A stretch of 64,000 bases of DNA from NCBI GenBank assembly GCA_905221615.1, contig CAJNDT010006002.1, positions 408,501 to 472,500 on the forward strand. Reading direction: 5' to 3'. The DNA comes from Symbiodinium sp. CCMP2592 (lineage: Eukaryota; Sar; Dinophyceae; Suessiales; Symbiodiniaceae). A program made the translations under genes and the position numbers. The notes below the pieces were generated by a model, which was not told the origin of the DNA, did no database searches, and worked only from the letters and a program-made list of their open reading frames with translations. Below, piece after piece: positions 1 through 64,000 of this stretch (its first letter is position 1; every line of letters begins with the position of its first letter).

Positions 1-77
1 AAAAGAGAGAAGGGGAGGGAAGGGGAGAGGGATGGGAAGGGCTGTTGCCGGCAACACATCGGGTATTAGATCTCGGA

Positions 78-385
78 TGCAGGCCTTAGCCCCGGTACAA
101 ACCGGTACAACCGGTACAAGTTGTACCGGTCTTCTCCTGGAACCTTGGAAGGGTCCCCCCGGTACAAACCGGTACAACCGGTACAACTTGTACCGGGGGA
201 ATCCAAGATTCCAAGATTCCAAGATTGCTGCGAACTCTTTCTCGGAATCTTGGATACCGGAGCCCATCCAGTTCCAGGATTCCAAAAAAGACTCCGCAGC
301 AATCTTGGAATCTTGGAATCTTGGATTCCCCCGGTACAACTTGTACCGGTTGTACCGGTTTGTACCGGGGCTAAGGGGCCAAGGC
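78..385. repeat. GGTACAA foldback element
   Basis: This is a nested inverted repeat. The left end (about 82-131) carries three GGTACAA units after CCTTAGCCCC, and the right end (about 332-378) is its reverse complement, reading into GGGGCTAAGG. Inner arms rich in ATCCAAGATTCC (about 185-225) pair with GGAATCTTGGAATC copies at about 303-330. A second GGTACAA block sits at 159-198. No protein is supported: the open frames here are by-products of the repeats. The structure suggests a foldback or MITE-like mobile element. Confidence 0.7.
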
Positions 386-420
386 CTGTACCCACTATCT
401 TTGGAGCGGAGTTTGCCCAA

Positions 421-627
421 CCATGTGTGTGTGTGTGTCTGCTAAATGTTGTGGTATTCACGTAGGAAGACACACATACAGACGACATGAAGAACAAACA
501 AACGGGGATGGCACACGAAGAGCTGGAAACAGACAGAAAGCGTGGATCTTTGGGGGGGGGGTACCATATATATATATATATATATATATTATGTATCATC
601 TATGGTATATTATACTATCATAAATAA

Positions 628-674
<47 letters not shown>

Positions 675-680
675 CACACA
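421..680. repeat. TG and TA microsatellites
   Basis: A short TG run lies at about 423-438. Two (TA)n tracts lie at about 567-590 and 630-680, separated by AT-rich DNA. A run of nine G lies at about 551-559. No gene is seen from 400 to 880. Confidence 0.85.
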
Positions 681-1236
681 CTTCACATAGGAACCTCCCA
701 ACCAAACCGGACGCAACGCAACTTTCCGTTGGCCTAGCGACAAAGGCAAAATACTAAGAACACAACACACATAAACCCTACTAAATCCGAGCAGCCCGAG
801 GAAAAGAACTCTGACCTCAATCGCAAGACCCAAAAAAAACCGAAAACCTCAACTGTGAACCAAGAACTCCGTCCGGGCTGGGTGCCGGCTGTGGAGTCGT
901 CAGACTTCCAAAAAGCCCCCGGGCTCCAGATGGGTGGGATCTGCCTGTGGCTTAGGGTTTAAGTTCAGGGCCTAAGGTTAGGGTCTGGGGCTTAGGTTTG
1001 TCGAACAAGGCTTAGTGAGGAGAGCTTAGGGTTTCGGGCTTGGGGGTTTAGAGCTTAAGCACAAAACTGTTCCCGACATCCTTAGAAACACGATCCTACC
1101 ACTTATAGGGTCTATATAAAGGGCGCGGGGTCAACATACGGCTTAAGGTTTCGGGCTATTGGGTATATGAGTGGTCTTTTATAGCATGGTCATATGCGTA
1201 CTTATATGGAGGCTATACTTCAGGGGTAATACGAAC

Positions 1237-2150
1237 CCTTCTCAAGCGGTCTGGCGAGGCAAGAGAAAGCACTGCGCACATCATCCGAGGGATCCTTGTT
1301 ACCTTGTTCATCTCAGGACATCCTGAACCCTAGGCCGTCAGAGGAAGCTGGAGGGAACGGCAAACCGCGCTGCTGGGCATGCTGAGATTGGGGAGGCATC
1401 CCAACAGAAAGTACGAAGATGCCCCCGCGAAGCCTAAAGCCTAACAGGCTAGGGAGTCTGGACTGCAATGAAACCCTGAACGCTCCCTCACAAGCCTTCC
1501 CGATCTCCCCTGTGCTCAGGCTGGGCAGTGACATGCTTGAAACACGTGAAACTCGCTCTGTTTATCATTCGTCGTGAGTTCATGGCCTTGCTTGATCCGT
1601 AAAACCATTAAAAGCGGCTGTAGCCAATCCGTGAGGGCTACAGGGAAGTTTTCGGCTTCGACTTCTGCAAAGCGAACGCCTGCCACGGCGAGGCTCCTTG
1701 CTCCTCGTCTGCAGAACATTAAAATCTGGCTTTGGGACTGGTCCCCAAAGAGCCAAATACTGCTTCATGTCAAAAATACACGTACCTTAAAATTACACAG
1801 AGCCCCATATTTATTGCGTAAGGCATACATTCCTGGATTTCGATTACGTAAGAGGTACCGGGCTCCCAGGGTTTCGGACTGGCAAAACGAAGCCTCCAAC
1901 CCAAAATCGAGAAACGAGACACAGGCACCACAGGACGACTTTCTGGGTTGCTACTCCAACCGCAAGCCCCGTTTCACAGTCCTACTTCTCAAAACTTGCT
2001 CGCAATGCCGTTCCGATTGGCGACTATTGGGGTTACTAGAGGGTTACTATCAGGGTATTGTAAGGATATTATAAGCATTGCATTCAGACAACAGCTCGTG
2101 CCATGCTTTTGATGGCTGGCGGTGACTTAAAAATCCATCTCCCTTCGTTA
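1237..2150. other. Conserved non-coding block of the duplicon
   Basis: This block aligns with about 32909-33850 with many substitutions and small indels. Shared pieces include CATCCGAGGGATCCTTGTT, GAAGATGCCCCCGCGAA, CTTCTGCAAAGCGAACGCC and CTCCTCGTCTGCAGAACA. Open frames on both strands are not conserved between the copies, so I do not call a protein. It may be an old UTR, a dead gene or a non-coding RNA; I cannot tell which. Confidence 0.6.
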
Positions 2151-2230
2151 ATTACATGCAATGTATAACATTAAATAAACAATAGCATATGCGTATGTAG
2201 TAGTATAGTGCATAAACATATACATGTGCG

Positions 2231-2255
2231 TAAAGCAAACATATACATGTACATG

Positions 2256-2317
<62 letters not shown>

Positions 2318-2359
2318 CATATACACATACATATACATACACACAGAAAAACAAAAACA

Positions 2360-2430
<71 letters not shown>

Positions 2431-2431
2431 A

Positions 2432-2480
<49 letters not shown>

Positions 2481-2545
2481 AACATGTACATATACATATA
2501 TATATATATACATATACATATACATATACGTATACATAAACATAA

Positions 2546-2623
<78 letters not shown>

Positions 2624-2642
2624 GCATATGCATATGCATATG

Positions 2643-2692
<50 letters not shown>

Positions 2693-2705
2693 AATACAAA
2701 TACAA

Positions 2706-2802
<97 letters not shown>

Positions 2803-2805
2803 CAG
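2231..2805. repeat. ATACAT hexanucleotide satellite (about 570 bp)
   Basis: The unit ATACAT (TATACA) is repeated almost without break, with minor variants (ATACAA, ATGCAT, AAACAT) and one interruption of AAAACAAAAACAAT near 2347. All six frames are open because the repeat lacks stop codons, so the Met-Tyr, Val-Tyr and Ile-His type polypeptides are artefacts. Copy B has CA/TA-rich DNA, but no such pure array, in the corresponding interval. Confidence 0.95.
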
Positions 2806-2944
2806 AATAGTACGCCATGGCAGTGTGCGTTTGCGAGAGTCGTGTTTTGGATGAGTTTTGGTGATCCGGAGTGTTATTCTTATGTCGCATGTTATACTCA
2901 AGAGCTTTTATTAGCTTTGTCATGAGTAATAGACTTTCAATAGA

Positions 2945-5000
2945 CGGTCCCTTTTCAAAGAACTAAAGCCATGGCCCCAAGGTGTTGGTACAGTGGTTTA
3001 GATACCCCGGGTGGGTAGCAAAAAAAACAAAAAAATGACCCTATAGGGCCTGCTTTTGAAAAAAAAACAACATGTTTTTTGCCACACCCTCCCCCCCCAA
3101 GGGCCTTTGGAGGCCTCTCCGAGGTCTCTCCGAGGCCTTTGAAAGCTGGAGGACGCAAGTCTCTCTACTCAAAGCCTCGGCCGTGGCCGTGGCATTCCAG
3201 TTCCCGCTCCACTCGCTCATCTTACATGAAAGAGGTATGGATGGGCAGGAAGTTCTCACGCCGTGACTCAGGGTGACATGGCCTCCCAATCCCAACGAAC
3301 CAAATCCTTTCAAGGGTGGCGAACCTGAAACCTCTATTGAAAGTGGTGATCGGTTATCCAGAATTCAAGACCTAGTAGACAACATTGGGCCATCATGAGA
3401 AGGCTTGACGACATTGGACCATCATCCGAAGGCTTCGACAGTAGACAATGAATGAGTCGCAACATGTTACAAGCCATCACAAACTTCCACATCTAGGACA
3501 GTACATATATTCTACACATATTTATATATCTTTATAGGTTTGTACCTATACCTATATGTAGGCTCATACAGGCGAATGATGGCATGCACCCGAGTCCCGT
3601 ACTGTATCACCACAAGACGGAAGTAATAAAATATTTTCCTGGGCCCGAAGCTCCAAATGATGAGCAATCTGTTCCCCAAAAGCAAAAAATATATCCATCA
3701 TGACGGGTTCCTTGATGTGGGTGGTGCTGAAACCTAGAAACCACCAAACCAAGACTAATTCAAAACAGCTCAACATGAGATGTACGAACCCAGCACTCGG
3801 CAAGGAGGGATAGATGACACATGGCTCGGTTCCCGAAATTCATGACCTTCAGCGGGGTATGGTTGAAACATGTAGATAGGCGGAAAAAACGTGAAAATTA
3901 GGGATCCCGGGTTCCCACAATCCATGTCCCGAACAGAGTGAGTGGTGTGGATAGGTTGTTAAACATCCCAATATGAAGATTTAGGCATTGAAAACCGTAG
4001 TTTCAGAATAAGAAGATGGGTGGCCAACCCAAAAGCCCTTGAGGGGATGATCTGTTCCGCCAAACACATAACCGAACTTAGGGCATTGCTCACATAAATT
4101 TTAGACGTGCGGCAAATCCTCAATCTTAGACCTGGTCAAACCGATGCAATAAAAGGGATACGTGGTTCGACGTACCGATCTCCCCCAAACCCATAAATCT
4201 AGAATGAGTGATTGGCGCAGAAAAATGAAACCTATCAGTAAGGGGATATTTGCTTCGAAAGCCAACATGAAACACCAAACCCTACACAAGGTGATTGGGC
4301 CTCCAAACCCTCGCAGGGAGAGTCGGGTAAGCTATGGGGTACACCCAGATCCTCGAAGGAAGTGCTGGGCGGCAAACCATTGGTTCTTTCTAAAGATGCA
4401 TAGAACTTCGAAATCGAGAAAATCACAGGGGCATAGTTAGCAACTGTAGCCCGTGTGCAAACAAGGGTTGGATGGGTGGCGAAATCACAATTCTATCCTC
4501 AAAGCTGTGATTGGTTTGGTTTTTCCAAACATGTCACGTCGTAGTATGTTTGCTCCCCCCAATCCGAGGCTTCTCCAAAACACGATGGGTGGCAAACCTT
4601 AAGCAACTTAGAAGGTGACGGGCCGCCAGAACTTTACACCCCACAGGAAGTCCCCGATTACTTCGCGGTTCTACGTATCTGTGATGGTCTGTCTGTCAGT
4701 ATGTTCGTCCGGCGAGACCCCTGCAGCCTATGCTACTTCCGTTTTCGTACACAAACTAACATGAGTATAAACAGGAGTATACGCACACAAACATGCACAC
4801 GTACATGTCGAGGCATACAAAAAGCCTGGGAAGTCTTCCCACCACCACAATAAGTCCTTTTCAAGATGCATGGAACCCCAAATGCAACGAACCTACACGG
4901 GCATTGTTAGCAACAGTAGGGCGAGTGCATAAGTGCAAGTATTTTACGACACAAGGCATGGTTCATTTGTCATATGAATGAGTTTGCAATACTACAAATC
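2945..5000. repeat. Degenerate GATG-TGGGTGGC repeat region
   Basis: No gene is seen. At 3019-3110, poly(A) tracts and a poly(T)/poly(C) tract form a loose inverted repeat (GGTAGCAAAAAAAAC against GTTTTTTGCCACACC). From about 3300 to 4700 a degenerate unit recurs, with a core like GATGGGTGGCAAACC followed by CTTAGA- or CTCAAA-type sequence (about 4014, 4362, 4467, 4586). The same core and order recur at 21.6-23.5 kb. I read this as an old tandem or dispersed repeat. Confidence 0.55.
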
Positions 5001-5104
5001 TATGCATAAAAACTGGAAATCAGTCTGGAAACGTACATATTAGGTGATGATGCCAGCAAAAACACGAGGGAAAATTACTGGTTTCGTGGGAAACCCACAC
5101 CGCC

Positions 5105-5660
5105 ACATAAATATATATATATATATATACAAACACAAATACATACACATACGCATGTACATGTACTTGTACAAAAACATGTACATGTACTTATGCATAT
5201 ATATGTATATATATATATATGTACCAATACATACACATATACATACACATGCACATACACATAGACATATACATATACATAGACATATACATACACATAT
5301 GCATATACGTATGCATATGCATGTACATATACACATACACATGCATCTACATACACATGCAGACACAAATACTTCATAATGCATCCACATATACTAGGAC
5401 CTGTACCTATGCCTGAGCCCATAACAAAAAAAACTCATGCACAGACATACACACACGCACACATACACGTGTACAGACGTATAAACACACACACACACAC
5501 ACACACACTCCCATATACACGTACAATCACGTAAACATACATGTACCAGGACACATACTCACGTCACACATATGCCATCATATGCCTACACATGCATATA
5601 CACATAAACAGACACGTACACATCAACGCACTCAGACACACCACACATACACATGCACGT
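5105..5660. repeat. CA/TA-rich microsatellite region
   Basis: This region has ATACAC, ACATAT and CACA runs, a (CA)n tract at about 5486-5508 and several CATGTACATG-type palindromes. The matching interval of copy B (about 33895-35205) is also CA/TA rich. Open frames here are compositional. From 5661 to 6067 there is only the 3' flank of the TPR gene, partly conserved with 35262-35537 (CAGAATGCTT and TACCAGACCAGCAG). Confidence 0.8.
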
Positions 5661-6067
5661 CTTTCGATATTGCCGTCATACAGAATGCTTATGTTATCAA
5701 AGCAACCACGGCTGATGTCTGCTGGCGCACCTTAGGGCTCCTCCACAAACGTAGGAGCCTTACTAACTTGAACAGGGTTCTGGTGTACATTTATAGTGAA
5801 ATTATAGAAGCACTCTAATAAGATATATACTAGGAACTCTGCCCAACGATACCGGGCCTGAGTTCTGTTACAGCGCAGTGTGCTATATCATATCGCTGTA
5901 CCAGACCAGCAGCAGATCAAAAGGTTGCTATTCCATACCTTAAACTACCATGACCTACTTTTTGGCAGGATCTTGTTACAAACCTTTATTTTGGAATTTG
6001 GAGGGACCCCACAAAAAACTAGCTTGTTCTAGTTCAAGGTACAATACTAGAATACCGTGCAGGCTGT

Positions 6068-7660
6068 TCACTGGACTGTGCTCTTCTTCTCGGCGCCGCC
6101 TCCAGGACTACCCGCTCTGCGATTTCGGTTCAGGAGTGTTGCCGGCTCGGACCGCTCTCGGCATTCCACAAGACGAGCTAGTTGGCTTTGGCTAGACTGC
6201 GTCTGGGCATGGCCCGGGCCCAGCACTTCTACTTGGGCATCCAGGACGTGCTGGCAAACTCGTATTGCCTCCTCGGTTCTGCCTAAGTCATGCAAGCATT
6301 CTGCCATGTTTCCTTGATAAAAGAGCGTAGCCCAGTGGCGTGCTCCCAGGGTCTCAATCTGAGCAGCCAGGACCTCTTGGTTCATCTGCAGTGCCTCGTC
6401 GCGCTTGCCCATACGCCTGAGAGTGACTGCCATGTTTCCTTGTGCCAAGAGCGTTTTCGGGTGGCGTGCTCCCAGTGCCTCAGTCCGAGCAGCCAGGACC
6501 TCTTGCTCCATTTGCAGCGCCTCCTCGAACCTGCCCAGACTGAAAAGAGTCATTGCCATGATTCCTTGCGCTTGGAGCGTGTCCGGGTGGCGTGCCCCAA
6601 GAGCCTCAGTCCGAGCAACAATAACCTCTTGCCCCATCTGCAGCGCCTCGTCATGTCTGCCCAGTTGTTGGAAAGTGACTGTCAGTATTTCTTGCGCTGC
6701 GAGAGTGTCTGCGTGGCGTGCTCCCAGAGCCTCAGTCCGAGCAGCCAGGACCTCTTTCTCCATCTGCAACGCCTCCTCGAACCTGCCCAGACTCTTGAGG
6801 GTGCTTGCCATGTTTCCTTGCACTTGGAGCGTGTCCAGGTGGCGTGCTCCCAGAACCTCAGTCAAAGCAGCCAGCACCTGTTGCATCTGCAGAGCTTCCT
6901 CATACCTGCCCAGCCTCTGGAGAGTGATTGCCACGTTTGCTTGCACTCTGAGCGTGTCCGGGTGACGTGCTCCCCAAACCTCAGTCCGACCAGCCAGGGC
7001 CTCTTGGTACATCTGCAGCGCCTCCTCATGCCTGCCCAGACTAAAGAAAGTCATTGCCACGTTTGCTTGCGCCTGGATCGTGTGCGGGTGTTGTGCTCCC
7101 AGAACCTCAGCCCGAGCAGCCAGGACCTCTTGTTGCATCTGCAGCGCTTCCTCATGCTTGCCCACTTGGTTCAGATCGCAAGCAATGTTTCCTTGCATTG
7201 AGAGCGTGTCCATGTGGCTTGCGCCCAAAATCTCAGTGAAGGCAGCCAGGACCTTTTGTTCTATCTGCAGCGCCTCCTCTTGCCTGCCCAGACTCTTGAG
7301 ACTGGCTGCCATGTTTGATTGCGCTTTGAGGGTGTGCGGATGGCTTGCTCCAAAAGCCTCGATAAACGCAGGCAGGAACTCCTGTTCAACCTGCAGCGCC
7401 TCCTCATGCCTTTCCAGGTTAATCAGAATCATGGCAACGTTAGCTTTTGCTAAGAGCGTGTCCGGGTGGCTTGCTCCCGGAGCCTCTGTCCAAGCAGCCA
7501 AGACCTCGTGTTGAATCTGTAAGGCCTCCTCATACCTGCCCAGCTGTACGAATGTGAGTGCCAGACTTTGTTTTAGTCCCAGCTCCCACGAGTGCCGTTC
7601 ACTGAGGATGGCCTGGACGAGGCGAAGACGCAGCTGCAGGAAGCAGGCCTCAGCCTCCAA
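6068..7660 (-). CDS. TPR-repeat protein, copy A (kinesin-light-chain-like repeats)
   Basis: The protein has eleven tandem 42-residue repeats with the pattern LGRxEEALQMxQEVLAARTEALGARHPDTL. This is the TPR arrangement seen in kinesin light chain and nephrocystin-3-like proteins, and it normally forms a helical protein-binding scaffold. A tail LARLVECRERSEPATLLNRN follows the last repeat. The repeats are well diverged from each other, and repeat 6 is one residue short. The start is uncertain: 7660 is a TTG, and no in-frame ATG lies between the upstream stop (about 7703) and the first repeat. The frame is therefore probably a 3' exon beginning near 7654 after an AG acceptor and joined to the membrane-protein exon upstream (7773-9208). 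The stop is TGA at 6068-6070. Partner and pathway are unknown. The TPR assignment is firm; cellular role is not inferable. Confidence 0.85.
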   Translation of the reverse strand: MEAEACFLQLRLRLVQAILSERHSWELGLKQSLALTFVQLGRYEEALQIQHEVLAAWTEAPGASHPDTLLAKANVAMILINLERHEEALQVEQEFLPAFIEAFGASHPHTLKAQSNMAASLKSLGRQEEALQIEQKVLAAFTEILGASHMDTLSMQGNIACDLNQVGKHEEALQMQQEVLAARAEVLGAQHPHTIQAQANVAMTFFSLGRHEEALQMYQEALAGRTEVWGARHPDTLRVQANVAITLQRLGRYEEALQMQQVLAALTEVLGARHLDTLQVQGNMASTLKSLGRFEEALQMEKEVLAARTEALGARHADTLAAQEILTVTFQQLGRHDEALQMGQEVIVARTEALGARHPDTLQAQGIMAMTLFSLGRFEEALQMEQEVLAARTEALGARHPKTLLAQGNMAVTLRRMGKRDEALQMNQEVLAAQIETLGARHWATLFYQGNMAECLHDLGRTEEAIRVCQHVLDAQVEVLGPGHAQTQSSQSQLARLVECRERSEPATLLNRNRRAGSPGGGAEKKSTVQ

Positions 7661-7772
7661 GGAAACCCAAACAGAGGCTTCTAGAGATGGTGCGAAGTGT
7701 CAGGAGTCAGGGTGACTTAATGAGTATTTAAGTTCGGTTGAGGGCAACGTCGTGGGTCCTGGGAGTCCATGT

Positions 7773-9208
7773 CTAGTCAGTGCGAGCGGCTTTCGTCCCT
7801 TGCCCGGCCTCCCAGGCCTCCACGTGTCGCTGCTCGTCCTCGAGCACGGCTGCTCGAAGAGCAAGGCAGGCGATGATTTTTATGCAGCTCACCCCGATGA
7901 AGAGAAACTGCATTGTGGAGCCGCCATACACAATAACAAAAAGGGACTGCAGCAATGCTTGGGGCAGGTCTTCCGTAAGTGCCACAGCAAGCTTCGCAGG
8001 CGAGGTCTGGTCATCCAGAAAACTCAGTTTCCGGTGCAGGATGGCTTGCACCGGGGACAGCTGCTTCAGAAGGTCGTGCGAGTGGAAAGCTTGCATGTAG
8101 GCACCGGAAATGAAAAGCACCAGCACGCCCAAGGTGGCCAAGATGTAGCCGAAGTACGACTGCGTGGCCACCGCCAGCCCAATGAAGAGCCAGTCCTTGA
8201 ACACATCGAGAGGCTCCCCCAGGATGGGCAGCACCGCCTGAATTATTGGGTAGCCCAGCGAGGGCACCGCACAGTCGCTCGGAAGGCAGACCACAAGGCC
8301 AGCTGCTTGAATAAAGTAGATCGGCAGCATGATCAGCACCCAGAACTCGTAGACCTCCCAGCAGAGGCCGTCATGGGCATCCAGGCGACCTGTGGCTGAA
8401 GATAACAATGCCAAGGTGGCGCAGAAGATATGCAAGACCAGCTGCCAGAAGACCCGGTGCCAACAGAAGCCCTGACCACGTTCGTTCTCTTCGTTTCGGG
8501 GCTCATGAACTGGCAGCGGGGTGAAGCTGGGCGGCGTTTCTGACCGCATCCAAGCGGCCAGCCTGCGGCCCTCCCTCCCAAAGCGCGTCAGCAGCTCCCC
8601 AAGCACAAAGAAAACGAAGATCAGCCACAAGATCGAAGATAGTAGTAGTCAAACCTCTGCTCCTGCTCACTTTTGCTAAGCTGGCTCCCAGCGTGCAAGG
8701 GAAGTGCGTGCTCAGGCCGATCGAACAAGTGCACGCAGCTTTCCAGCCGTCTCCAGTCCAACAGCAAAGAGATGTTCATCTTCGCTGCGGCCCAGGGCGA
8801 TGCGAACGCTGCAGCCACCATAGCTGAGAGACCACTCAGAACCAGAACGATTGATTCAGCGCCGCTATCAAAAGACTCCCTCAATCGACATCCTGCTGCC
8901 GCCACACTCCAAAGAAAGGCGAACGGCGGCACAGTTGCAATCCATATGACGAGGAAGAGCAAAACTTCGAGCAGCAAGTGCCAAGCCAAAGTCGCCCACT
9001 TGACTGTGCAGGCCGGCACCTTGACCAGGTTTGGAACAGCCGGGAGGAAGGCCACGGCCCTCTTGGCCTCAGCAAGGCTGCTTTCTTCTAGGCTCTGCGA
9101 GCCGAGGAGCCGCCTCGTAGGCTGGTCCATTTTTCCGGCCGAGAGCAGAACCAGTAGCCCGGAACAGGCCAGGAGCACGAGTACGAGGAGCCGGGACGGT
9201 GAGATCAT
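7773..9208 (-). pseudogene. Polytopic membrane protein, copy A, frameshifted
   Basis: This is a paralogue of the intact frame at 37285-38793. The first part (ATG at 9208, down to about 8640) encodes an N-terminal hydrophobic segment, two or three further membrane segments, and reads DYYY before running into a stop. The second part (about 8640-7773, another frame) resumes with LWLIF and continues through the conserved EDLPQALLQ motif. At the junction copy A has one base fewer than copy B (17 against 18 nt between the shared GACTACTAC and the end of ATCTTGTGG). So a one-base deletion near 8640 breaks the gene, unless it is a sequencing error. Copy A also reads VPACTVKWATLAW where copy B reads PATLAW. 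It ends shortly after AWEAG, without the tail seen in copy B. Confidence 0.75.
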
Positions 9209-10405
9209 GGCTCAGGCGGAGGAGGCACAGCAAAGCTCGAGTCCTAAAATCCGCGGACGCCCACGGGTGCTGCAACATCAACACATCTATGAGGGCTCTG
9301 GGTATCATTCTGCAGAGCAATTCGTGGCATGCCCAATGCTTTTGATCTGTTGCTGATGCTCTGTTAAGCATGTTGCGTCTGCTGGGAGGGCTGTGTGGAC
9401 GGCGGCAACAGCGCAAGGAGTTCACTCTTCTACCCGCGGCAATGTCGCATGGCTTCTATGCCCTGTACTGGTGGTATGACATGGCTGCTAGGCTATAGTT
9501 GTACGACATTCTGCAGCAGCACAGCGCTCCAGGATACCCAAATCCCGAAAACTGAGGGCACAGGCAGCGAGTGCCATCGGCCCCCGCCTACGGCACGAAG
9601 CATGCAAGCCCTCCCTCGATCATTTGGCCCCTCATTGAAGAAAACGACGGAGCCACATGCTTTAGGATCACATGCGATACTCAAGTTATTCGTCTCATTG
9701 TCATACTCGCGACCTTGGCCACATGACACGGCACAGGATCTTAGCAATGTCCTGCTTCTGATAACTTGATGAAAACTACAGCCTTAACGCACGAGCGACC
9801 CGAAGCAGCTACCGGACGACACCAGCCTGCAAAGCGATGGCCTTGCTGAGGAGGTGCTCCTTCACGCTGTTGGCACTGTATGTAATGCTTCAGCTTGGGC
9901 CTCAGGCTGCACCCCGTCTTACACTCCTTCTGGGGCTTTGCCTCGCGCTCCTTTCTCATCAGGGCGTATTGGGCTAAGTCGACGCATGCCTCCAATTGGG
10001 GACCCTGTGGTCTGCATCGGAACAGCTGAGAGGACTAGCGAAAACATCTGGACCACCCTGGGTTGCCATCTCTCCCTATGCTTAAGCCCCAAACCGTTTT
10101 GGTAGTGGAGATCTTAACAAGAGCAACAAACCAGGGACCTTATCGCGGGCTAGAACTGCAGATTTCTTCAAATTCGGGATACCCTACTTCGCCATAGTAG
10201 CAGTAAGGCGCCAAATAGGAATTGAGGGCCTACTGCGGTCCACTCTCTTCTAAGACTCCATGTTTGATCAGACTCCGAAATGCCCAAAACTAGCACCTCT
10301 ATGTCTTCGTGCTCTTCTTTTCATTGCGGGACCTTGAAACGAAAGCCCTAACACCGAAACCTGTAAGACCAACCCCCAAACCAAGAAGCCCTGCACCTCA
10401 ATATA
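9209..10405. other. Upstream flank of copy A genes, conserved with copy B
   Basis: There is no supported ORF. The stretch aligns with 38794-39890 (GGGAGGGCTGTGTGGACGGC, CCTTGGCCACATGACA, CCTGCAAAGCGATGGCC, ACCAGGGACCTTATCG), with moderate divergence and indels. Conservation upstream of a minus-strand gene suggests promoter or 5' UTR, but no recognisable core element stands out. Confidence 0.55.
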
Positions 10406-11233
10406 TCAGGAACCCTAAAGGTATTGGCAAATGTTTAGGCCCCTGTATTACACAGAACCAGATCCGAGAGCGCGAAACTCACGCTTTGCCTTTTTCATCG
10501 CCCCCCCTTGCCCAGTTTGTTGGGGGTCTTGTTTTGGAACTATAGGTCTAGGAATCAGGATTTAGGAGTTTAGGGGTTAGGAGGGCCTGGGTTTAGGGAT
10601 TAGGCGGTTGAAATGAAGTCCATGAAAATTTTGCTACAGGGTGTAAACTTCAAACGTGAGTCTCAGAATTTATTTTGGAGTTTGCAAGGAACCTAGAGGT
10701 TGAGGAGGATGTCTTGGATTTTGGACTAGGCTGGGGCCGAAGTGTTCAAGTCTAGCGATTCAGAGGTGTGGCATTCCTGCGAGTTTGGGACGCGCTTTGG
10801 GCGTCGAAAGTGCACGAACTTGGAACTACATGAGGGCTTCCAGGGCTTAGGGGGTTCTTGCATGTGGAGCTTGAGTGCGTTCAGCATTCGGGGCTCCAGC
10901 GATTTGAGGTTGTCGACGATAGCTCCACACTGCAGGGGAAGAGCTCGACAGGAACGCAGAAATGGAAGAAATGGTCATAGTACGAGTAATAGCAACAGTG
11001 ACAATAATAATGAGAAGAATGATAATGTGATGTAGTAGTAGTCGCAGCAGCAGCAGCAGGAGGAGGAGGAGTAGTAGTAGTGTAGTTACGTTCCGGTTTC
11101 AAAGGTTCCCAAATTTAGGGGTCGGATCTGGTAAACAGAGCGGCCACCTCGGAAGCTTTTGGACCCTTGGCCCCTCTCTCCTAAATCCGACCTGAGCCAA
11201 GCTAAAGCTACCCTGTTATAGAGCCGCGCAAGC

Positions 11234-11324
11234 GAAGTCTATATTCGGATATGTATTAGATTGCATAAGGGTTTAGGGTTTAGGGTTTGGGGTTTAGGGA
11301 AGTCTAAATTCGGATATGTATTAG
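11234..11324. repeat. Telomere-like array with 26-bp flanking direct repeats
   Basis: A 26-bp sequence containing ATTCGGATATGTATTAG at 11234-11259 recurs at 11299-11324 with one mismatch. Between the two copies are 39 bp, mostly TTTAGGG units. Neither flanking copy is telomere-like, so this looks like a target duplication around a telomeric insert. Confidence 0.75.
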
Positions 11325-11550
11325 GGCCGTACAACAGCTTGCGTCGTGGTTGGCTTTGCTGGCCCCAAACCACCCCATGCTGTCCTCCGTTCGGATCGGC
11401 TCTATCGGCTCTCAGCTGACCACCACCTCGAAACGCCAAGATGGCTTGAACTGGGGGGCCTGAATAACTAGAACGGAATGTCGGAATCACTAGAAGGGGT
11501 ACATTCTGCTGTAATCATAAGAGGAACCCTAAGGTATCCAGAATTCCACA

Positions 11551-11626
11551 GACCTTCCACAATCCCTTAGTTAAGAACATACATAAAATCACATTGCTAA
11601 ATTAAGGGATATTGGGAGGCCTGGGT
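11551..11626. mobile_element. Small MITE-like foldback (AATATCCCTTAATTAA family)
   Basis: Ends reading GACCTTCCACAATCCCTTAG and, in reverse complement, GACCCAGGCCTCCCAATATC face each other over about 76 bp. The end sequence resembles the larger elements at 31106-31274 and 56648-56818. Confidence 0.5.
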
Positions 11627-14204
11627 CTAACGGAGGACGGGACGTCCTGCCCAGCACTTACGGTGGCAGGCTTCGGGTTGCATGTTTAGTAAGTACGGCT
11701 TAAGGCTTCGGCGAATTTGGCCCCGGATCTGGAGATTGGGGTCGACTCGGGACTAAGCTTACGGTCCTTAAAATACTAAAAGATCAGCGCATGGTCATGT
11801 TTCTTGCCCGGGACAGCAGCAGTACGTTGCCACACAACACACAACTGCTCAATCTTCCAGCCCTGAAGCCCTAAACCCTGAAAGAAAAACCGCAAGAGCC
11901 CAAGGGACCTTGAAAACAGCCAAACGAAGCGTTGACACTCCCGTCTAAGATCACCCCTAAACTCTGAAATCCTACTCTGCAGGCACAAGAATATCTTTCG
12001 GTAGATCCCTATACAAGACGGCATAGCTGCTAACTCAAAAAGCCGAGAAACCTTTAAAAGCACCCAAGGCAGCCGTAGAGGCCAGTAAAATCCTTCAAAC
12101 AAACAAAGCACAGTACCCAGACCTTGCAATAGCCCTTAATTCATCAAGGTTCTACTTTCATGGTTCTACGATAATAATTAAGAGCTTTATAAGGGTCTTC
12201 GTAAGGGCTTTTAGCAAATAGACTTGAAGCTGCTAGTAAGGAAAGCACGTCTTCTTGCTTGTCCAGGCTGGTACCTGATGCATTGAAAAAACTGGAAGTG
12301 CATTCTGGTAACTTAAAACGAAGTTGTCTTACCAAAATCCTTCAATCAAGCGCGGCCCAGAAACGATCGTGATCGGCTGCAGACCGAAGACCACTGGCTG
12401 GGCGAGCGAAGTCGACGGAACAGGCATCGCTGCCTTTTCAAGGGAACCCTGACTGGAGTTTAAGGCTTAGGGTTCAGGATATGGGTTTAGGGTCCTTAAA
12501 CCCAAACCGGAAAAGCCTAGCCTAAACCCCGAAGGGTTTAGAGTTCGAGGTCCGTTGAATCAGGTGGGAGGAACTGGGACCAGGTCGTCCACTCATGCCT
12601 TCTTCTGCATGGCGATGCTTTTCAAAACTAGGGCAATTGGCAACCTGAGCATTTACAGTGGGATTTCGGCGTTTCTATAGCAAAATACATGCGTGCTCAA
12701 GGATAGTACTTATTCCTGATATTTCAGCCTTGCTTTGATATCAAAATACCCTTATAGCCCCGACTATATTAGTGTAGTATATATCCCAAAACCCTGCTCT
12801 AGCTGTGAAGACCCCTATACCACCTGTATGCTGCCTAGCTCTCCATCACGGATGCACGGAACATAGCAACATCCTCCCGCGAATTCCACACCCTTAGCCC
12901 CAAACATGCGAAGCGGTCGACTACTAGGATTTAGCGTGTAGGTAGATTGGTATAACCCTCGAAACAAAGGTTGCGACCTTGTACTCAGAGTAACCGGTAA
13001 AATGATGCTTAGCTCTATGACTATGGGCAGAGAGAAACCATAAACCCCAAACCCTGAACCCCTAAACCCCAAATCCTACGAGCAGAGACACGCAATGCCA
13101 AAAAGCGTCCACTGCTGCCATCAAGTACCGCCACTTTCCTGGGGCTACCCTCGCAGATCTTTGAACCATTCGCTGCAGGAATCGTTGTGTTCATGGCCTT
13201 GGAGTGTCGTAAAACAAAATGAGCTCTGTGAATCTAAACTCATAGAATGAGGTTTAGGGTTTAGGGTCCAGGGGGGGTGATTTCGTAAGTCTGCTCTAAG
13301 CTGTAATGGCTCCTATACGGCTGGCCCCATAAAGATCTAAGTTGTAGATCAGATTTAAAAATAAGCACACTTAGGAAGTAGATTGAGAAGGGGTGACAAG
13401 CACTCCTTGTTGGAGTAAACCTGCTTCAAACATCACTAACAACGTACAGCCCAATTCTCTGAAAAGCCTCCAATGCGTAGTCCTCTATATTAGGGCCCCT
13501 TGTTAGGTCCCAAAAACAGTACGCCCCCCCCTACGTAAAGGACCCCAAAAAGTACCCCAATTTGGAGAACTACCTACGCAGGGATACTGAGTAAGGGAAT
13601 ATTCTCAGCAGCTCAGTCGACCTCTATAATTATGTTCGCTTCATCACGAGAGCGCCATGCCCCAAAAACAATACTTAGTGCCCAGACCCAGAAACATGCC
13701 CATGAGCTGACCCTGGCAGGGAAGAGCTGTTGATCCATCACTTCGTGAGGTGTGCGCTGCACGTAGCTGCGAATTAAAGCCAAGCGGCTGCCCGTGCAGC
13801 TTCTTCAGACCAAGCCACTGCGTGCTTAGGGGTAAACCTACCACAAACTGCTAGTGTCTCGGTCAGTGCCGATATCAGCACCATCATCATCTTCATCACC
13901 AGCATCATCCGCATCAAGCATAAGGTGTTCACGTAATAATTTCAGTCCGCCTTAGGGGCTAGTGTGTCCTCTATGAACCCTTCAAGAATCCAAGTCCAAC
14001 GAGGGATCGCATGAAAACTGTGTTAACTCAGACCACATAGAACCGAAACGATTGGGACTCAGCAGGCAAGTGTTGACAATCGGAGATTGAACAAAGTACT
14101 GAAACCATCGGTGATACTCAAGGCGATGGCAACCAGGCGCAATACTCAGCATCGTCCTTGCCGTTGTATTGTACGCAGCAGTTTGAGCAGCAATGCAGAA
14201 GAAG

Positions 14205-14248
14205 TAGTCAGCAGCAGCAGGAGGAGGACGAGGAGTACAAATGATGGC

Positions 14249-14298
<50 letters not shown>

Positions 14299-14314
14299 CA
14301 GTAGTAGTAGTAGC

Positions 14315-14346
<32 letters not shown>

Positions 14347-14447
14347 TAGTGGTAGTAGTGGTAGTAGTAGTAGTAGAAGTAGTAGTAGTAGTAGTAGTAG
14401 AAGTAGTAGTAGTAGTAGTAGTAGGAGGAGGAGGAGGAGGAGGAGGG
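14205..14447. repeat. GTA trinucleotide microsatellite with GGA tail
   Basis: A GCA/GGA patch starts the array. Near-pure (GTA)n follows from about 14248 to 14422, with scattered GCA, GTG and GAA variants. (GGA)n runs to about 14447. Homopolymeric Ser, Val, Thr and Tyr frames are artefacts. The nearby non-repetitive sequence shows no domain. Confidence 0.95.
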
Positions 14448-17400
14448 GCTACCGACACCTCTAAAAGAACTCGCCGAGGCTGCAAGAGCACGCTTAGCGA
14501 GGAGGTTCACTGCATCCTCTTGGGGATGGAAGGTGCCCTCGCTGCCTACTTCGGTGAAACAACTAGCGGCCACCGGACAACTGAGCTGAAACCTTGAACT
14601 GCCGCAAGGATAGAAGCCCCAAACCCGTACCCTCTCAACATAGGTAACAGTAAAGCCGCAAGCTCTATCCCTGCAGGCCCCAGATCAACAGGCGAACCCT
14701 GAGCCCCAAAACGCTCAACTCACTTGCCCCAAACTCTCCAAAAACATGAACGCCAAATCCCCGAATCCTGACTTCTACAACCTAAATCCTAAACCACCAA
14801 CTAGTCTGAGCAACCCTGGGCTATATGGGATTTGGGGTGATGTTCAAGAAGATGTTGATTCGAGAAATCTAGGGATATGAAATATTGCTACGTATCCAGG
14901 CCCATGACCCTTTACTAAATCCCTTACAACTAGAAACCTCGCTGTACCCTTTACAGTACCCTGCATCCTATGACTTATAGTTGCCCGTACAATCACTATT
15001 CTAGATACCTTACGGAAAGGCGCAAAGAGCACTCTTGAAACCCAAGCCCTAACCCTTCACTCCTAAATCAGTCCCAAATCCCAAAACCTGAAGCCGTTAC
15101 AGTAGGTTTTTTAAACCCTCATAGAACCAGATTAGAAGCAGTTTTGACCCCCAAGTACTACCCCAAACACCCCAGACCCTTAACCCCAAAACCCCAAATT
15201 CGACACCACAAGTCCCAAACCTCAGACGATGGAAGTCCCCTTATCAAGCCCCTTTGAAGGAACCCTCAAAAGCCTTATAAGACTCTATAAGCTACCTGGT
15301 TTTTCAGGTGGCAGATGAAGCACCGGACTTGGCAAGTAGAGGTAGCTTTAGCGGCCTCGGTTGGGTTTTTGTTCAGGATTTTCAGGTAAGGTTTAGGTTT
15401 TTTCCAGCCACCATAACCATAATAGGAGGAACTTAAGGTAAGTGACCATAACAGGGACTTAGGAGTTAGATTTATTCTAGCTACCATAATGGAGATCTAT
15501 CGCAAATGATTTTAAAAGGGTTTACTTGCTATGGCTAGTAACGCAACATTGGGAAACCTCAGTAATTTACTATATATCCCGATTATGGTCAGTTAGATCC
15601 AGTTTCTTAGCAAGAAACCAGCAGGTGCCAAACGCTTTAGACCAGGGCTTTATGGGCGTTGATGCGTCCATGGCCTGTGTACAAAGCTTTCTCTTGAAGG
15701 GAAGAGGGCATATAACGGGGTAGTATGTGGTGTATTTACAATCACTTGATGTGATTGTATAGGGTTCTTGTGGGCTTTATAAGGTTTTGAATGCGCGTGT
15801 ATGGTTTTTAGGCGTTTCTACAAGGCTTTATCTACTAGTGACTAGAGTGTTGCAGTAGGGCGGGTTCTAAAGGGTTCAGGGTTTAGGATACATCTGAGTC
15901 ATCAACGTACCATCTCCACAAATCCTCAAGCCGCTGAACTAGAAAAACCCTATGTAAATCCTTAACGCCTGAAGCCCTGAACACTTAATCTCGACACACT
16001 AGACCTCCTACACACCACAGGGGCCTCAAGTCCTCACCCTTACATCCGTACATCCCCAAAAAGGTTCCAAGCCAAGGTCTGCACCGGGATTGAGAGGATG
16101 GACGCTTGGCCTGTGCGAGGCTTGGCAGGTTTCAGCAAAAACAACCCCAGCCTCTGAATCCTAAACCTTCAACCCCTGAGCGCTACGCCATAACACCCTC
16201 TCGTCCTTACCCTAAAACCTCACACCCTGAGCCCCAGACGGAGAACCCTAAGCCGTGACTTGGAGGTTGACGTGAGATGAGCAGGTCAGGACGTAGTGCT
16301 TAGAGTAAGGGGTTTCTCTAGTCCGCATATAGCAAGGAAACCGAAGGAATAATCTCAACAAGTGTAGGTTACAAACCTTGTGCACAGCCTGTTTCATCCT
16401 TGAAACCCCGCTTTAGGAAAACCCTTCGACTTTTTAACGCCCCCAGAATGCTGCTTACATTGCCCTAAACCCTAAACCCTAAACCCTCATGTAAGCCTTT
16501 TCAGGGGATCAGGGGCTTCCAGGGCTCGTCGCTTCTTTGAGGCCTCGAAGCCCTGAGGGGTTTGTGCGAAGGTTCGAGCTTGAAACACGCGAAGTCTGAA
16601 TCCTGAATCCTGCAGCCTAGAAACATATGCCCCCAGGTTTTAGGGTGGAGGGCTTAGGGTTTTGGGTTTAAGGGAATCCCGCACCCTAAAAGCAGAAAAC
16701 CCCAAAACCAACCCTTAAAGCCCCAAACCCCGAACCCTACCTAAGCACTGCGGCATCCCGAGCTATACAACCTGAATGCCAGAACACATGAAACCTTTGA
16801 AGCCTTCGGAGCCAAGCCCTGAAACCCAACACGCTCAGAGGCTGCATAAAGATAAACCCCATCAAACCCATGAAAACAGTAAACAAAGGAACCACAATTT
16901 GCCCTTCACCCCTAAAAAAAAGGCCCCCTCGAAACCCTGAAGCCCAGAAGCCTGAAACCCTAAACCGTAAACTCTACAGCCCAAAACCCTAGACCCTGAA
17001 CTCTTCTCCAAACCCCAGACCACATAGCTCCCAGCCTTCGCTGGGGGACCTGGCGTCGGTGACGGAATATCGTGATCTTTAAGATCAGAGTAGGGATTTC
17101 TTATAGGGTTTGGGGTTCGGGATCAAAATCAGAGTAGGGGTTTTCTCATAGTAAGGTCTTTGTAAGGTTCAGACGGCTTTAGTGTTTGTAGGCTTTGTAG
17201 GGCGCGTCTTCTTCGAATCCTACCGGTACTCGTCATGTAATACGGGTAAGGCTACTCGAGCCGGACATGTATTCTGCCAGCCATAAACCTTCCGGCTGTG
17301 ATAGATAACTTTGAGTATTCGTGGAAGTACGTATGCTGCTACTTCATGATTCATGCCTATGGCAAATACTGTCTGAGCCATTCCAGCCTGTATCTGATTC

Positions 17401-19798
17401 TCGAAGTGCACCATGCAACCCCTGTCATAGTATTTCTAATTGTTCTAGGAAATAGACGCCTGAATGATTACCAAGATCCTTCCTCAACGTTCTCGATTTT
17501 TCTAGTAGAACTGTGCAACAACACCCCTCTAAGTCTTGAGGCCAGTAACCCTTACAGGAACCCTGATAGCAATAGCAGTAGCAATCCTTTTAGTCACCCC
17601 TAAACGGCCCTGAACCCTACACCCCCAGTAGCCGTTTACATTACCATCCAGCCTTCTCTCAACTTCTTTTCGGCAGCCGACTTGTCACCGTTCGACTTCC
17701 ACAGTTCCTGCCCGTGTCGCTTATAAAGGTCTAGGGGTTTTAGGGCTTAGGGTGTTTGGGGTGTTTAGTCTGGGCCGTAATAACTAGAATAGATCTTTGA
17801 AGCGTACCATAGTGAAACTAAATTATAGTAATAAGGAACCCTAAAGAATAACAATTGGATGAATTTTGGTTCTATATCAGAGCTGGTTGTTGACACGAAC
17901 TGGGAACCGATAAGGGTATCAACAACGACGACAGCAAAAACAGGAAAGCCAGTAGAGTGATAACTACAGTACTGAAAGCAAAAACAATGATAACAATGAT
18001 AGGAGCAATGGAAGCAACCAAAGCCATGATAATAACAAAAAAACACGTGGTGATTAGTCAAACCCGGGTCTGACTTCTGACACCCTCAAACACCTAAACC
18101 CTATAAACCCTAAACTCTAAACCCCTAAGCCCTAACACCAAGCCGGAAGCCCAAACTACGAGTCCCCAAAATAGGACCCTAACTCTAAGGCTCTACGGAC
18201 CACCTAAATAAGGTACCCCTGTGCGCAAGAGACCTTTGCGTAAACCACGAGCCCTAGTTAAACCCACTCACAACACCATCGAAACCCCTATAATGACCAC
18301 ATGCTACAAAGCAGCGTAACACACAAACAAGGCGACACAAACCTACACAGACCCGCCAAACCCTGTAGGAGCCTTATTCCAATCCACGAAAACCCTGCTA
18401 AGACCCATCAGGGAAAAGACAACAACTGGGCCTCTGCAAGGAGCTCGCCGCTCACGTCTGGGAAGTCAGCCTTTCAGTTCCCCGTTGCTTTTGTTTGGAT
18501 TAGGGTTTACCTGTAGCCGAACAAACCTACCGTTTTTTGAACCCTAGGTGTTTTCGCCACAGGTAAAGTTTTGGTCTAGGGTTTAGAGTTCAAGGTCGAG
18601 GGTTTAGGGTGGGGTTTAAGGTTGGTGTGCAACAACAAAACCCTCTCGGATCTGGTTGGTGTTCGGTTTAAGGTTGAGGATCCTGGGTGTACTTAGGGCA
18701 GAGTAAGTGTAAGTACCGACACTCTCTTTTTGATGACGGCTTCTTGTCCTAATTGTAGTATACTTTATCCCGAAAACTTCTTCTACTTATTCATATGGAG
18801 GCCCCCAACAGTCTCCAAATTCCCGACAGAACCCCTGAAGGAGCCCTTTAACAGAGCCCTTACAGATGCGCTGTTCTAATTGTCACGAATCATGAGGACA
18901 CTACTTAGTTGCATGAAGTCTGAACCTCAGCGGCTCCGGGTGTCCAAATCAAGCGGGTGAGGGTTGAGGGTTTAGGGTTTAGGAGTGTGAAGCGTACCCC
19001 TACTCCTGAATCTTGAATCTTCAACCTTGAACCCTCAGAGTAGCAACCCTCACACGCTTTTAAACCTAACACCTTAAAAATTTGACTCCTAAAAATCGAG
19101 GAAAAACTCGTTCGTAAATCCCGCGGACAGCCCGGGTGCGCGGCCGACAAGTGCTCGTACGCACGCGGCCATTTCTGTATTGCCTGCGCTACGCCCTGAA
19201 CCCTCAACCCTGAACTCTACACCCCCACACAGTAAGCTCCATAAAGTTGGACACCGAAATAAGGCCAAATAGTGCTGGGGATCCCTAAACATTCCCCCTG
19301 AGGATTGAAGCTATTGGGTTTCCAACTTTGAAGCTTCTACTAGGGTTGAGGATTGTCGGGCTGTTGGAGGCTAGGGCTTCTAGAAAAACGGGTCGGCGGA
19401 GCTCGCGCTTTTTTTTAAGCTTTAAGTTTTGAGGTGTAGGGCGAGGGTTCCTGGCTTCGGTCTGAAGGTGCTGAAAGGGCTGTCAAGTTCAGGGCTTCAG
19501 GGTGTTCAAATTCTTTCAGGGGCTTTGTTGAGCTTGAGGATCTCGGGTTTTCAAGATCCCTAGAAGACAGAACATAATCCGTGATGAGAAATTGAACCCA
19601 CCCAAGATCTGCGATTGTGGCTAAGCTGGGCTTGCTCGCTAAACCTTCAAAAGCACCCTTGAACCTGTATATCCTTAGTATGGCATTCGACAGGAAGTGT
19701 TTTGAGCGGAATCCAGAGTAATGTAAGAGCCTGAATACGTAGAATAGCATTTTGGAGCATGTTGTCCTGAAAGAACAATGAGGAACCCCAATATCACC
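14448..19798. other. Gene-free spacer of decayed telomere-like DNA
   Basis: No convincing gene. Dense C-rich variants (CCCTAAA, CCCCAAA, CCCTGAA) occur at about 14600-15230, 15950-17000 and 18080-18160. G-rich variants appear at 17735-17765 and 18580-18620. The longest exact run is at about 16465-16487. Short ORFs at 17298-17603 and 17765-18061 have no recognisable domain. Confidence 0.55.
17083..17151. repeat. Probable decayed telomeric insert with about 24-bp direct repeats
   Basis: Sequence starting ATCAGAGTAGGG and ending ATAG occurs at 17083-17106 and again at 17128-17151, with a few differences including an indel. GGTTTGGGGTTCGGG lies between. This resembles the 11234-11324 arrangement but is more decayed. 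Confidence 0.45.
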
Positions 19799-19908
19799 TA
19801 GGATACCCAGTAACCTAAGAATAAAAAGGCCTCTCTTTTTGGTATTGGGTAACTTTATAAGGAACCTAGGACTACAAAAAGGGAATAAGGGTACTACTGG
19901 GCATCCTA
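19799..19908 (+). mobile_element. 110-bp MITE-like element, copy 1
   Basis: It begins TAGGATACCCAGTAACCTAA and ends TACTACTGGGCATCCTA. The terminal 14 bp are inverted with one mismatch (TAGGATACCCAGTA against TAGGATGCCCAGTA). Near-identical copies of exactly 110 bp lie at 27353-27462 and 28722-28831. The outermost TA on each side would fit a TA target duplication, as in Tc1/mariner-type (Stowaway-like) elements; this is inference. No coding capacity. Confidence 0.85.
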
Positions 19909-21120
19909 AGGTCCTAGATCACTACCAACCCTAGACCCTAAGCTCTACCTGAAGCTTTCTCCGCTCGGCTGCTGAAAGCAAGCCCGCCTCAGCCGGTTCA
20001 GGGCTTAGGAGGGGTGCAGGGTTTAGGGTTCAAGGCTTGGGGTGTACAGTTCAAGGTTTGGGGTCCAGGGCTCAGGTGGTTTTGGGTGTTTTCGTTTGGG
20101 GGCTGTAAGATTTACGGGATGTTGGTCTAGGGGCATAGGGTTTCGGTGCTTTCACGGATTTTGGTTTGTTTGGGGTTCGGGTCTAAGCCGTTTGGGTGAT
20201 TCTGGTTTAGATTTGGGCTTGTCGGGTTCTTGGTTTAGGGGCCTGGCGTCTAAGCAATCCGGTGCATGCCTCGGCCCTTGAACCTCCACGACTTCTCATT
20301 CGGGTCCGGGCTGCTCTAGATCAAAGGTGCCGTGTCATGCTTCTGAATGGCGCATGAAAGTTCAGAAGAAACCCTAAACTCCAAATAGGCCCTAAACCCT
20401 GCAACAAGGGGTACAATAAAGGCCAACAGACCCAAATCCGAAACTCAAAACCCCTGCAAGACAGCTTACTTAAGGAATTGCCGACTCGTTACGAAAGGAC
20501 TCTAAGGGTATATGATTGAGAAATCTGCCGGTCTCTGTAATTCCTCAAAACGGCTTGAAGAAGTCTGGGGCACCGGGCGGGTGCAGAGAGCTGCCTCGCG
20601 ATGATCTTGCAGGGTGCCCTCTTCGAGAAGGCATCCCCCTGAGATTCGGGTTACAGATTGGGCTTTCAAAAATTGGGCTTTGAGATCTGGGATGTAAGAT
20701 CTCTACGGGTTTGGAGTTTGGGGTGTAGGGTTGGAAATGACACGCCTAAACCCCAAGCCATAGACCCTAAACTAACATACATAACACGATTTGCTGTTTA
20801 AGACTCCTGATTTTGGTGTTGCAGGGCTTGGGGGCCAGGGCCCATGTAGGCTTGATTATGCTGTGAAGCTTGCCCTGGTCAAGGGGTTAGGGTTTCAGAA
20901 CATCACGCCCTGGTGGCGTGCTTTTTCGTGTGTTCGTGTTTTCACTTGCACTCTCAGATGGCAAGCTCAGCAAGCTCTTCGTTTCCCGCAACATTGTTTT
21001 TGCAGCATACAACATTTTACGACGTGTTCTGAATTGACAACAAATTCCACCAAACCATTTGAAAATGTTCGGGCATAACCGAACACCGGTCCGAGAGAGA
21101 TAAAGTTATGGGACAAACTT
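19909..21120. other. Gene-free spacer
   Basis: G-rich decayed telomere-like DNA predominates around 20000-20240, with C-rich patches at 20370-20400 and 20745-20775. The short open frames at 20042-20281 and 20791-21078 match no family I recognise. Confidence 0.5.
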
Positions 21121-23520
21121 TCAAGGACATAAGGGCATGGCCTTAAGGTGTGGCTCTAGGCCTCTAGGCCTTGGAGTATGGAGGCCTGGAGCCCTGGAGC
21201 CCTGGGGGGGGGGGGCGCCAAAAAAAAAAGAAAAAAAAAATCTTGTGTGCAAAATCTCTGGCCAATTTTTTTTTTTTTTTTTTTTGGCGCCCGGCCCCCA
21301 GGGGCCATCCGGAGGGCGCATGTCTGTAAGCAGAGGATGCCTGGAGCCTTCGGCCTTTGGCACTCCCAATCCAGCGTTGCTCAATCATTTCAAGGTTTCC
21401 AGTATGCCACCAATCCTGTCCTGTCCAATGAAACATCCCTCTGTCAAGACTTTACGCTTGCTAGTGTTGTCCACCACCTAGGAAAGCGGCTCCAACACCT
21501 GAAAACTGTGACAGAAGTATGATGGGTAATTCATTCTACACAGTAAAAGTATGATGGGAATAAGATCCTTGTACCGGGACCCAAGTTCAGAAGGAGTTAT
21601 TGGGCCTCGAACCCAAATGCATATGATGGTCCTAACCGTCTCAAGAGATGCTGGGTGGCGAACCCAAAACCTTAGACTGTAGAAGATATTGGACCCTCAC
21701 CCAGAAACTTAGACAATGCAGTAAAAATTGCAAGCTACAATATCCTTGTTACATTTGAGGCGGAACATATATAGTTACCTGGAAGCCAACCTTGGTATAT
21801 AGATGTTTGTACCAACATATATATGTATGTATCTATATACACGTCTGTGTATGCATGTTGGTATATGACATGAAGGCATGCATACACACCTGCATATGGA
21901 TGTGTAAGCTTACATACACACATGCTCATGCTGTTTCCATGTTCATGCTTTTCCCATCCTTATGCACACATACATATATGCTTAATACATATGTACATAC
22001 ACGGGTATATACGTACATACATAAGTATCACGGAAACATGTGCAATATTTCTGAAATAAGCGAGCATATGTGTATGCAACAATGAGGCATTTAGGCAGCC
22101 ATGCACTGAAAGGAAAATGGAGGGCCGCAGGCTCCTATCCCAAACCCCGAAAGGGCATGGTGGGTACAGGATGCGGAATTTCAAATCTGTGTGGAAGCAC
22201 GTCCTCCACACCTGTACATATATACATCTACATATACATGTAATATATGTGTGTGTACATATATATATATATATACACATAGATATGCACGTATACAAGT
22301 TCATGCACTCTCGAAGCCTATGCAACCATATACAAGTTCGTGAACTTTGGAAGCCCATGCACGCGCACACACATGTATATGCATAAATCTATCTCTATAT
22401 AAATATGCACATATAGATAGGTTTTTTTGCGATATACATGCAAGTACCTGGGTATGTAACCGCAAGGCCACGATGCAGTTGCACACACGATGTAAATTGG
22501 AACCTTGCAAGCATATTATGGGTGGATGACACATGTATACATGCATACACACACATATAACTTTGTGTGCATCACGGAAATGGGTAATTACATTGTCTTT
22601 GGGATTTACATGGAAGTGGGTGGATGATGGCGAACAACAGGTCTTCAATAGAATAACTGATTAACATGCCCTATTACACCGTAAGCTAATCCTTAAAAGG
22701 TGTGGCCCACCCAGCCAGAAATGCAAATCACATTAGGGGATGCTGGGAGACCACCAGAATAAAAACCAGAGTCTGAACACTTTAGTACATATCACGGGCT
22801 ACACTTATCCACGAAAGATATATAGTGTGTAGCGAACCTGAGTACCGAAAACGATGACGTGTGTCCAGAGCATCCAAACTCTACTGGAAGACATTGGGCT
22901 GAAACGCAGTGCCGCGCATGGATGTAATGAGCCAAACCCCCGTAGAAGTTCGATGAGTGGCGGAACCACAACTGGATCCTCAAATCGATGACTGTTTTCC
23001 CAAATACAGGCAGACTAGAAGATATTGCACTCTCAATCCGAGGCTTCAATAGTAGATGACGGGGTAGCAAACCTTCAAAGGTGGCAAACCCCTCAGAGCT
23101 TTATAAGTGTAGCCACGGCTTCAGATGTGGTTGTATATACACATCGATGACGGTCTGCCTGTCAATATAGTCGCTTTTATGCTGCAGCCCACGCCACAAT
23201 TTCAATCCCTAGTTGAAGACATGATATATACATTAAGTTACAGGTCAGCATTCGTATGCACATGTGAATATACACATTTCCATAAACACGCATCCATTAA
23301 AGCCAGATGCATATGTGGATAGACACCCAGGGGTTGTGATGGATTCTTAATGATTTTGACATGATATGCCAGATCACGCACCTCAACTTCAATGGAGATG
23401 CTGGATGGCAAACCTCCTCCCTCTTCCCCAACAAACTCCTACTTCGTGACATGCCCAAGACTCAAAATCAAGGGTGCATGCCTGGATGAGGCAACACAAC
23501 GCTTAATATTCTGGGTGCAT
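21121..23520. repeat. Probable diverged third relative of the 2.95-5.0 kb region
   Basis: Landmarks recur in the same order as in copy A: GGCATGGCCTTAAGGTGTGG (compare about 2970), a poly(A)/poly(T) hairpin, repeated GATGCTGGGTGGCGAACC cores (about 21647), CAATCCGAGGCTTC (about 23035, compare 4560) and GATGACGGTCTGCCTGTCA (about 23143, compare 4684). CA/TA-rich DNA lies at about 21795-22560. There is no gene and no TPR or membrane-protein copy here. Confidence 0.5.
21196..21306. repeat. G/A - T/C homopolymer hairpin
   Basis: The left arm is CCTGG followed by about a dozen G, then GCGCC and a long A tract (21201-21240). The right arm is a long T tract followed by GGCGCCCGGCCCCCAGG (about 21266-21302). 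The arms are near reverse complements around a 25-bp loop. This could be a foldback element or an inverted repeat prone to cruciform formation. Confidence 0.8.
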
Positions 23521-23773
23521 AAACTCGTGTGAAAACCTCTAAATTACCGAGAAATACACGCCACCAGGGCGTTGCACTCTCTAGGGTTTAGGGTTAAAGG
23601 GGTCTCAATTCTTGACTTTGTAGGAATTGCAGTGTGGCTTACCTCTTAGGATTTATAAAGTTGCAGTTGTTGGGTTCGGGTTGCGGGATACATAGCCTTA
23701 GATGTTCATGGTTTGTGAGGGATGCCTGGCTTCAAACGCATAGAGTCGTAGGCGATGGCGACGAGGATGACTA

Positions 23774-23774
23774 G

Positions 23775-23825
<51 letters not shown>

Positions 23826-23867
23826 TACTACTACTACTACTACCACCACTACCACTACCACTACTAT

Positions 23868-23942
<75 letters not shown>

Positions 23943-23943
23943 G

Positions 23944-24031
<88 letters not shown>
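23774..24031. repeat. CTA trinucleotide microsatellite (about 258 bp)
   Basis: This is a near-pure (CTA)n array with CCA, TTA and ACG interruptions at about 23843-23870 and 23941. It is the reverse-complement type of the GTA array at 14248-14422. All frames through it are artefacts. Confidence 0.95.
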
Positions 24032-24033
<2 letters not shown>

Positions 24034-27000
24034 CACTGCTACTGCTCCTACCAATACCAATGCCAAAATGACTCACTGCGACGATGGCAAGTCTGCAGGC
24101 TGATTCCGTAGTCTATCGTTCGGGGGTCAGTCTGGGCATTGTGGGCTTGTGTGGGGCAGTTGCTTGGGGTGTACATCGGGAGGGAACTGCATCAAGTTGA
24201 AACAGGTCTATGATGTGATGCTGCACACTGCTGAAGTCTTGGAGGCACCAGAAATCATCAGAGGCTGGGATTAAATGTGTAGCAGTAAGTAATGACTGCA
24301 GGGACTGCAGGGAGAAAGCAGGCTACGCAGGCACACCCCTTCAGGGGGATGAGCCGGCTGGACTTGGAGGCCCTTTAACTCGAGCCTTGGCTCCTTCTTA
24401 AGAAGATATACTTCACAATTGCTGTCACTGTGGCGCTAACTCAGATCATGCTGATTTCAAGAATCGTCTACCCCAACCTGAAACGTTGCTAAACTGCAAA
24501 CCCTAATGCCCGAATTCGCTGCACCCCGACAGCCGAGGAACTGCAGGATGCGGCATGCGGCCAAGCTTGTCCGGAAGCATCATAGAGAAGTCGTAAACCT
24601 TTTGCTTCAGGAGTTTTGGGGTTCGGATGACCTGAAAAATGTCTTGGTATCAGGGCTCAGGGTTCGAGGTTCGGGGGGCTTGGAAATTCTAGGGTTAGTG
24701 GTTTGAAGTTTTGGGTCCAGGTTTCGGTCCTGCGGTGCTCCGCTCAGGGACCGAAACCATAAATACGTACCCTTATGTACCCTTCATCTTAAACTGCAGC
24801 GGTTCGCATTTGGCATGCGCGGCCTTTCAAAACTTGGGGATTTCAGGTACTGGGAAACCGAGACCGAATCTCACTAAACCTAGACCCCTTAACCCCAATC
24901 ACCCTAAACCCATAAACCCTAACCCCTAAACCCTGAACCCCTTCACCCCAAACCCTTAACCCTTCGTGCCCCCTCTGTCGGAGACTCCCAGGGCAAGATC
25001 TCCACGCGAACTTTCAAGCAGTGTGGACGGGGATTTGAAGACATCACAAAGCATGGGTTTAGGGGTTCAGGGTTGAGGTGCTGAACCCCTTATGGTTTAA
25101 TTAAAGCCCGTGCCACCAAGCCACGAAGGCCTAAAGCCCATCCGAACAGGCCCAGGTTCTTGCACGGGCTTTCGAACCGAAGTATAGATTACGCAGGTGC
25201 GTGGAGCTGTTGGCATCATCCCTTAATATCCATAAACCCTGCATGCTAGAGCCTTCTCTCGGATGAGGGCTCGGAGAGCAGCATCAAATGAAAGCTTCAG
25301 AACTGGAACGTGCTGCAAGAGTGGATGCTAAGCCTGATTTTCAAGGTGGGCATATAAAATTTCGTATACCCCTTCGCGATTGAAGTATCAAAAACTGTTG
25401 TGTATCGAGATTAAACCACCAGGCATGCAAACGTGGCCGAACTGATAGCCTGCTTCCTGACTTCCCTGAACCTTTCAACCCTTGATAAAAGCCCTCAGAA
25501 GTCCTTTAAATCCCGCTCCCCTCAACTTTGTTGACAAGAAGCCTTGAAGGAGGCATAAAAGGAACCTGTCAGGGGAGATGCTGTGAGGCATGCGAGGCCC
25601 AGGCAAGTCCGCCGCTGCGCAGCTTCTGCTGGAAGTTCACGCCAAGGGCCTGCAGAAACCCCCTGAACCCTAGAATGGTACATCCTGAGGACTCAGGGCT
25701 CTTAGGGGTGAGGGATATGGGATCTAGTCTTTTTCGGGCTCAGGGTCGGTGGATTCCATCAGGGACGGGATGGGGGGGTTGTAAGGGTTCAAATTCAAAG
25801 GGCTTCTGTTAGATTTCGGGGGTTGCGTAGTTGAAATGGAATGCAGTAGTCGGTTGTTCTGCCGTAAGTACTTCAGACGTGCCTCTCGGCCCTGTCACTA
25901 CTGCAGAAGCATAGCTGAGAAGCTCCAAGCATAAACCCAGGCCTTGGGGAGGCAGCAACCCCAAACCCTAAACCCTTAATTCCTAAATCCTTAACCCTAA
26001 ACCCTAGACCTTCAGTTCCTAAGCCCTAAACCCTTAGTTCCTAAACCGTAAAAACCCTGATCTCCTGGGCCCTAAGCCCTAAACCCCATCTCAAGGCGAG
26101 ACAGCTCGACTCTGGCTCCCAACCTGCTACGTGATACTCTCGCAAGCCCAAGACCGTGCGAATGCGACTATTATAGGGGCCTTTATAGTTAGAATAGGTG
26201 AATAAGGTTCCTGTGAAAGGGTCTATAAGGGTTACTAGGGGCTTGAGGCCCATTATACTATACTTATAATAAGGAGCCCCTTGAATAGTATAGCTTATTA
26301 TTCAGGGCCTATACTACTCCACCGACATTGGAACCGACATCAGCAAAAACCCAGCAGCTGCCGCAGTCGCCTTCTTCCGCCTCTCGCGGTACTTCTCGAG
26401 GTCCTCCTGTGGAGATAACAGTTTTGCTCCTCCTACCACTACCACACGACGACGACTACTGCTTGTAAAATCAGCACTACTACGACCACTGGCACCAACT
26501 GTTCCTGCTGCTGCTGCTGCTGCAGTTACATTACTACTCCTGCTGCTGCTGCTGCTGTGCTGCTGGAGTTACTACTACTGCTATTGCTGCTGCTGCTGCT
26601 GCTGCTACTGCTACTACGCTCCATCAGAGCTCTTCGCTGCGGGGCGAATTAACAAGGTTACAACATTGAGCTATAAGTACTCAGGTACGGTTAAGTTGTA
26701 CGCAACCGAAACCCGAAACCTCCCAGAGGTTGGAGGACGTCCTTGAAAGCGTGATCCGCCAAAGCCTCCACCACCCCGGTGGCTGCTGCACCTGTGAAAA
26801 GGGTGTCTTCTATATAATGGCAGCTTCCACTTTGGAATCAACTCGAGAGATTTGCGCTCGAGGTAAAACTGCAGCCCTGGGACTTAGCGCGAAACTGGCT
26901 TTTTCAGGGCCCTTCCTGGAGCAAGCTCTGATTTACGCCCGGTACCTGAACGGGGAGCTAGTTAACAGAAACATTGCGATCACTGATGCAGGGGGGCTAA

Positions 27001-27352
27001 AAATTAGAATATGGTTTTGCATTTGTTAAGAATATTTATAACTGGGAACCATAAGGAATAATGTCGGTAATTATGAAGGCCCCTACAGCAAGTCAGAACT
27101 TTTGGGGCTTTCAATTCAGGCGGCAAGGAATGTCTGGTGTCCCAAATTCATCCTCCCCGAAACAGAACCTAGTTTAGAATCTATGGTTTAGGGTTAGGAT
27201 CCCAAATCCGTGCAGAATCTATCATAAACTCCAAAGCAAAATCCATGAGGCCCCGGAAATCGCGCCTCGGTCTTCCAAAAGCCTCCTTGTGGAGTTCTCG
27301 ATCATGCGGAAACGCGCCAGCCAATCCTGCCCGGAAGGTCCCAGACAACTGC
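24032..27352. other. Gene-free spacer with trinucleotide patch
   Basis: Decayed telomere-like DNA occurs at about 24655-24730, 24870-24965, 25670-25690 and 25970-26080. A CTG/CTA/CAC-rich patch lies at about 26425-26620. Open frames at 25528-25812 and 26730-27029 carry no recognisable domain. Confidence 0.5.
26170..26312. mobile_element. MITE-like element, TATAGGGGCCTT family, diverged
   Basis: The left end TTATAGGGGCCTTTATAGTTAG and the core GGCCCATTATACTAT match the elements at 46931, 48931 and 60394. The right end is degraded (ATTCAGGGCCTATAC). About 40 bp of extra sequence follow the left arm. Confidence 0.55.
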
Positions 27353-27462
27353 TAGGATACCCAGTAACCTAAGAATAAAAAGGCCTCTCTTTTTGGTATT
27401 GGGTAACTTTATAAGGAACCTAGGACTACAAAAAGGTAATAAGGGTACTACTGGGCATCTTA
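27353..27462 (+). mobile_element. 110-bp MITE-like element, copy 2
   Basis: This has the same length and nearly the same sequence as 19799-19908. It differs at a few positions, including GGTAATAAGG for GGGAATAAGG and an end of CATCTTA for CATCCTA. Confidence 0.85.
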
Positions 27463-28721
27463 GACTGTGAAGGGTTCAGCGTGTTTGGAGTTTGCTAAGG
27501 ATTTTGGGTGCCGGTTGTGAGTCTGCAGGTCAAGCGGCATTGTGTCGGCAGGGTTGTAACATAGAATACAAGCAAGAGCTACTCCTATAAAACATCACGA
27601 CGAAGAAGATGGCCCCGAGACTAGACATAAACTCAAAGGCTTAAGGGGAGGATCGCTGGTCCTGGGAAGGCAGAGGTCAGGCCTGAGAGCAGGACTCCAG
27701 GCGCGTCGCGATGTCGAAGTCGACGTATCGCACCCGGTGGACCTGGTTTGTTGAGGGGACTGTTGGATTTGTTCTGTGTTGGGCGTTTGCTGAAGTTTAA
27801 TTATTTTTGGTATGTTTTTGCAGCTTTGCTTTGGTGTGTCTGGGTGCTTTAGGGGTTCAGCATGCTGCACTCACAACCTCACTTTCGAAGTTAGATCGAA
27901 ACTCCGATCGTGGTTCCAGGAATCGCCCCTGATTAAGGGGTGGATGCTGCATTAAGCTTTCCCTGAACAATAAACCTTAAACTCTTAAAACCCTAAAGTA
28001 GGTCCTCTGATCCTACACCCTCAAACCTCAAGATTAGGGTTTCCTACTTTCGTTCCTAAACCTTATACCGTAAACCCACATCCCCAAGCCCCTAGCTCCA
28101 AACCCAAATCTCCAAACCCTAAACCGTAGACTCCAAGCCCTAACTAGTATTGATACTAACATCAAGGTGGCAATATTGCTTACGAATAAAAATGTTGATA
28201 TTCATATTCATCTTGCTACTAGTATTTAAAATAATGCTAATACTAAACCCGACATCCGCCCAGCCTTCACGGCAGAGATCGCCCGCACGCGGCAGGAAAA
28301 CTCCGCGGCGATGCCCTGCGAGGCTGCGGGGTCAAAGGTTTATGGTTTATGCAGGATTCAAGGTTCAGGGTTGAGGATTTAAGGTTCAAACATACAGGCT
28401 TAAGTTAGGCTTGGCAACGTTTTAAGTTTTGCAGTAGGGCTTAGGGCTTAAACCTTCAAAAGCCACGGCTGGATGCGGGAGTGAAACAGCACTTTGCGTC
28501 CTTAGGGTCTGAGCCCTAGACCCTAAGCCCTACAGCTAAAGCCTAAACCCTAAACCCTAAACTCGCTGTTTATTTCAAAAAAAAGAAACCCTAAACTCCT
28601 AAACACGAAACCAGAGCTTCAACCTTAACCTTTAAGTACCTCCATGGCCCGAAATGGTCAACCCGTCTTCCCAAAAAGCAAGCATGTAGCAACCAAAAAT
28701 TCTGCTACCCAGAAGCAAAAC
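27463..28721. other. Gene-free spacer
   Basis: Telomere-like variants in both orientations occur at about 27965-28145, 28340-28450 and 28500-28600. No protein-coding region or RNA gene is recognised. Confidence 0.5.
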
Positions 28722-28831
28722 TAGGATACCCAGTAACCTAAGAATACAAAGGCCTCTCTTTTTGGTATTGGGAAACTTTATGAGGAACCTAGGACTACAA
28801 AAAGGGAATAAGGGTACTACTGGGCATCCTA
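28722..28831 (+). mobile_element. 110-bp MITE-like element, copy 3
   Basis: Third copy of the family, with the same 14-bp inverted ends. Small differences include AATACAAAGG for AATAAAAAGG and GGGAAACTTT for GGGTAACTTT. Confidence 0.85.
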
Positions 28832-28930
28832 GTAATTTCCAAGACCCTATGTAAACCCTCAGCCGTAAAAAGCCCTACGTAGCCCCGAAAATGATACCAC
28901 CCAAGACAAAAACACTGAAACCAAAAAAAG

Positions 28931-29044
28931 GAACTCCTATGTAAACCCTATGCCCTAACCGTGAACCCTAGCCCCACCAAGCCCTAAACCCAAACCCAAG
29001 ACCTTTTCATCCAATTCAAGAAAATCAAGAACTCCTATGTAAAC
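28931..29044. repeat. Telomere-like stretch between 16-bp direct repeats
   Basis: GAACTCCTATGTAAAC occurs exactly at 28931-28946 and 29029-29044. The 82 bp between are mostly CCCTAA variants plus about 30 bp of other sequence. A partial third copy (CCTATGTAAACC) lies near 28848. Confidence 0.5.
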
Positions 29045-30756
29045 AGCTGTGGCGTGATCCGACAAACCCTTCAAAACCCCAAACCCTGAACCCCTAAACC
29101 CCTAAACCCTAGACCCTAAACCCCTAAACCCTAAGAGCAGAAGAAGCCGCATTTGCCTCGAGGATGAGAGAGCCCGGCTCCAGAGGGATCACCGGCACTG
29201 CCGGCGTCTCGTCGCCTCCGAGGCGCCTGGGCGATTTGGGGCTTCGGGGCTTAAGGGTTTTGGGTTTAGGGGTTTAGGGTTTAGGGGTTTAGGGGTGAAA
29301 GGTTTATACAGGGTTTAGGGCTTCGGGTCTTATTGTTTGGGGGTTGGGGCTTGGGTTGAGGGTTCAGCGCCTGGATAATGGCTAGAATTGTGTAGAAATC
29401 GAGAAGAACTTTACTTAGCAAGCAACCCTAAGGAATGTTCTTCCGGATTCTATATGAACATATGTTAATGTTTTCGGGTTTCAGATTTAGCGCTGTGGCG
29501 CTTCTTGTTCTTTCTGAATGGATTTGGCTTTGGACCCTCCACCTGGACATGCCAAGAATCAAATCCTCAGCTGAAGCCTACGAGGGCCTAGTTCATTGTG
29601 CCAAAATCTCTCTCAGCCCCAACCGAAGTCTGACCCCTGAGCCATCCATTTTCTGGGTTTCCCTGGCTTGGACCATGAAAACCCTAAAGCCGAAAGCCTA
29701 AACCCTATACCCTGTAACGGACCCATGAAAGGGACCTCAAGTCTGCGAAATCGCTCTTAAAGCACATCGGCGCCTGAGCCGCTCGTTGGGGGAGGCGATC
29801 TCCAGCAGTGCCTGTGATGATGCTCAGATTTAAGGCTTAGTGGCTTAGTGTTTAGGGAGTGCTCAATGTCTGAGCTTGGGGAGAATTTGGTTAATTTGGT
29901 TCTAGCTTTGGCACTACGGCATTCACATGCTTGCGTGTAAGATTTTGGGCCTGGGTATGTCCAATACTGCGACGTATCAGGACCCATCCGGAATGATTCA
30001 GGACCCCTTACAGCCTTGCAGCTCAGACTGGATTTAGGGCCTGGTCTTCGAGTTCACGGTGTAGGAAGTGTGGCCAAAACATCTGCTGCAAAATGGCCAC
30101 CACTTCGAGGGTCTGAAAACTCTGCAAACTTGGCGTCTGAAACCCTTGACCCTAAACTCAATAGCCCAAGAGCCCAAAGTCATGACCGAGACAATCCCAC
30201 GAGGACATCGGTCTGCAGAACCAGGGCTGTGTTCCTACATGACTCAACCTGATCCCTGAAATCTCCTACACCCCCCTAACTCCCAAACTTCAACCTCTCG
30301 TCTCAGCCCAAAATCCGGGGCAATGCGAAATCCACAAACCCCTGAACTTCTTGTTGTGTTCGACAGTCAACAGTTTACGGTTTAGGGTTTCCTTAAGGCC
30401 CTGGGGCCTCTGATCCAATTCTTGAACCCTCCATTGTAAAACTTCCGAACCTCTCAACCCAAACAAACATCAAGCACACGTCTAAGCCATAGAACCTGCA
30501 AACCCACAACGCAAAACTCCAAAACGCCCCATGCAAGACCGCTCACCGAAAGCTCTAACACCCAGAACCCTGAACCGCCTAACAATGCAACCCTCAAAAT
30601 CCTGAAACCTCAAAGCCCCAAAACCTCGCAATCCACCAACCAAGGACAAGACCAACAAAAATTAAAAAAAGCGCGCACACACACACACACACATATGCCA
30701 ACCCCAAACCCTCAACCCTGAACCCTAGCCCCTCCCTCAAGCTAAAGAGATAAAAG
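29045..30756. other. Gene-free spacer, telomere-like runs
   Basis: CCCTAAA-rich DNA lies at about 29080-29133 and TTTAGGG-rich DNA at about 29250-29320. C-rich variants fill 30440-30660. A (CA)n run lies at about 30675-30692. The small frame at 29435-29701 has no recognised domain. Confidence 0.5.
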
Positions 30757-30896
30757 CAGCTGGGTGCCGCACCCCAAACCCTAAACCCTAAAAACCCGAA
30801 ACCCTAAAAACCCCTAAACCCTGAACTCTAAACCCTAAAAACCCTAAACCCCAAACTCTAAAGCCTAGAAACCCTAAACAGCTGGGTGCCGTACCC
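30757..30896. repeat. Telomere-like array between direct repeats
   Basis: CAGCTGGGTGCCG followed by a variable base and ACCC is found at 30757-30774 and 30879-30896. About 104 bp of CCCTAAA-type repeats lie between. The flanking motif is not telomeric. Confidence 0.7.
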
Positions 30897-31105
30897 GACC
30901 CTGAGTCACCACCGAGAAGCAGGGGCCTAAGAGCTCCGGGTTCTTTGAATATGATATATTGAATATTATTAAAAATACTTGTGTATTGTATGCACCGTTT
31001 CTTCTGTCATCTGTTCTATTCATTGAATTGGAGATATTACAGTACAATTTCATGCATAAGATATATTTATTTCTTGTTTTAATTTGTTGTTATTTCAATG
31101 TTTGA

Positions 31106-31274
31106 CCCAGAAACTCCAATATCCCTTCATTAAAGAATATACCTCAGGGCTCCTTAAAGGGATCTGTATGGGTTGGGTTCTATAAGGGAATTAAGGAATA
31201 TACCATGATTATAGTAGGATCAAAAGTATGGTTTAAGGAATATTCGGTAATTAAGGGATATTGGAGTCTCTGGG
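31106..31274. mobile_element. MITE-like element, CCCAGAGACTCC family
   Basis: The left end is CCCAGAAACTCCAATATCCC. The right end is its near reverse complement (GGGATATTGGAGTCTCTGGG). Inside, GAATATAC and GGAATAT motifs make further inverted pairs. Relatives lie at 56648-56818 and 63524-63849, and a truncated end lies at 63955-64000. Confidence 0.8.
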
Positions 31275-31300
31275 TAGGTGCATTGCGTTAGGCTTGGGGT

Positions 31301-31409
31301 TGCTTTTTGAGGGTTTAGGGTTTAGGCTTCTTGTTGAGGGTTTGGGGTTTGGGGTTTAGGTTTCTTGTTAGAGTTTAGGGTTCAGGTTTCTTTTTGAAGG
31401 TTTAGGGCT
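31301..31409. repeat. Tandem CTTKTTGAGGGTTTAGG repeat
   Basis: Four imperfect units begin near 31303, 31330, 31364 and 31390, each a TTCTTGTTGAG-like spacer followed by TTTAGGG variants. It is a higher-order repeat grown out of telomere-like DNA. Confidence 0.6.
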
Positions 31410-32316
31410 TATAGGGATTCTTATGAGGGTGTAGGATTACGGTCTAGGGCTTAAGTTTTTTTAGACTTCGGAGTTTAGGATGCACGTTCTGGTCTTGGGA
31501 ATTGCGGATTGGCAATCATATGGATGCATTCCTCCGTTCCTTACCAAGAACCAGGCAGTCAGAGCTACTGTGGTCAGGCTTAGGGTTTGGTTTTAGGTTT
31601 TTTTGAGAGCTCTTTTCCGTCTGCACGTGGGCATGGCCTGCAGTAGTGGTGAAAAGAGAAAAGCTGTACTAGCAGTGGCACTGGGATTTCACCGCATCCG
31701 CATCATCACCATCAGTAGCATCATCATCATCAGCAGCAGCATCATCATCATCATCATCACCGCCATCGCCATGACCATCACCGTCATCCCCATCCTCACC
31801 TGCGGCAACGACACGGTCTCAAATTGGACTACATCTTAATTACAGTTGCAAGAACCATTATCAATGTAATCTGAAAAACTAAGAACGATCAAGCGGTATA
31901 GCGACACAAATATGGCGACAAAGAAGGCAACGCAAAGGGGAACGGCAGTATTGCAAGTCATGACGGCCAGCAGTACTACTGCAGGCAGCGATAACAACCA
32001 GAATAATAACAGTATCCTTACAGAAACTTGGTTATTGATTCTGATTTGTTGCACGAAAGACATCTTAATGCTCAAACTATACTGAAACCCCTAAAGCCTC
32101 CAGAACTGCGTGGGCCTGAAACCCCTGTGAGATACCCCACACCAAAAAGGGAACAACGAAGCAAAGGCCCAGCTTCAGAAGAAGAGCAACTACAAAATGT
32201 AACACTTACGAAACCCGAACAACCCGAGGAAAAACCTCCGAACCCACAAACCGTACGCGCAAGACCCTACAACCCGAAATCTGAGAACCCTTAACCCTCA
32301 AAGAACCCAAACATCC
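31410..32316. other. Gene-free spacer with CAT microsatellite
   Basis: A CAT/CAC/CAG-rich tract occupies about 31690-31790. The open frames at 31603-32294 are low-complexity or lack domains. A TTTTTTTGAGAGCTCTTTTC block near 31596 resembles one near 61705. Confidence 0.5.
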
Positions 32317-32595
32317 CAGACCCTGATGCCTCTAAGAAAAACTCTTCAACCCCAAACCAATGTAGTAATTCTTCCAGGTACAGCTTAATAAGGATCCTAG
32401 ACCCTGATGCCTCCAAAAGAAACCCTTCAACCCTAAACCCCAAAAGTGACACTTCTACTACAGCTTAATAAGGATGCTAGACCCTGATGCCTCTAAAGGA
32501 AACCCTTGAACCCTAAACCCCTATTGTAATTCTTCTAGTACAGCTGAATACAAACCAATGTAGAAATTCTTCTAGTACAGCTTCATTAATGAGGA
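32317..32595 (+). repeat. 80-bp tandem repeat at the duplicon border
   Basis: Three units begin near 32318, 32399 and 32479. Each has AGACCCTGATGCCTCYAAA, a CCCTAAACC-like piece, TAATTCTTCTAGTACAGCTT and AATAAGGAT. A partial fourth unit ends near 32595, immediately before the left edge of duplicon copy B. Confidence 0.8.
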
Positions 32596-32734
32596 ATCCG
32601 AAGTCCTCAACAAGATCCCCGGCCGGGCTCGGTGCCGGCTGTGGAGTCGTCAGCCTTCGGCTGCCAAATGCCCCCGGGCTCCAGATGCGTGGGATCTGCC
32701 TGCGGTTTAGGGTGTAGCAGTGTAGCATTAGGGG

Positions 32735-32860
32735 CTACTTGGAGGGGCAGGGGACTTAGCAAGTAGGTCATACGTAGGGTTATAATTGGGGTAACTCCAT
32801 TTAGGGTACTTATAACTCTACTTATAACCTACTTTCTAAGTCCCCTGCCCTTCCAAGTAG
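32735..32860. mobile_element. MITE-like foldback, CTACTTGG family, copy 1
   Basis: The left arm CTACTTGGAGGGGCAGGGGA and the right arm TCCCCTGCCCTTCCAAGTAG are inverted, and the pairing extends inward through ACTTAG and TAGGT. Relatives of about the same length lie at 47490-47615 and 59076-59199. No counterpart is visible in duplicon copy A near 960-1236. Confidence 0.85.
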
Positions 32861-33894
32861 GGTTTAGGGCTTATCGTTTAGGGCTCATGGCTTGGGGGGC
32901 AAAAAGAATCCTTCAAGCGGTCTGGCGAGGCAAGCGAAAGCGCTGTGCAGATCATCCGAGGGATCCTTGTTGCCCTGCTCATCTCAGGACATCTGAAGCC
33001 CTGAGCCCTAAACCTTAATTGATCTTGTTTCAATGCCGGAGAATTAGGTAATTAGTTGTGTGGCGTGGGAGGAAAGGAACGGCGAAGCGCGCTGCTTAGG
33101 ATCGGCGAGGTATCCCGGAAAGTAATTACGAAGATGCCCCCGCGAACCCTGAAGCCTAAGAGGCGTCAGGGAGTCTGGACCGAAGTAGGGACTAAACCCT
33201 ACAAGCTCCCCCACCAGCCTTCCCGATTTCCCCTGTGCTCAGGATGGGCATTCGCGGCACCGACATGTTACAGACTCGCGCTGTTTGTCATTCCTTGTGA
33301 GTTCTTCGTCTTGCTTGATCCGCAAAACTATTAAAAGAGTCTGCAGCCAATCCGTCAGGGCTACAGGGAAGTTGGGGGGGCCTTGACTTCTGCAAAGCGA
33401 ACGCCTGCCACGGCGAGGCTCTTTGCTCCTCGTCTGCAGAACACTAAAATCTTCTAGCGCAGCTTTCGGACTGGTGCCCAAAGAGCCCAGTCCTCCTTAA
33501 TTGAGAAGGTTTACGTACCACAGAACTGCGCAGGGCTCCGTACTGTTGTTTATAAAATATGTATACCTAAATCTGAATGCTCCCAGGGCTTCGGACTGGT
33601 AAAACGAAGCCTCTCACCAAAACTAGGGACCACAGGACGAGTTTATGGGTTGTTGATCCAACAGCAGCCAGCCCGTTATCGCTGCGCCAGTCCTACTTCT
33701 CAAAACTTGTTTGCAATGCCGTTCTGATGGGTATTCTTAGGGTGACCATAAAGTAAGTTTCTACTAGGGTACTGCAAGGATACTTCAAGCATTGCATTCA
33801 CACAATAGCTCGGGCCATGCTTTTGATGGCTGGAGGTGAAACAGAAAGCCCTTCAGTTCGTTACTTGCATGCAATGTATATAGGAGTCGTATAA

Positions 33895-35205
33895 GGCTTG
33901 AACATAGACATATATGCATATAAACATACACAAGAACATATTCAACATATACACAACGTATACAAATACAATACCTGTACGTGTACCTCTGCCTGTGCCT
34001 TCACCTATAGCTTGATACATACACATTATGCACATGCACATACACATGCACACAAAGACCCATATACGATTAATTTGTTATGAAAAGAAGTGGAAGCACG
34101 AAATTAACCGGAGTGAAGAACGAAAACACCACGAACCCAGAACCTCCAAGATTGACCTTTTCCCTAGTAATAAGACTGTAACCGTAAAATAGGTGAAATC
34201 CGTGCTTCTGTTTCTCTCTTTCGTTCGGTTGTAGTGAAGTGAAGAGAGAAAAGAAAGCACGAACCGAACAAATGAGAGAAACTGAAGCACCCCAAAGACC
34301 TAAATTTAGCATGAAGAGAGCCACACATTCCATTCATTTCTCTCTCTTCACATTTATTTTGGTCTTTTCTTTGCAATGGAACGGAGGGACCGTGGTTGTG
34401 TTTAAAGAAGGAACGAAAACAAGCGAGTGACAGCGTAGACACACATGGACCAGAACACACACACACACATACACATGCATGTGCTCGTTCACATACTCCC
34501 ACATGTCCACAGCAAGGTACACATACACACGGACGTACACATATGCGTATGCGTACACGTACATACACACACACAAACACAAACACACACACACACACAC
34601 ACACACGCGCACGCACCTTATGTGCACGGACACACGCAGATGTGCAAATACGAATACACATATACAGACACGTGCACATACACGTGCACATATGCCTGCA
34701 CATACACATACGCAGACACACAGCACACACACACAAACATACATATACACACACATGCACAGGCCCATATACATGTACGCACACGCATGCACATACACGT
34801 ACACATGTCCTACACGTACACATACACATACACGTACACATAAAACTCACGCAACCGCGCGCACACACACAGACGCACGCACCTACCGATTGTCACGGAT
34901 GCATACACGTACGAATAGACATGCACATACACCTGCACGTAGACTGTAAACGTATGCACACATACGATCACATGCGCAGACACACACACACACACACGCT
35001 GATGTACACGTACACATACGCGTACACATACATCTTGGCATACACACACATACTTACACGCATACATACAAGCATACGTACAAACTTACATACATACATA
35101 CATACGTACATACATACATATACAGACATACACGCATACATGCGTACATACATACATGCATACATACATAGATACATACATACATACACACATACATACA
35201 GGCAA
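33895..35205. repeat. CA/TA microsatellite tracts of copy B
   Basis: ACATAC and CACACA repeats dominate 33895-34070 and 34440-35205, including (CA)n near 34587 and CATACATACATA from about 35085. Between them (34075-34435) is unique sequence with GAGAGAA and TTTCTCTCTTTC patches. The long His/Thr/Cys/Val-rich frames on both strands are compositional. Confidence 0.85.
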
Positions 35206-35537
35206 CGGAAACACCTATTGTCTCGTCTTTCGTTAAGGAGTATGGTGTAGTATTGCCGCAAAACAGAATGCTTTTGTTGTGAGAGCCATCCCGACTTTTG
35301 TAATACAACTAGAGAATGACTATAAGATTGCCATTCACGGAACTCTACTCAGCTTTACCGGTACTGCGACGCCATCGGGGCGATGAAGGCAGCCACAAAA
35401 AGGATGCCAAAGACGCCAACGGTCTCGTCGATTTTCGCCTCGAACTGCTACACTGCACTGTACTATGTCTATCATATTGCTGTACTAGACCAGCAGATCA
35501 CACCTCTACTGTTCTATACAGAAAAATAGCGAACTGG

Positions 35538-37148
35538 TCACGGGCCTGAGATCTTCCTCGCGTCGCCACTTCCTGTCGAACCCTCTTGGCGATGTCGATT
35601 TAAGAGTGTTGGCGGCTCGGACCGCTCTTGGCATTCCACAAGATCAGCCAGGAAGGGATGGATATCCGGGCCTGACACCTCTACTTGGGCCTCCAGGATG
35701 CCCCGGCAAAGAGCAGCCATGACCTCTTGGTCCCTCCGAAACTGAATAAATTCCAGGCCTTCTTGTGCTCTGAGCGTCTCCGGGTGGCGTGCTCCGAGAG
35801 CCTCAGACCGAGCAATTAGGACCTCTTGGCTCATCTGCAGCGCCTCCTCAAACCTGCCCAGACTCCCGAGAGTGCTTGCCATGTTTCCTTGCGCGATGAG
35901 TGTGTCCGGGTGGCGTGCTCCCAGAGCCTCAGTCCGAGCAGCCAGGACCTCTTGCTCCATCTGCAGCGCCTCCTCAAACCTGCCCAGACTCTTCAGAGTC
36001 ACTGCCATATTTCCTTGCGCTAGGAGTGTGTCCGGGTGGCGTGCTCCGAGAGCCTCAATCAGAGCAGTTAGGACCTCTTGGCTCATCTGCAGCGCCTCCT
36101 CGAACCTGCCCAGACTCTTCAGAGTCACTGCCATATTTCCTTGCGCTAGGAGTGTGTCCGGGTGGCGTGCTCCCAGGGCCTCAGTCCGAGCAGCCAGGAC
36201 CTCTTGCTGCATCTGCAGCGCCTCCTCGAACCTGCCCAGACTCCAGAGAGTCATTGCAATGTTTCCTTGCTCTCGGAGCGCTTTCGGATGGCGTGCTCCC
36301 AGAGCCTCAGTCCGAGCAGCCAGGACCTCTTGTGCCATCTGCAGCCCCTCCTCGAACCTGCCCAGACTCCGGAGGTTCATTGCCATGTTTCCTTGCACGG
36401 CAAGCGTGTGCGGGTGGCGTGCTCCCAGAGCCTCAGTCCGAGCAGCCAGGGCCTCTTGTTCCATGTGCAGCGCCTCCTCGAACCTGCCCAGATTCCTGAG
36501 AGTGCCTGCCATGTTTGCTTGCGCACAGATTGTGTCCGGGTGGCGTGCTCCCAGAGCCTCAGACCGAGCAGCCAGGACCTCTTGCTCCATCTGCAGCGCC
36601 TCCTCAAACCTGCCCAGACCCCCGAGAGTGCCTGCCATGTTTCCTTGCGCTCTGAGCGTGTCCGGGTGGCGTGCTCCCAGAGCCTCAGTCTGAGCAGCCA
36701 GGACCTCTTGCTCCATCTGCAGCGCCTCCTCGAACCTGCCCAACTTCCTGAGAGTGCTTGCCATGTTTCCTTGCGCTCTGAGCGTGTCCGGGTGGCGTGC
36801 TCCCAGAGCCTCAGTCTGAGCAGCCAGGACCTCTTGCTCCATCTGCAGCGCCTCCTCAAACCTGCCCAGACTCCAGAGAGTCATTGCAATGTTTCCTTGC
36901 GCTCTGAGCGTGTCCGGGTGGCGTGCTCCCAGAGCCTCAGTCTGAGCAGCCAGGACCTCTTGCTCCATCTGCAGCGCCTCCTCAAACCTGCCCAGACTCC
37001 AGAGAGTCATTGCAATGTTTCCTTGCGCTCTGAGCGTGTCCGGGTGGCGTGCTCCCAGAGCCTCAGTCTGAGCAGCCAGGACCTCTTGCTCCATCTGCAG
37101 CGCCTCCTCAAACCTGCCCAGATTGCAGAGAGTGGTAGCCATGTCCAT
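35538..37148 (-). CDS. TPR-repeat protein, copy B (kinesin-light-chain-like repeats)
   Basis: The protein has eleven near-identical 42-residue repeats of the form LGRFEEALQMEQEVLAARTEALGARHPDTLRAQGN. A degenerate twelfth unit follows, then a tail with VECQERSEPPTLLNRH, homologous to the copy A tail. Repeats 2 and 3 are identical at protein level and nearly so at DNA level, so the array has recently expanded or been homogenised. The ATG at 37148 opens the frame. However, homology to copy A continues upstream in frame (FLKLKLCLFQTILS against FLQLRLRLVQAILS) to an AG|GCT near 37232, just inside an in-frame TGA at 37239-37241. The true exon may therefore start there and be spliced to the membrane-protein exon. 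The expected role is a protein-binding solenoid; partners are unknown. Confidence 0.88.
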   Translation of the reverse strand: MDMATTLCNLGRFEEALQMEQEVLAAQTEALGARHPDTLRAQGNIAMTLWSLGRFEEALQMEQEVLAAQTEALGARHPDTLRAQGNIAMTLWSLGRFEEALQMEQEVLAAQTEALGARHPDTLRAQGNMASTLRKLGRFEEALQMEQEVLAAQTEALGARHPDTLRAQGNMAGTLGGLGRFEEALQMEQEVLAARSEALGARHPDTICAQANMAGTLRNLGRFEEALHMEQEALAARTEALGARHPHTLAVQGNMAMNLRSLGRFEEGLQMAQEVLAARTEALGARHPKALREQGNIAMTLWSLGRFEEALQMQQEVLAARTEALGARHPDTLLAQGNMAVTLKSLGRFEEALQMSQEVLTALIEALGARHPDTLLAQGNMAVTLKSLGRFEEALQMEQEVLAARTEALGARHPDTLIAQGNMASTLGSLGRFEEALQMSQEVLIARSEALGARHPETLRAQEGLEFIQFRRDQEVMAALCRGILEAQVEVSGPDIHPFLADLVECQERSEPPTLLNRHRQEGSTGSGDARKISGP

Positions 37149-37284
37149 TTTTCCTGCCAGCGCCCACGAGTGCTGTGGGCTCAGGATGGTCTGGAAGAGG
37201 CAGAGCTTCAGCTTCAGGAAGTGGGCCCAAGCCTGGGCTCAGCGAAACTCAGTCAGACTGCTTTAATGAAGTGAGTTTGGTTGC

Positions 37285-38793
37285 CTAAGCTAGGAATGCA
37301 CCGCTGCAACCCCTTTGTTTACTGGCATCTTGTAACAAGATAACCTGCATCAGTATGGTTGTTTGGTAGTCAGTGTCAGCGGCTTTCTTCCCTGGCCCTG
37401 CCTCCCACGCCTCCGCGTAGAGCTGCGCGTCCTCGAGCACGGCTGCTCGAAGAGCAAGGCAGGCGAAGATTTTTATGCAGCTGACACCGATGAAGAGAAA
37501 CTGCATCGTGGAGCCGCCATACACGATGACAAAAAAGGACTGCAGCAATGCTTGGGGTAGGTCTTCTGTAAGTGCCACAGCAAGCTTGGCAGGCGAGGTC
37601 TGGCCATCCAGAAAGCTTGCTTTCCGTTGCAGGATGGCTTGCACCGGCGACAGCTGCTTCAGAAGGTCATTCGAGTGGAAAGCTTGCATGTAGGCACCTG
37701 AAATGATGAGCACCAGCACGCCCAATGTAGCCAAAATGTAACCGAAGTACGACTGCGTGGCCCCTGCCAGCCCAATGAAAAGCCAGTCCTTAAACACGTC
37801 GAGGGGCTCCCCCAGGATCGGCAGCACCGCCTGAACGATTGGGTAGCCCAGCGAGGGCACCTCACAGTCGCTGGGAAGGCAGAGCACCAGGCCAACGGCT
37901 TGGAGAACGTAGATCAGCAGCATAATCACCACCCAGAACTCGTAGACCTCCCAGCAGAGTCCGTCATGGGCATCCAGGCGACCTGTGGCTGAAGATAACA
38001 ATGCCAAGGTGGCGCACAACATGTGCAGGACCAGCTGCCAGAAGGCGCGGTGCCAACAGAAGCCTTGCCCACTTTCGTTTTCTTCGTTTTGGGGCTCATG
38101 AACTCGCAGTGGCGTGAAGCTGGGCGGCGGCTCAGACCGCATCCAGGCTGCCAGCCTGCGGCCTGCCGTCCCAAGGCATGTTAGTAGCTCCCCCAGCACA
38201 AAGGAGGCGAAGATCAGCCACAAGATCGATGACACGTAGTAGTCAAGCCTCTGCTCCTGCTCACGTTTGCTAAGCTGGCCCCCGGCGTGCCAGGGAAGTG
38301 TGTGCTCGGGCCGGTCGAGCAAGTGCGTGCAGCTTTCCAGCTGTCTCCAATCCTTCGGCAAAGAAATCTTCATCTTCGCTGAGGCCCAGGGCGATGCGAA
38401 CGCTGCAGCAACGAGAGCTGAGAGTCCACTCAGAACCAGAACTACTTTATTGTATGACTCCTGCCCACATCGACGTCCTGCCGCTAGCAAAGAAAGCAAG
38501 ACGCCCCAAAGAAAGGCGAACAGCGGCATACTCGCAATCCCGATGGCGAGGAAGAGCCAAACTTCGATCAGCAAGTGCCATGCCAGGGTCGCCGGCTTGA
38601 CAAGATTTGGAACAGCCGGGAGGAAGGACACGGCCCTCTTGGCCTCAGCAAGGGTGCTTTCTTCTAGGCTCTGAGAGTCGAGGAGGCGCCTCGCAGGCTG
38701 GTCCATTGTTCCGGCCGAGAGCAGAACCAGGAGCCCACAACATGCCAGGAGGACGGCTCCGAGGAGCCGGGATGGTGGAGTCATGGCTGCCAT
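37285..38793 (-). CDS. Uncharacterised polytopic membrane protein, copy B (intact)
   Basis: The frame encodes 502 residues starting at ATG 38793; a second ATG three codons on matches the copy A start. Hydrophobic segments are visible at about 9-28 (signal anchor), 72-105, 116-135, 188-208, 250-268, 285-306, 340-370 and 415-450. The C-terminal half carries LTEDLPQALLQSFFVIVYGG (408-427). That EDLPQxxLQ motif recalls XK-related and other uncharacterised multi-span proteins, but I would not assign a family on it. After AWEAG the copies stop matching, suggesting the coding part may leave the frame at a splice donor, with the TPR frame 137 bp downstream as the next exon. A hydrophilic loop at about 212-248 is rich in Glu and Pro. 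Transport, scramblase or receptor function cannot be decided. Confidence 0.75.
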   Translation of the reverse strand: MAAMTPPSRLLGAVLLACCGLLVLLSAGTMDQPARRLLDSQSLEESTLAEAKRAVSFLPAVPNLVKPATLAWHLLIEVWLFLAIGIASMPLFAFLWGVLLSLLAAGRRCGQESYNKVVLVLSGLSALVAAAFASPWASAKMKISLPKDWRQLESCTHLLDRPEHTLPWHAGGQLSKREQEQRLDYYVSSILWLIFASFVLGELLTCLGTAGRRLAAWMRSEPPPSFTPLRVHEPQNEENESGQGFCWHRAFWQLVLHMLCATLALLSSATGRLDAHDGLCWEVYEFWVVIMLLIYVLQAVGLVLCLPSDCEVPSLGYPIVQAVLPILGEPLDVFKDWLFIGLAGATQSYFGYILATLGVLVLIISGAYMQAFHSNDLLKQLSPVQAILQRKASFLDGQTSPAKLAVALTEDLPQALLQSFFVIVYGGSTMQFLFIGVSCIKIFACLALRAAVLEDAQLYAEAWEAGPGKKAADTDYQTTILMQVILLQDASKQRGCSGAFLA

Positions 38794-39890
38794 GGCTCAT
38801 TCGGAGGAGGCAAAGCACAGTTCGTGTCCTAAAATCCACGGACTCTGCGCCGCTGCTGCAACATCCACGCATCTGCGAGGGCTCTCGGTCATGTCCAATG
38901 CGCTTGATCTGTTGGTGATGCTATTCTGAGCATGTTGGGTGTGCTGGGAGGGCTGTGTGGACGGCGGCAACGTCGCAAGAAGTTCACGCTTCTGCCGTCT
39001 GGCACCGGCAGCGAGAATTTTGATTGGCCCCGATATATGACACGAAGCTTGCAAGCCATTCCTCCATCACGTGGTCCATCATTCAGTTCAAGACAGGAAC
39101 GGGGCCACATGTTTTAGGATTACATTCAATATTCATTTTGTTTGTCTCATTATACCCGTGACCTTGGCCACATGACATGCACAGGATCAAGGCGACATCC
39201 GGCTTCTGATAGCTTGAAGACAGTTACAAGCTTTAACCCACGAGAGACACCCAAAGCAGCTCCCGGACGACTCCAGCCTGCAAAGCGATGGCCTTGCTGC
39301 AAAGGTCCTCCTTCAGGCTGTTGACATTTTGGTTTAGGGTTTAGGGTTTAGCTTCAGCTTAGGGTTCACCCCGTTTCGCCTCGTGGTCCAGTCTCATAAG
39401 AAAATGTCTGCTTCATCAGGGCCACCTTGGATTGCTATCGCTTCCTGGAGCCTCATCCTAAAGCCGAGTGTTGTGGCATTCATAAGGATACTATTGACCA
39501 TTATGCCGACCCCGAAACCCTAGGCCCTAAACCGGCATGGGTATCAGCTTGTTGGAGATCTTACCAGGCACATCGAACCAGGGACCTTATCGAGGGCGAC
39601 AAACATGGGTTTCTTAAACGTAGAACGTAGGGCATAGGGACGGGGATACCTTATTCAGTTCCGAAATGTTCGGCATCTGCGTAAAGATCTACTGCGGGCC
39701 CGAGCCCTCTCTCCCCAGTGCTCTTCCAGAGATAGATGAACCCGAATCCTTTGCTGGTGGGGCCTTTACAAGTTCAAAGAAAGCCCGAAGCCCGAAACCC
39801 CAAACTTGCGGGCCCCCGACCCTGCAAGACCAACCCCGAAACCAAGAAGCCATGCACAGCCACAAAGCGCAAAGACAAACAACTGAAAAT
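38794..39890. other. Upstream flank of copy B genes
   Basis: Aligned with 9209-10405, with no conserved ORF. It is likely to hold the 5' UTR and promoter of the membrane-protein gene, but no TATA-like or other core signal is distinctive. Confidence 0.5.
39331..39350 (+). repeat. Telomere-like insert absent from copy A
   Basis: About three TTTAGGG units stand between GTTGACATTTT and GCTTCAGCTT. The matching site in copy A (about 9877-9900) reads GTTGGCACTGTATGTAAT then GCTTCAGCTT, without the array. No obvious flanking duplication. Confidence 0.7.
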
Positions 39891-40006
39891 GAATCCTAGG
39901 TTCGGCCTTTGAGATGGCAATAGGCAGGACACTCATCGGGATGCCTTCCATGACCTTCAAGCAAGCTTTGGCAAGGGCTTTCTTGGGTGCTATACAGTTT
40001 TTAGAG

Positions 40007-40089
40007 GGAGTTGAAGATAAGGGATCTACACCCTAACCCCTAAACCCTCTAGCCCCTAAACCCTAAGGAGTTGAAGATAAGGGCTCTAC
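40007..40089. repeat. Telomere-like array with 23-bp flanking direct repeats
   Basis: A 23-bp sequence starting GGAGTTGAAGATAAGGG occurs at 40007-40029 and 40067-40089 with one mismatch. The 37 bp between are CCCTAAA-type units. The flank itself is not telomeric. Confidence 0.75.
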
Positions 40090-40146
40090 GAAGGGTGTTA
40101 TGATGGACTGGGTTCTGGGGGTTAAGGCCTTGCGCGTTACTCTGTT

Positions 40147-40348
40147 GCTTACCTTTGGTTAGTAGGGAATGGAAGAATGGTAGTAGTGGTAGTTAGAATT
40201 GTACTCCATTCCTCCATTTCCTACTAACTAAAGGTAAGCTATAGGATTGTTAAGGCCCCTATATTATAGTACCCTCATAGATCCCTTATAGTAACCCTTA
40301 TAGACCCCTTTATAAGGCCCCTTTCATTCCTTACTAACCAAAGGTAAA
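40147..40348. mobile_element. Foldback element, GCTTACCTTTGGTTAGTAGG arms
   Basis: The left arm at 40147-40166 pairs with its near reverse complement at 40220-40239. A third arm copy (CTTACTAACCAAAGGTAAAG) lies at about 40329-40348. Between the second and third arms is sequence like the 3' part of the TATAGGGGCCTT family, suggesting nested or composite elements. Confidence 0.6.
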
Positions 40349-40418
40349 GTTGGGGGTCCGAGGGGTCTGTCGGTTTGGGACTCTGCATCTTCGGAGGTTG
40401 GAGGGATTGCTTACACGG

Positions 40419-40510
40419 TTTAGGGTTTAGGGGTTTAGGGGTTTAGGGTTTAGGGTTTAGGGGTTTAGGGTTTGGGGGTTTAGGGTTTAGGGGTTTAGGG
40501 TTTAGGGTAT
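40419..40510 (+). repeat. TTTAGGG interstitial array
   Basis: About 90 bp of TTTAGGG and TTTAGGGG units, with one TTTGGGGG variant. G-rich strand is on plus. Confidence 0.9.
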
Positions 40511-40696
40511 ACTAAAGTGCAGCTAAACTCGAAAGCTCGTGCCCCCCAAGCCCTAAACCCTCAAGCCACGAACACGCGACGCTGTTCTTGAAACCCTTGT
40601 GTCAAGACGACATACTCTCCGAAAACCGAGAACCGAGTTCAAAGAACGGCCTCTAAGAACTATAACTTCGAAAACCGAAACCTCGGAACCCCAAAT

Positions 40697-40802
40697 GGGA
40701 GTTTCCGAAAATAGGGGACCCTCATATAGTACCCTAGATAGTATATAGGATTCTTATTATGAGGACCCCCAAAATAAGGTGCCCTAATTTTCGGAAACTC
40801 CC
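40697..40802. mobile_element. MITE-like element, GGGAGTTTCCGAAAAT family, copy 1
   Basis: The left end GGGAGTTTCCGAAAAT and the right end ATTTTCGGAAACTCCC are perfect inverted repeats of 16 bp. The flanks read AAAT on both sides, a possible 4-bp target duplication. Relatives lie at 59489-59592 and about 63605. Confidence 0.85.
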
Positions 40803-41468
40803 AAATCGATCTCGGCTTGATGTAGGGGCACTAGGGCATAGACTAGGGTTTTGGCAAGCTGGGATGCTTCCAGTAGAGTCGGATGGCGATTATATGTGGA
40901 CACTGCTGCTGACTGTTCAGACCTCTATACTGTTATACCACTTGAGGTTCGATGGAAATCCAGCTTAACATTCAAGCAAACCCTGAACTGGAAGTGAAAA
41001 GGTCACAGGAGACCCCGCTCCCAGAAAAAGGAAGGAAGCACAAACACACATTTAACATTGACTTGCAAAAAAGTCATCTCCCCATGATAAGGGGCCGAGG
41101 GTTCAATAGTCTATGCTTGCCCCCAAAAACTGAACCCTAAACCCCCAATAGTTTTTGCTTATGATGTCTGTTGGTCCTCGCGAGGAGCGCAGGGCTCAGA
41201 AATTAAATACTAACACTGTTCTACTGGTCGGGTATCCTGGGGAACTGAATGTTAACCTTTGGGAGTGTATTGGGATTGTATCGAGGTTATAGTACCCCAA
41301 CAAGGCTAAAGGTTACCTACTCTACAACTCAAAACAGTGTACACGCGGCTTGTTTCGTAGCCCACTAGCAGCTGCAAGAGCAACATGTAAGCTTCATTTG
41401 CCCTCAACCGTCATCTGTGCTACAAGCCGCGCCCCCCTTTTCCCGAAGCTGTCGAAGAGTGCACGTCG
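40803..41468. other. Spacer downstream of the Mago gene
   Basis: No gene. A loose inverted repeat (ACACTGTTCTAC near 41210 against CAAAACAGTGT near 41331) may be another old foldback. No poly(T) tract that would mark a recent retrocopy tail is seen next to 41469. Confidence 0.4.
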
Positions 41469-41969
41469 TCAGCGGCGAGAGGGATGCCATGAAGCACAAG
41501 CTGCCCCGTCCAGCTGCACACCAAAGAGTTCGAGGATCGATTTCCCAAACGATTTAATGTCCTCTGCCAGGGCATCGAAATCAGACATAGTGTGCTCATG
41601 ATCAAGCCGCCGCCCTCCATCAATGTGGGAAAGGCTAGGGTGAAGCTGCGTGGACAACACCACATGTGCCCCCTCACACTTAATCTCCAACTCCTGCCGT
41701 GAATGTCGTGTTGGCAGTGGTAAATCCGCGTCATCAGCCTGCAGTAGACCACTCTTCAGCACGAGGCCTCTAAGAACATGAAGACTTGCGGCGGACAAAT
41801 GGCACTCTTTTTGGAGCTTCTTCCCCTGAAAGAAGCCTCCCTGCAGGAAGTCCCGCGCGAACCGAAACCTCCCACTGCTGCAGAACTCAAACTCGTGCAA
41901 CTCGTGATCATCTTGGAAATCTCTTCGTGCTGAATACTTGACGTAGAAGTCGTCTGACACTTCGACCAT
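41469..41969 (-). CDS. Mago nashi homologue (exon junction complex core)
   Basis: The frame encodes 166 residues (ATG 41967-41969, stop TGA 41469-41471), close to the usual length of about 145-150. Mago-family landmarks appear in order: DDFYVKY (6-12), HEFEF (25-29), GRFRFA (33-38), DDADLPLPTRHSRQELEI (79-96, the counterpart of the conserved DD-PPP-R-GRQELEI stretch), HVVLST (102-107) and a C-terminal helix SFDALAEDIKSFGKSILELFGVQL-like region. Mago binds Y14 and with eIF4A3 forms the exon junction complex on spliced mRNA in the nucleus. The gene has no intron and is clearly more diverged than typical Mago proteins. For example, the PPP motif is PLP and the C-terminus runs about 12 residues past the usual end. 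It may be a divergent paralogue rather than the main gene. Confidence 0.85.
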   Translation of the reverse strand: MVEVSDDFYVKYSARRDFQDDHELHEFEFCSSGRFRFARDFLQGGFFQGKKLQKECHLSAASLHVLRGLVLKSGLLQADDADLPLPTRHSRQELEIKCEGAHVVLSTQLHPSLSHIDGGRRLDHEHTMSDFDALAEDIKSFGKSILELFGVQLDGAACASWHPSRR

Positions 41970-42113
41970 CCCTCAGAAGCCGTGCGGCCCAGCGGGGTTG
42001 TAGAATTTTCGCGTTAGGCTTTGGGTTTTCTTTTCTGCTCCCGGGTTGATGGTTCAGGGTATCACGCACCCATGGCCTCATAAACGGGTCTGGAAGATGA
42101 TTCGTAGTATCTC

Positions 42114-42214
42114 TTAGAAGCTGCCCCCACCATGTAATAGTGACTATAAGGATTACATTAGGGCCCTATAAAATTCCTATTATACCACTATTACAGGGAG
42201 GGGGCAGCTTCTAA
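42114..42214. mobile_element. MITE-like foldback, TTAGAAGCTGCCCCC arms
   Basis: TTAGAAGCTGCCCCCACCAT at 42114 pairs with the reverse complement of GGAGGGGGCAGCTTCTAA ending at 42214. Pairing continues inward through GTAATAGTG. Total about 101 bp; single copy in this window. Confidence 0.75.
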
Positions 42215-43805
42215 AGTATCTCCTATTTAGTCCCGATGTGACAGGATACGATCACCTGCCCTAAAACTCTGCTCTTGCCATTAAGGCCCCTGCCCCTACC
42301 TGCGCAGGTCGACTGATGAGTCTTATCAGACATGTTAAACCAAACCGGCCCTGTTAGGGTTTAGGGTTTAGGGTTTCGGGCTTACGGTTTATCTTGCTTC
42401 TAGAATCGGATCAGGGCATAATCTGCTTTTCCGGGAACCACTTCATAATACGGAGCAACGTTTTCCTAGGACTCAGCTTCAACATTGAGATCCCGAAGAA
42501 GCAGGAAACAAAAACGAACGACCCCATACAGAAACCCTTCAAAAAGAAACCCTTGTACGGCTCTGCAAGAAATCCTTAAAGAAAGCCCAGCCCCGACCGA
42601 GACCATTCGAAGAGCCGAGAATCTCAGCTCAAGTGTAGTTCGCTCGTTGCTGTCGGTACACAGATGCTTCAAGATCTCATGGTCCGACAACCTTGGGTAT
42701 TACGGTTTTGATTTTTCGGGAGTACAGGTGATGACACGGTTTTGCAGGGGGTGTAATGCTCCTAGTCCGACAACTCGGCCTTGATGATTAGAACAGAGTG
42801 CCTTACGGTTCCACAGGCTTTTTCCGAAGTGTCATAGTGGCTTAATTAGATCTCACTGGGTTTTACAGGCTTTGGTAGGCTTGCCCAGTAGTAAGGGGTG
42901 GAAACTCCCACGGCTTCAGGATCTTATAAGCTTTGTGGGTTGTAGGGCTTGTAGGGTTTAAGGCTTTTACGGTAGAGGGTTTGGAGGGTAGAGGCTACGG
43001 TAGAGGGTTTAGGGTTTACGGTTCGGGGGCATAGCCCAGAAGCAGCTTGCAACCTAGTAGAAGCTGCCTTCCTGAGGGTAGAAGCGAAGTTGCCCGGCCC
43101 GTAATTTCAGAGATCTGGTCCTTCAGTGGTTAGTTTTGAGCTAGAGAGTTGTCTAGAGCAGCTACAGGGGTGCATGGTCTTGATGGGGCTTTATGGGGTG
43201 TGGGGCTCGCCGGGATAGGCTTTGGCGCAAAAGGCTTGGTCTAGTCCACGGTTTCCTGCGTTTTGGTTTAGGCTTGGGGCTTCAAGCTTTTGGAGCTTGG
43301 GCTTTAGGGCCTGTTTTAGCTGTTTGAAGAGTTTAGGGCTTAAGAATGTGTGTTGCTATGTTTACATAAGGGCTTTCAGTCCTTCACATCCACCACGGAC
43401 CATCTCCCATCAGCTTTGAATCCGCAAAGTTGTCTACCGGAAACGGCATTCAACACCTCAAGGCTTAGGCTTTCGCGGAAGCTTTCGCAAATGATGTTAC
43501 TGGGTTTCGGGCTTAAAGGCTTAAACGCGTAGTGATGTTGGGTTCTGGGGTTTGGATTTTGGGCCGTTAGGATTAGAGGCTAGGTTTGGGTGCCTTGCCC
43601 GTCGGTTCACCGACTTTTGGGCGCCCCGATTTTTGCACAGGACTACTACCGTCATGCAGTGTAGTGAAGAAGAAGCTAGGGTTTGGTGCCACCCTAAGCC
43701 CGACTTTCCTCTGGCCTTGAATGGAAGCCTGCACGCATTACACCGCGGGGGCAAACCTGAAACTCCATGCTTATTCAAGGGAGCGTGGGGCTCAGGGCCC
43801 CACAA
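42215..43805. other. Gene-free spacer
   Basis: Telomere-like patches occur at about 42354-42390 and 42955-43025. Short open frames at 42485-42784 and 43552-43842 show no domain. Confidence 0.45.
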
Positions 43806-43920
43806 AACCCTAAACCCTAAACCCCTAAACCCTAAACCCTAAACCCTAAACCCTAAACCCTAAACCCCTAAACCCCTAAACCCTAAACCCCTAAACCCCT
43901 AAACCCCTAAACCCCTAAAC
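43806..43920 (-). repeat. CCCTAAA interstitial array
   Basis: About 115 bp of CCCTAAA and CCCCTAAA units, with the C-rich strand on plus. Clean edges and few substitutions suggest a comparatively young array. Confidence 0.9.
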
Positions 43921-44130
43921 TTGCTTTGAGTGTTGCTGTCGGAGTTTAAACTCCCGACGAAGTTCTTGAGGCCTTAGTTAAAGACCACCAATGCTTGAGG
44001 TCTACTCTTCCTAAACGCTGAACCGTACACCCATCAATCCTGAAACCCCCAAGCCTGAACCCCGAACCCTGAAGCCTAAGCCCTACAGTAGAACCCTTGT
44101 AGAACCCGTCATTTTCGTAAACCTCAAACC

Positions 44131-44265
44131 CTTCCACCTCGACGTCGACAGGAAGGTTCTCCTCATCCTCACCCGTAAAGAGTCGGGTTCCCTCAAATCC
44201 TTACACCCCCTAAACCTTCCGCCTCAACGTCGATAGGAAGGTTCTCCTCCTTCTTCGCCTCACCC
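44131..44265 (+). repeat. Tandem duplication, period about 85 bp
   Basis: AACCTTCC-CCTC-ACGTCGA followed by AGGAAGGTTCTCCTC is found at about 44127-44164 and again at 44212-44249, both continuing into CCTCACCC-like sequence. CCCCCTAAACC lies between. Confidence 0.65.
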
Positions 44266-45061
44266 TCCCGTCGCGGACTTCTGGAGCGGTCCAGCGACGC
44301 TTTCCGCCCAGGCATGGCGCCGAGGGCAGTAATTTAGCGCTTATAGGGCCCCGAAAAAGCACATAAGCAAAAATCAGGTTAGGGATATCCCATATAAACC
44401 CCCTTATAATGAAGCCCAATAAGGTAGGGATATCCCGATCAAATGCTGATGCTTACGTGCTTTTTGGGTCCCTAAGCTTAGGGTTTAGGGTTTAGGGAGG
44501 GGAGCAAGCGGCTGTTGAAGTTGGGTTGTGTCCGGGTTCTAGGTCTTCGAGAGCTGCGGTGCTTCAGGGTTTAGGGCTCAAGGATTTAAAGGTTGAAGTT
44601 GAGGCTTAATCGGTGGTAAAGGGTTTAGGGTGTTTGTGCGTGCGTAACTTTACATGTTTCACGGTCAGGGTTTAGGGCAGGCGGGCTATGACCGGGTGTT
44701 CCGTGGAGGTCATGCACCGCCCTGTCCATCAGGGTTTACAGCTTGAGATTTAGGATTTAGGGCTTTAGGGTGCACGCTTGTCTGACGGTTTACGACAGAG
44801 GCAGAAAAGCCGTTGAAGCGCGACGTCGTGTGGAAATGTCAGCTCTCTGGCAGAGAAGAAGCTCCATGAAGCCACACACTCCAAGCCCAAACTTATAGAT
44901 ACAGCAGGGCAGCTATCCCGTCCTGTACAACCCTAAAAAATGGACCAGGGTGCCAGGCAGTGTTGCACTATAACTACAGGAGGGAACCCTAAAAACAAGA
45001 ATTAGTGTTCATGCAAGTCCCTACATCTAACCCTTAAGCCACTCAATCCTTCAAAGCAAGC
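44266..45061. other. Gene-free spacer
   Basis: TTTAGGG-like patches at about 44475-44495, 44565-44590 and 44740-44770. No gene recognised. Confidence 0.45.
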
Positions 45062-45200
45062 TTGACTCTAAACCCCGAACCCTACAAGGAACCCCAAACC
45101 CTGCAAAGGAACTCTAAACCTTTTGAAGGAACTCTAAACCGTTTGAAGGAACCCTAAACCCTTTAAGGAACCCTAAACCTTCTTAAAGGAACCCTAAGCC
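45062..45200 (+). repeat. GGAACCCTAAACCTTTTGAA 20-22-mer array
   Basis: Six or so units of AAGGAACYCTAAACC plus a short TTTTGAA- or CTTT-type spacer. At about 45530-45640 the reverse-complement type (AAGGGTTTAGGGTTTCTTT) recurs, so the two arrays face each other around the 45395 foldback. Confidence 0.7.
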
Positions 45201-45394
45201 CCCCCAGGCCCAACAAGGGCAGATCGCAGGGCGAAAGCGCCTGGGAGCGTCTCTGCTCGATGAGGCGGTTGATCTCCTCCCGTCTGACGTACTTAAAGGA
45301 TCAGGGGGCTTAGTAACTAGGGTTCCTTTAAGGGCTCCTTAAAAGGGATCTATAGGGGTTCCTTAAAGGGATCTATGGGGTTTAGGGTTTAGCG

Positions 45395-45516
45395 TCTACT
45401 TAAAGGATCATGGGACTTAGTAACAAGGGTTATAAGTAAGTAAGGTAACTATACTTATAACCCCAATAAAGGTACTTCTAACCTTTCTTACTAAGTCCCA
45501 TGATCCTTTAAGTAGA
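45395..45516. mobile_element. MITE-like foldback, TCTACTTAAAGGATCATGGG arms
   Basis: TCTACTTAAAGGATCATGGGACTTAGTAA-type left arm pairs with the right arm ending GATCCTTTAAGTAGA over about 30 bp. The inner ACTTAGTAA and GGTTATAAGTA motifs resemble the CTACTTGG family. A single left arm (GTACTTAAAGGATCAGGGGG) stands alone near 45289. Confidence 0.8.
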
Positions 45517-46085
45517 GTCTCTTTGAAAGGGTTTGGGGTTCCTTTCAGGGGCTTAAGTTTCCTTTAGAAGGGTTTAAGGTTTCTTAAAGGGGCTTAAGTT
45601 TCTTTTACAAGGGTTTAGGGTTTCTTTAGAAGGGGTTCAGGATGGAACGCTCATAGAACCCTGAACCCTAAACCCTAAAAATTCCCTGAGTACTTGAGCG
45701 AAGTTGAAGAACTTAGGAGATCGAGCCTCGGGCTTGGAAGGGAGCGTTTAGAGCTGAGGGGTTTGGGAGAGATGTTGCAAAATTTCAAGGCTTCAGGCTT
45801 TGGTTTAGAGGCTTAGGGTTTAGGAGCTTCGGGCGTAGGGGCTCAAGGTTTCCGACCCTAAACCCTAAACCCGAATCCCTAAACCCTGAACCCTAAACCC
45901 TAAACCTAATCCCTAAACCCTGAACCCTAATATCCCTAAACCCTAATCCCGAAACCCTAATTAATCCCTAAACCCTCAACCCTAAACCGTCTTGTAGAAG
46001 GGTCAGGAGCGTTCCGGATTTCGGAGCACTTCGAGGTTTTCGGGGGATCGGCTCCAGGGGTGTAGGGTAATTAGGGGGTTGCTGC

Positions 46086-46229
46086 GTAGTGTTTAGAAGC
46101 TTGGGTTTAGGGTCTAGGGTTTAGGGTTTAGGGGTTTAGGGGTTTAGGGGTTTAGGGGTTAGGGTTTAGGGGTTTAGGGTTTAGGGGTTTAGGGTTTAGG
46201 GTTTGGGTAGTGTTTAGAAGTTTGGGTTT
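46086..46229 (+). repeat. TTTAGGG array with 23-bp flanking direct repeats
   Basis: A 23-bp sequence starting GTAGTGTTTAGAAG lies at 46086-46108 and 46207-46229 with one mismatch. The 98 bp between are TTTAGGG and TTTAGGGG units. A further CCCTAA-rich stretch lies just upstream at about 45855-46000. Confidence 0.75.
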
Positions 46230-46930
46230 GCGACGGGCTGAGCATCCTTGTGGCAGTTTTCGCTATAGCTCTCGCATGGGGTGTGCGGGGAGTAGGGACA
46301 TCGACAGCCAAAACCCACGGCAGGATACACCCGCAACCCTGAGACTATGAATCAGATTGCAACAGTGTTCCTGAAACAATGAAAAGCCGTATGGGGTGCT
46401 TTTGAAAATCCCGGATCGCTGCCGTTCTACCCCGAAGGTAGGATCCTGTTCCTCGTGAGTTGCGCCGTAGTTTTCCCGACTATGAGGGAGACAGGCTGGG
46501 ATCGGGCATGGAGGTGAACACCATGCTCAGGTTTGAGTAATACCGGGGTCCTAAACCCTAAACCCTAACGGCAGTTTAGGGGGTTCGGGTTTGAGGGTTC
46601 AGGGTTACGGTTTGGGGCCCCAGGTGGTTAGGAGTCTCTGAGATCCGGGTCTTAGGGGTTGCGGTTTGCAGTTTCAGGGCTTTGGGTTTCACACGTTACA
46701 ACTTTACATTGGCCGGTGTTCGTGTAGTGCCGTTGTGTGAGTCTGAGAAGTGTTGCTTTCATGAGACTGCTTCAGGCTTTTCTTGCACGCAGATCAAGAA
46801 CACAGACCTGAACATAGATCCCTCATACACAAGACCCCATCTTGTTTCTGAGGCCCGATATGAGAATTTCACGAATCCGTGATCAACGAGGGAAGTTACT
46901 GCACAGGAGTCCAGATTATCGCCAGAATCC
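46230..46930. other. Gene-free spacer
   Basis: One CCCTAAA doublet near 46552 and decayed G-rich DNA to 46690. The 66-codon frame at 46682-46882 has no recognised domain. Confidence 0.45.
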
Positions 46931-47128
46931 TAATATAGGGGCCTTAAAAAGTAGAATAGTGTTTTGGGGCCCATCATGCTATAAGTATAATTAATAGGGA
47001 ACCCCCAAGATAGGGGTTCAGAATATTATGGCCCCTATATCATAGTACCCTACTATAGATCCCTTATCGACCCCTTTAGGCATACCTTTACAGGGAACCC
47101 TAGGTAAGTATTCAAGCTCCTATATTAC
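46931..47128. mobile_element. MITE-like element, TATAGGGGCCTT family (full length)
   Basis: The ends TAATATAGGGGCCTTA and, in reverse complement, TAATATAGGAGCTT bracket about 198 bp. The core has GGCCCATCATGCTATAAG and GGCCCCTATATCATAGTACC. Relatives lie at 26170, 48931, 60394 and 61795, with a fragment at 61035. Confidence 0.75.
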
Positions 47129-47258
47129 CGGCCCTTTGCTCCTCGCGCTCTTCCGGCCGTCGGTTCGGCATGGCCAGGGCATGACTCAGTGCCGATGCCT
47201 CAGGATTTAGGGTTCGGGCTTGGCGTGGTGTTCTCGCTTGGGATGTTCGGGGGTGTAT

Positions 47259-47385
47259 CCAAGGGTAAGAGGAGGGACCCTTAATAAGGACCCTTAGGGA
47301 TATACCCTTAATATAGCTATTATATACCCGTTATATAGCCCAGTATAGGGTAGTCCCCATCAAGGGTCCCTCCTTTTCCCCTTTG
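47259..47385. mobile_element. MITE-like foldback, AAGGGTAAAAGGAGGGACCC family, copy 1
   Basis: The left end AAGGGTAAGAGGAGGGACCC and the right end GGGTCCCTCCTTTTCCCCTT are inverted. The TA-rich centre (TATAGCTATTATATACCC) is shared with copies at 52912-53043 and 63278-63405. Confidence 0.85.
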
Positions 47386-47489
47386 AGTGTAGTACGGCTT
47401 GAAGAAGCGTCCAATATCCCATGGCTCGGGCTCTATTGAGTTGCTTCTTCGGTGTTAGATCCTTCTTCTCAGACCTTTTCGTGGCAGCC

Positions 47490-47615
47490 CTACTTGGAGG
47501 GGCAGGGGACTTAATAAGTAGGTTATAAGTAGGGGTATAGTTGGGGTAACTCCATTTGGGGTACTTATAACTCTACTTATAACCTACTTACTAAGTCCCC
47601 TGCCCTTCCAAGTAG
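47490..47615. mobile_element. MITE-like foldback, CTACTTGG family, copy 2
   Basis: Same arms and length (126 bp) as 32735-32860, with long pairing through GCAGGGGACTTA and AAGTAGGTTATAAGTAG. Confidence 0.85.
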
Positions 47616-48235
47616 CTTGCAGCCCACTGCCAAACGTCATTCGAAGTGTAGAGTGTAGAGGCTGGGTTCTTAAGTATCAAGACAGGGTTGAGTCAGACTG
47701 CATTCGCTCTCCTCCGGATTGAGCTTATGCGTCGACTCCCCTTTTCTCTGTCTCACCTCCGAATTTGTTGCGAGAGGCGCGTCCTCGGGACCCATGCCTA
47801 CCCAGAAAGAAAGATTCTTTGATAATCAGAGCACCTTTGTGCTCAATTGTTCTGCAGCTTCGACAGGGAGAGCTCGTCGGAAAAAAAGGGTCATGAGGGT
47901 TCCACTGGGGACATAGAAGTGGCTATAGATCGTGGACACAGGCAGCAAAGAAGAACCCTTACAGTATAGATTTCTATGATTTCTGATACTTTGAATTAAA
48001 GAACCGTTGGGGAAGCAGTATCTACTTATTAAGGCCCCTGCATCGGGGTGCGTGTTAGGAAGGAAAGCGTTCTTTGGGCCCCCTTTCATGATTAAAGTTA
48101 AAGTTAGGATAGAAGCCCTACCCACAGAACCCCTTAAAGGAACCCCAAAAGCAAACCCTATAGACCCCCTAAACCCTAAACCCAAAGCCCGAGGCCCTAA
48201 ACTCCAAAACCCTAAACCCTACACCCGAAACCTCA
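47616..48235. other. Gene-free spacer
   Basis: C-rich telomere-like DNA begins near 48165. No coding region supported in the rest. Confidence 0.45.
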
Positions 48236-48357
48236 TAGCCGTTATAACCCCAGTAACCCGTATAACCCTTGTAACCCTTGTAACCCTTGTAAGCCTTCTA
48301 ATCCTTGTAACCCTTATAGCCCCTGTAATTAACCCTTATAACCCTAATAACCCTATG
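48236..48357 (+). repeat. AACCCTTGT nonamer array
   Basis: About 13 units of a 9-bp repeat, mostly TAACCCTTG or TAACCCTTA, run from GTTATAACCCC to ACCCTAATAACCC. It is telomere-related in look but has a nine-base, not seven-base, period. Confidence 0.75.
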
Positions 48358-48930
48358 AAGACCTAAAAGAAAGGGGTCTGGCTCTGCCTTCACAGGAAGC
48401 ACCCGGCAGTCGGTGGCCGCGCGCACGCGGGCCGGATGAGAGTCCACAAGGCCTCCAACGTTTCGGGTCTGGGGTTTAGGGTTTTAGGGTTTAGGACTTT
48501 AGGGTCTAGGGTTAAGGGTTTAGGACTTGTTTTTGAGGTTTAGTTCTTTAGGGTTTCAGCATGTCTGATTTGCGGTTCAGGGTTATGAGAGTTTGGGATA
48601 GGGCTTGGGGTGCTTCTGGTACTTCGGGCTTAGGGTGCGTAGGGGTATCCCGCGCCCAGAATTGGTTGCTGTGCGCTTAGGGCTTCAAAGGAGAGAAGGT
48701 GGCAGGGCTTGGGTTTGAGGTTCCGGGAGCCGCAAAGTGTCAGGTGCTTCTTCGCTTTCCTGTGATGAGCAAACAGTATCAGCACTAGCATGGACTTGGT
48801 TCGTAGGATAGCTTGCGCATATGTCGCTCTTGATTGTCACTCTAGTCCTTTCTTGCAACCGACTGCTGTTCTTACGTTCTGAATAGTGCTCCGGCCACTG
48901 TCCACTCAAGCTGTGGCTTGGGCGCTGAAG

Positions 48931-49106
48931 TATTATAGGGGCCTTAGTAATTAGAATAGGGTTTGGTGCCCATTATACTATAATTATAATAAGCAAGCCC
49001 CAAAATAGTATAGGTAACTAAATTATTAAGGCCCCTATATATAGAATACCCTACTATAGATCCCTTTTAAAGGGATCCCTAGGTATTTATTGAGGCCCCT
49101 ATAGTA
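48931..49106. mobile_element. MITE-like element, TATAGGGGCCTT family
   Basis: Begins TATTATAGGGGCCTTAGTAA and ends GAGGCCCCTATAGTA, with the internal core GCCCATTATACTATAATT and CCCTACTATAGATCCC. Confidence 0.8.
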
Positions 49107-51048
49107 AACCCACAGCCCCTGGCCCTGATCCGATAACTTTGAGGTCGGGCTGGTGAGTCGTTAATCTTTGGGATGCCGGGCCGGGCCTAAGACGGCCACC
49201 TCCCCCAAGGAGGCATTGGGGCCGTAGCGGCCAATGCGGCTGCCGTTTTGTGCCTCGCAATCGACCCAGGAAGAGCGTGGAGACAAGACAAATTGTGCTG
49301 AGGGCGAGAATGCTGACAAGAGTCATGCAGGACTGGCAAAATGGCATGACTGCGACAAGAATCCAAAAGAACTCATATGGCACTCATATCTGCAGTATGA
49401 CCCGAGGTCCCAAATTACGAGCGCAAACCCTGAAAAAGTCTCTCGTATACCCCCAAGCCCTTCAACCCTACTCCCGAAGCCTTTAGACTCTAAACCCTAA
49501 ACTTTAAACCCTGCACCCCTAAACTCTAAACTCTAATCCCGAAACCGGCACAGAAACTCTGCCTCAGCTAAGGCAGACCTTAGGACGCCGGGAAAATTCT
49601 TCAATAGCAAGATCCCTGTTATGACTCCTCCTAGTCTGGTATCCCGGACTGTAAGAAACCCATAAACACCATGGCTACTAAACTTGAGAAGAAAGTAGCT
49701 GAACATCATAAACCCTGAACACTTGTCGCTTAAGAAGCTCTCTTGGAATGCGGCCTCTACGACAGCCTCTCCTTCAAGCATGACCTGATCTGCAGGTTAA
49801 GGCAATGCTAAGTGCTTTTTTGATGTGCCTGCTTCTGGCTATGTTTGCTACGCAGTGCTTTTTGGACGTTTGCACTTGCTTGGAGTCTTTCCAGTGTTGA
49901 GGGCTTTGGGTTTAAGGGTCTACAGCGTCTTCGGGTTTCAGGGCTGGGGGTTAAGGGTGACACAAGGTGCTTGGGTTGTGGATAGATAGAGATAGGAGGT
50001 AGTCTATGGGCGGAAGACTTCGAGCAAGACTTGGTTTCAGGGTCTAGGGCTTTAGGCTTTAGGTTTTAGGGCTGTAGGGTTTAGGGTTCAGGGTTCTCTG
50101 CATGCAAAGATCTGTAATTCTACGGGTCCCACCCTCAAAGAAACAGTTATTCTACGGGCCCCACCCCCAAAGAAACAACACGAGTGTGAAAGGCAAGGTC
50201 CCTCAAAAGGGATGGGTTTCAGCAGCTCCTGCTTTTTGGTGCTGTTTTCATCACTTCGGTTCTACTCATGTAGGTTTAGGGTTTAGGGTTCGGTGAGAAT
50301 AGGGTGTTGGGTGCATGTTATATCAGGACTCTAAGGGAATGCTGCTGCTGACTATTCCGACCAGAATGTGGCTCTCGTCAGGAGTCCGCACAAGCCTACT
50401 GTAAACCCCACTGCCTTGTGGCTCCAGGATTCCAAAACAAGCTCCAAAACAAGCGGTGGCTTTCCCGTTGATGGACACACAATCCTGCATACTTCGTAAC
50501 CGAAGGAGATATAATAGACAGCTAAGACAGTACGGAAGAAAACTGTTAGTCCTGCTGTAGATTCGAGTACTTCAAGAATTTTCCCACCAGTAGTGCGATA
50601 CAAGGAGACATCTTACTTTCGAGGGTCTAGATTCGGGTCCCTTGTGTTTTCTGAAACTCCCAAGTGCTATTGGGAAATGCAGAAGCCTCCATAACTAGAA
50701 GAATTGAACAGGGCATTGAGCCGTAATCTACCATTCTCACAATAAGGCACCCAAGCTATGGCATTACTGCTTGTTCTGACGCCTATATAGTCACAGGTTT
50801 GACTGTCGAGGACTCGTTCAGACCGGGCCCTCGTGGTTTAGGGTTTCGGGGTTTCGGTTCTGAGGCTTCGGGTTTAGGCATCTTTTGCTCCTTTTCGATC
50901 CGCATAGAATGTCTCGAAGCACCTTAGGGTTTAGGGGTTTCGGGCTTCGGGTTTAGGGGTGAGGGCCTGGTAGGGTTCAGGGTTTCGCGTTCACGCGCAG
51001 GTTACAAGAGTTCGGAAGTACCACATGTTCTGGGACAAATTAGGATGT
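49107..51048. other. Gene-free spacer
   Basis: A 94-codon minus-strand frame at 49099-49383 has a hydrophobic N-terminus (LVAVMPFCQ and LVSILALSTICLVSTLFL) but overlaps a MITE end and has no paralogue here, so I leave it uncalled. Telomere-like patches occur at 49485-49545, 50040-50098, 50272-50292 and 50838-50985. A 31-bp tandem pair (TTCTACGGGYCCCACC) lies at about 50118-50175. Confidence 0.45.
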
Positions 51049-51180
51049 CCTTAAGGGGGGGTGGTCCAAGGGGGGTAGGTAACCTAGTAATCCCCATTAT
51101 TCCCCAATACTCCCTAAGCTTCCCTAAGGTTCCCCAAAGCTCCCTAGTACCCTCCCCCCTTGAACCACCCCCCCTTAAGG
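51049..51180. mobile_element. MITE-like foldback, CCTTAAGGGGGGGTGGT arms
   Basis: CCTTAAGGGGGGGTGGTCCA at 51049 pairs with the right arm CCCCTTGAACCACCCCCCCT ending TTAAGG at 51180. About 30 bp of near-perfect pairing; the centre is CTCCCTAA- and TTCCCC-rich. Confidence 0.85.
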
Positions 51181-51354
51181 AGCCTATAAACAAATGAATG
51201 GTTGTCGAATGGAAGATGCTTGGCAGCTCGATTGCTTAGGGTTACAAGAACTTGAACCATCGTGCCTCCCCTCCCTGGATCCAAGCACCCACGCACTTTG
51301 CGCAACAAGAAACAAGCCTGTATGACGTAGGGCATGACGGTACTCATCACTCCC

Positions 51355-51420
51355 TAAACCCTAAACCCTGAGCCCTAAAACCCTAAAACCCTAAATCCTA
51401 AAACCCTAAACCCTAGACCC
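51355..51420 (-). repeat. CCCTAAA interstitial array
   Basis: About nine CCCTAAA, CCCTAAAA and CCCTGAG units. G-rich decayed DNA follows near 51520-51560. Confidence 0.85.
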
Positions 51421-51700
51421 TATAGTCGGTGAAAAGTTTGGCTGGCTGTTTGGTGGAAGTCTGGGAGCAAGACCAGCATAGCGTCTGTCTGCGATGCTTT
51501 CTCGACGATGACCTCTTAAGGCTCTTAAGGCTTAAGGTTTAGGGTTCAGGTTTATGGTCGGGGCTTAGGATTTAGGAGCGCAGGGTTATGGTTATGCAAG
51601 GTCCTTGTCAATCAGAATACGTTTTTGGTGTATATTACAGATTGCTTATATTCAGGAACCCTACAGTAAATAGGGTCAATAACATTCAGCCGTAAACTTT

Positions 51701-51773
51701 ACCCTAGACCCTAAACCCCAAACCCTAAACCCTAAACCCTAAACCCTAAACCCTAGACCCTAAACCCCAAACC
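51701..51773 (-). repeat. CCCTAAA array with exact 24-bp flanking repeats
   Basis: The 24-bp string beginning ACCCTAGACCCTAAACCCC is present exactly at 51701-51724 and 51750-51773. Pure CCCTAAA units (25 bp) lie between. Because the repeat is itself telomere-like, internal tandem expansion is an alternative to insertion. Confidence 0.65.
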
Positions 51774-51854
51774 AGTTCCCTGGCTTAGATGGCGTAGGTC
51801 TTATTGTAAGGGCAGAGGACATCCGGAGCCGAGGGCCTGCAGGTTTCTAGGTAA

Positions 51855-52076
51855 GGGTTTAGGGGTTCAGGGTTTAGGGTTTAGGGTTTAGGGCTTAGGG
51901 TTTAGGGTTCAGGGTTCAGGTTTTAGGGTTTAGGGTTTTTTTGCAGGGTTTAGGGTTTAGGGGTTTAGGGGTTTAGGGTTTAGGGTTTAGGGTTTAGGGT
52001 TTAGGGTTCAGGGTTCAGGTTTTAGGGTTTAGGGTTTTTTTTTGCAGGGTTTAGGGTTTAGGGTTTACGAAAAATG
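51855..52076 (+). repeat. TTTAGGG array with 99-bp higher-order repeat
   Basis: About 220 bp of TTTAGGG, TTCAGGG and TTTTAGGG units. A 60-bp subsection with GGTTCAGGGTTCAGG, a T run and GCAGGG occurs at 51901-51960 and 52000-52061. The two T runs differ by two bases. Confidence 0.85.
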
Positions 52077-52911
52077 ACCCCAATGAGGTCATCCAAGTTC
52101 GTAAAGTTTGGCTAAAGTCCCTCATCCCATGATGGTGGTGGCGGTAGTGGTGATGGTGGAAACCTTAAGTTAAAATCAAGCACCCCATAATCCAGGTCCG
52201 AAACCCCTAAACCTTCAACCCCGAACCCTTGAACCTTAAGGTTTAGGGTTTAGGGTTTAGGGTTAGGCTCCCAAACCACCCCCCACATCTCAGACTCTGC
52301 ACTATTCATACAGCCCTTCGAATCCTTACACACCCTTCTACAACCCGGTACACCCTTGTTGAAACCCTGACAAAACCCCACTTGCCCCTACAAAACCCGC
52401 ATAAAGCGCCGCAAGCCAGGCCCGCCCCTTGCCTCTCCCGCGTAGTAGGGCTTGTCGATGAGCTGCGCCGCCAGGTCCTGCAAAAAGGAATCGGCCTCGC
52501 AGGGGCATCGGAGAGACTGGTTTAGGGCTTGGGGTGATAGGGAGGTGAGCCCGAACCTGAGCCCTCTGAACCCCGGCCCTACATTTAGAGCCTAAACCCA
52601 GGCTTGGGGAGATTACTGGTTTTTGCTGATAGGGGCCTGAATGGTTTAGGGTTTAGGGGCCTGAAGGGTCTGGAGCTAAAGTTAACGGGTAAACAGCGTT
52701 CTGAGATTTAGGCTTCCCGGGCTTCCTAGGGTTTAGGGGCCAAACTTGCTAAAAGGAGCAAAGTACTTCGAAACTAAGATGTGACTTGGGGTGGAAGTAC
52801 ATGAATCGTGGCTGCCTTAACTACTGTAGATGAATCCTTACCACCCACGATCCAAGTACCCCGAGAAAACGCATAAATCAAGAAGCCGCCAGGCGACCCC
52901 CAGAATGCATG
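52077..52911. other. Gene-free spacer
   Basis: A GGTGGTGATGG-type patch at about 52128-52158 and telomere-like runs at 52240-52265, 52515-52535 and 52640-52660. TAGGGGCCTGAA appears twice (52630 and 52654) around TTTAGGGTT. No gene recognised. Confidence 0.45.
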
Positions 52912-53043
52912 TCCAAGGGTAAAAGGAGGGACCCTTAATAAGGATCCCTAGGTATATACCCTTAATATAGCTATTATATACCCATTATATGGCCAATTAT
53001 AGGGTAGGTGTCCCCATTAAGGGTCCCTCCTTTTCCCCTTTGA
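52912..53043. mobile_element. MITE-like foldback, AAGGGTAAAAGGAGGGACCC family, copy 2
   Basis: Inverted ends and TATACCCTTAATATAGCTAT centre as in 47259-47385; about 132 bp. Confidence 0.85.
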
Positions 53044-54390
53044 GCATGGAGGGCCGGCAAGCACTTCCAAGTCCCATTCGTGATTTGGGCGGTGCGATTA
53101 AGTGTTTAGGGTACAAGGTTTTGTGTAGGGCTTACGGTTCAGGGTTTGGGGTTTGGGGCTTCGGGTCTAGATGATGTGATCTTCAAACCCCTAAACCCTA
53201 AGCTACAGTTTAGGTTGTGAGTGCGCAGGCCCGCATCTGGAAAGCTCAAACGATCTCAGACCTCGCAGCGCAAATCGTAAGTGCGGAACTTTTGAACCCC
53301 CTTTTGAGGTTTACATCATCGGGTTGAGGGTTTGAGGGCGGAGGAGGTTTTAGGAATTATGGCTTCATCCCCACTGCAAAAAAAACCGTGATCTGATCCC
53401 CAAGGAGAGAGCATAAGACTTGAAGAGTGGGATGGCAGCCAGCGCTGGAACGACCTGCCACGGTGAGGTCTTGAGGGGTTCGCTGGCGTTCCTTCGTGAG
53501 TTCTCCAGGGCTTGCTTAAGGGTGCTTTAACAGTTCTTCAAGGGTTGTTTTACGGTTTCTTGAAGGGATTTCTGAATAGTTCTTCATTAAAAGAACGAGT
53601 AAGGTACTTGCTAGCACACCAATGAGCAAAATCCGGCCCCTCAATTCTAAACCCTAAACCCCCAAGCCTCAAGAAGCTCTGTCTCCGTGGTAAATGAGAG
53701 CTTAGCACACATAATCTGTTAGGCGCAGCACCCCTCAATTTGGGAATATACCTTGGATTTATACTTTAAGGTATATTCCTTACTTTGGGGGGGGGGGGCA
53801 TCGGCTTCACTGCGCACAACTGCATTGTGTAAACTTGCCGTGAGAAAGAAACCCCCCTCAGCAAGGCTACCCCCGTGACCCCAGACCCCACTGACACCAG
53901 CCCTATGTTTCAGAGATTTCAGGGTTCTGTTTTTGTGTTTACGGTTTAGGGTTCTTTTACTAATCGAAGTCCTGAAGAGCTTGAATGCTGCGCTGGCTTA
54001 CATTGAGGCACATCAACATGAGGACCCTCCAAGGGGGCTGCAATTGAAAACAAGACAACGGAGCAACTCGTGCCCGTCACCTTCTCTTGGATCCACTTGT
54101 TGTGGCCTCAGGCGTCTGACAAGTTAACAGCGTCTTAAGTATGATCCAGGACAGGACCACGGGTGAAACAGCGGATGTCCCAGCAAAGTCCTTCCATCAA
54201 CCCCGAAACCCCAACCCCAAACTAGAGCAAACAAGGTCTATTCGAAAGTTCCAATCCACGAAACCCTGCGCCCTGAACCCGAAAATAATGACATGTGTCA
54301 TCTTACCGCCTTCTTGTGAGGAAACTTTCTTCAGCTGCCGCACGGAGAGAGAAGCTTCTTGGAACAGATTTGCTTCTACATGTGTCCAGA
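53044..54390. other. Gene-free spacer with small hairpin
   Basis: GGAATATACCTT at 53743-53754 pairs exactly with AAGGTATATTCC at 53768-53779, followed by a run of ten G. The outer bases CCCCTCAA and TTTGGGG extend the palindrome. The small frame at 53933-54127 has no domain. Confidence 0.5.
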
Positions 54391-54393
54391 GAC

Positions 54394-54426
<33 letters not shown>

Positions 54427-54690
54427 ACAAACGAACAAATCCATAATATGTACATACATGTACACAGGCGGATGCATGCATGCATACATACATACGTACG
54501 TACATACATGCATGCATGCATGCACACATACCAACATAACTACCTACCTACATACCTAAATGCATACCTACGTACGTACGTGCGAACGTACGAACGCACG
54601 TACAACACAAATACATATATATATATATATACACACATCCATCCATCCATCCATCCATCCATCCATCCATCCATCCATCCATGCATGCAA
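54391..54690. repeat. GA, CATA and CCAT microsatellites
   Basis: (GA)n with AGAC variants at about 54391-54425, ATAC/ATGC tetranucleotides at about 54440-54600, and (CCAT)n at about 54637-54682. Confidence 0.9.
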
Positions 54691-55949
54691 ACGGACAGAC
54701 CGACAGACCGAGAGACCGAACATATAGACATAACCATTTACATGTGTAACAGAATGTGTACACATGTACATATGTATGCTTCTTTCTCTCCGGGCAACTA
54801 TGGAAACTCAAAACAAGTTTTTTCCACCAGGCCCGGAAGTTCCTACTTGCCTCTGTTGACTTAGTGGGTCCAGCTTATGCCCAGCACGACCACTGCAACC
54901 ATGGGTTTAGGGTTTAGGGTAAGCCGACAGCCAGACCCCGGTGCTTGAAACCAAACCCCTACTCTCGAATCGATCTAGAAAGTAGATCCCCGAGTTTGGA
55001 CCTCTATACTACAAAGTATTTCGTGGGAACCCCCATTGAGTGATATACTTTTGGATTGCCCGGATCCGAATCTCCTCAGCCCAGAACTCAGGGCATTTCT
55101 GCCGAGGCCCGGGCGTCTCATGAACTCCAAGTTCGCTTCCGTGCGACTGGGAAGTGGCTTGCAAGGCTTCATCCAGAGAACTCAACTTAATTCTCCCTTA
55201 ATGTAGTATAAAGTGGTAATATGATACGGTTAGGCAAGGGATATACAACAAGTTTTCGCAACTTGCATGCCGACCGTCCCTCTTCACATGATTTGGAGGA
55301 GCCGTAGATACGCAGATTGCTCAATTGAGGGGCGGGGGACTGGATGGTCCAGCTTCTGGAGGAGCGTGCTGAGGGTAAGTCGGCTACCCGTAGAGCTCAA
55401 TACCCTCTAACTAACTAAAGCGTGCACTTTGAAGCGTACTCAGAACCCCTCTATAGCTGAAGGAATATATTTTATGGCTAACGGGATTAGGGTTTTCTGT
55501 GTAACAACTACTCAGCAACATGAGCCGCGACCTATTCAATATTGCAATAAGTTGGTTTACAGCCTAACAGTAGAACTACAACACGCTGCAGTAAGTTGTA
55601 ATGGTATGTCTACATGAGAAACTAAGGGTTACGCATGCTCGATTCTGTACATAGCACCTGCCACCCGATGTATTAGCGCATGTTTCGGGCTCGCCGGAGA
55701 GCAGGAACGGCAAGGATCATACCATCCGCACGTCACCGGCCATGCGTTAGTCAAGTTTGTAAGCAAAACGTTTGGCTTTGCGTGGACTGGAGAGCATCAG
55801 TACTAAGGTTGATGACATAAATCCTGCATTACCTTAAGGCCCTTAAACCATGGGAACTATGGTCTATTACTTCTTATGGGTAATGCGTATTTGCATTATC
55901 AACCGTAGCACATTCAATATTTTGATGTAGACTTGGAATTGTCAGTTTT
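54691..55949. other. Gene-free spacer, mostly unique
   Basis: Only one short TTTAGGG pair (54903-54919). Little repeat and no recognised gene; frames are under 70 codons and lack domains. Confidence 0.4.
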
Positions 55950-56062
55950 GGTAGTATTAGTAACGTTGGTAGGAATAAAAAGGGTGCTCTTTTAGGTTTA
56001 ACGGGTGTTATAAGGGAACCTAAACCCTGAAAAAGGGAATAAGGGCCTACTCTGGGCCCTAG
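55950..56062 (+). mobile_element. Diverged relative of the 110-bp element
   Basis: AGGAATAAAAAGG, TTATAAGGGAACCTA and AAAAAGGGAATAAGGGCCTA occur in the same order and spacing as in the 110-bp elements. The ends are degraded (CTGGGCCCTAG). Confidence 0.55.
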
Positions 56063-56647
56063 AGTATTGGGTACATTCAGTATACTCGCAGCAGACATGC
56101 AGATGGCTTGCTTCATATTGTCTTGTTGGCATTTGCCGAGCATACACGTGTTTGGTGCACGTACTTCTTCAATGCCCAGGTATTACCATCCTAAGCTTGG
56201 TAAGTAACTACACCAATACAGGTTACCTTAACCTACCAAACCCTTGTTTTTTGTGTCAGAAAGACTCTGCCTTTATCGCCTTGGAACGTTCTTGAAGGGG
56301 TTTTACATGGATCCCACTACGAGCGGGTGCTGTCAATCAGGTTCCTGCCTGAGAACCTGAGGCACCCAAACCCCGAAACCACTAACCAAAACCCTGCACC
56401 TCCAGGCCCTAGATGGTTTAGAGTTTAGGGTGTACGGGGTTAACACTCGTCTTTGAGCCATGACACTCTTAATACCAAATTTTCAAAGAACCACAGAGCC
56501 TAGCACTTTAGACCCTAAACTGGGTTTTCGTTAGGGGGTTTGAAGTAAGGTACCACAGTAAGGAAACCATAATATTTGCTATAGAGCCCTATTATGGTAA
56601 CTTAAATTAAAGTCATTAACAAGGACCCAGGAAACCCTAAATCCGCA
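56063..56647. other. Gene-free spacer
   Basis: Mostly unique sequence with a few CCCTAAA variants at 56370-56440. No gene. Confidence 0.4.
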
Positions 56648-56818
56648 CCCAGAGACTCCAATATCCCTTGATTAAGGAATATTCCTTTTAATCATATGAG
56701 GGATCCTAACTACAGTTTAAGGTCTATTCCTTAATTCCCTTATAGAACCCTTATAGATCACTTTATGGAACCCTTATATAGGTGTTTTCCCTAATTAAAG
56801 GATATTGGAGTCTCTGAG
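56648..56818. mobile_element. MITE-like element, CCCAGAGACTCC family
   Basis: The left end CCCAGAGACTCCAATATCCC and the right end GGATATTGGAGTCTCTGAG are inverted; about 171 bp. Internal GGAATATTCC and TAGAACCCTTATAGATC motifs match the copy at 31106. Confidence 0.8.
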
Positions 56819-59075
56819 AACCGTAAACCCACCAAGCTCCTGTGCTTCAGGTCCTCAAACCATTCCACCTCCTTTGGTGGGTTTTGGGTTTTGGTGTAGG
56901 GCTTACGGTTTTAGGTTTAGGGTTTGGGGTGTAGCGCTTTGGGTTTAGATACGCAGGAACGTAGTATACATTGCCGTCATTGGGATCTATAGTGAGTAAT
57001 AGGATTTGACTAGTATGGATAACTCAAACTAGACCCCTAAGCAAGAACCCATTCATTTGGTGGTGCTTCAGGATCTGTGCTCATGGTTTGGGAATCTAGG
57101 GCCTAGGGGTTTAGAGCTTGAGGGTTTAGGGTTCCATGTGCAATATAGATGTCTTACGAATTAACATGGTTTTAGGGTTTTGTTTTACTGCAACTTATGG
57201 GAAGCCCTGTTAGTAAATACTTAGCCTTCCTTAATAGGATTTTCCCACATGTCACGGCCGGCTCGCATAGGAAACTCAGTTGCGTAGGACAGGATACCTC
57301 ACGCTAGTTGCGGCTCAAACGAAGGATCCGAACTGCGCAAACACTTCCAAACACGCAGCACCCGCAGGGCATGCTGCCTTCTGCTGCGGTAGCAAAAACA
57401 GCCCCGGCTCTCAAAACTGAACCCCTACAATAGAAACAAAATCGGCCAAAGCCTCTTCACCTGAAGCCCTAGACTTGAAATAAGTCCTTGAAATTGGAAT
57501 AGGGTTTTGGGATATGCTATGCAGACCCCCACATCAGGGAATCTGGACAGGCACCAGTCCTGAGGGAACTTCTGGAAGGCCACGGCGATGGATGCTCCCC
57601 GAATTCGGGCACAGTGGACATACCTTAAGGTTTAGGGTTTCTGGCTTGGGGGTTTAGGGTGTAGGGTTTAGCGTCTAGGGTGTATCCCAAAAAGGATCTT
57701 GTTTGGGGAACCCTTGAAAGCACTGCAGTTGTCGGGACCAAGCTTCTCTAGGGTTTAACTTGAAGGCTTAACTTACACCCTGCACATCCCCCTTATGCAA
57801 ACCTTGACCCTATACATGCTAAATTCAGAACCTACAAAGCAGACACTCAACCTCAGCGGGCCCGCGGCTGCTGGGTTGAAGGTTCACACGTTTACACAAT
57901 CGTACTGGTAACTTTAACGTCATAATAAAATTCGCGCTGGCATGGGTAAAAGATCTACAAACATCCCAACAATAGGCAAGCTACGAATGAGGTGCAATGA
58001 GCAGCAAGCTTTTAGCGCTCACGCTGCTTTGTTGATGCTGCGTTACTTGGGAAACAACATTCTTACTGGCATGGTCTTAACGCATGCTGGTGAGGACACT
58101 CGTGCAGGATACAAAAACATTGACAAATGAGGAAAGTAGCGATGATAAAACACATTCGACTTTTCATGGGGCCTCATTCTCAAGGATTCTAAACCCTAGA
58201 CCCCTTTAAGGAACCCTTCTATGATCCCTTTAAAGGAACCCTAAAACCCTAAACCCTAAGACCTTCAAGGATTCGGGGTTTGGGGTTTAGGGGCTACGGC
58301 GGGCGCCAGCCGATAGCTCTTTTGCTCCTGTCCGCAATGTTGGTCAGAATCATCAACTTCGTGCCACTGACCGCACGGACTGCGGTCAGCCTACTCCGAG
58401 ACACAGATGCTTCGGAGTAGAACGGAGTGGCAAGATTTCGAAATGACCGCTTCCGGCTAGCCCTGGCCACAATTAAGCTCGTGACAAAGCACGGCTCGCT
58501 TGTAGCCAGGGATGAAGCCCCTAAATCCTAAACCCTACCACGGTGAAACGACTGACGGACCAGACACGGCCCACAGAGATATAAAGGAAGGAAAACACAT
58601 GCACCTGGACGACGTCTCTGAAAAGAAATCCAAGCGCAACGATTTGCGAGGCTGCAGGCGTTCTCAAATGTCTCCTGAATGCCAGAAAAGCTGGGGCATG
58701 CCTCTGCAACGGGTGATGACCCGAGCGATGTAGGTGAGACAGATTACCGAAAGAGGTTTATGCTGGGTGAGTCAGGACTTGCTCCTTCAGCCTCTGCCGT
58801 GGCTGAGGCTTGATGATGGTTCTGTGAAACTCCCATTTTAGTAGTATGCTATGCGGCTATGCTGAAAAGGCTCAAGGATACCTGCTGACTGCCGGTGGAG
58901 TCAGTGCGATGATGACTCCAGAGAAGCTGCTCCGCGGGAGCATTGATATCGTGCACCGAAAGCACCGAAAGCTCAAGTGGGGGCCTGAACAATTGCAAAC
59001 ATTGTTCCTTAGGCTTTCTTCTTAATGACTATACTGTAATATCAACCACAACCCTCTTGCAATAATTACGGCCCC
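56819..59075. other. Gene-free spacer
   Basis: G-rich telomere-like DNA at about 56875-56945, 57100-57135 and 57625-57685; C-rich at 58185-58260. Open frames at 57942-58130 and 58512-58733 match nothing I recognise. Confidence 0.45.
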
Positions 59076-59199
59076 CTACGTGGAAGGGCAGGGGACTTAG
59101 TAAGTAGGTTATAAGTAGAGTTATAAGTACCCAAAATGGAATTACCCCAATTATAACCCTACTTATAACCTACTTACTAAGTCCCCTGCCCTTCCAAGC
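59076..59199. mobile_element. MITE-like foldback, CTACTTGG family, copy 3 (inverted centre)
   Basis: The arms CTACGTGGAAGGGCAGGGGA and TCCCCTGCCCTTCCAAG bracket a centre that reads in the opposite orientation to 47490-47615 (AGTACCCAAAATGGAATTACC). Confidence 0.8.
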
Positions 59200-59309
59200 A
59201 TAAATCTATGAAGAGCAGTTCTTCAAACACAGCCAACCTCTAGTCTGCACTTCGTTCAGCATGGGTCGCATCGCCGCGCGCTTCCTCAACCTCCAGGAGC
59301 GTAATGTTG

Positions 59310-59433
59310 GGGGCCTTAACGAGGTTTAGGGTTTAGGATATTATATGGTACAGTTATTCAGAATAACTGTAACATATCATATATGCAAGTATGGAATAAT
59401 GTATTCTATACTTGCATTAGCATTAAGGAGCCT
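59310..59433. mobile_element. Double-hairpin element
   Basis: Two adjacent palindromes: ACAGTTATTC/GAATAACTGT (59350-59370) and TGCAAGTATGGAATA/TATTCTATACTTGCA (59384-59416). Outer GGGGCCTTAA and TTAAGGAGCC resemble other element ends here. A TTTAGGG pair sits inside the left edge. Confidence 0.6.
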
Positions 59434-59488
59434 TAATTAATTAATGAACAGCAAAATTCGAGGTGGGGCCCTGTCTGGCAAAATACAT

Positions 59489-59592
59489 GGGAGTTGCCGA
59501 AAATGGGGGGGTTACCTTTTTGGGGACCCTTATCATACGGATTCTACTATTTAGGGTACTATATTAGGGCCCCCTAGTTTCGGAAACTCCTC
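59489..59592. mobile_element. MITE-like element, GGGAGTTTCCGAAAAT family, copy 2
   Basis: GGGAGTTGCCGAAAATGG at the left and AGTTTCGGAAACTCCTC at the right; CAT flanks both sides. The internal block is in reverse orientation relative to 40697-40802 (GGGTACTATATTAGGG). Confidence 0.75.
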
Positions 59593-60393
59593 CATGGGAA
59601 CTTAAAAGCTTACCTAATGTATCCTTGTTCTCGACTGAAGTGAACTACTACCAAAACCCAAAAAATACCTAAACCTAACACCACCCTGAACTCTGAACCT
59701 CAAACTGAAGACAAAAGAACATATCCAAAACGGTAAACCCCTCGAACCCCTCGTTGAAACATCCTTGCGTGAAGCCGGCCTCCGCGAAATTGTCAAGGAA
59801 CCTGGGCTCAGGCTCTGGCAAACTCACTCTTAGGGACACTCAACTTCCATACTAAACTCCTTATTATAGGTATTAAGGCCCCCTACCCCCATCCCCCTAC
59901 CCCCCTAAGGGTCCTTGTGACTCACCCAGAGAGCGCAATACGAAATTAATTCGGCCTCGTACAACGTAAATCTCACAGACCCGATACCCTCTCAAGACTG
60001 AAGCGCCCAGCAAAAGCGTCCTTTAAGCAGCAATCTGTCCAAAAGAAGTTCAGGAAAGCTCATATCAGGTCACAGGTTTCTGGACCGCCTTATCCAAACC
60101 TTGGAGGGTTCCTTCGAGGGCTAAGGGTTTAGGGTTTAGGGTTTAGGGGGGTAAAACTTCCTTAAACGGGCTCCCTTAACGGTTCCATAAAAGGATTTAG
60201 GGTTTTGGGGTAGTTCCAGCAGCTGCTGGCCAGGCACACTCTGCTGTATCGGTCCTTACGCTTGTGAATTACAACTGAGGGGCTTGGGGTCCGCATGGAG
60301 GGTTGAGATTGAGGCTTGAGGGCTTATATAAGATTGTCTACGGCGTGCAGCAACACTTTGGCTGTGGAGCGAAACAAAAACCCACACGACACC
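59593..60393. other. Gene-free spacer
   Basis: C-rich decayed DNA at 59640-59710 and a TTTAGGG triplet at 60124-60146. Isolated CCCAGAGAG element ends near 59925. Confidence 0.45.
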
Positions 60394-60584
60394 TAATATA
60401 GTGGCCTAAATAACTAGAACAGGGTTCTGGGCCCTATTATACTATAAATATAAGAAGGAACCCCCAACATAGTATTGGTATCTATGAAGGCCCCTTAGCT
60501 ATAGTATCCTTGTAGATCACCTATTGTAACCCTGATAAACCCCTTTAAAGGAACCCTATTCTAATTATTAAGCCCCCTATATTG
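60394..60584. mobile_element. MITE-like element, TATAGGGGCCTT family
   Basis: Begins TAATATAGTGGCCTAAATAA and ends TTATTAAGCCCCCTATATT. The core GGGCCCTATTATACTATA and the 3' part with CCCTTTAAAGGAACCCTA match the copy at 46931. Confidence 0.75.
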
Positions 60585-60937
60585 CTTGCAGTTTAGCCCA
60601 GGATCTGAGTCTTGCAAGGTGTGGTATGCGGCCTCACCTTCATTGCCCACCTCGTATGCCAGACAGGTTTAGGCTGTCAGTGTTAAAGCAGGAAAGCGGG
60701 TCTTATGACCCAAAAGGTTTCATAATGCTGGCAGTGTGAAATCCGACAAAGTTTGTGAAAAATTGCCACTTCGGGGACGAAGTTGCCGTCTGACTCTTCT
60801 TGGTGGCGGGCTCCGGCTTCGAGAAGCTGCTTGCGGCGTGCCACGAGACCCGCCAGACCCCCGAACCCCTCAGAGTCCTCCTGGCAAGAGGGGCTGAAGG
60901 TTGCTATTAAGGAACTTCGTGTAAGATACCACAGAAG

Positions 60938-60970
60938 AGGGATGGATGGATGGATGGATGGATAGATACA
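60938..60970. repeat. GGAT tetranucleotide microsatellite
   Basis: About six GGAT units running into AGATACAT. Frames across it are artefacts. Confidence 0.85.
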
Positions 60971-61034
60971 TAAGTCTTGGATCAAGAATGTATTCGTGGG
61001 ATATATAGGCATTTTACGGCTTAGGGTTTTGAGG

Positions 61035-61088
61035 TAATATAGGACCCCGAGTAACCCTTTAAAGGAACCCTACTTCTGATTATTAAGA
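61035..61088. mobile_element. Truncated TATAGGGGCCTT family element
   Basis: TAATATAGGACCCC joined directly to AACCCTTTAAAGGAACCCTA and GATTATTAAG, as if the middle of the 60394-type element were deleted. Confidence 0.55.
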
Positions 61089-61394
61089 CTGTTGGGGTCC
61101 GGTGCCAGAGGGTCTGAAACAGCTTTCGGGTTCACAGGACGGCCTTCGGCCTAGGGGACCCCAGGGCTTTGGCTCAATAGTTTTCGAGGGTTTAGGGTTT
61201 AGGCCTGACTTCGACACCCTGTATACACTACACCCGAAACTAAACCCCAAAGCCGAACCTCATGAGACTCTTGAAGATGATCTGGCACGTAGAACTGGAT
61301 GTCGACGGGGCCCTGGGAGAACGTGACCCGTCGTCGAGGAATGGGAACCAACGTCTCCTGTTTGAGGTTCCGGTAGGGTTGAGGGTCTAGGCGT

Positions 61395-61500
61395 TTAGGG
61401 GTTTAGAGTTTAGGGTTGAGGGTTTAGGGTTTAGGGGTTTCGAGGTTTAGAGAGAGAGAGGGAGAAAGACAAAGAGACAGAGAGAGCGAGAGGGAGTGAA
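61395..61500. repeat. TTTAGGG variants followed by GA-rich tract
   Basis: TTTAGGGG and TTTAGAG units to about 61450, then GAGAGAGAGGG and AGACAAAGAGACAG to about 61495. Confidence 0.8.
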
Positions 61501-61794
61501 CCATGAACCACATAAAGGAACCTTGAAGGGCTTCTTATGGCTTAATAGTCCGTAATAGTCCGTAACCCCGACAAGACCACACTCCAAAAATGCTTTGAGC
61601 TTCTTGTGGAGGGTTGGGGATACAGTTTGCCGGTCTTAGCCTGTGAGGTTGGCGGATCAAGGCTTCGAATGGGTTAGGGTTTGGGGTTTAGGGTTTTTTG
61701 TTTTTTTTGAGGGCTCTTTTCCAACTGCAGTACAGCTAGGGTTTAGGGTTTAGTCTGCCTTAAGTGAGACCGGGCTCAGCAGTACGATGTTCGG

Positions 61795-61894
61795 TAATAT
61801 AGGGGCCTGCCAATACTATTTTGGGGGCTCCTTATTATGCTTGTAGTATAATAGGCTCCAAAACCCTATTCTAAATATTACGGCCCCTACATTA
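61795..61894. mobile_element. Short TATAGGGGCCTT family element, inverted centre
   Basis: TAATATAGGGGCCTGCCAAT at the left and TATTACGGCCCCTACATTA at the right. The centre (ACTATTTTGGGGGCTCCTTA then TAGTATAATAGG) is the reverse complement of the core of 48931-49106. Confidence 0.75.
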
Positions 61895-62043
61895 ATTAAG
61901 CGATGCTGGTTGCTCTCTGGGGTCCTCTTCCTGCAGCACGGATTTGGAGCTTCCGCACCCAGACGTTGTGGTCGACGGTTTTGCCGCAGGATTGCTGAAC
62001 CGTCGAGGAGCTGGCAGGCCCTGTCCTAGGCCGTTCTTGGGGC

Positions 62044-62169
62044 CCCTAAACCCTAAACCCTAAACCCTAAACCCTAAACCCTAAACCCTAAACCCTAAAC
62101 CCTAAACCCTAAACCCTAAACCCTAAACCCTAAACCCTAAACCCTAAACCCTAAACCCTAAACCCTAAA
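62044..62169 (-). repeat. Perfect CCCTAAA telomere array, 18 units
   Basis: Eighteen consecutive exact CCCTAAA units (126 bp), bounded by GGGGC on the left and TCGTGTTTAG on the right. It is the only long, perfect array in the window, yet is embedded in ordinary spacer on both sides, so it is interstitial in this assembly. Confidence 0.97.
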
Positions 62170-63277
62170 TCGTGTTTAGTTGGGGGAGTTCACGGCGTGC
62201 CGCGCGGAAGCGACAACCCCGCCCTTATGCCACCCAGGCTCCATTCTAATCGAGTTGCGAAATTATCTTCGGCTATACGTCTGGAAACGGCAGGTCAACA
62301 CAGTATGTTGATCAGCTCCCTGTAAGATTTTGTGAATCTTGGGGAATTGTCTTCTAGGGTTTTGGGAAATTGGGGGACTTTACGATGGTGGAGTTTGCGG
62401 GTTGGGGGTCGGGTTTGAGAGCAACTTCGGGACTTATGATTTTGGGAGTGTAGATGCAAAACTGGGAATGGGGTGGTTGGCCACGGAATGGAAGGGGAAC
62501 CCACACAAGCAAAAACATGCAAGAGTTGACAACACACGATCGGGCCTTGTTTCGGGCCGGCCTTGATTTTCAGGTGCTTAAACATGCTTAAACATTAAGG
62601 CTTCTCGGAGTTTAAGATGGGGGGAATCGGAGTTTAGGGGGTTAGGGGTTTCAGATTGTCGGGGAATAGGCGTTTAGGGGGTTGGGGTTTTCAGGTTGTC
62701 GGGGAACAGGAGTTTTGGAGGTTATACAGGTTTTGGTGCTTTAAGCTATAGAACTTAGGGGATTGGGGGATGAGGGGTTTAATAGCTTTTGGGGGATTCT
62801 GGCTATAGGGTTTTAAGGGCTTAGGCTTTCAAGATTACTCAAGAGAACAGGGCATTGGGAGATGAGGATTTTAATGGATTTGGATTTTCGGGTTTTAAGG
62901 GATTAGGACGATTACGATTCCAGATTCTGTCATTTTGGTAAGCGGTGCGGCACTTCAAAATCACACGTCTTTGTGCTAGACAGCGAATCCGTTTGTTCAG
63001 CCAGACTGTGGTTGTGCTGACTTCGTTGGACGTCGCCAAAGGCTCGGCGGGCTCGCTTGCGCCCGCTGGCTGGCAGTCAGCAGGGTTGCGGGTTTAGTTC
63101 GGCTTGAGGGTTTAAGGTTCAGGCGTTGAAGGTTTAAAGTGTTAGGGCTTAAGGTTCTTACTCCACGAAACGAGACTCTGCCAACTAGAAAACAAGTCTT
63201 CTCACGCATCCCGGCTTCTTCTCAAGAAGATAGTTTGCTAAAGGCCCCTTCAAGGAACCCTGTAAGGATCCCTCAAA
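62170..63277. other. Gene-free spacer
   Basis: G-rich decayed DNA with GTTTAGGGGGTTGGGG-type units at about 62610-62700, repeated two or three times with TCAGATTGTCGGGGAA. No gene recognised. Confidence 0.5.
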
Positions 63278-63405
63278 TCAAAGGGTAAAAGGAGGGACCC
63301 CTAATAAGGACCCCTAGGTATATACCCTTAACATAGCCAATATATACCCATTATATAGTTATAGGCTAGGGGTCCCCATTAAGGGTCCCTCCTTTTCCCC
63401 CTTGA
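63278..63405. mobile_element. MITE-like foldback, AAGGGTAAAAGGAGGGACCC family, copy 3
   Basis: TCAAAGGGTAAAAGGAGGGA at the left; the right end is TCCCTCCTTTTCCCCCTTGA, a near-perfect inverse; 128 bp. Confidence 0.88.
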
Positions 63406-63523
63406 TTAAAGGATCCCCAGGCCCCTGAACCCTGAACATGAACCAATCTCTCAAGAACGGTCGAGCGTCGTGGCCCAAGCGGCTTTTGCGGCAAGAGTGC
63501 TGCGGAGTCGGACATCCCTATAT

Positions 63524-63849
63524 CCCAGAGACTCCCACACGCCTTGATTAAGAAGATAGCCCCTGTGCAGCATTCTAAGAAGCCCCTCTATCTCAAGGGA
63601 TATGGGAGTTTCCGAAAATGGAGGACCTAATATAGTACCCTAAATAGGAGGATCCTTGTTATCAGGACCCCGGAATAAGGTACCCCTAACTCCTCTAGTA
63701 GAAGCCAGAAAATTGGAACATGGCTTCAGGAGGATTAGTGCTAGGATCCCTTATATATACTTTACCTTTAAGGCCGTGAGGATATTGATGTTCCAACTTT
63801 CTGGCTTCTACTGTATATTCTTTACTAAAGGGGCTTGGGAGTCTCTAGA
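63524..63849. mobile_element. Nested MITE-like elements
   Basis: The outer ends are of the CCCAGAGACTCC family (63524 and GGGAGTCTCTAG at about 63838-63849). Inside lie a left part of the GGGAGTTTCCGAAAAT family (about 63605-63690) and a separate hairpin whose arms TAGTAGAAGCCAGAAA (63696) and TTTCTGGCTTCTACT (about 63798-63812) enclose about 75 bp. Confidence 0.7.
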
Positions 63850-63954
63850 TACGCGAAGACGCGAAGACAGGGAAAGACTCTAAGTCTTCGAGCAGAAAAC
63901 TCCAAAAGGGCCGAAATTCCCAGTCGTGACGCGATGTAGCGGTTTTCGGTCTAC

Positions 63955-64000
63955 CCAGAGAGCCCAATACCCCTTAATTAAGGAATATAGCTTAAATCAT
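63955..64000. mobile_element. CCCAGAGA-family element cut by the window end
   Basis: CCCAGAGAGCCCAATACCCC then TTAATTAAGGAATATAG match the left end of 56648-56818; the rest lies beyond the window. Confidence 0.6.

Follow-up and report, generated by a model that had tools for sequence, protein, structure and literature searches.

A telomeric insertion between two target copies in Symbiodinium sp. CCMP2592 and its probable origin in staggered break repair

Telomere-like repeats and bracketed inserts in the window

The window analysed here is a stretch of 64,000 nucleotides from Symbiodinium sp. CCMP2592 (C5140:408501-472500 in an assembly of 1.098 Gb). Near its start lie two copies of a 26-bp target, D, with a short insert between them (Table 1). 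The repeat finder lengthens this pair to 29 bp at 93% identity. The sequence-only reading had given the direct repeat correctly as 25 matches over 26 bp, and had taken the insert of about 39 bp to consist of TTTAGGG units throughout. The 39 bp are instead made up of 8 bp of filler and 31 bp of telomere-like sequence. Only two D copies are found at this locus, and directly beyond the right copy there are no repeats. The assembly has 429 exact matches to the dinoflagellate spliced leader and none to its reversed control, as expected of a dinoflagellate genome. The telomere repeat of dinoflagellates is given as TTTAGGG in PMC11453091. The locus thus carries telomere repeats of the organism's own type at an internal site, and is an interstitial telomeric sequence. 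Neither Rfam at gathering scores nor ARAGORN gave a match in the window.

Table 1 Target copies, inserts and telomere-like arrays in the window (positions are those of the window; D, target copy)
Feature	Position	Strand	Description
Left target copy D	11234..11259	+	26 bp, GAAGTCTATATTCGGATATGTATTAG; single diverged copy in paralog L051
Non-telomeric filler	11260..11267	+	8 bp, ATTGCATA; separates left D from the telomeric tract
Telomere-like tract	11268..11298	+	31 bp; G-rich strand on +; one TTTGGGG variant; paralogous site without tract
Right target copy D	11299..11324	+	GAAGTCTAAATTCGGATATGTATTAG; 25 of 26 identical to left copy
Telomere-like array, duplication absent (counter-example)	12458..12493	+	Exceeds the paralogous site, which has GGGTTT there, by about 20 bp
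16-bp exact duplication	28931..29044	-	82 bp inside, telomere-like in part only
18-bp duplication (17/18)	30757..30896	-	104 bp of telomere-like repeats inside
23-bp duplication (22/23), second clean case	40007..40089	-	Copies 40007-40029 and 40067-40089; 37 bp of telomere-like repeats inside
23-bp duplication (22/23)	46086..46229	+	Copies 46086-46108 and 46207-46229; 98 bp of telomeric repeats; six in-register bases at 5' junction
16-bp duplication (15/16)	52630..52669	+	8 bp inside, TTAGGGTT; weakest case

Similar structures occur elsewhere in the window. Three further cases, of 23, 23 and 24 bp, had been named from the sequence alone; both 23-bp cases are present (at 40007 and 46086), and the 24-bp one could not be identified. 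The structure at 52630 is the weakest case because its D starts with telomere-like bases. Adjoining the 40007 case there is a MITE-like repeat of about 200 bp with inverted ends (40148-40347), which has 39 further places at 87-94% identity among the 40 scored of 2,511 candidates. At 45396-45518 lies a member of a family of elements about 130 bp in length, whose inverted ends measure about 35 bp; the family is also represented in L031, L032, L034, L036, L037, L038, L041 and L042. In the copies at 45290-45431 in the window, L036 6355-6494 and L041 5619-5736, the element end recurs in direct orientation on the far side of a stretch that is partly telomere-like, and this repeated end apparently spread together with the element.

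Short runs of the telomere repeat are abundant in this genome. Exact (TTTAGGG)3 has 73,488 forward and 75,164 reverse matches genome-wide (148,652 in all, overlapping matches counted), and its reversed control has 0 and 1. The window holds 30 matches in 7 places, which at 469 per Mb is above the genome-wide average of 135 per Mb. For the analyses below we assembled a non-random sample of about 322-324 kb, composed of the window and loci L001-L050 without ten near-duplicates, where L001-L030 were picked for a telomere motif and L031-L050 surround motif matches on contig C1. Telomere-like arrays, by our own definition, make up about 7.5% of the bases sampled and 7.4% of those in the window, values that belong to a sample chosen to be telomere-rich and give no genome estimate.

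A paralogous site with a single target copy

A genome-wide search with the 11234 locus, in which 40 of 251 candidates were scored, led to a paralogous stretch that lies on the same contig, about 30 kb upstream (L051; C5140:389167-389429 at the target). It has one D and lacks the insert. Its aligned blocks are 82, 77 and 74% identical to the window, and at the target it has one diverged copy, GAAGTCGTTATTCGGATATGTATTA, followed by a diverged right flank. In a MAFFT alignment this single copy is divided between both window copies, and in the right flank there is an additional gap of about 24 bp between the paralogs. The homologous insert-free site for 11234 is therefore a paralog, not an ortholog or allele. 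Judged from this sequence comparison, the difference between a lone target in L051 and target-insert-target in the window shows that the insertion at 11234 came with a target duplication, because the paralogous stretch has one target and no insert. This bears out the earlier proposal that telomeric DNA had entered with a duplication of its target, for which comparison with unoccupied sites had been suggested. The comparison that shows a duplication covers one locus, 11234, against a paralog that is 18-26% diverged.

The single copy in L051 could also be the product of a deletion between two repeats, but target-insert-target would still have had to form first. Since the D copies differ at 1 of 26 positions and the paralogs at 18-26% of aligned bases, the 11234 insertion is probably much younger than the regional duplication.

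Duplication of the target appears to be one among several outcomes of telomeric insertion, as the array at 12458, in the same paralog pair, lacks it. At the two sites compared in detail, the outcomes are thus duplication with filler (11234) and no duplication (12458). When L051 and L052 are set beside window positions 10815-13184, the flank blocks are common to them and the telomere-like arrays largely differ, one copy holding 11 of these arrays within 4.7 kb. This suggests that telomere-like arrays between these paralogs turn over rapidly.

The region also contains a segmental duplication with units about 30 kb apart (window 6064-9875 and 35534-39326), which carries a gene of 126-bp units; the frame at 35538-37238 encodes tetratricopeptide repeats. 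A further paralogous stretch lies upstream, at about 389 kb of C5140. Nothing corresponding to the 11234 flanks turned up within window positions 38501-44000.

Searches for empty sites of other cases gave none among the candidates scored. For 40007 there was none among the 40 scored of 2,511, where a repeat in the query took over the listing; for 30757 telomeric matches dominated (40 of 880 scored); and for the flanks in L035 and L047 there was none among the 40 scored of 87 and of 4,746, respectively. Most of what a search for empty sites returned within the sampled sequences overlapped local tandem repeats or belonged to one repeat family.

Frequency, lengths and junctions of the duplications

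Of 418 arrays, 20 adjoined a direct repeat of score at least 11, against 0.39 expected when left and right flanks were shuffled; among these 20, some tandem and telomere-like repeats remain. With telomere-like and low-complexity repeats zeroed, the same score was reached at 17 of 419 arrays (4.1%) and at 137 of 12,000 random non-telomeric anchors (1.1%), an excess of about 3.5-fold. At a stricter threshold (score 18) the enrichment is smaller, with 8 of 419 arrays and 84 of 12,000 anchors. Most telomere-like arrays have no detectable duplication: 402 of 419 show none at score 11. In these array counts (418 and 419), L026 and L027 share 1,893 bases; this overlap was trimmed for the enumeration that follows.

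We also enumerated clean two-copy structures irrespective of telomeres. After discarding 2,015 of unsuitable size, 1,365 of low complexity, 392 telomere-like and 127 multi-copy candidates, and then overlapping pairs, 42 structures were kept, 10 with a telomeric insert and 32 without. Telomeric inserts are over-represented: random intervals would give 2.6 +/- 1.6 of them, with a maximum of 7 in 300 draws. The 10 include L024 81, which is at the 0.50 cut-off, and L046 4051, whose D is partly telomere-like. At least 3 of the 32 (window 40215, window 45290 and L036 6355) are in repeat elements, so not all of the 32 are insertions. When the sampled sequence was shuffled once with a first-order Markov model, no pair reached the threshold of this enumeration.

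In 16 hand-picked cases, the D lengths are 11, 15, 16, 16, 17, 18, 18, 20, 20, 23, 23, 24, 26, 26, 26 and 29 (mean 20.5, sd 5.0, range 11-29 bp, the lower bound being set by the score threshold); those inside the window alone are 26, 23, 23, 18, 16 and 16. Left out of the 16 were, among others, tandem arrays (L031, L035 2155, L039 and the second L001 structure, 512), members of the repeat family (window 45290, L036 6355 and L041 5619), and weaker or telomere-like structures (L001 732, L019 465, L024 81, L027 2200, L036 9237, L037 5575, L044 8192, L046 4051, and L050 3344 and 3378). Among the enumerated structures, D is 18-35 bp long in the 10 telomeric ones (mean 24.9, sd 5.4) and 15-45 bp in the 32 non-telomeric ones (mean 26.8, sd 8.2), which do not differ by a Mann-Whitney test (P = 0.81), a weak test at 10 versus 32. 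No telomere-specific stagger shows.

The target duplication had been read, from four lengths, as nearly constant. The spread from 11 to 29 bp, together with lengths like those around non-telomeric inserts, does not support this, and the lengths lack the constancy of a transposable element with a fixed target duplication. The chance that four values taken at random from these 16 lie within a range of 3 is only 0.02; thus the four lengths were probably a selection, or the unlocated 24-bp fourth case is something else.

Seven 5' junctions are readable, with 0, 1, 6, 3, 0, 2 and 4 in-register bases (sum 16, null mean 2.6, P = 0.004), and five 3' junctions, with 1, 0, 5, 1 and 3 (sum 10, null mean 1.8, P = 0.0085). 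The null ignores how the D ends were chosen, and the weak case at 52630 contributes 3 of the 5' and 5 of the 3' bases. In these small sets (n = 7 and 5), in-register microhomology appears raised at both sides, beyond the one that telomerase would prime. The in-register bases would agree with telomerase priming or with microhomology joining, and do not separate them; priming of the inserts by telomerase is only hinted at. At 11234 itself the 8-bp filler makes the 5' junction unreadable and hides any priming there.

Two loci of the sample have more than two copies. L001 (366-690) has three D copies separated by two telomeric inserts, and L009 (2905-2985) three D copies with two identical inserts. 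From these cases, the target-insert-target structure can recur or spread in tandem.

Origin of the insertions

We consider that the feature at 11234 is probably an interstitial telomeric insertion that arose when a staggered double-strand break was repaired. Single-strand breaks at two offset positions would give ends with about 26 bases in common, and fill-in of each end would leave both carrying them. End joining would then trap telomere repeats, which telomerase may have added to one 3' end following some filler. The distance between the breaks would set the length of the duplication, which would not be fixed. The staggered break, the fill-in and the origin of the repeats are our inferences; were the route one of general break repair, non-telomeric inserts would be expected to have the same length distribution, as seen here.

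Other routes to the structure are less probable. In one, D first underwent a plain small tandem duplication and telomere repeats were added later at the junction, or a unit of D plus repeats spread in tandem. Spread of this kind does occur, at L009 2905-2985 and in L001 from 366. The 11234 locus, however, has just its two D copies and no repeats directly past the right one, and the two-step version requires in each case an insertion precisely at the D-D junction, so that we regard this origin as unlikely. Retroposon-like target duplications have a range near the 11-29 bp seen here, and in-register bases are present at the 5' junctions, both as might follow from target-primed reverse transcription by a retroelement that used telomeric RNA or ended in telomere repeats. 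The inserts at the 16 curated sites are 8-104 bp long, though, with no common non-telomeric body seen by eye (by inspection, telomere-like repeats alone are common to them), and the same duplications surround non-telomeric inserts. A retroelement is thus a quite improbable source.

A dedicated endonuclease or integrase that cuts the target with a fixed stagger, with telomeric DNA inserted at the cut, had been argued from the supposedly constant length. Support for it lies in the three window cases of 26, 23 and 23 bp, and in the four lengths of the sequence-only reading, which if all real would be tighter than expected (probability 0.02). The broad and not telomere-specific lengths speak against it: the curated cases run from 11 to 29 bp with an sd of 5.0, the window also has 18, 16 and 16, the lengths resemble those around non-telomeric inserts (P 0.81), and no duplication is detected in 402 of 419 arrays. 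We therefore hold such an enzyme to be very unlikely. Least credible of all is chance or the local repeat background. Direct repeats of the same score do occur at 1.1% of random anchors (137/12,000) and some structures are part of repeat elements, but the excess at score 11 is about 3.5-fold, 20 of 418 arrays compare with 0.4 when flanks are shuffled, and for 11234 there is the single-copy paralog. For 11234 chance is already unlikely; the weakest cases are less settled.

Work by Vaughn and Bennetzen (2014) on patch-mediated break repair in rice reportedly, to go by its title, concerns natural insertions that form tandem duplications; the telomere insert is an addition here.

In rodents and primates, telomeric insertions were placed at double-strand breaks, and 6 of the 130 rodent loci and 4 of the 25 primate loci carry duplications (Table 1 of PMC2246262). 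In the horse, 3 of 66 telomeric insertion loci have a direct target duplication, which the authors ascribe to staggered breaks (PMC7215372). Duplications thus accompany 4.5-16% of the mammalian insertions in these two papers (PMC2246262, PMC7215372). As described for rodents and primates (PMC2246262), the inserts here are short and telomeric, an empty site exists, duplication is in the minority, and in-register bases seem to be raised at the junctions that are readable; the present case differs in its dinoflagellate host, its TTTAGGG repeat, its very many arrays, and in having one empty site with duplication, which is paralogous. The horse loci (PMC7215372) likewise have direct target duplications at telomeric insertions, but were compared with orthologs and alleles, whereas here the comparison is with a paralog only.

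A possible enzymatic basis comes from mouse and human cells, in which Pol alpha-primase, guided by CST, fills complementary 3' overhangs and so generates small tandem duplications (PMC8355091). Such fill-in predicts that the overhang at a staggered break is duplicated. The overhangs in PMC8355091 were made with Cas9 nicks and are 43 bases or longer, and its duplications are defined as insert-free, in contrast to the 11-29 bp, with an insert between the copies, seen here.

The feature is of a known kind, described in mammals, in a new and distant lineage. Among the titles listed, our search of open-licence papers gave none on telomeric insertions of this sort in dinoflagellates, which leaves their absence from the literature unproven. 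That dinoflagellates owe their new DNA in large part to frequent telomere-repeat addition at staggered breaks, where telomerase would act on internal breaks jointly with the machinery for telomere fill-in, is a speculative and rather doubtful extension.

The finding carries a repair outcome known from mammals over to a distant lineage, whose chromosomes are unusual and hold very many telomere repeats at internal sites. With many loci and tandem paralogs, the share of insertions that carry a duplication and the role of telomerase priming would become measurable beyond the 66 to 130 loci of the mammalian studies.
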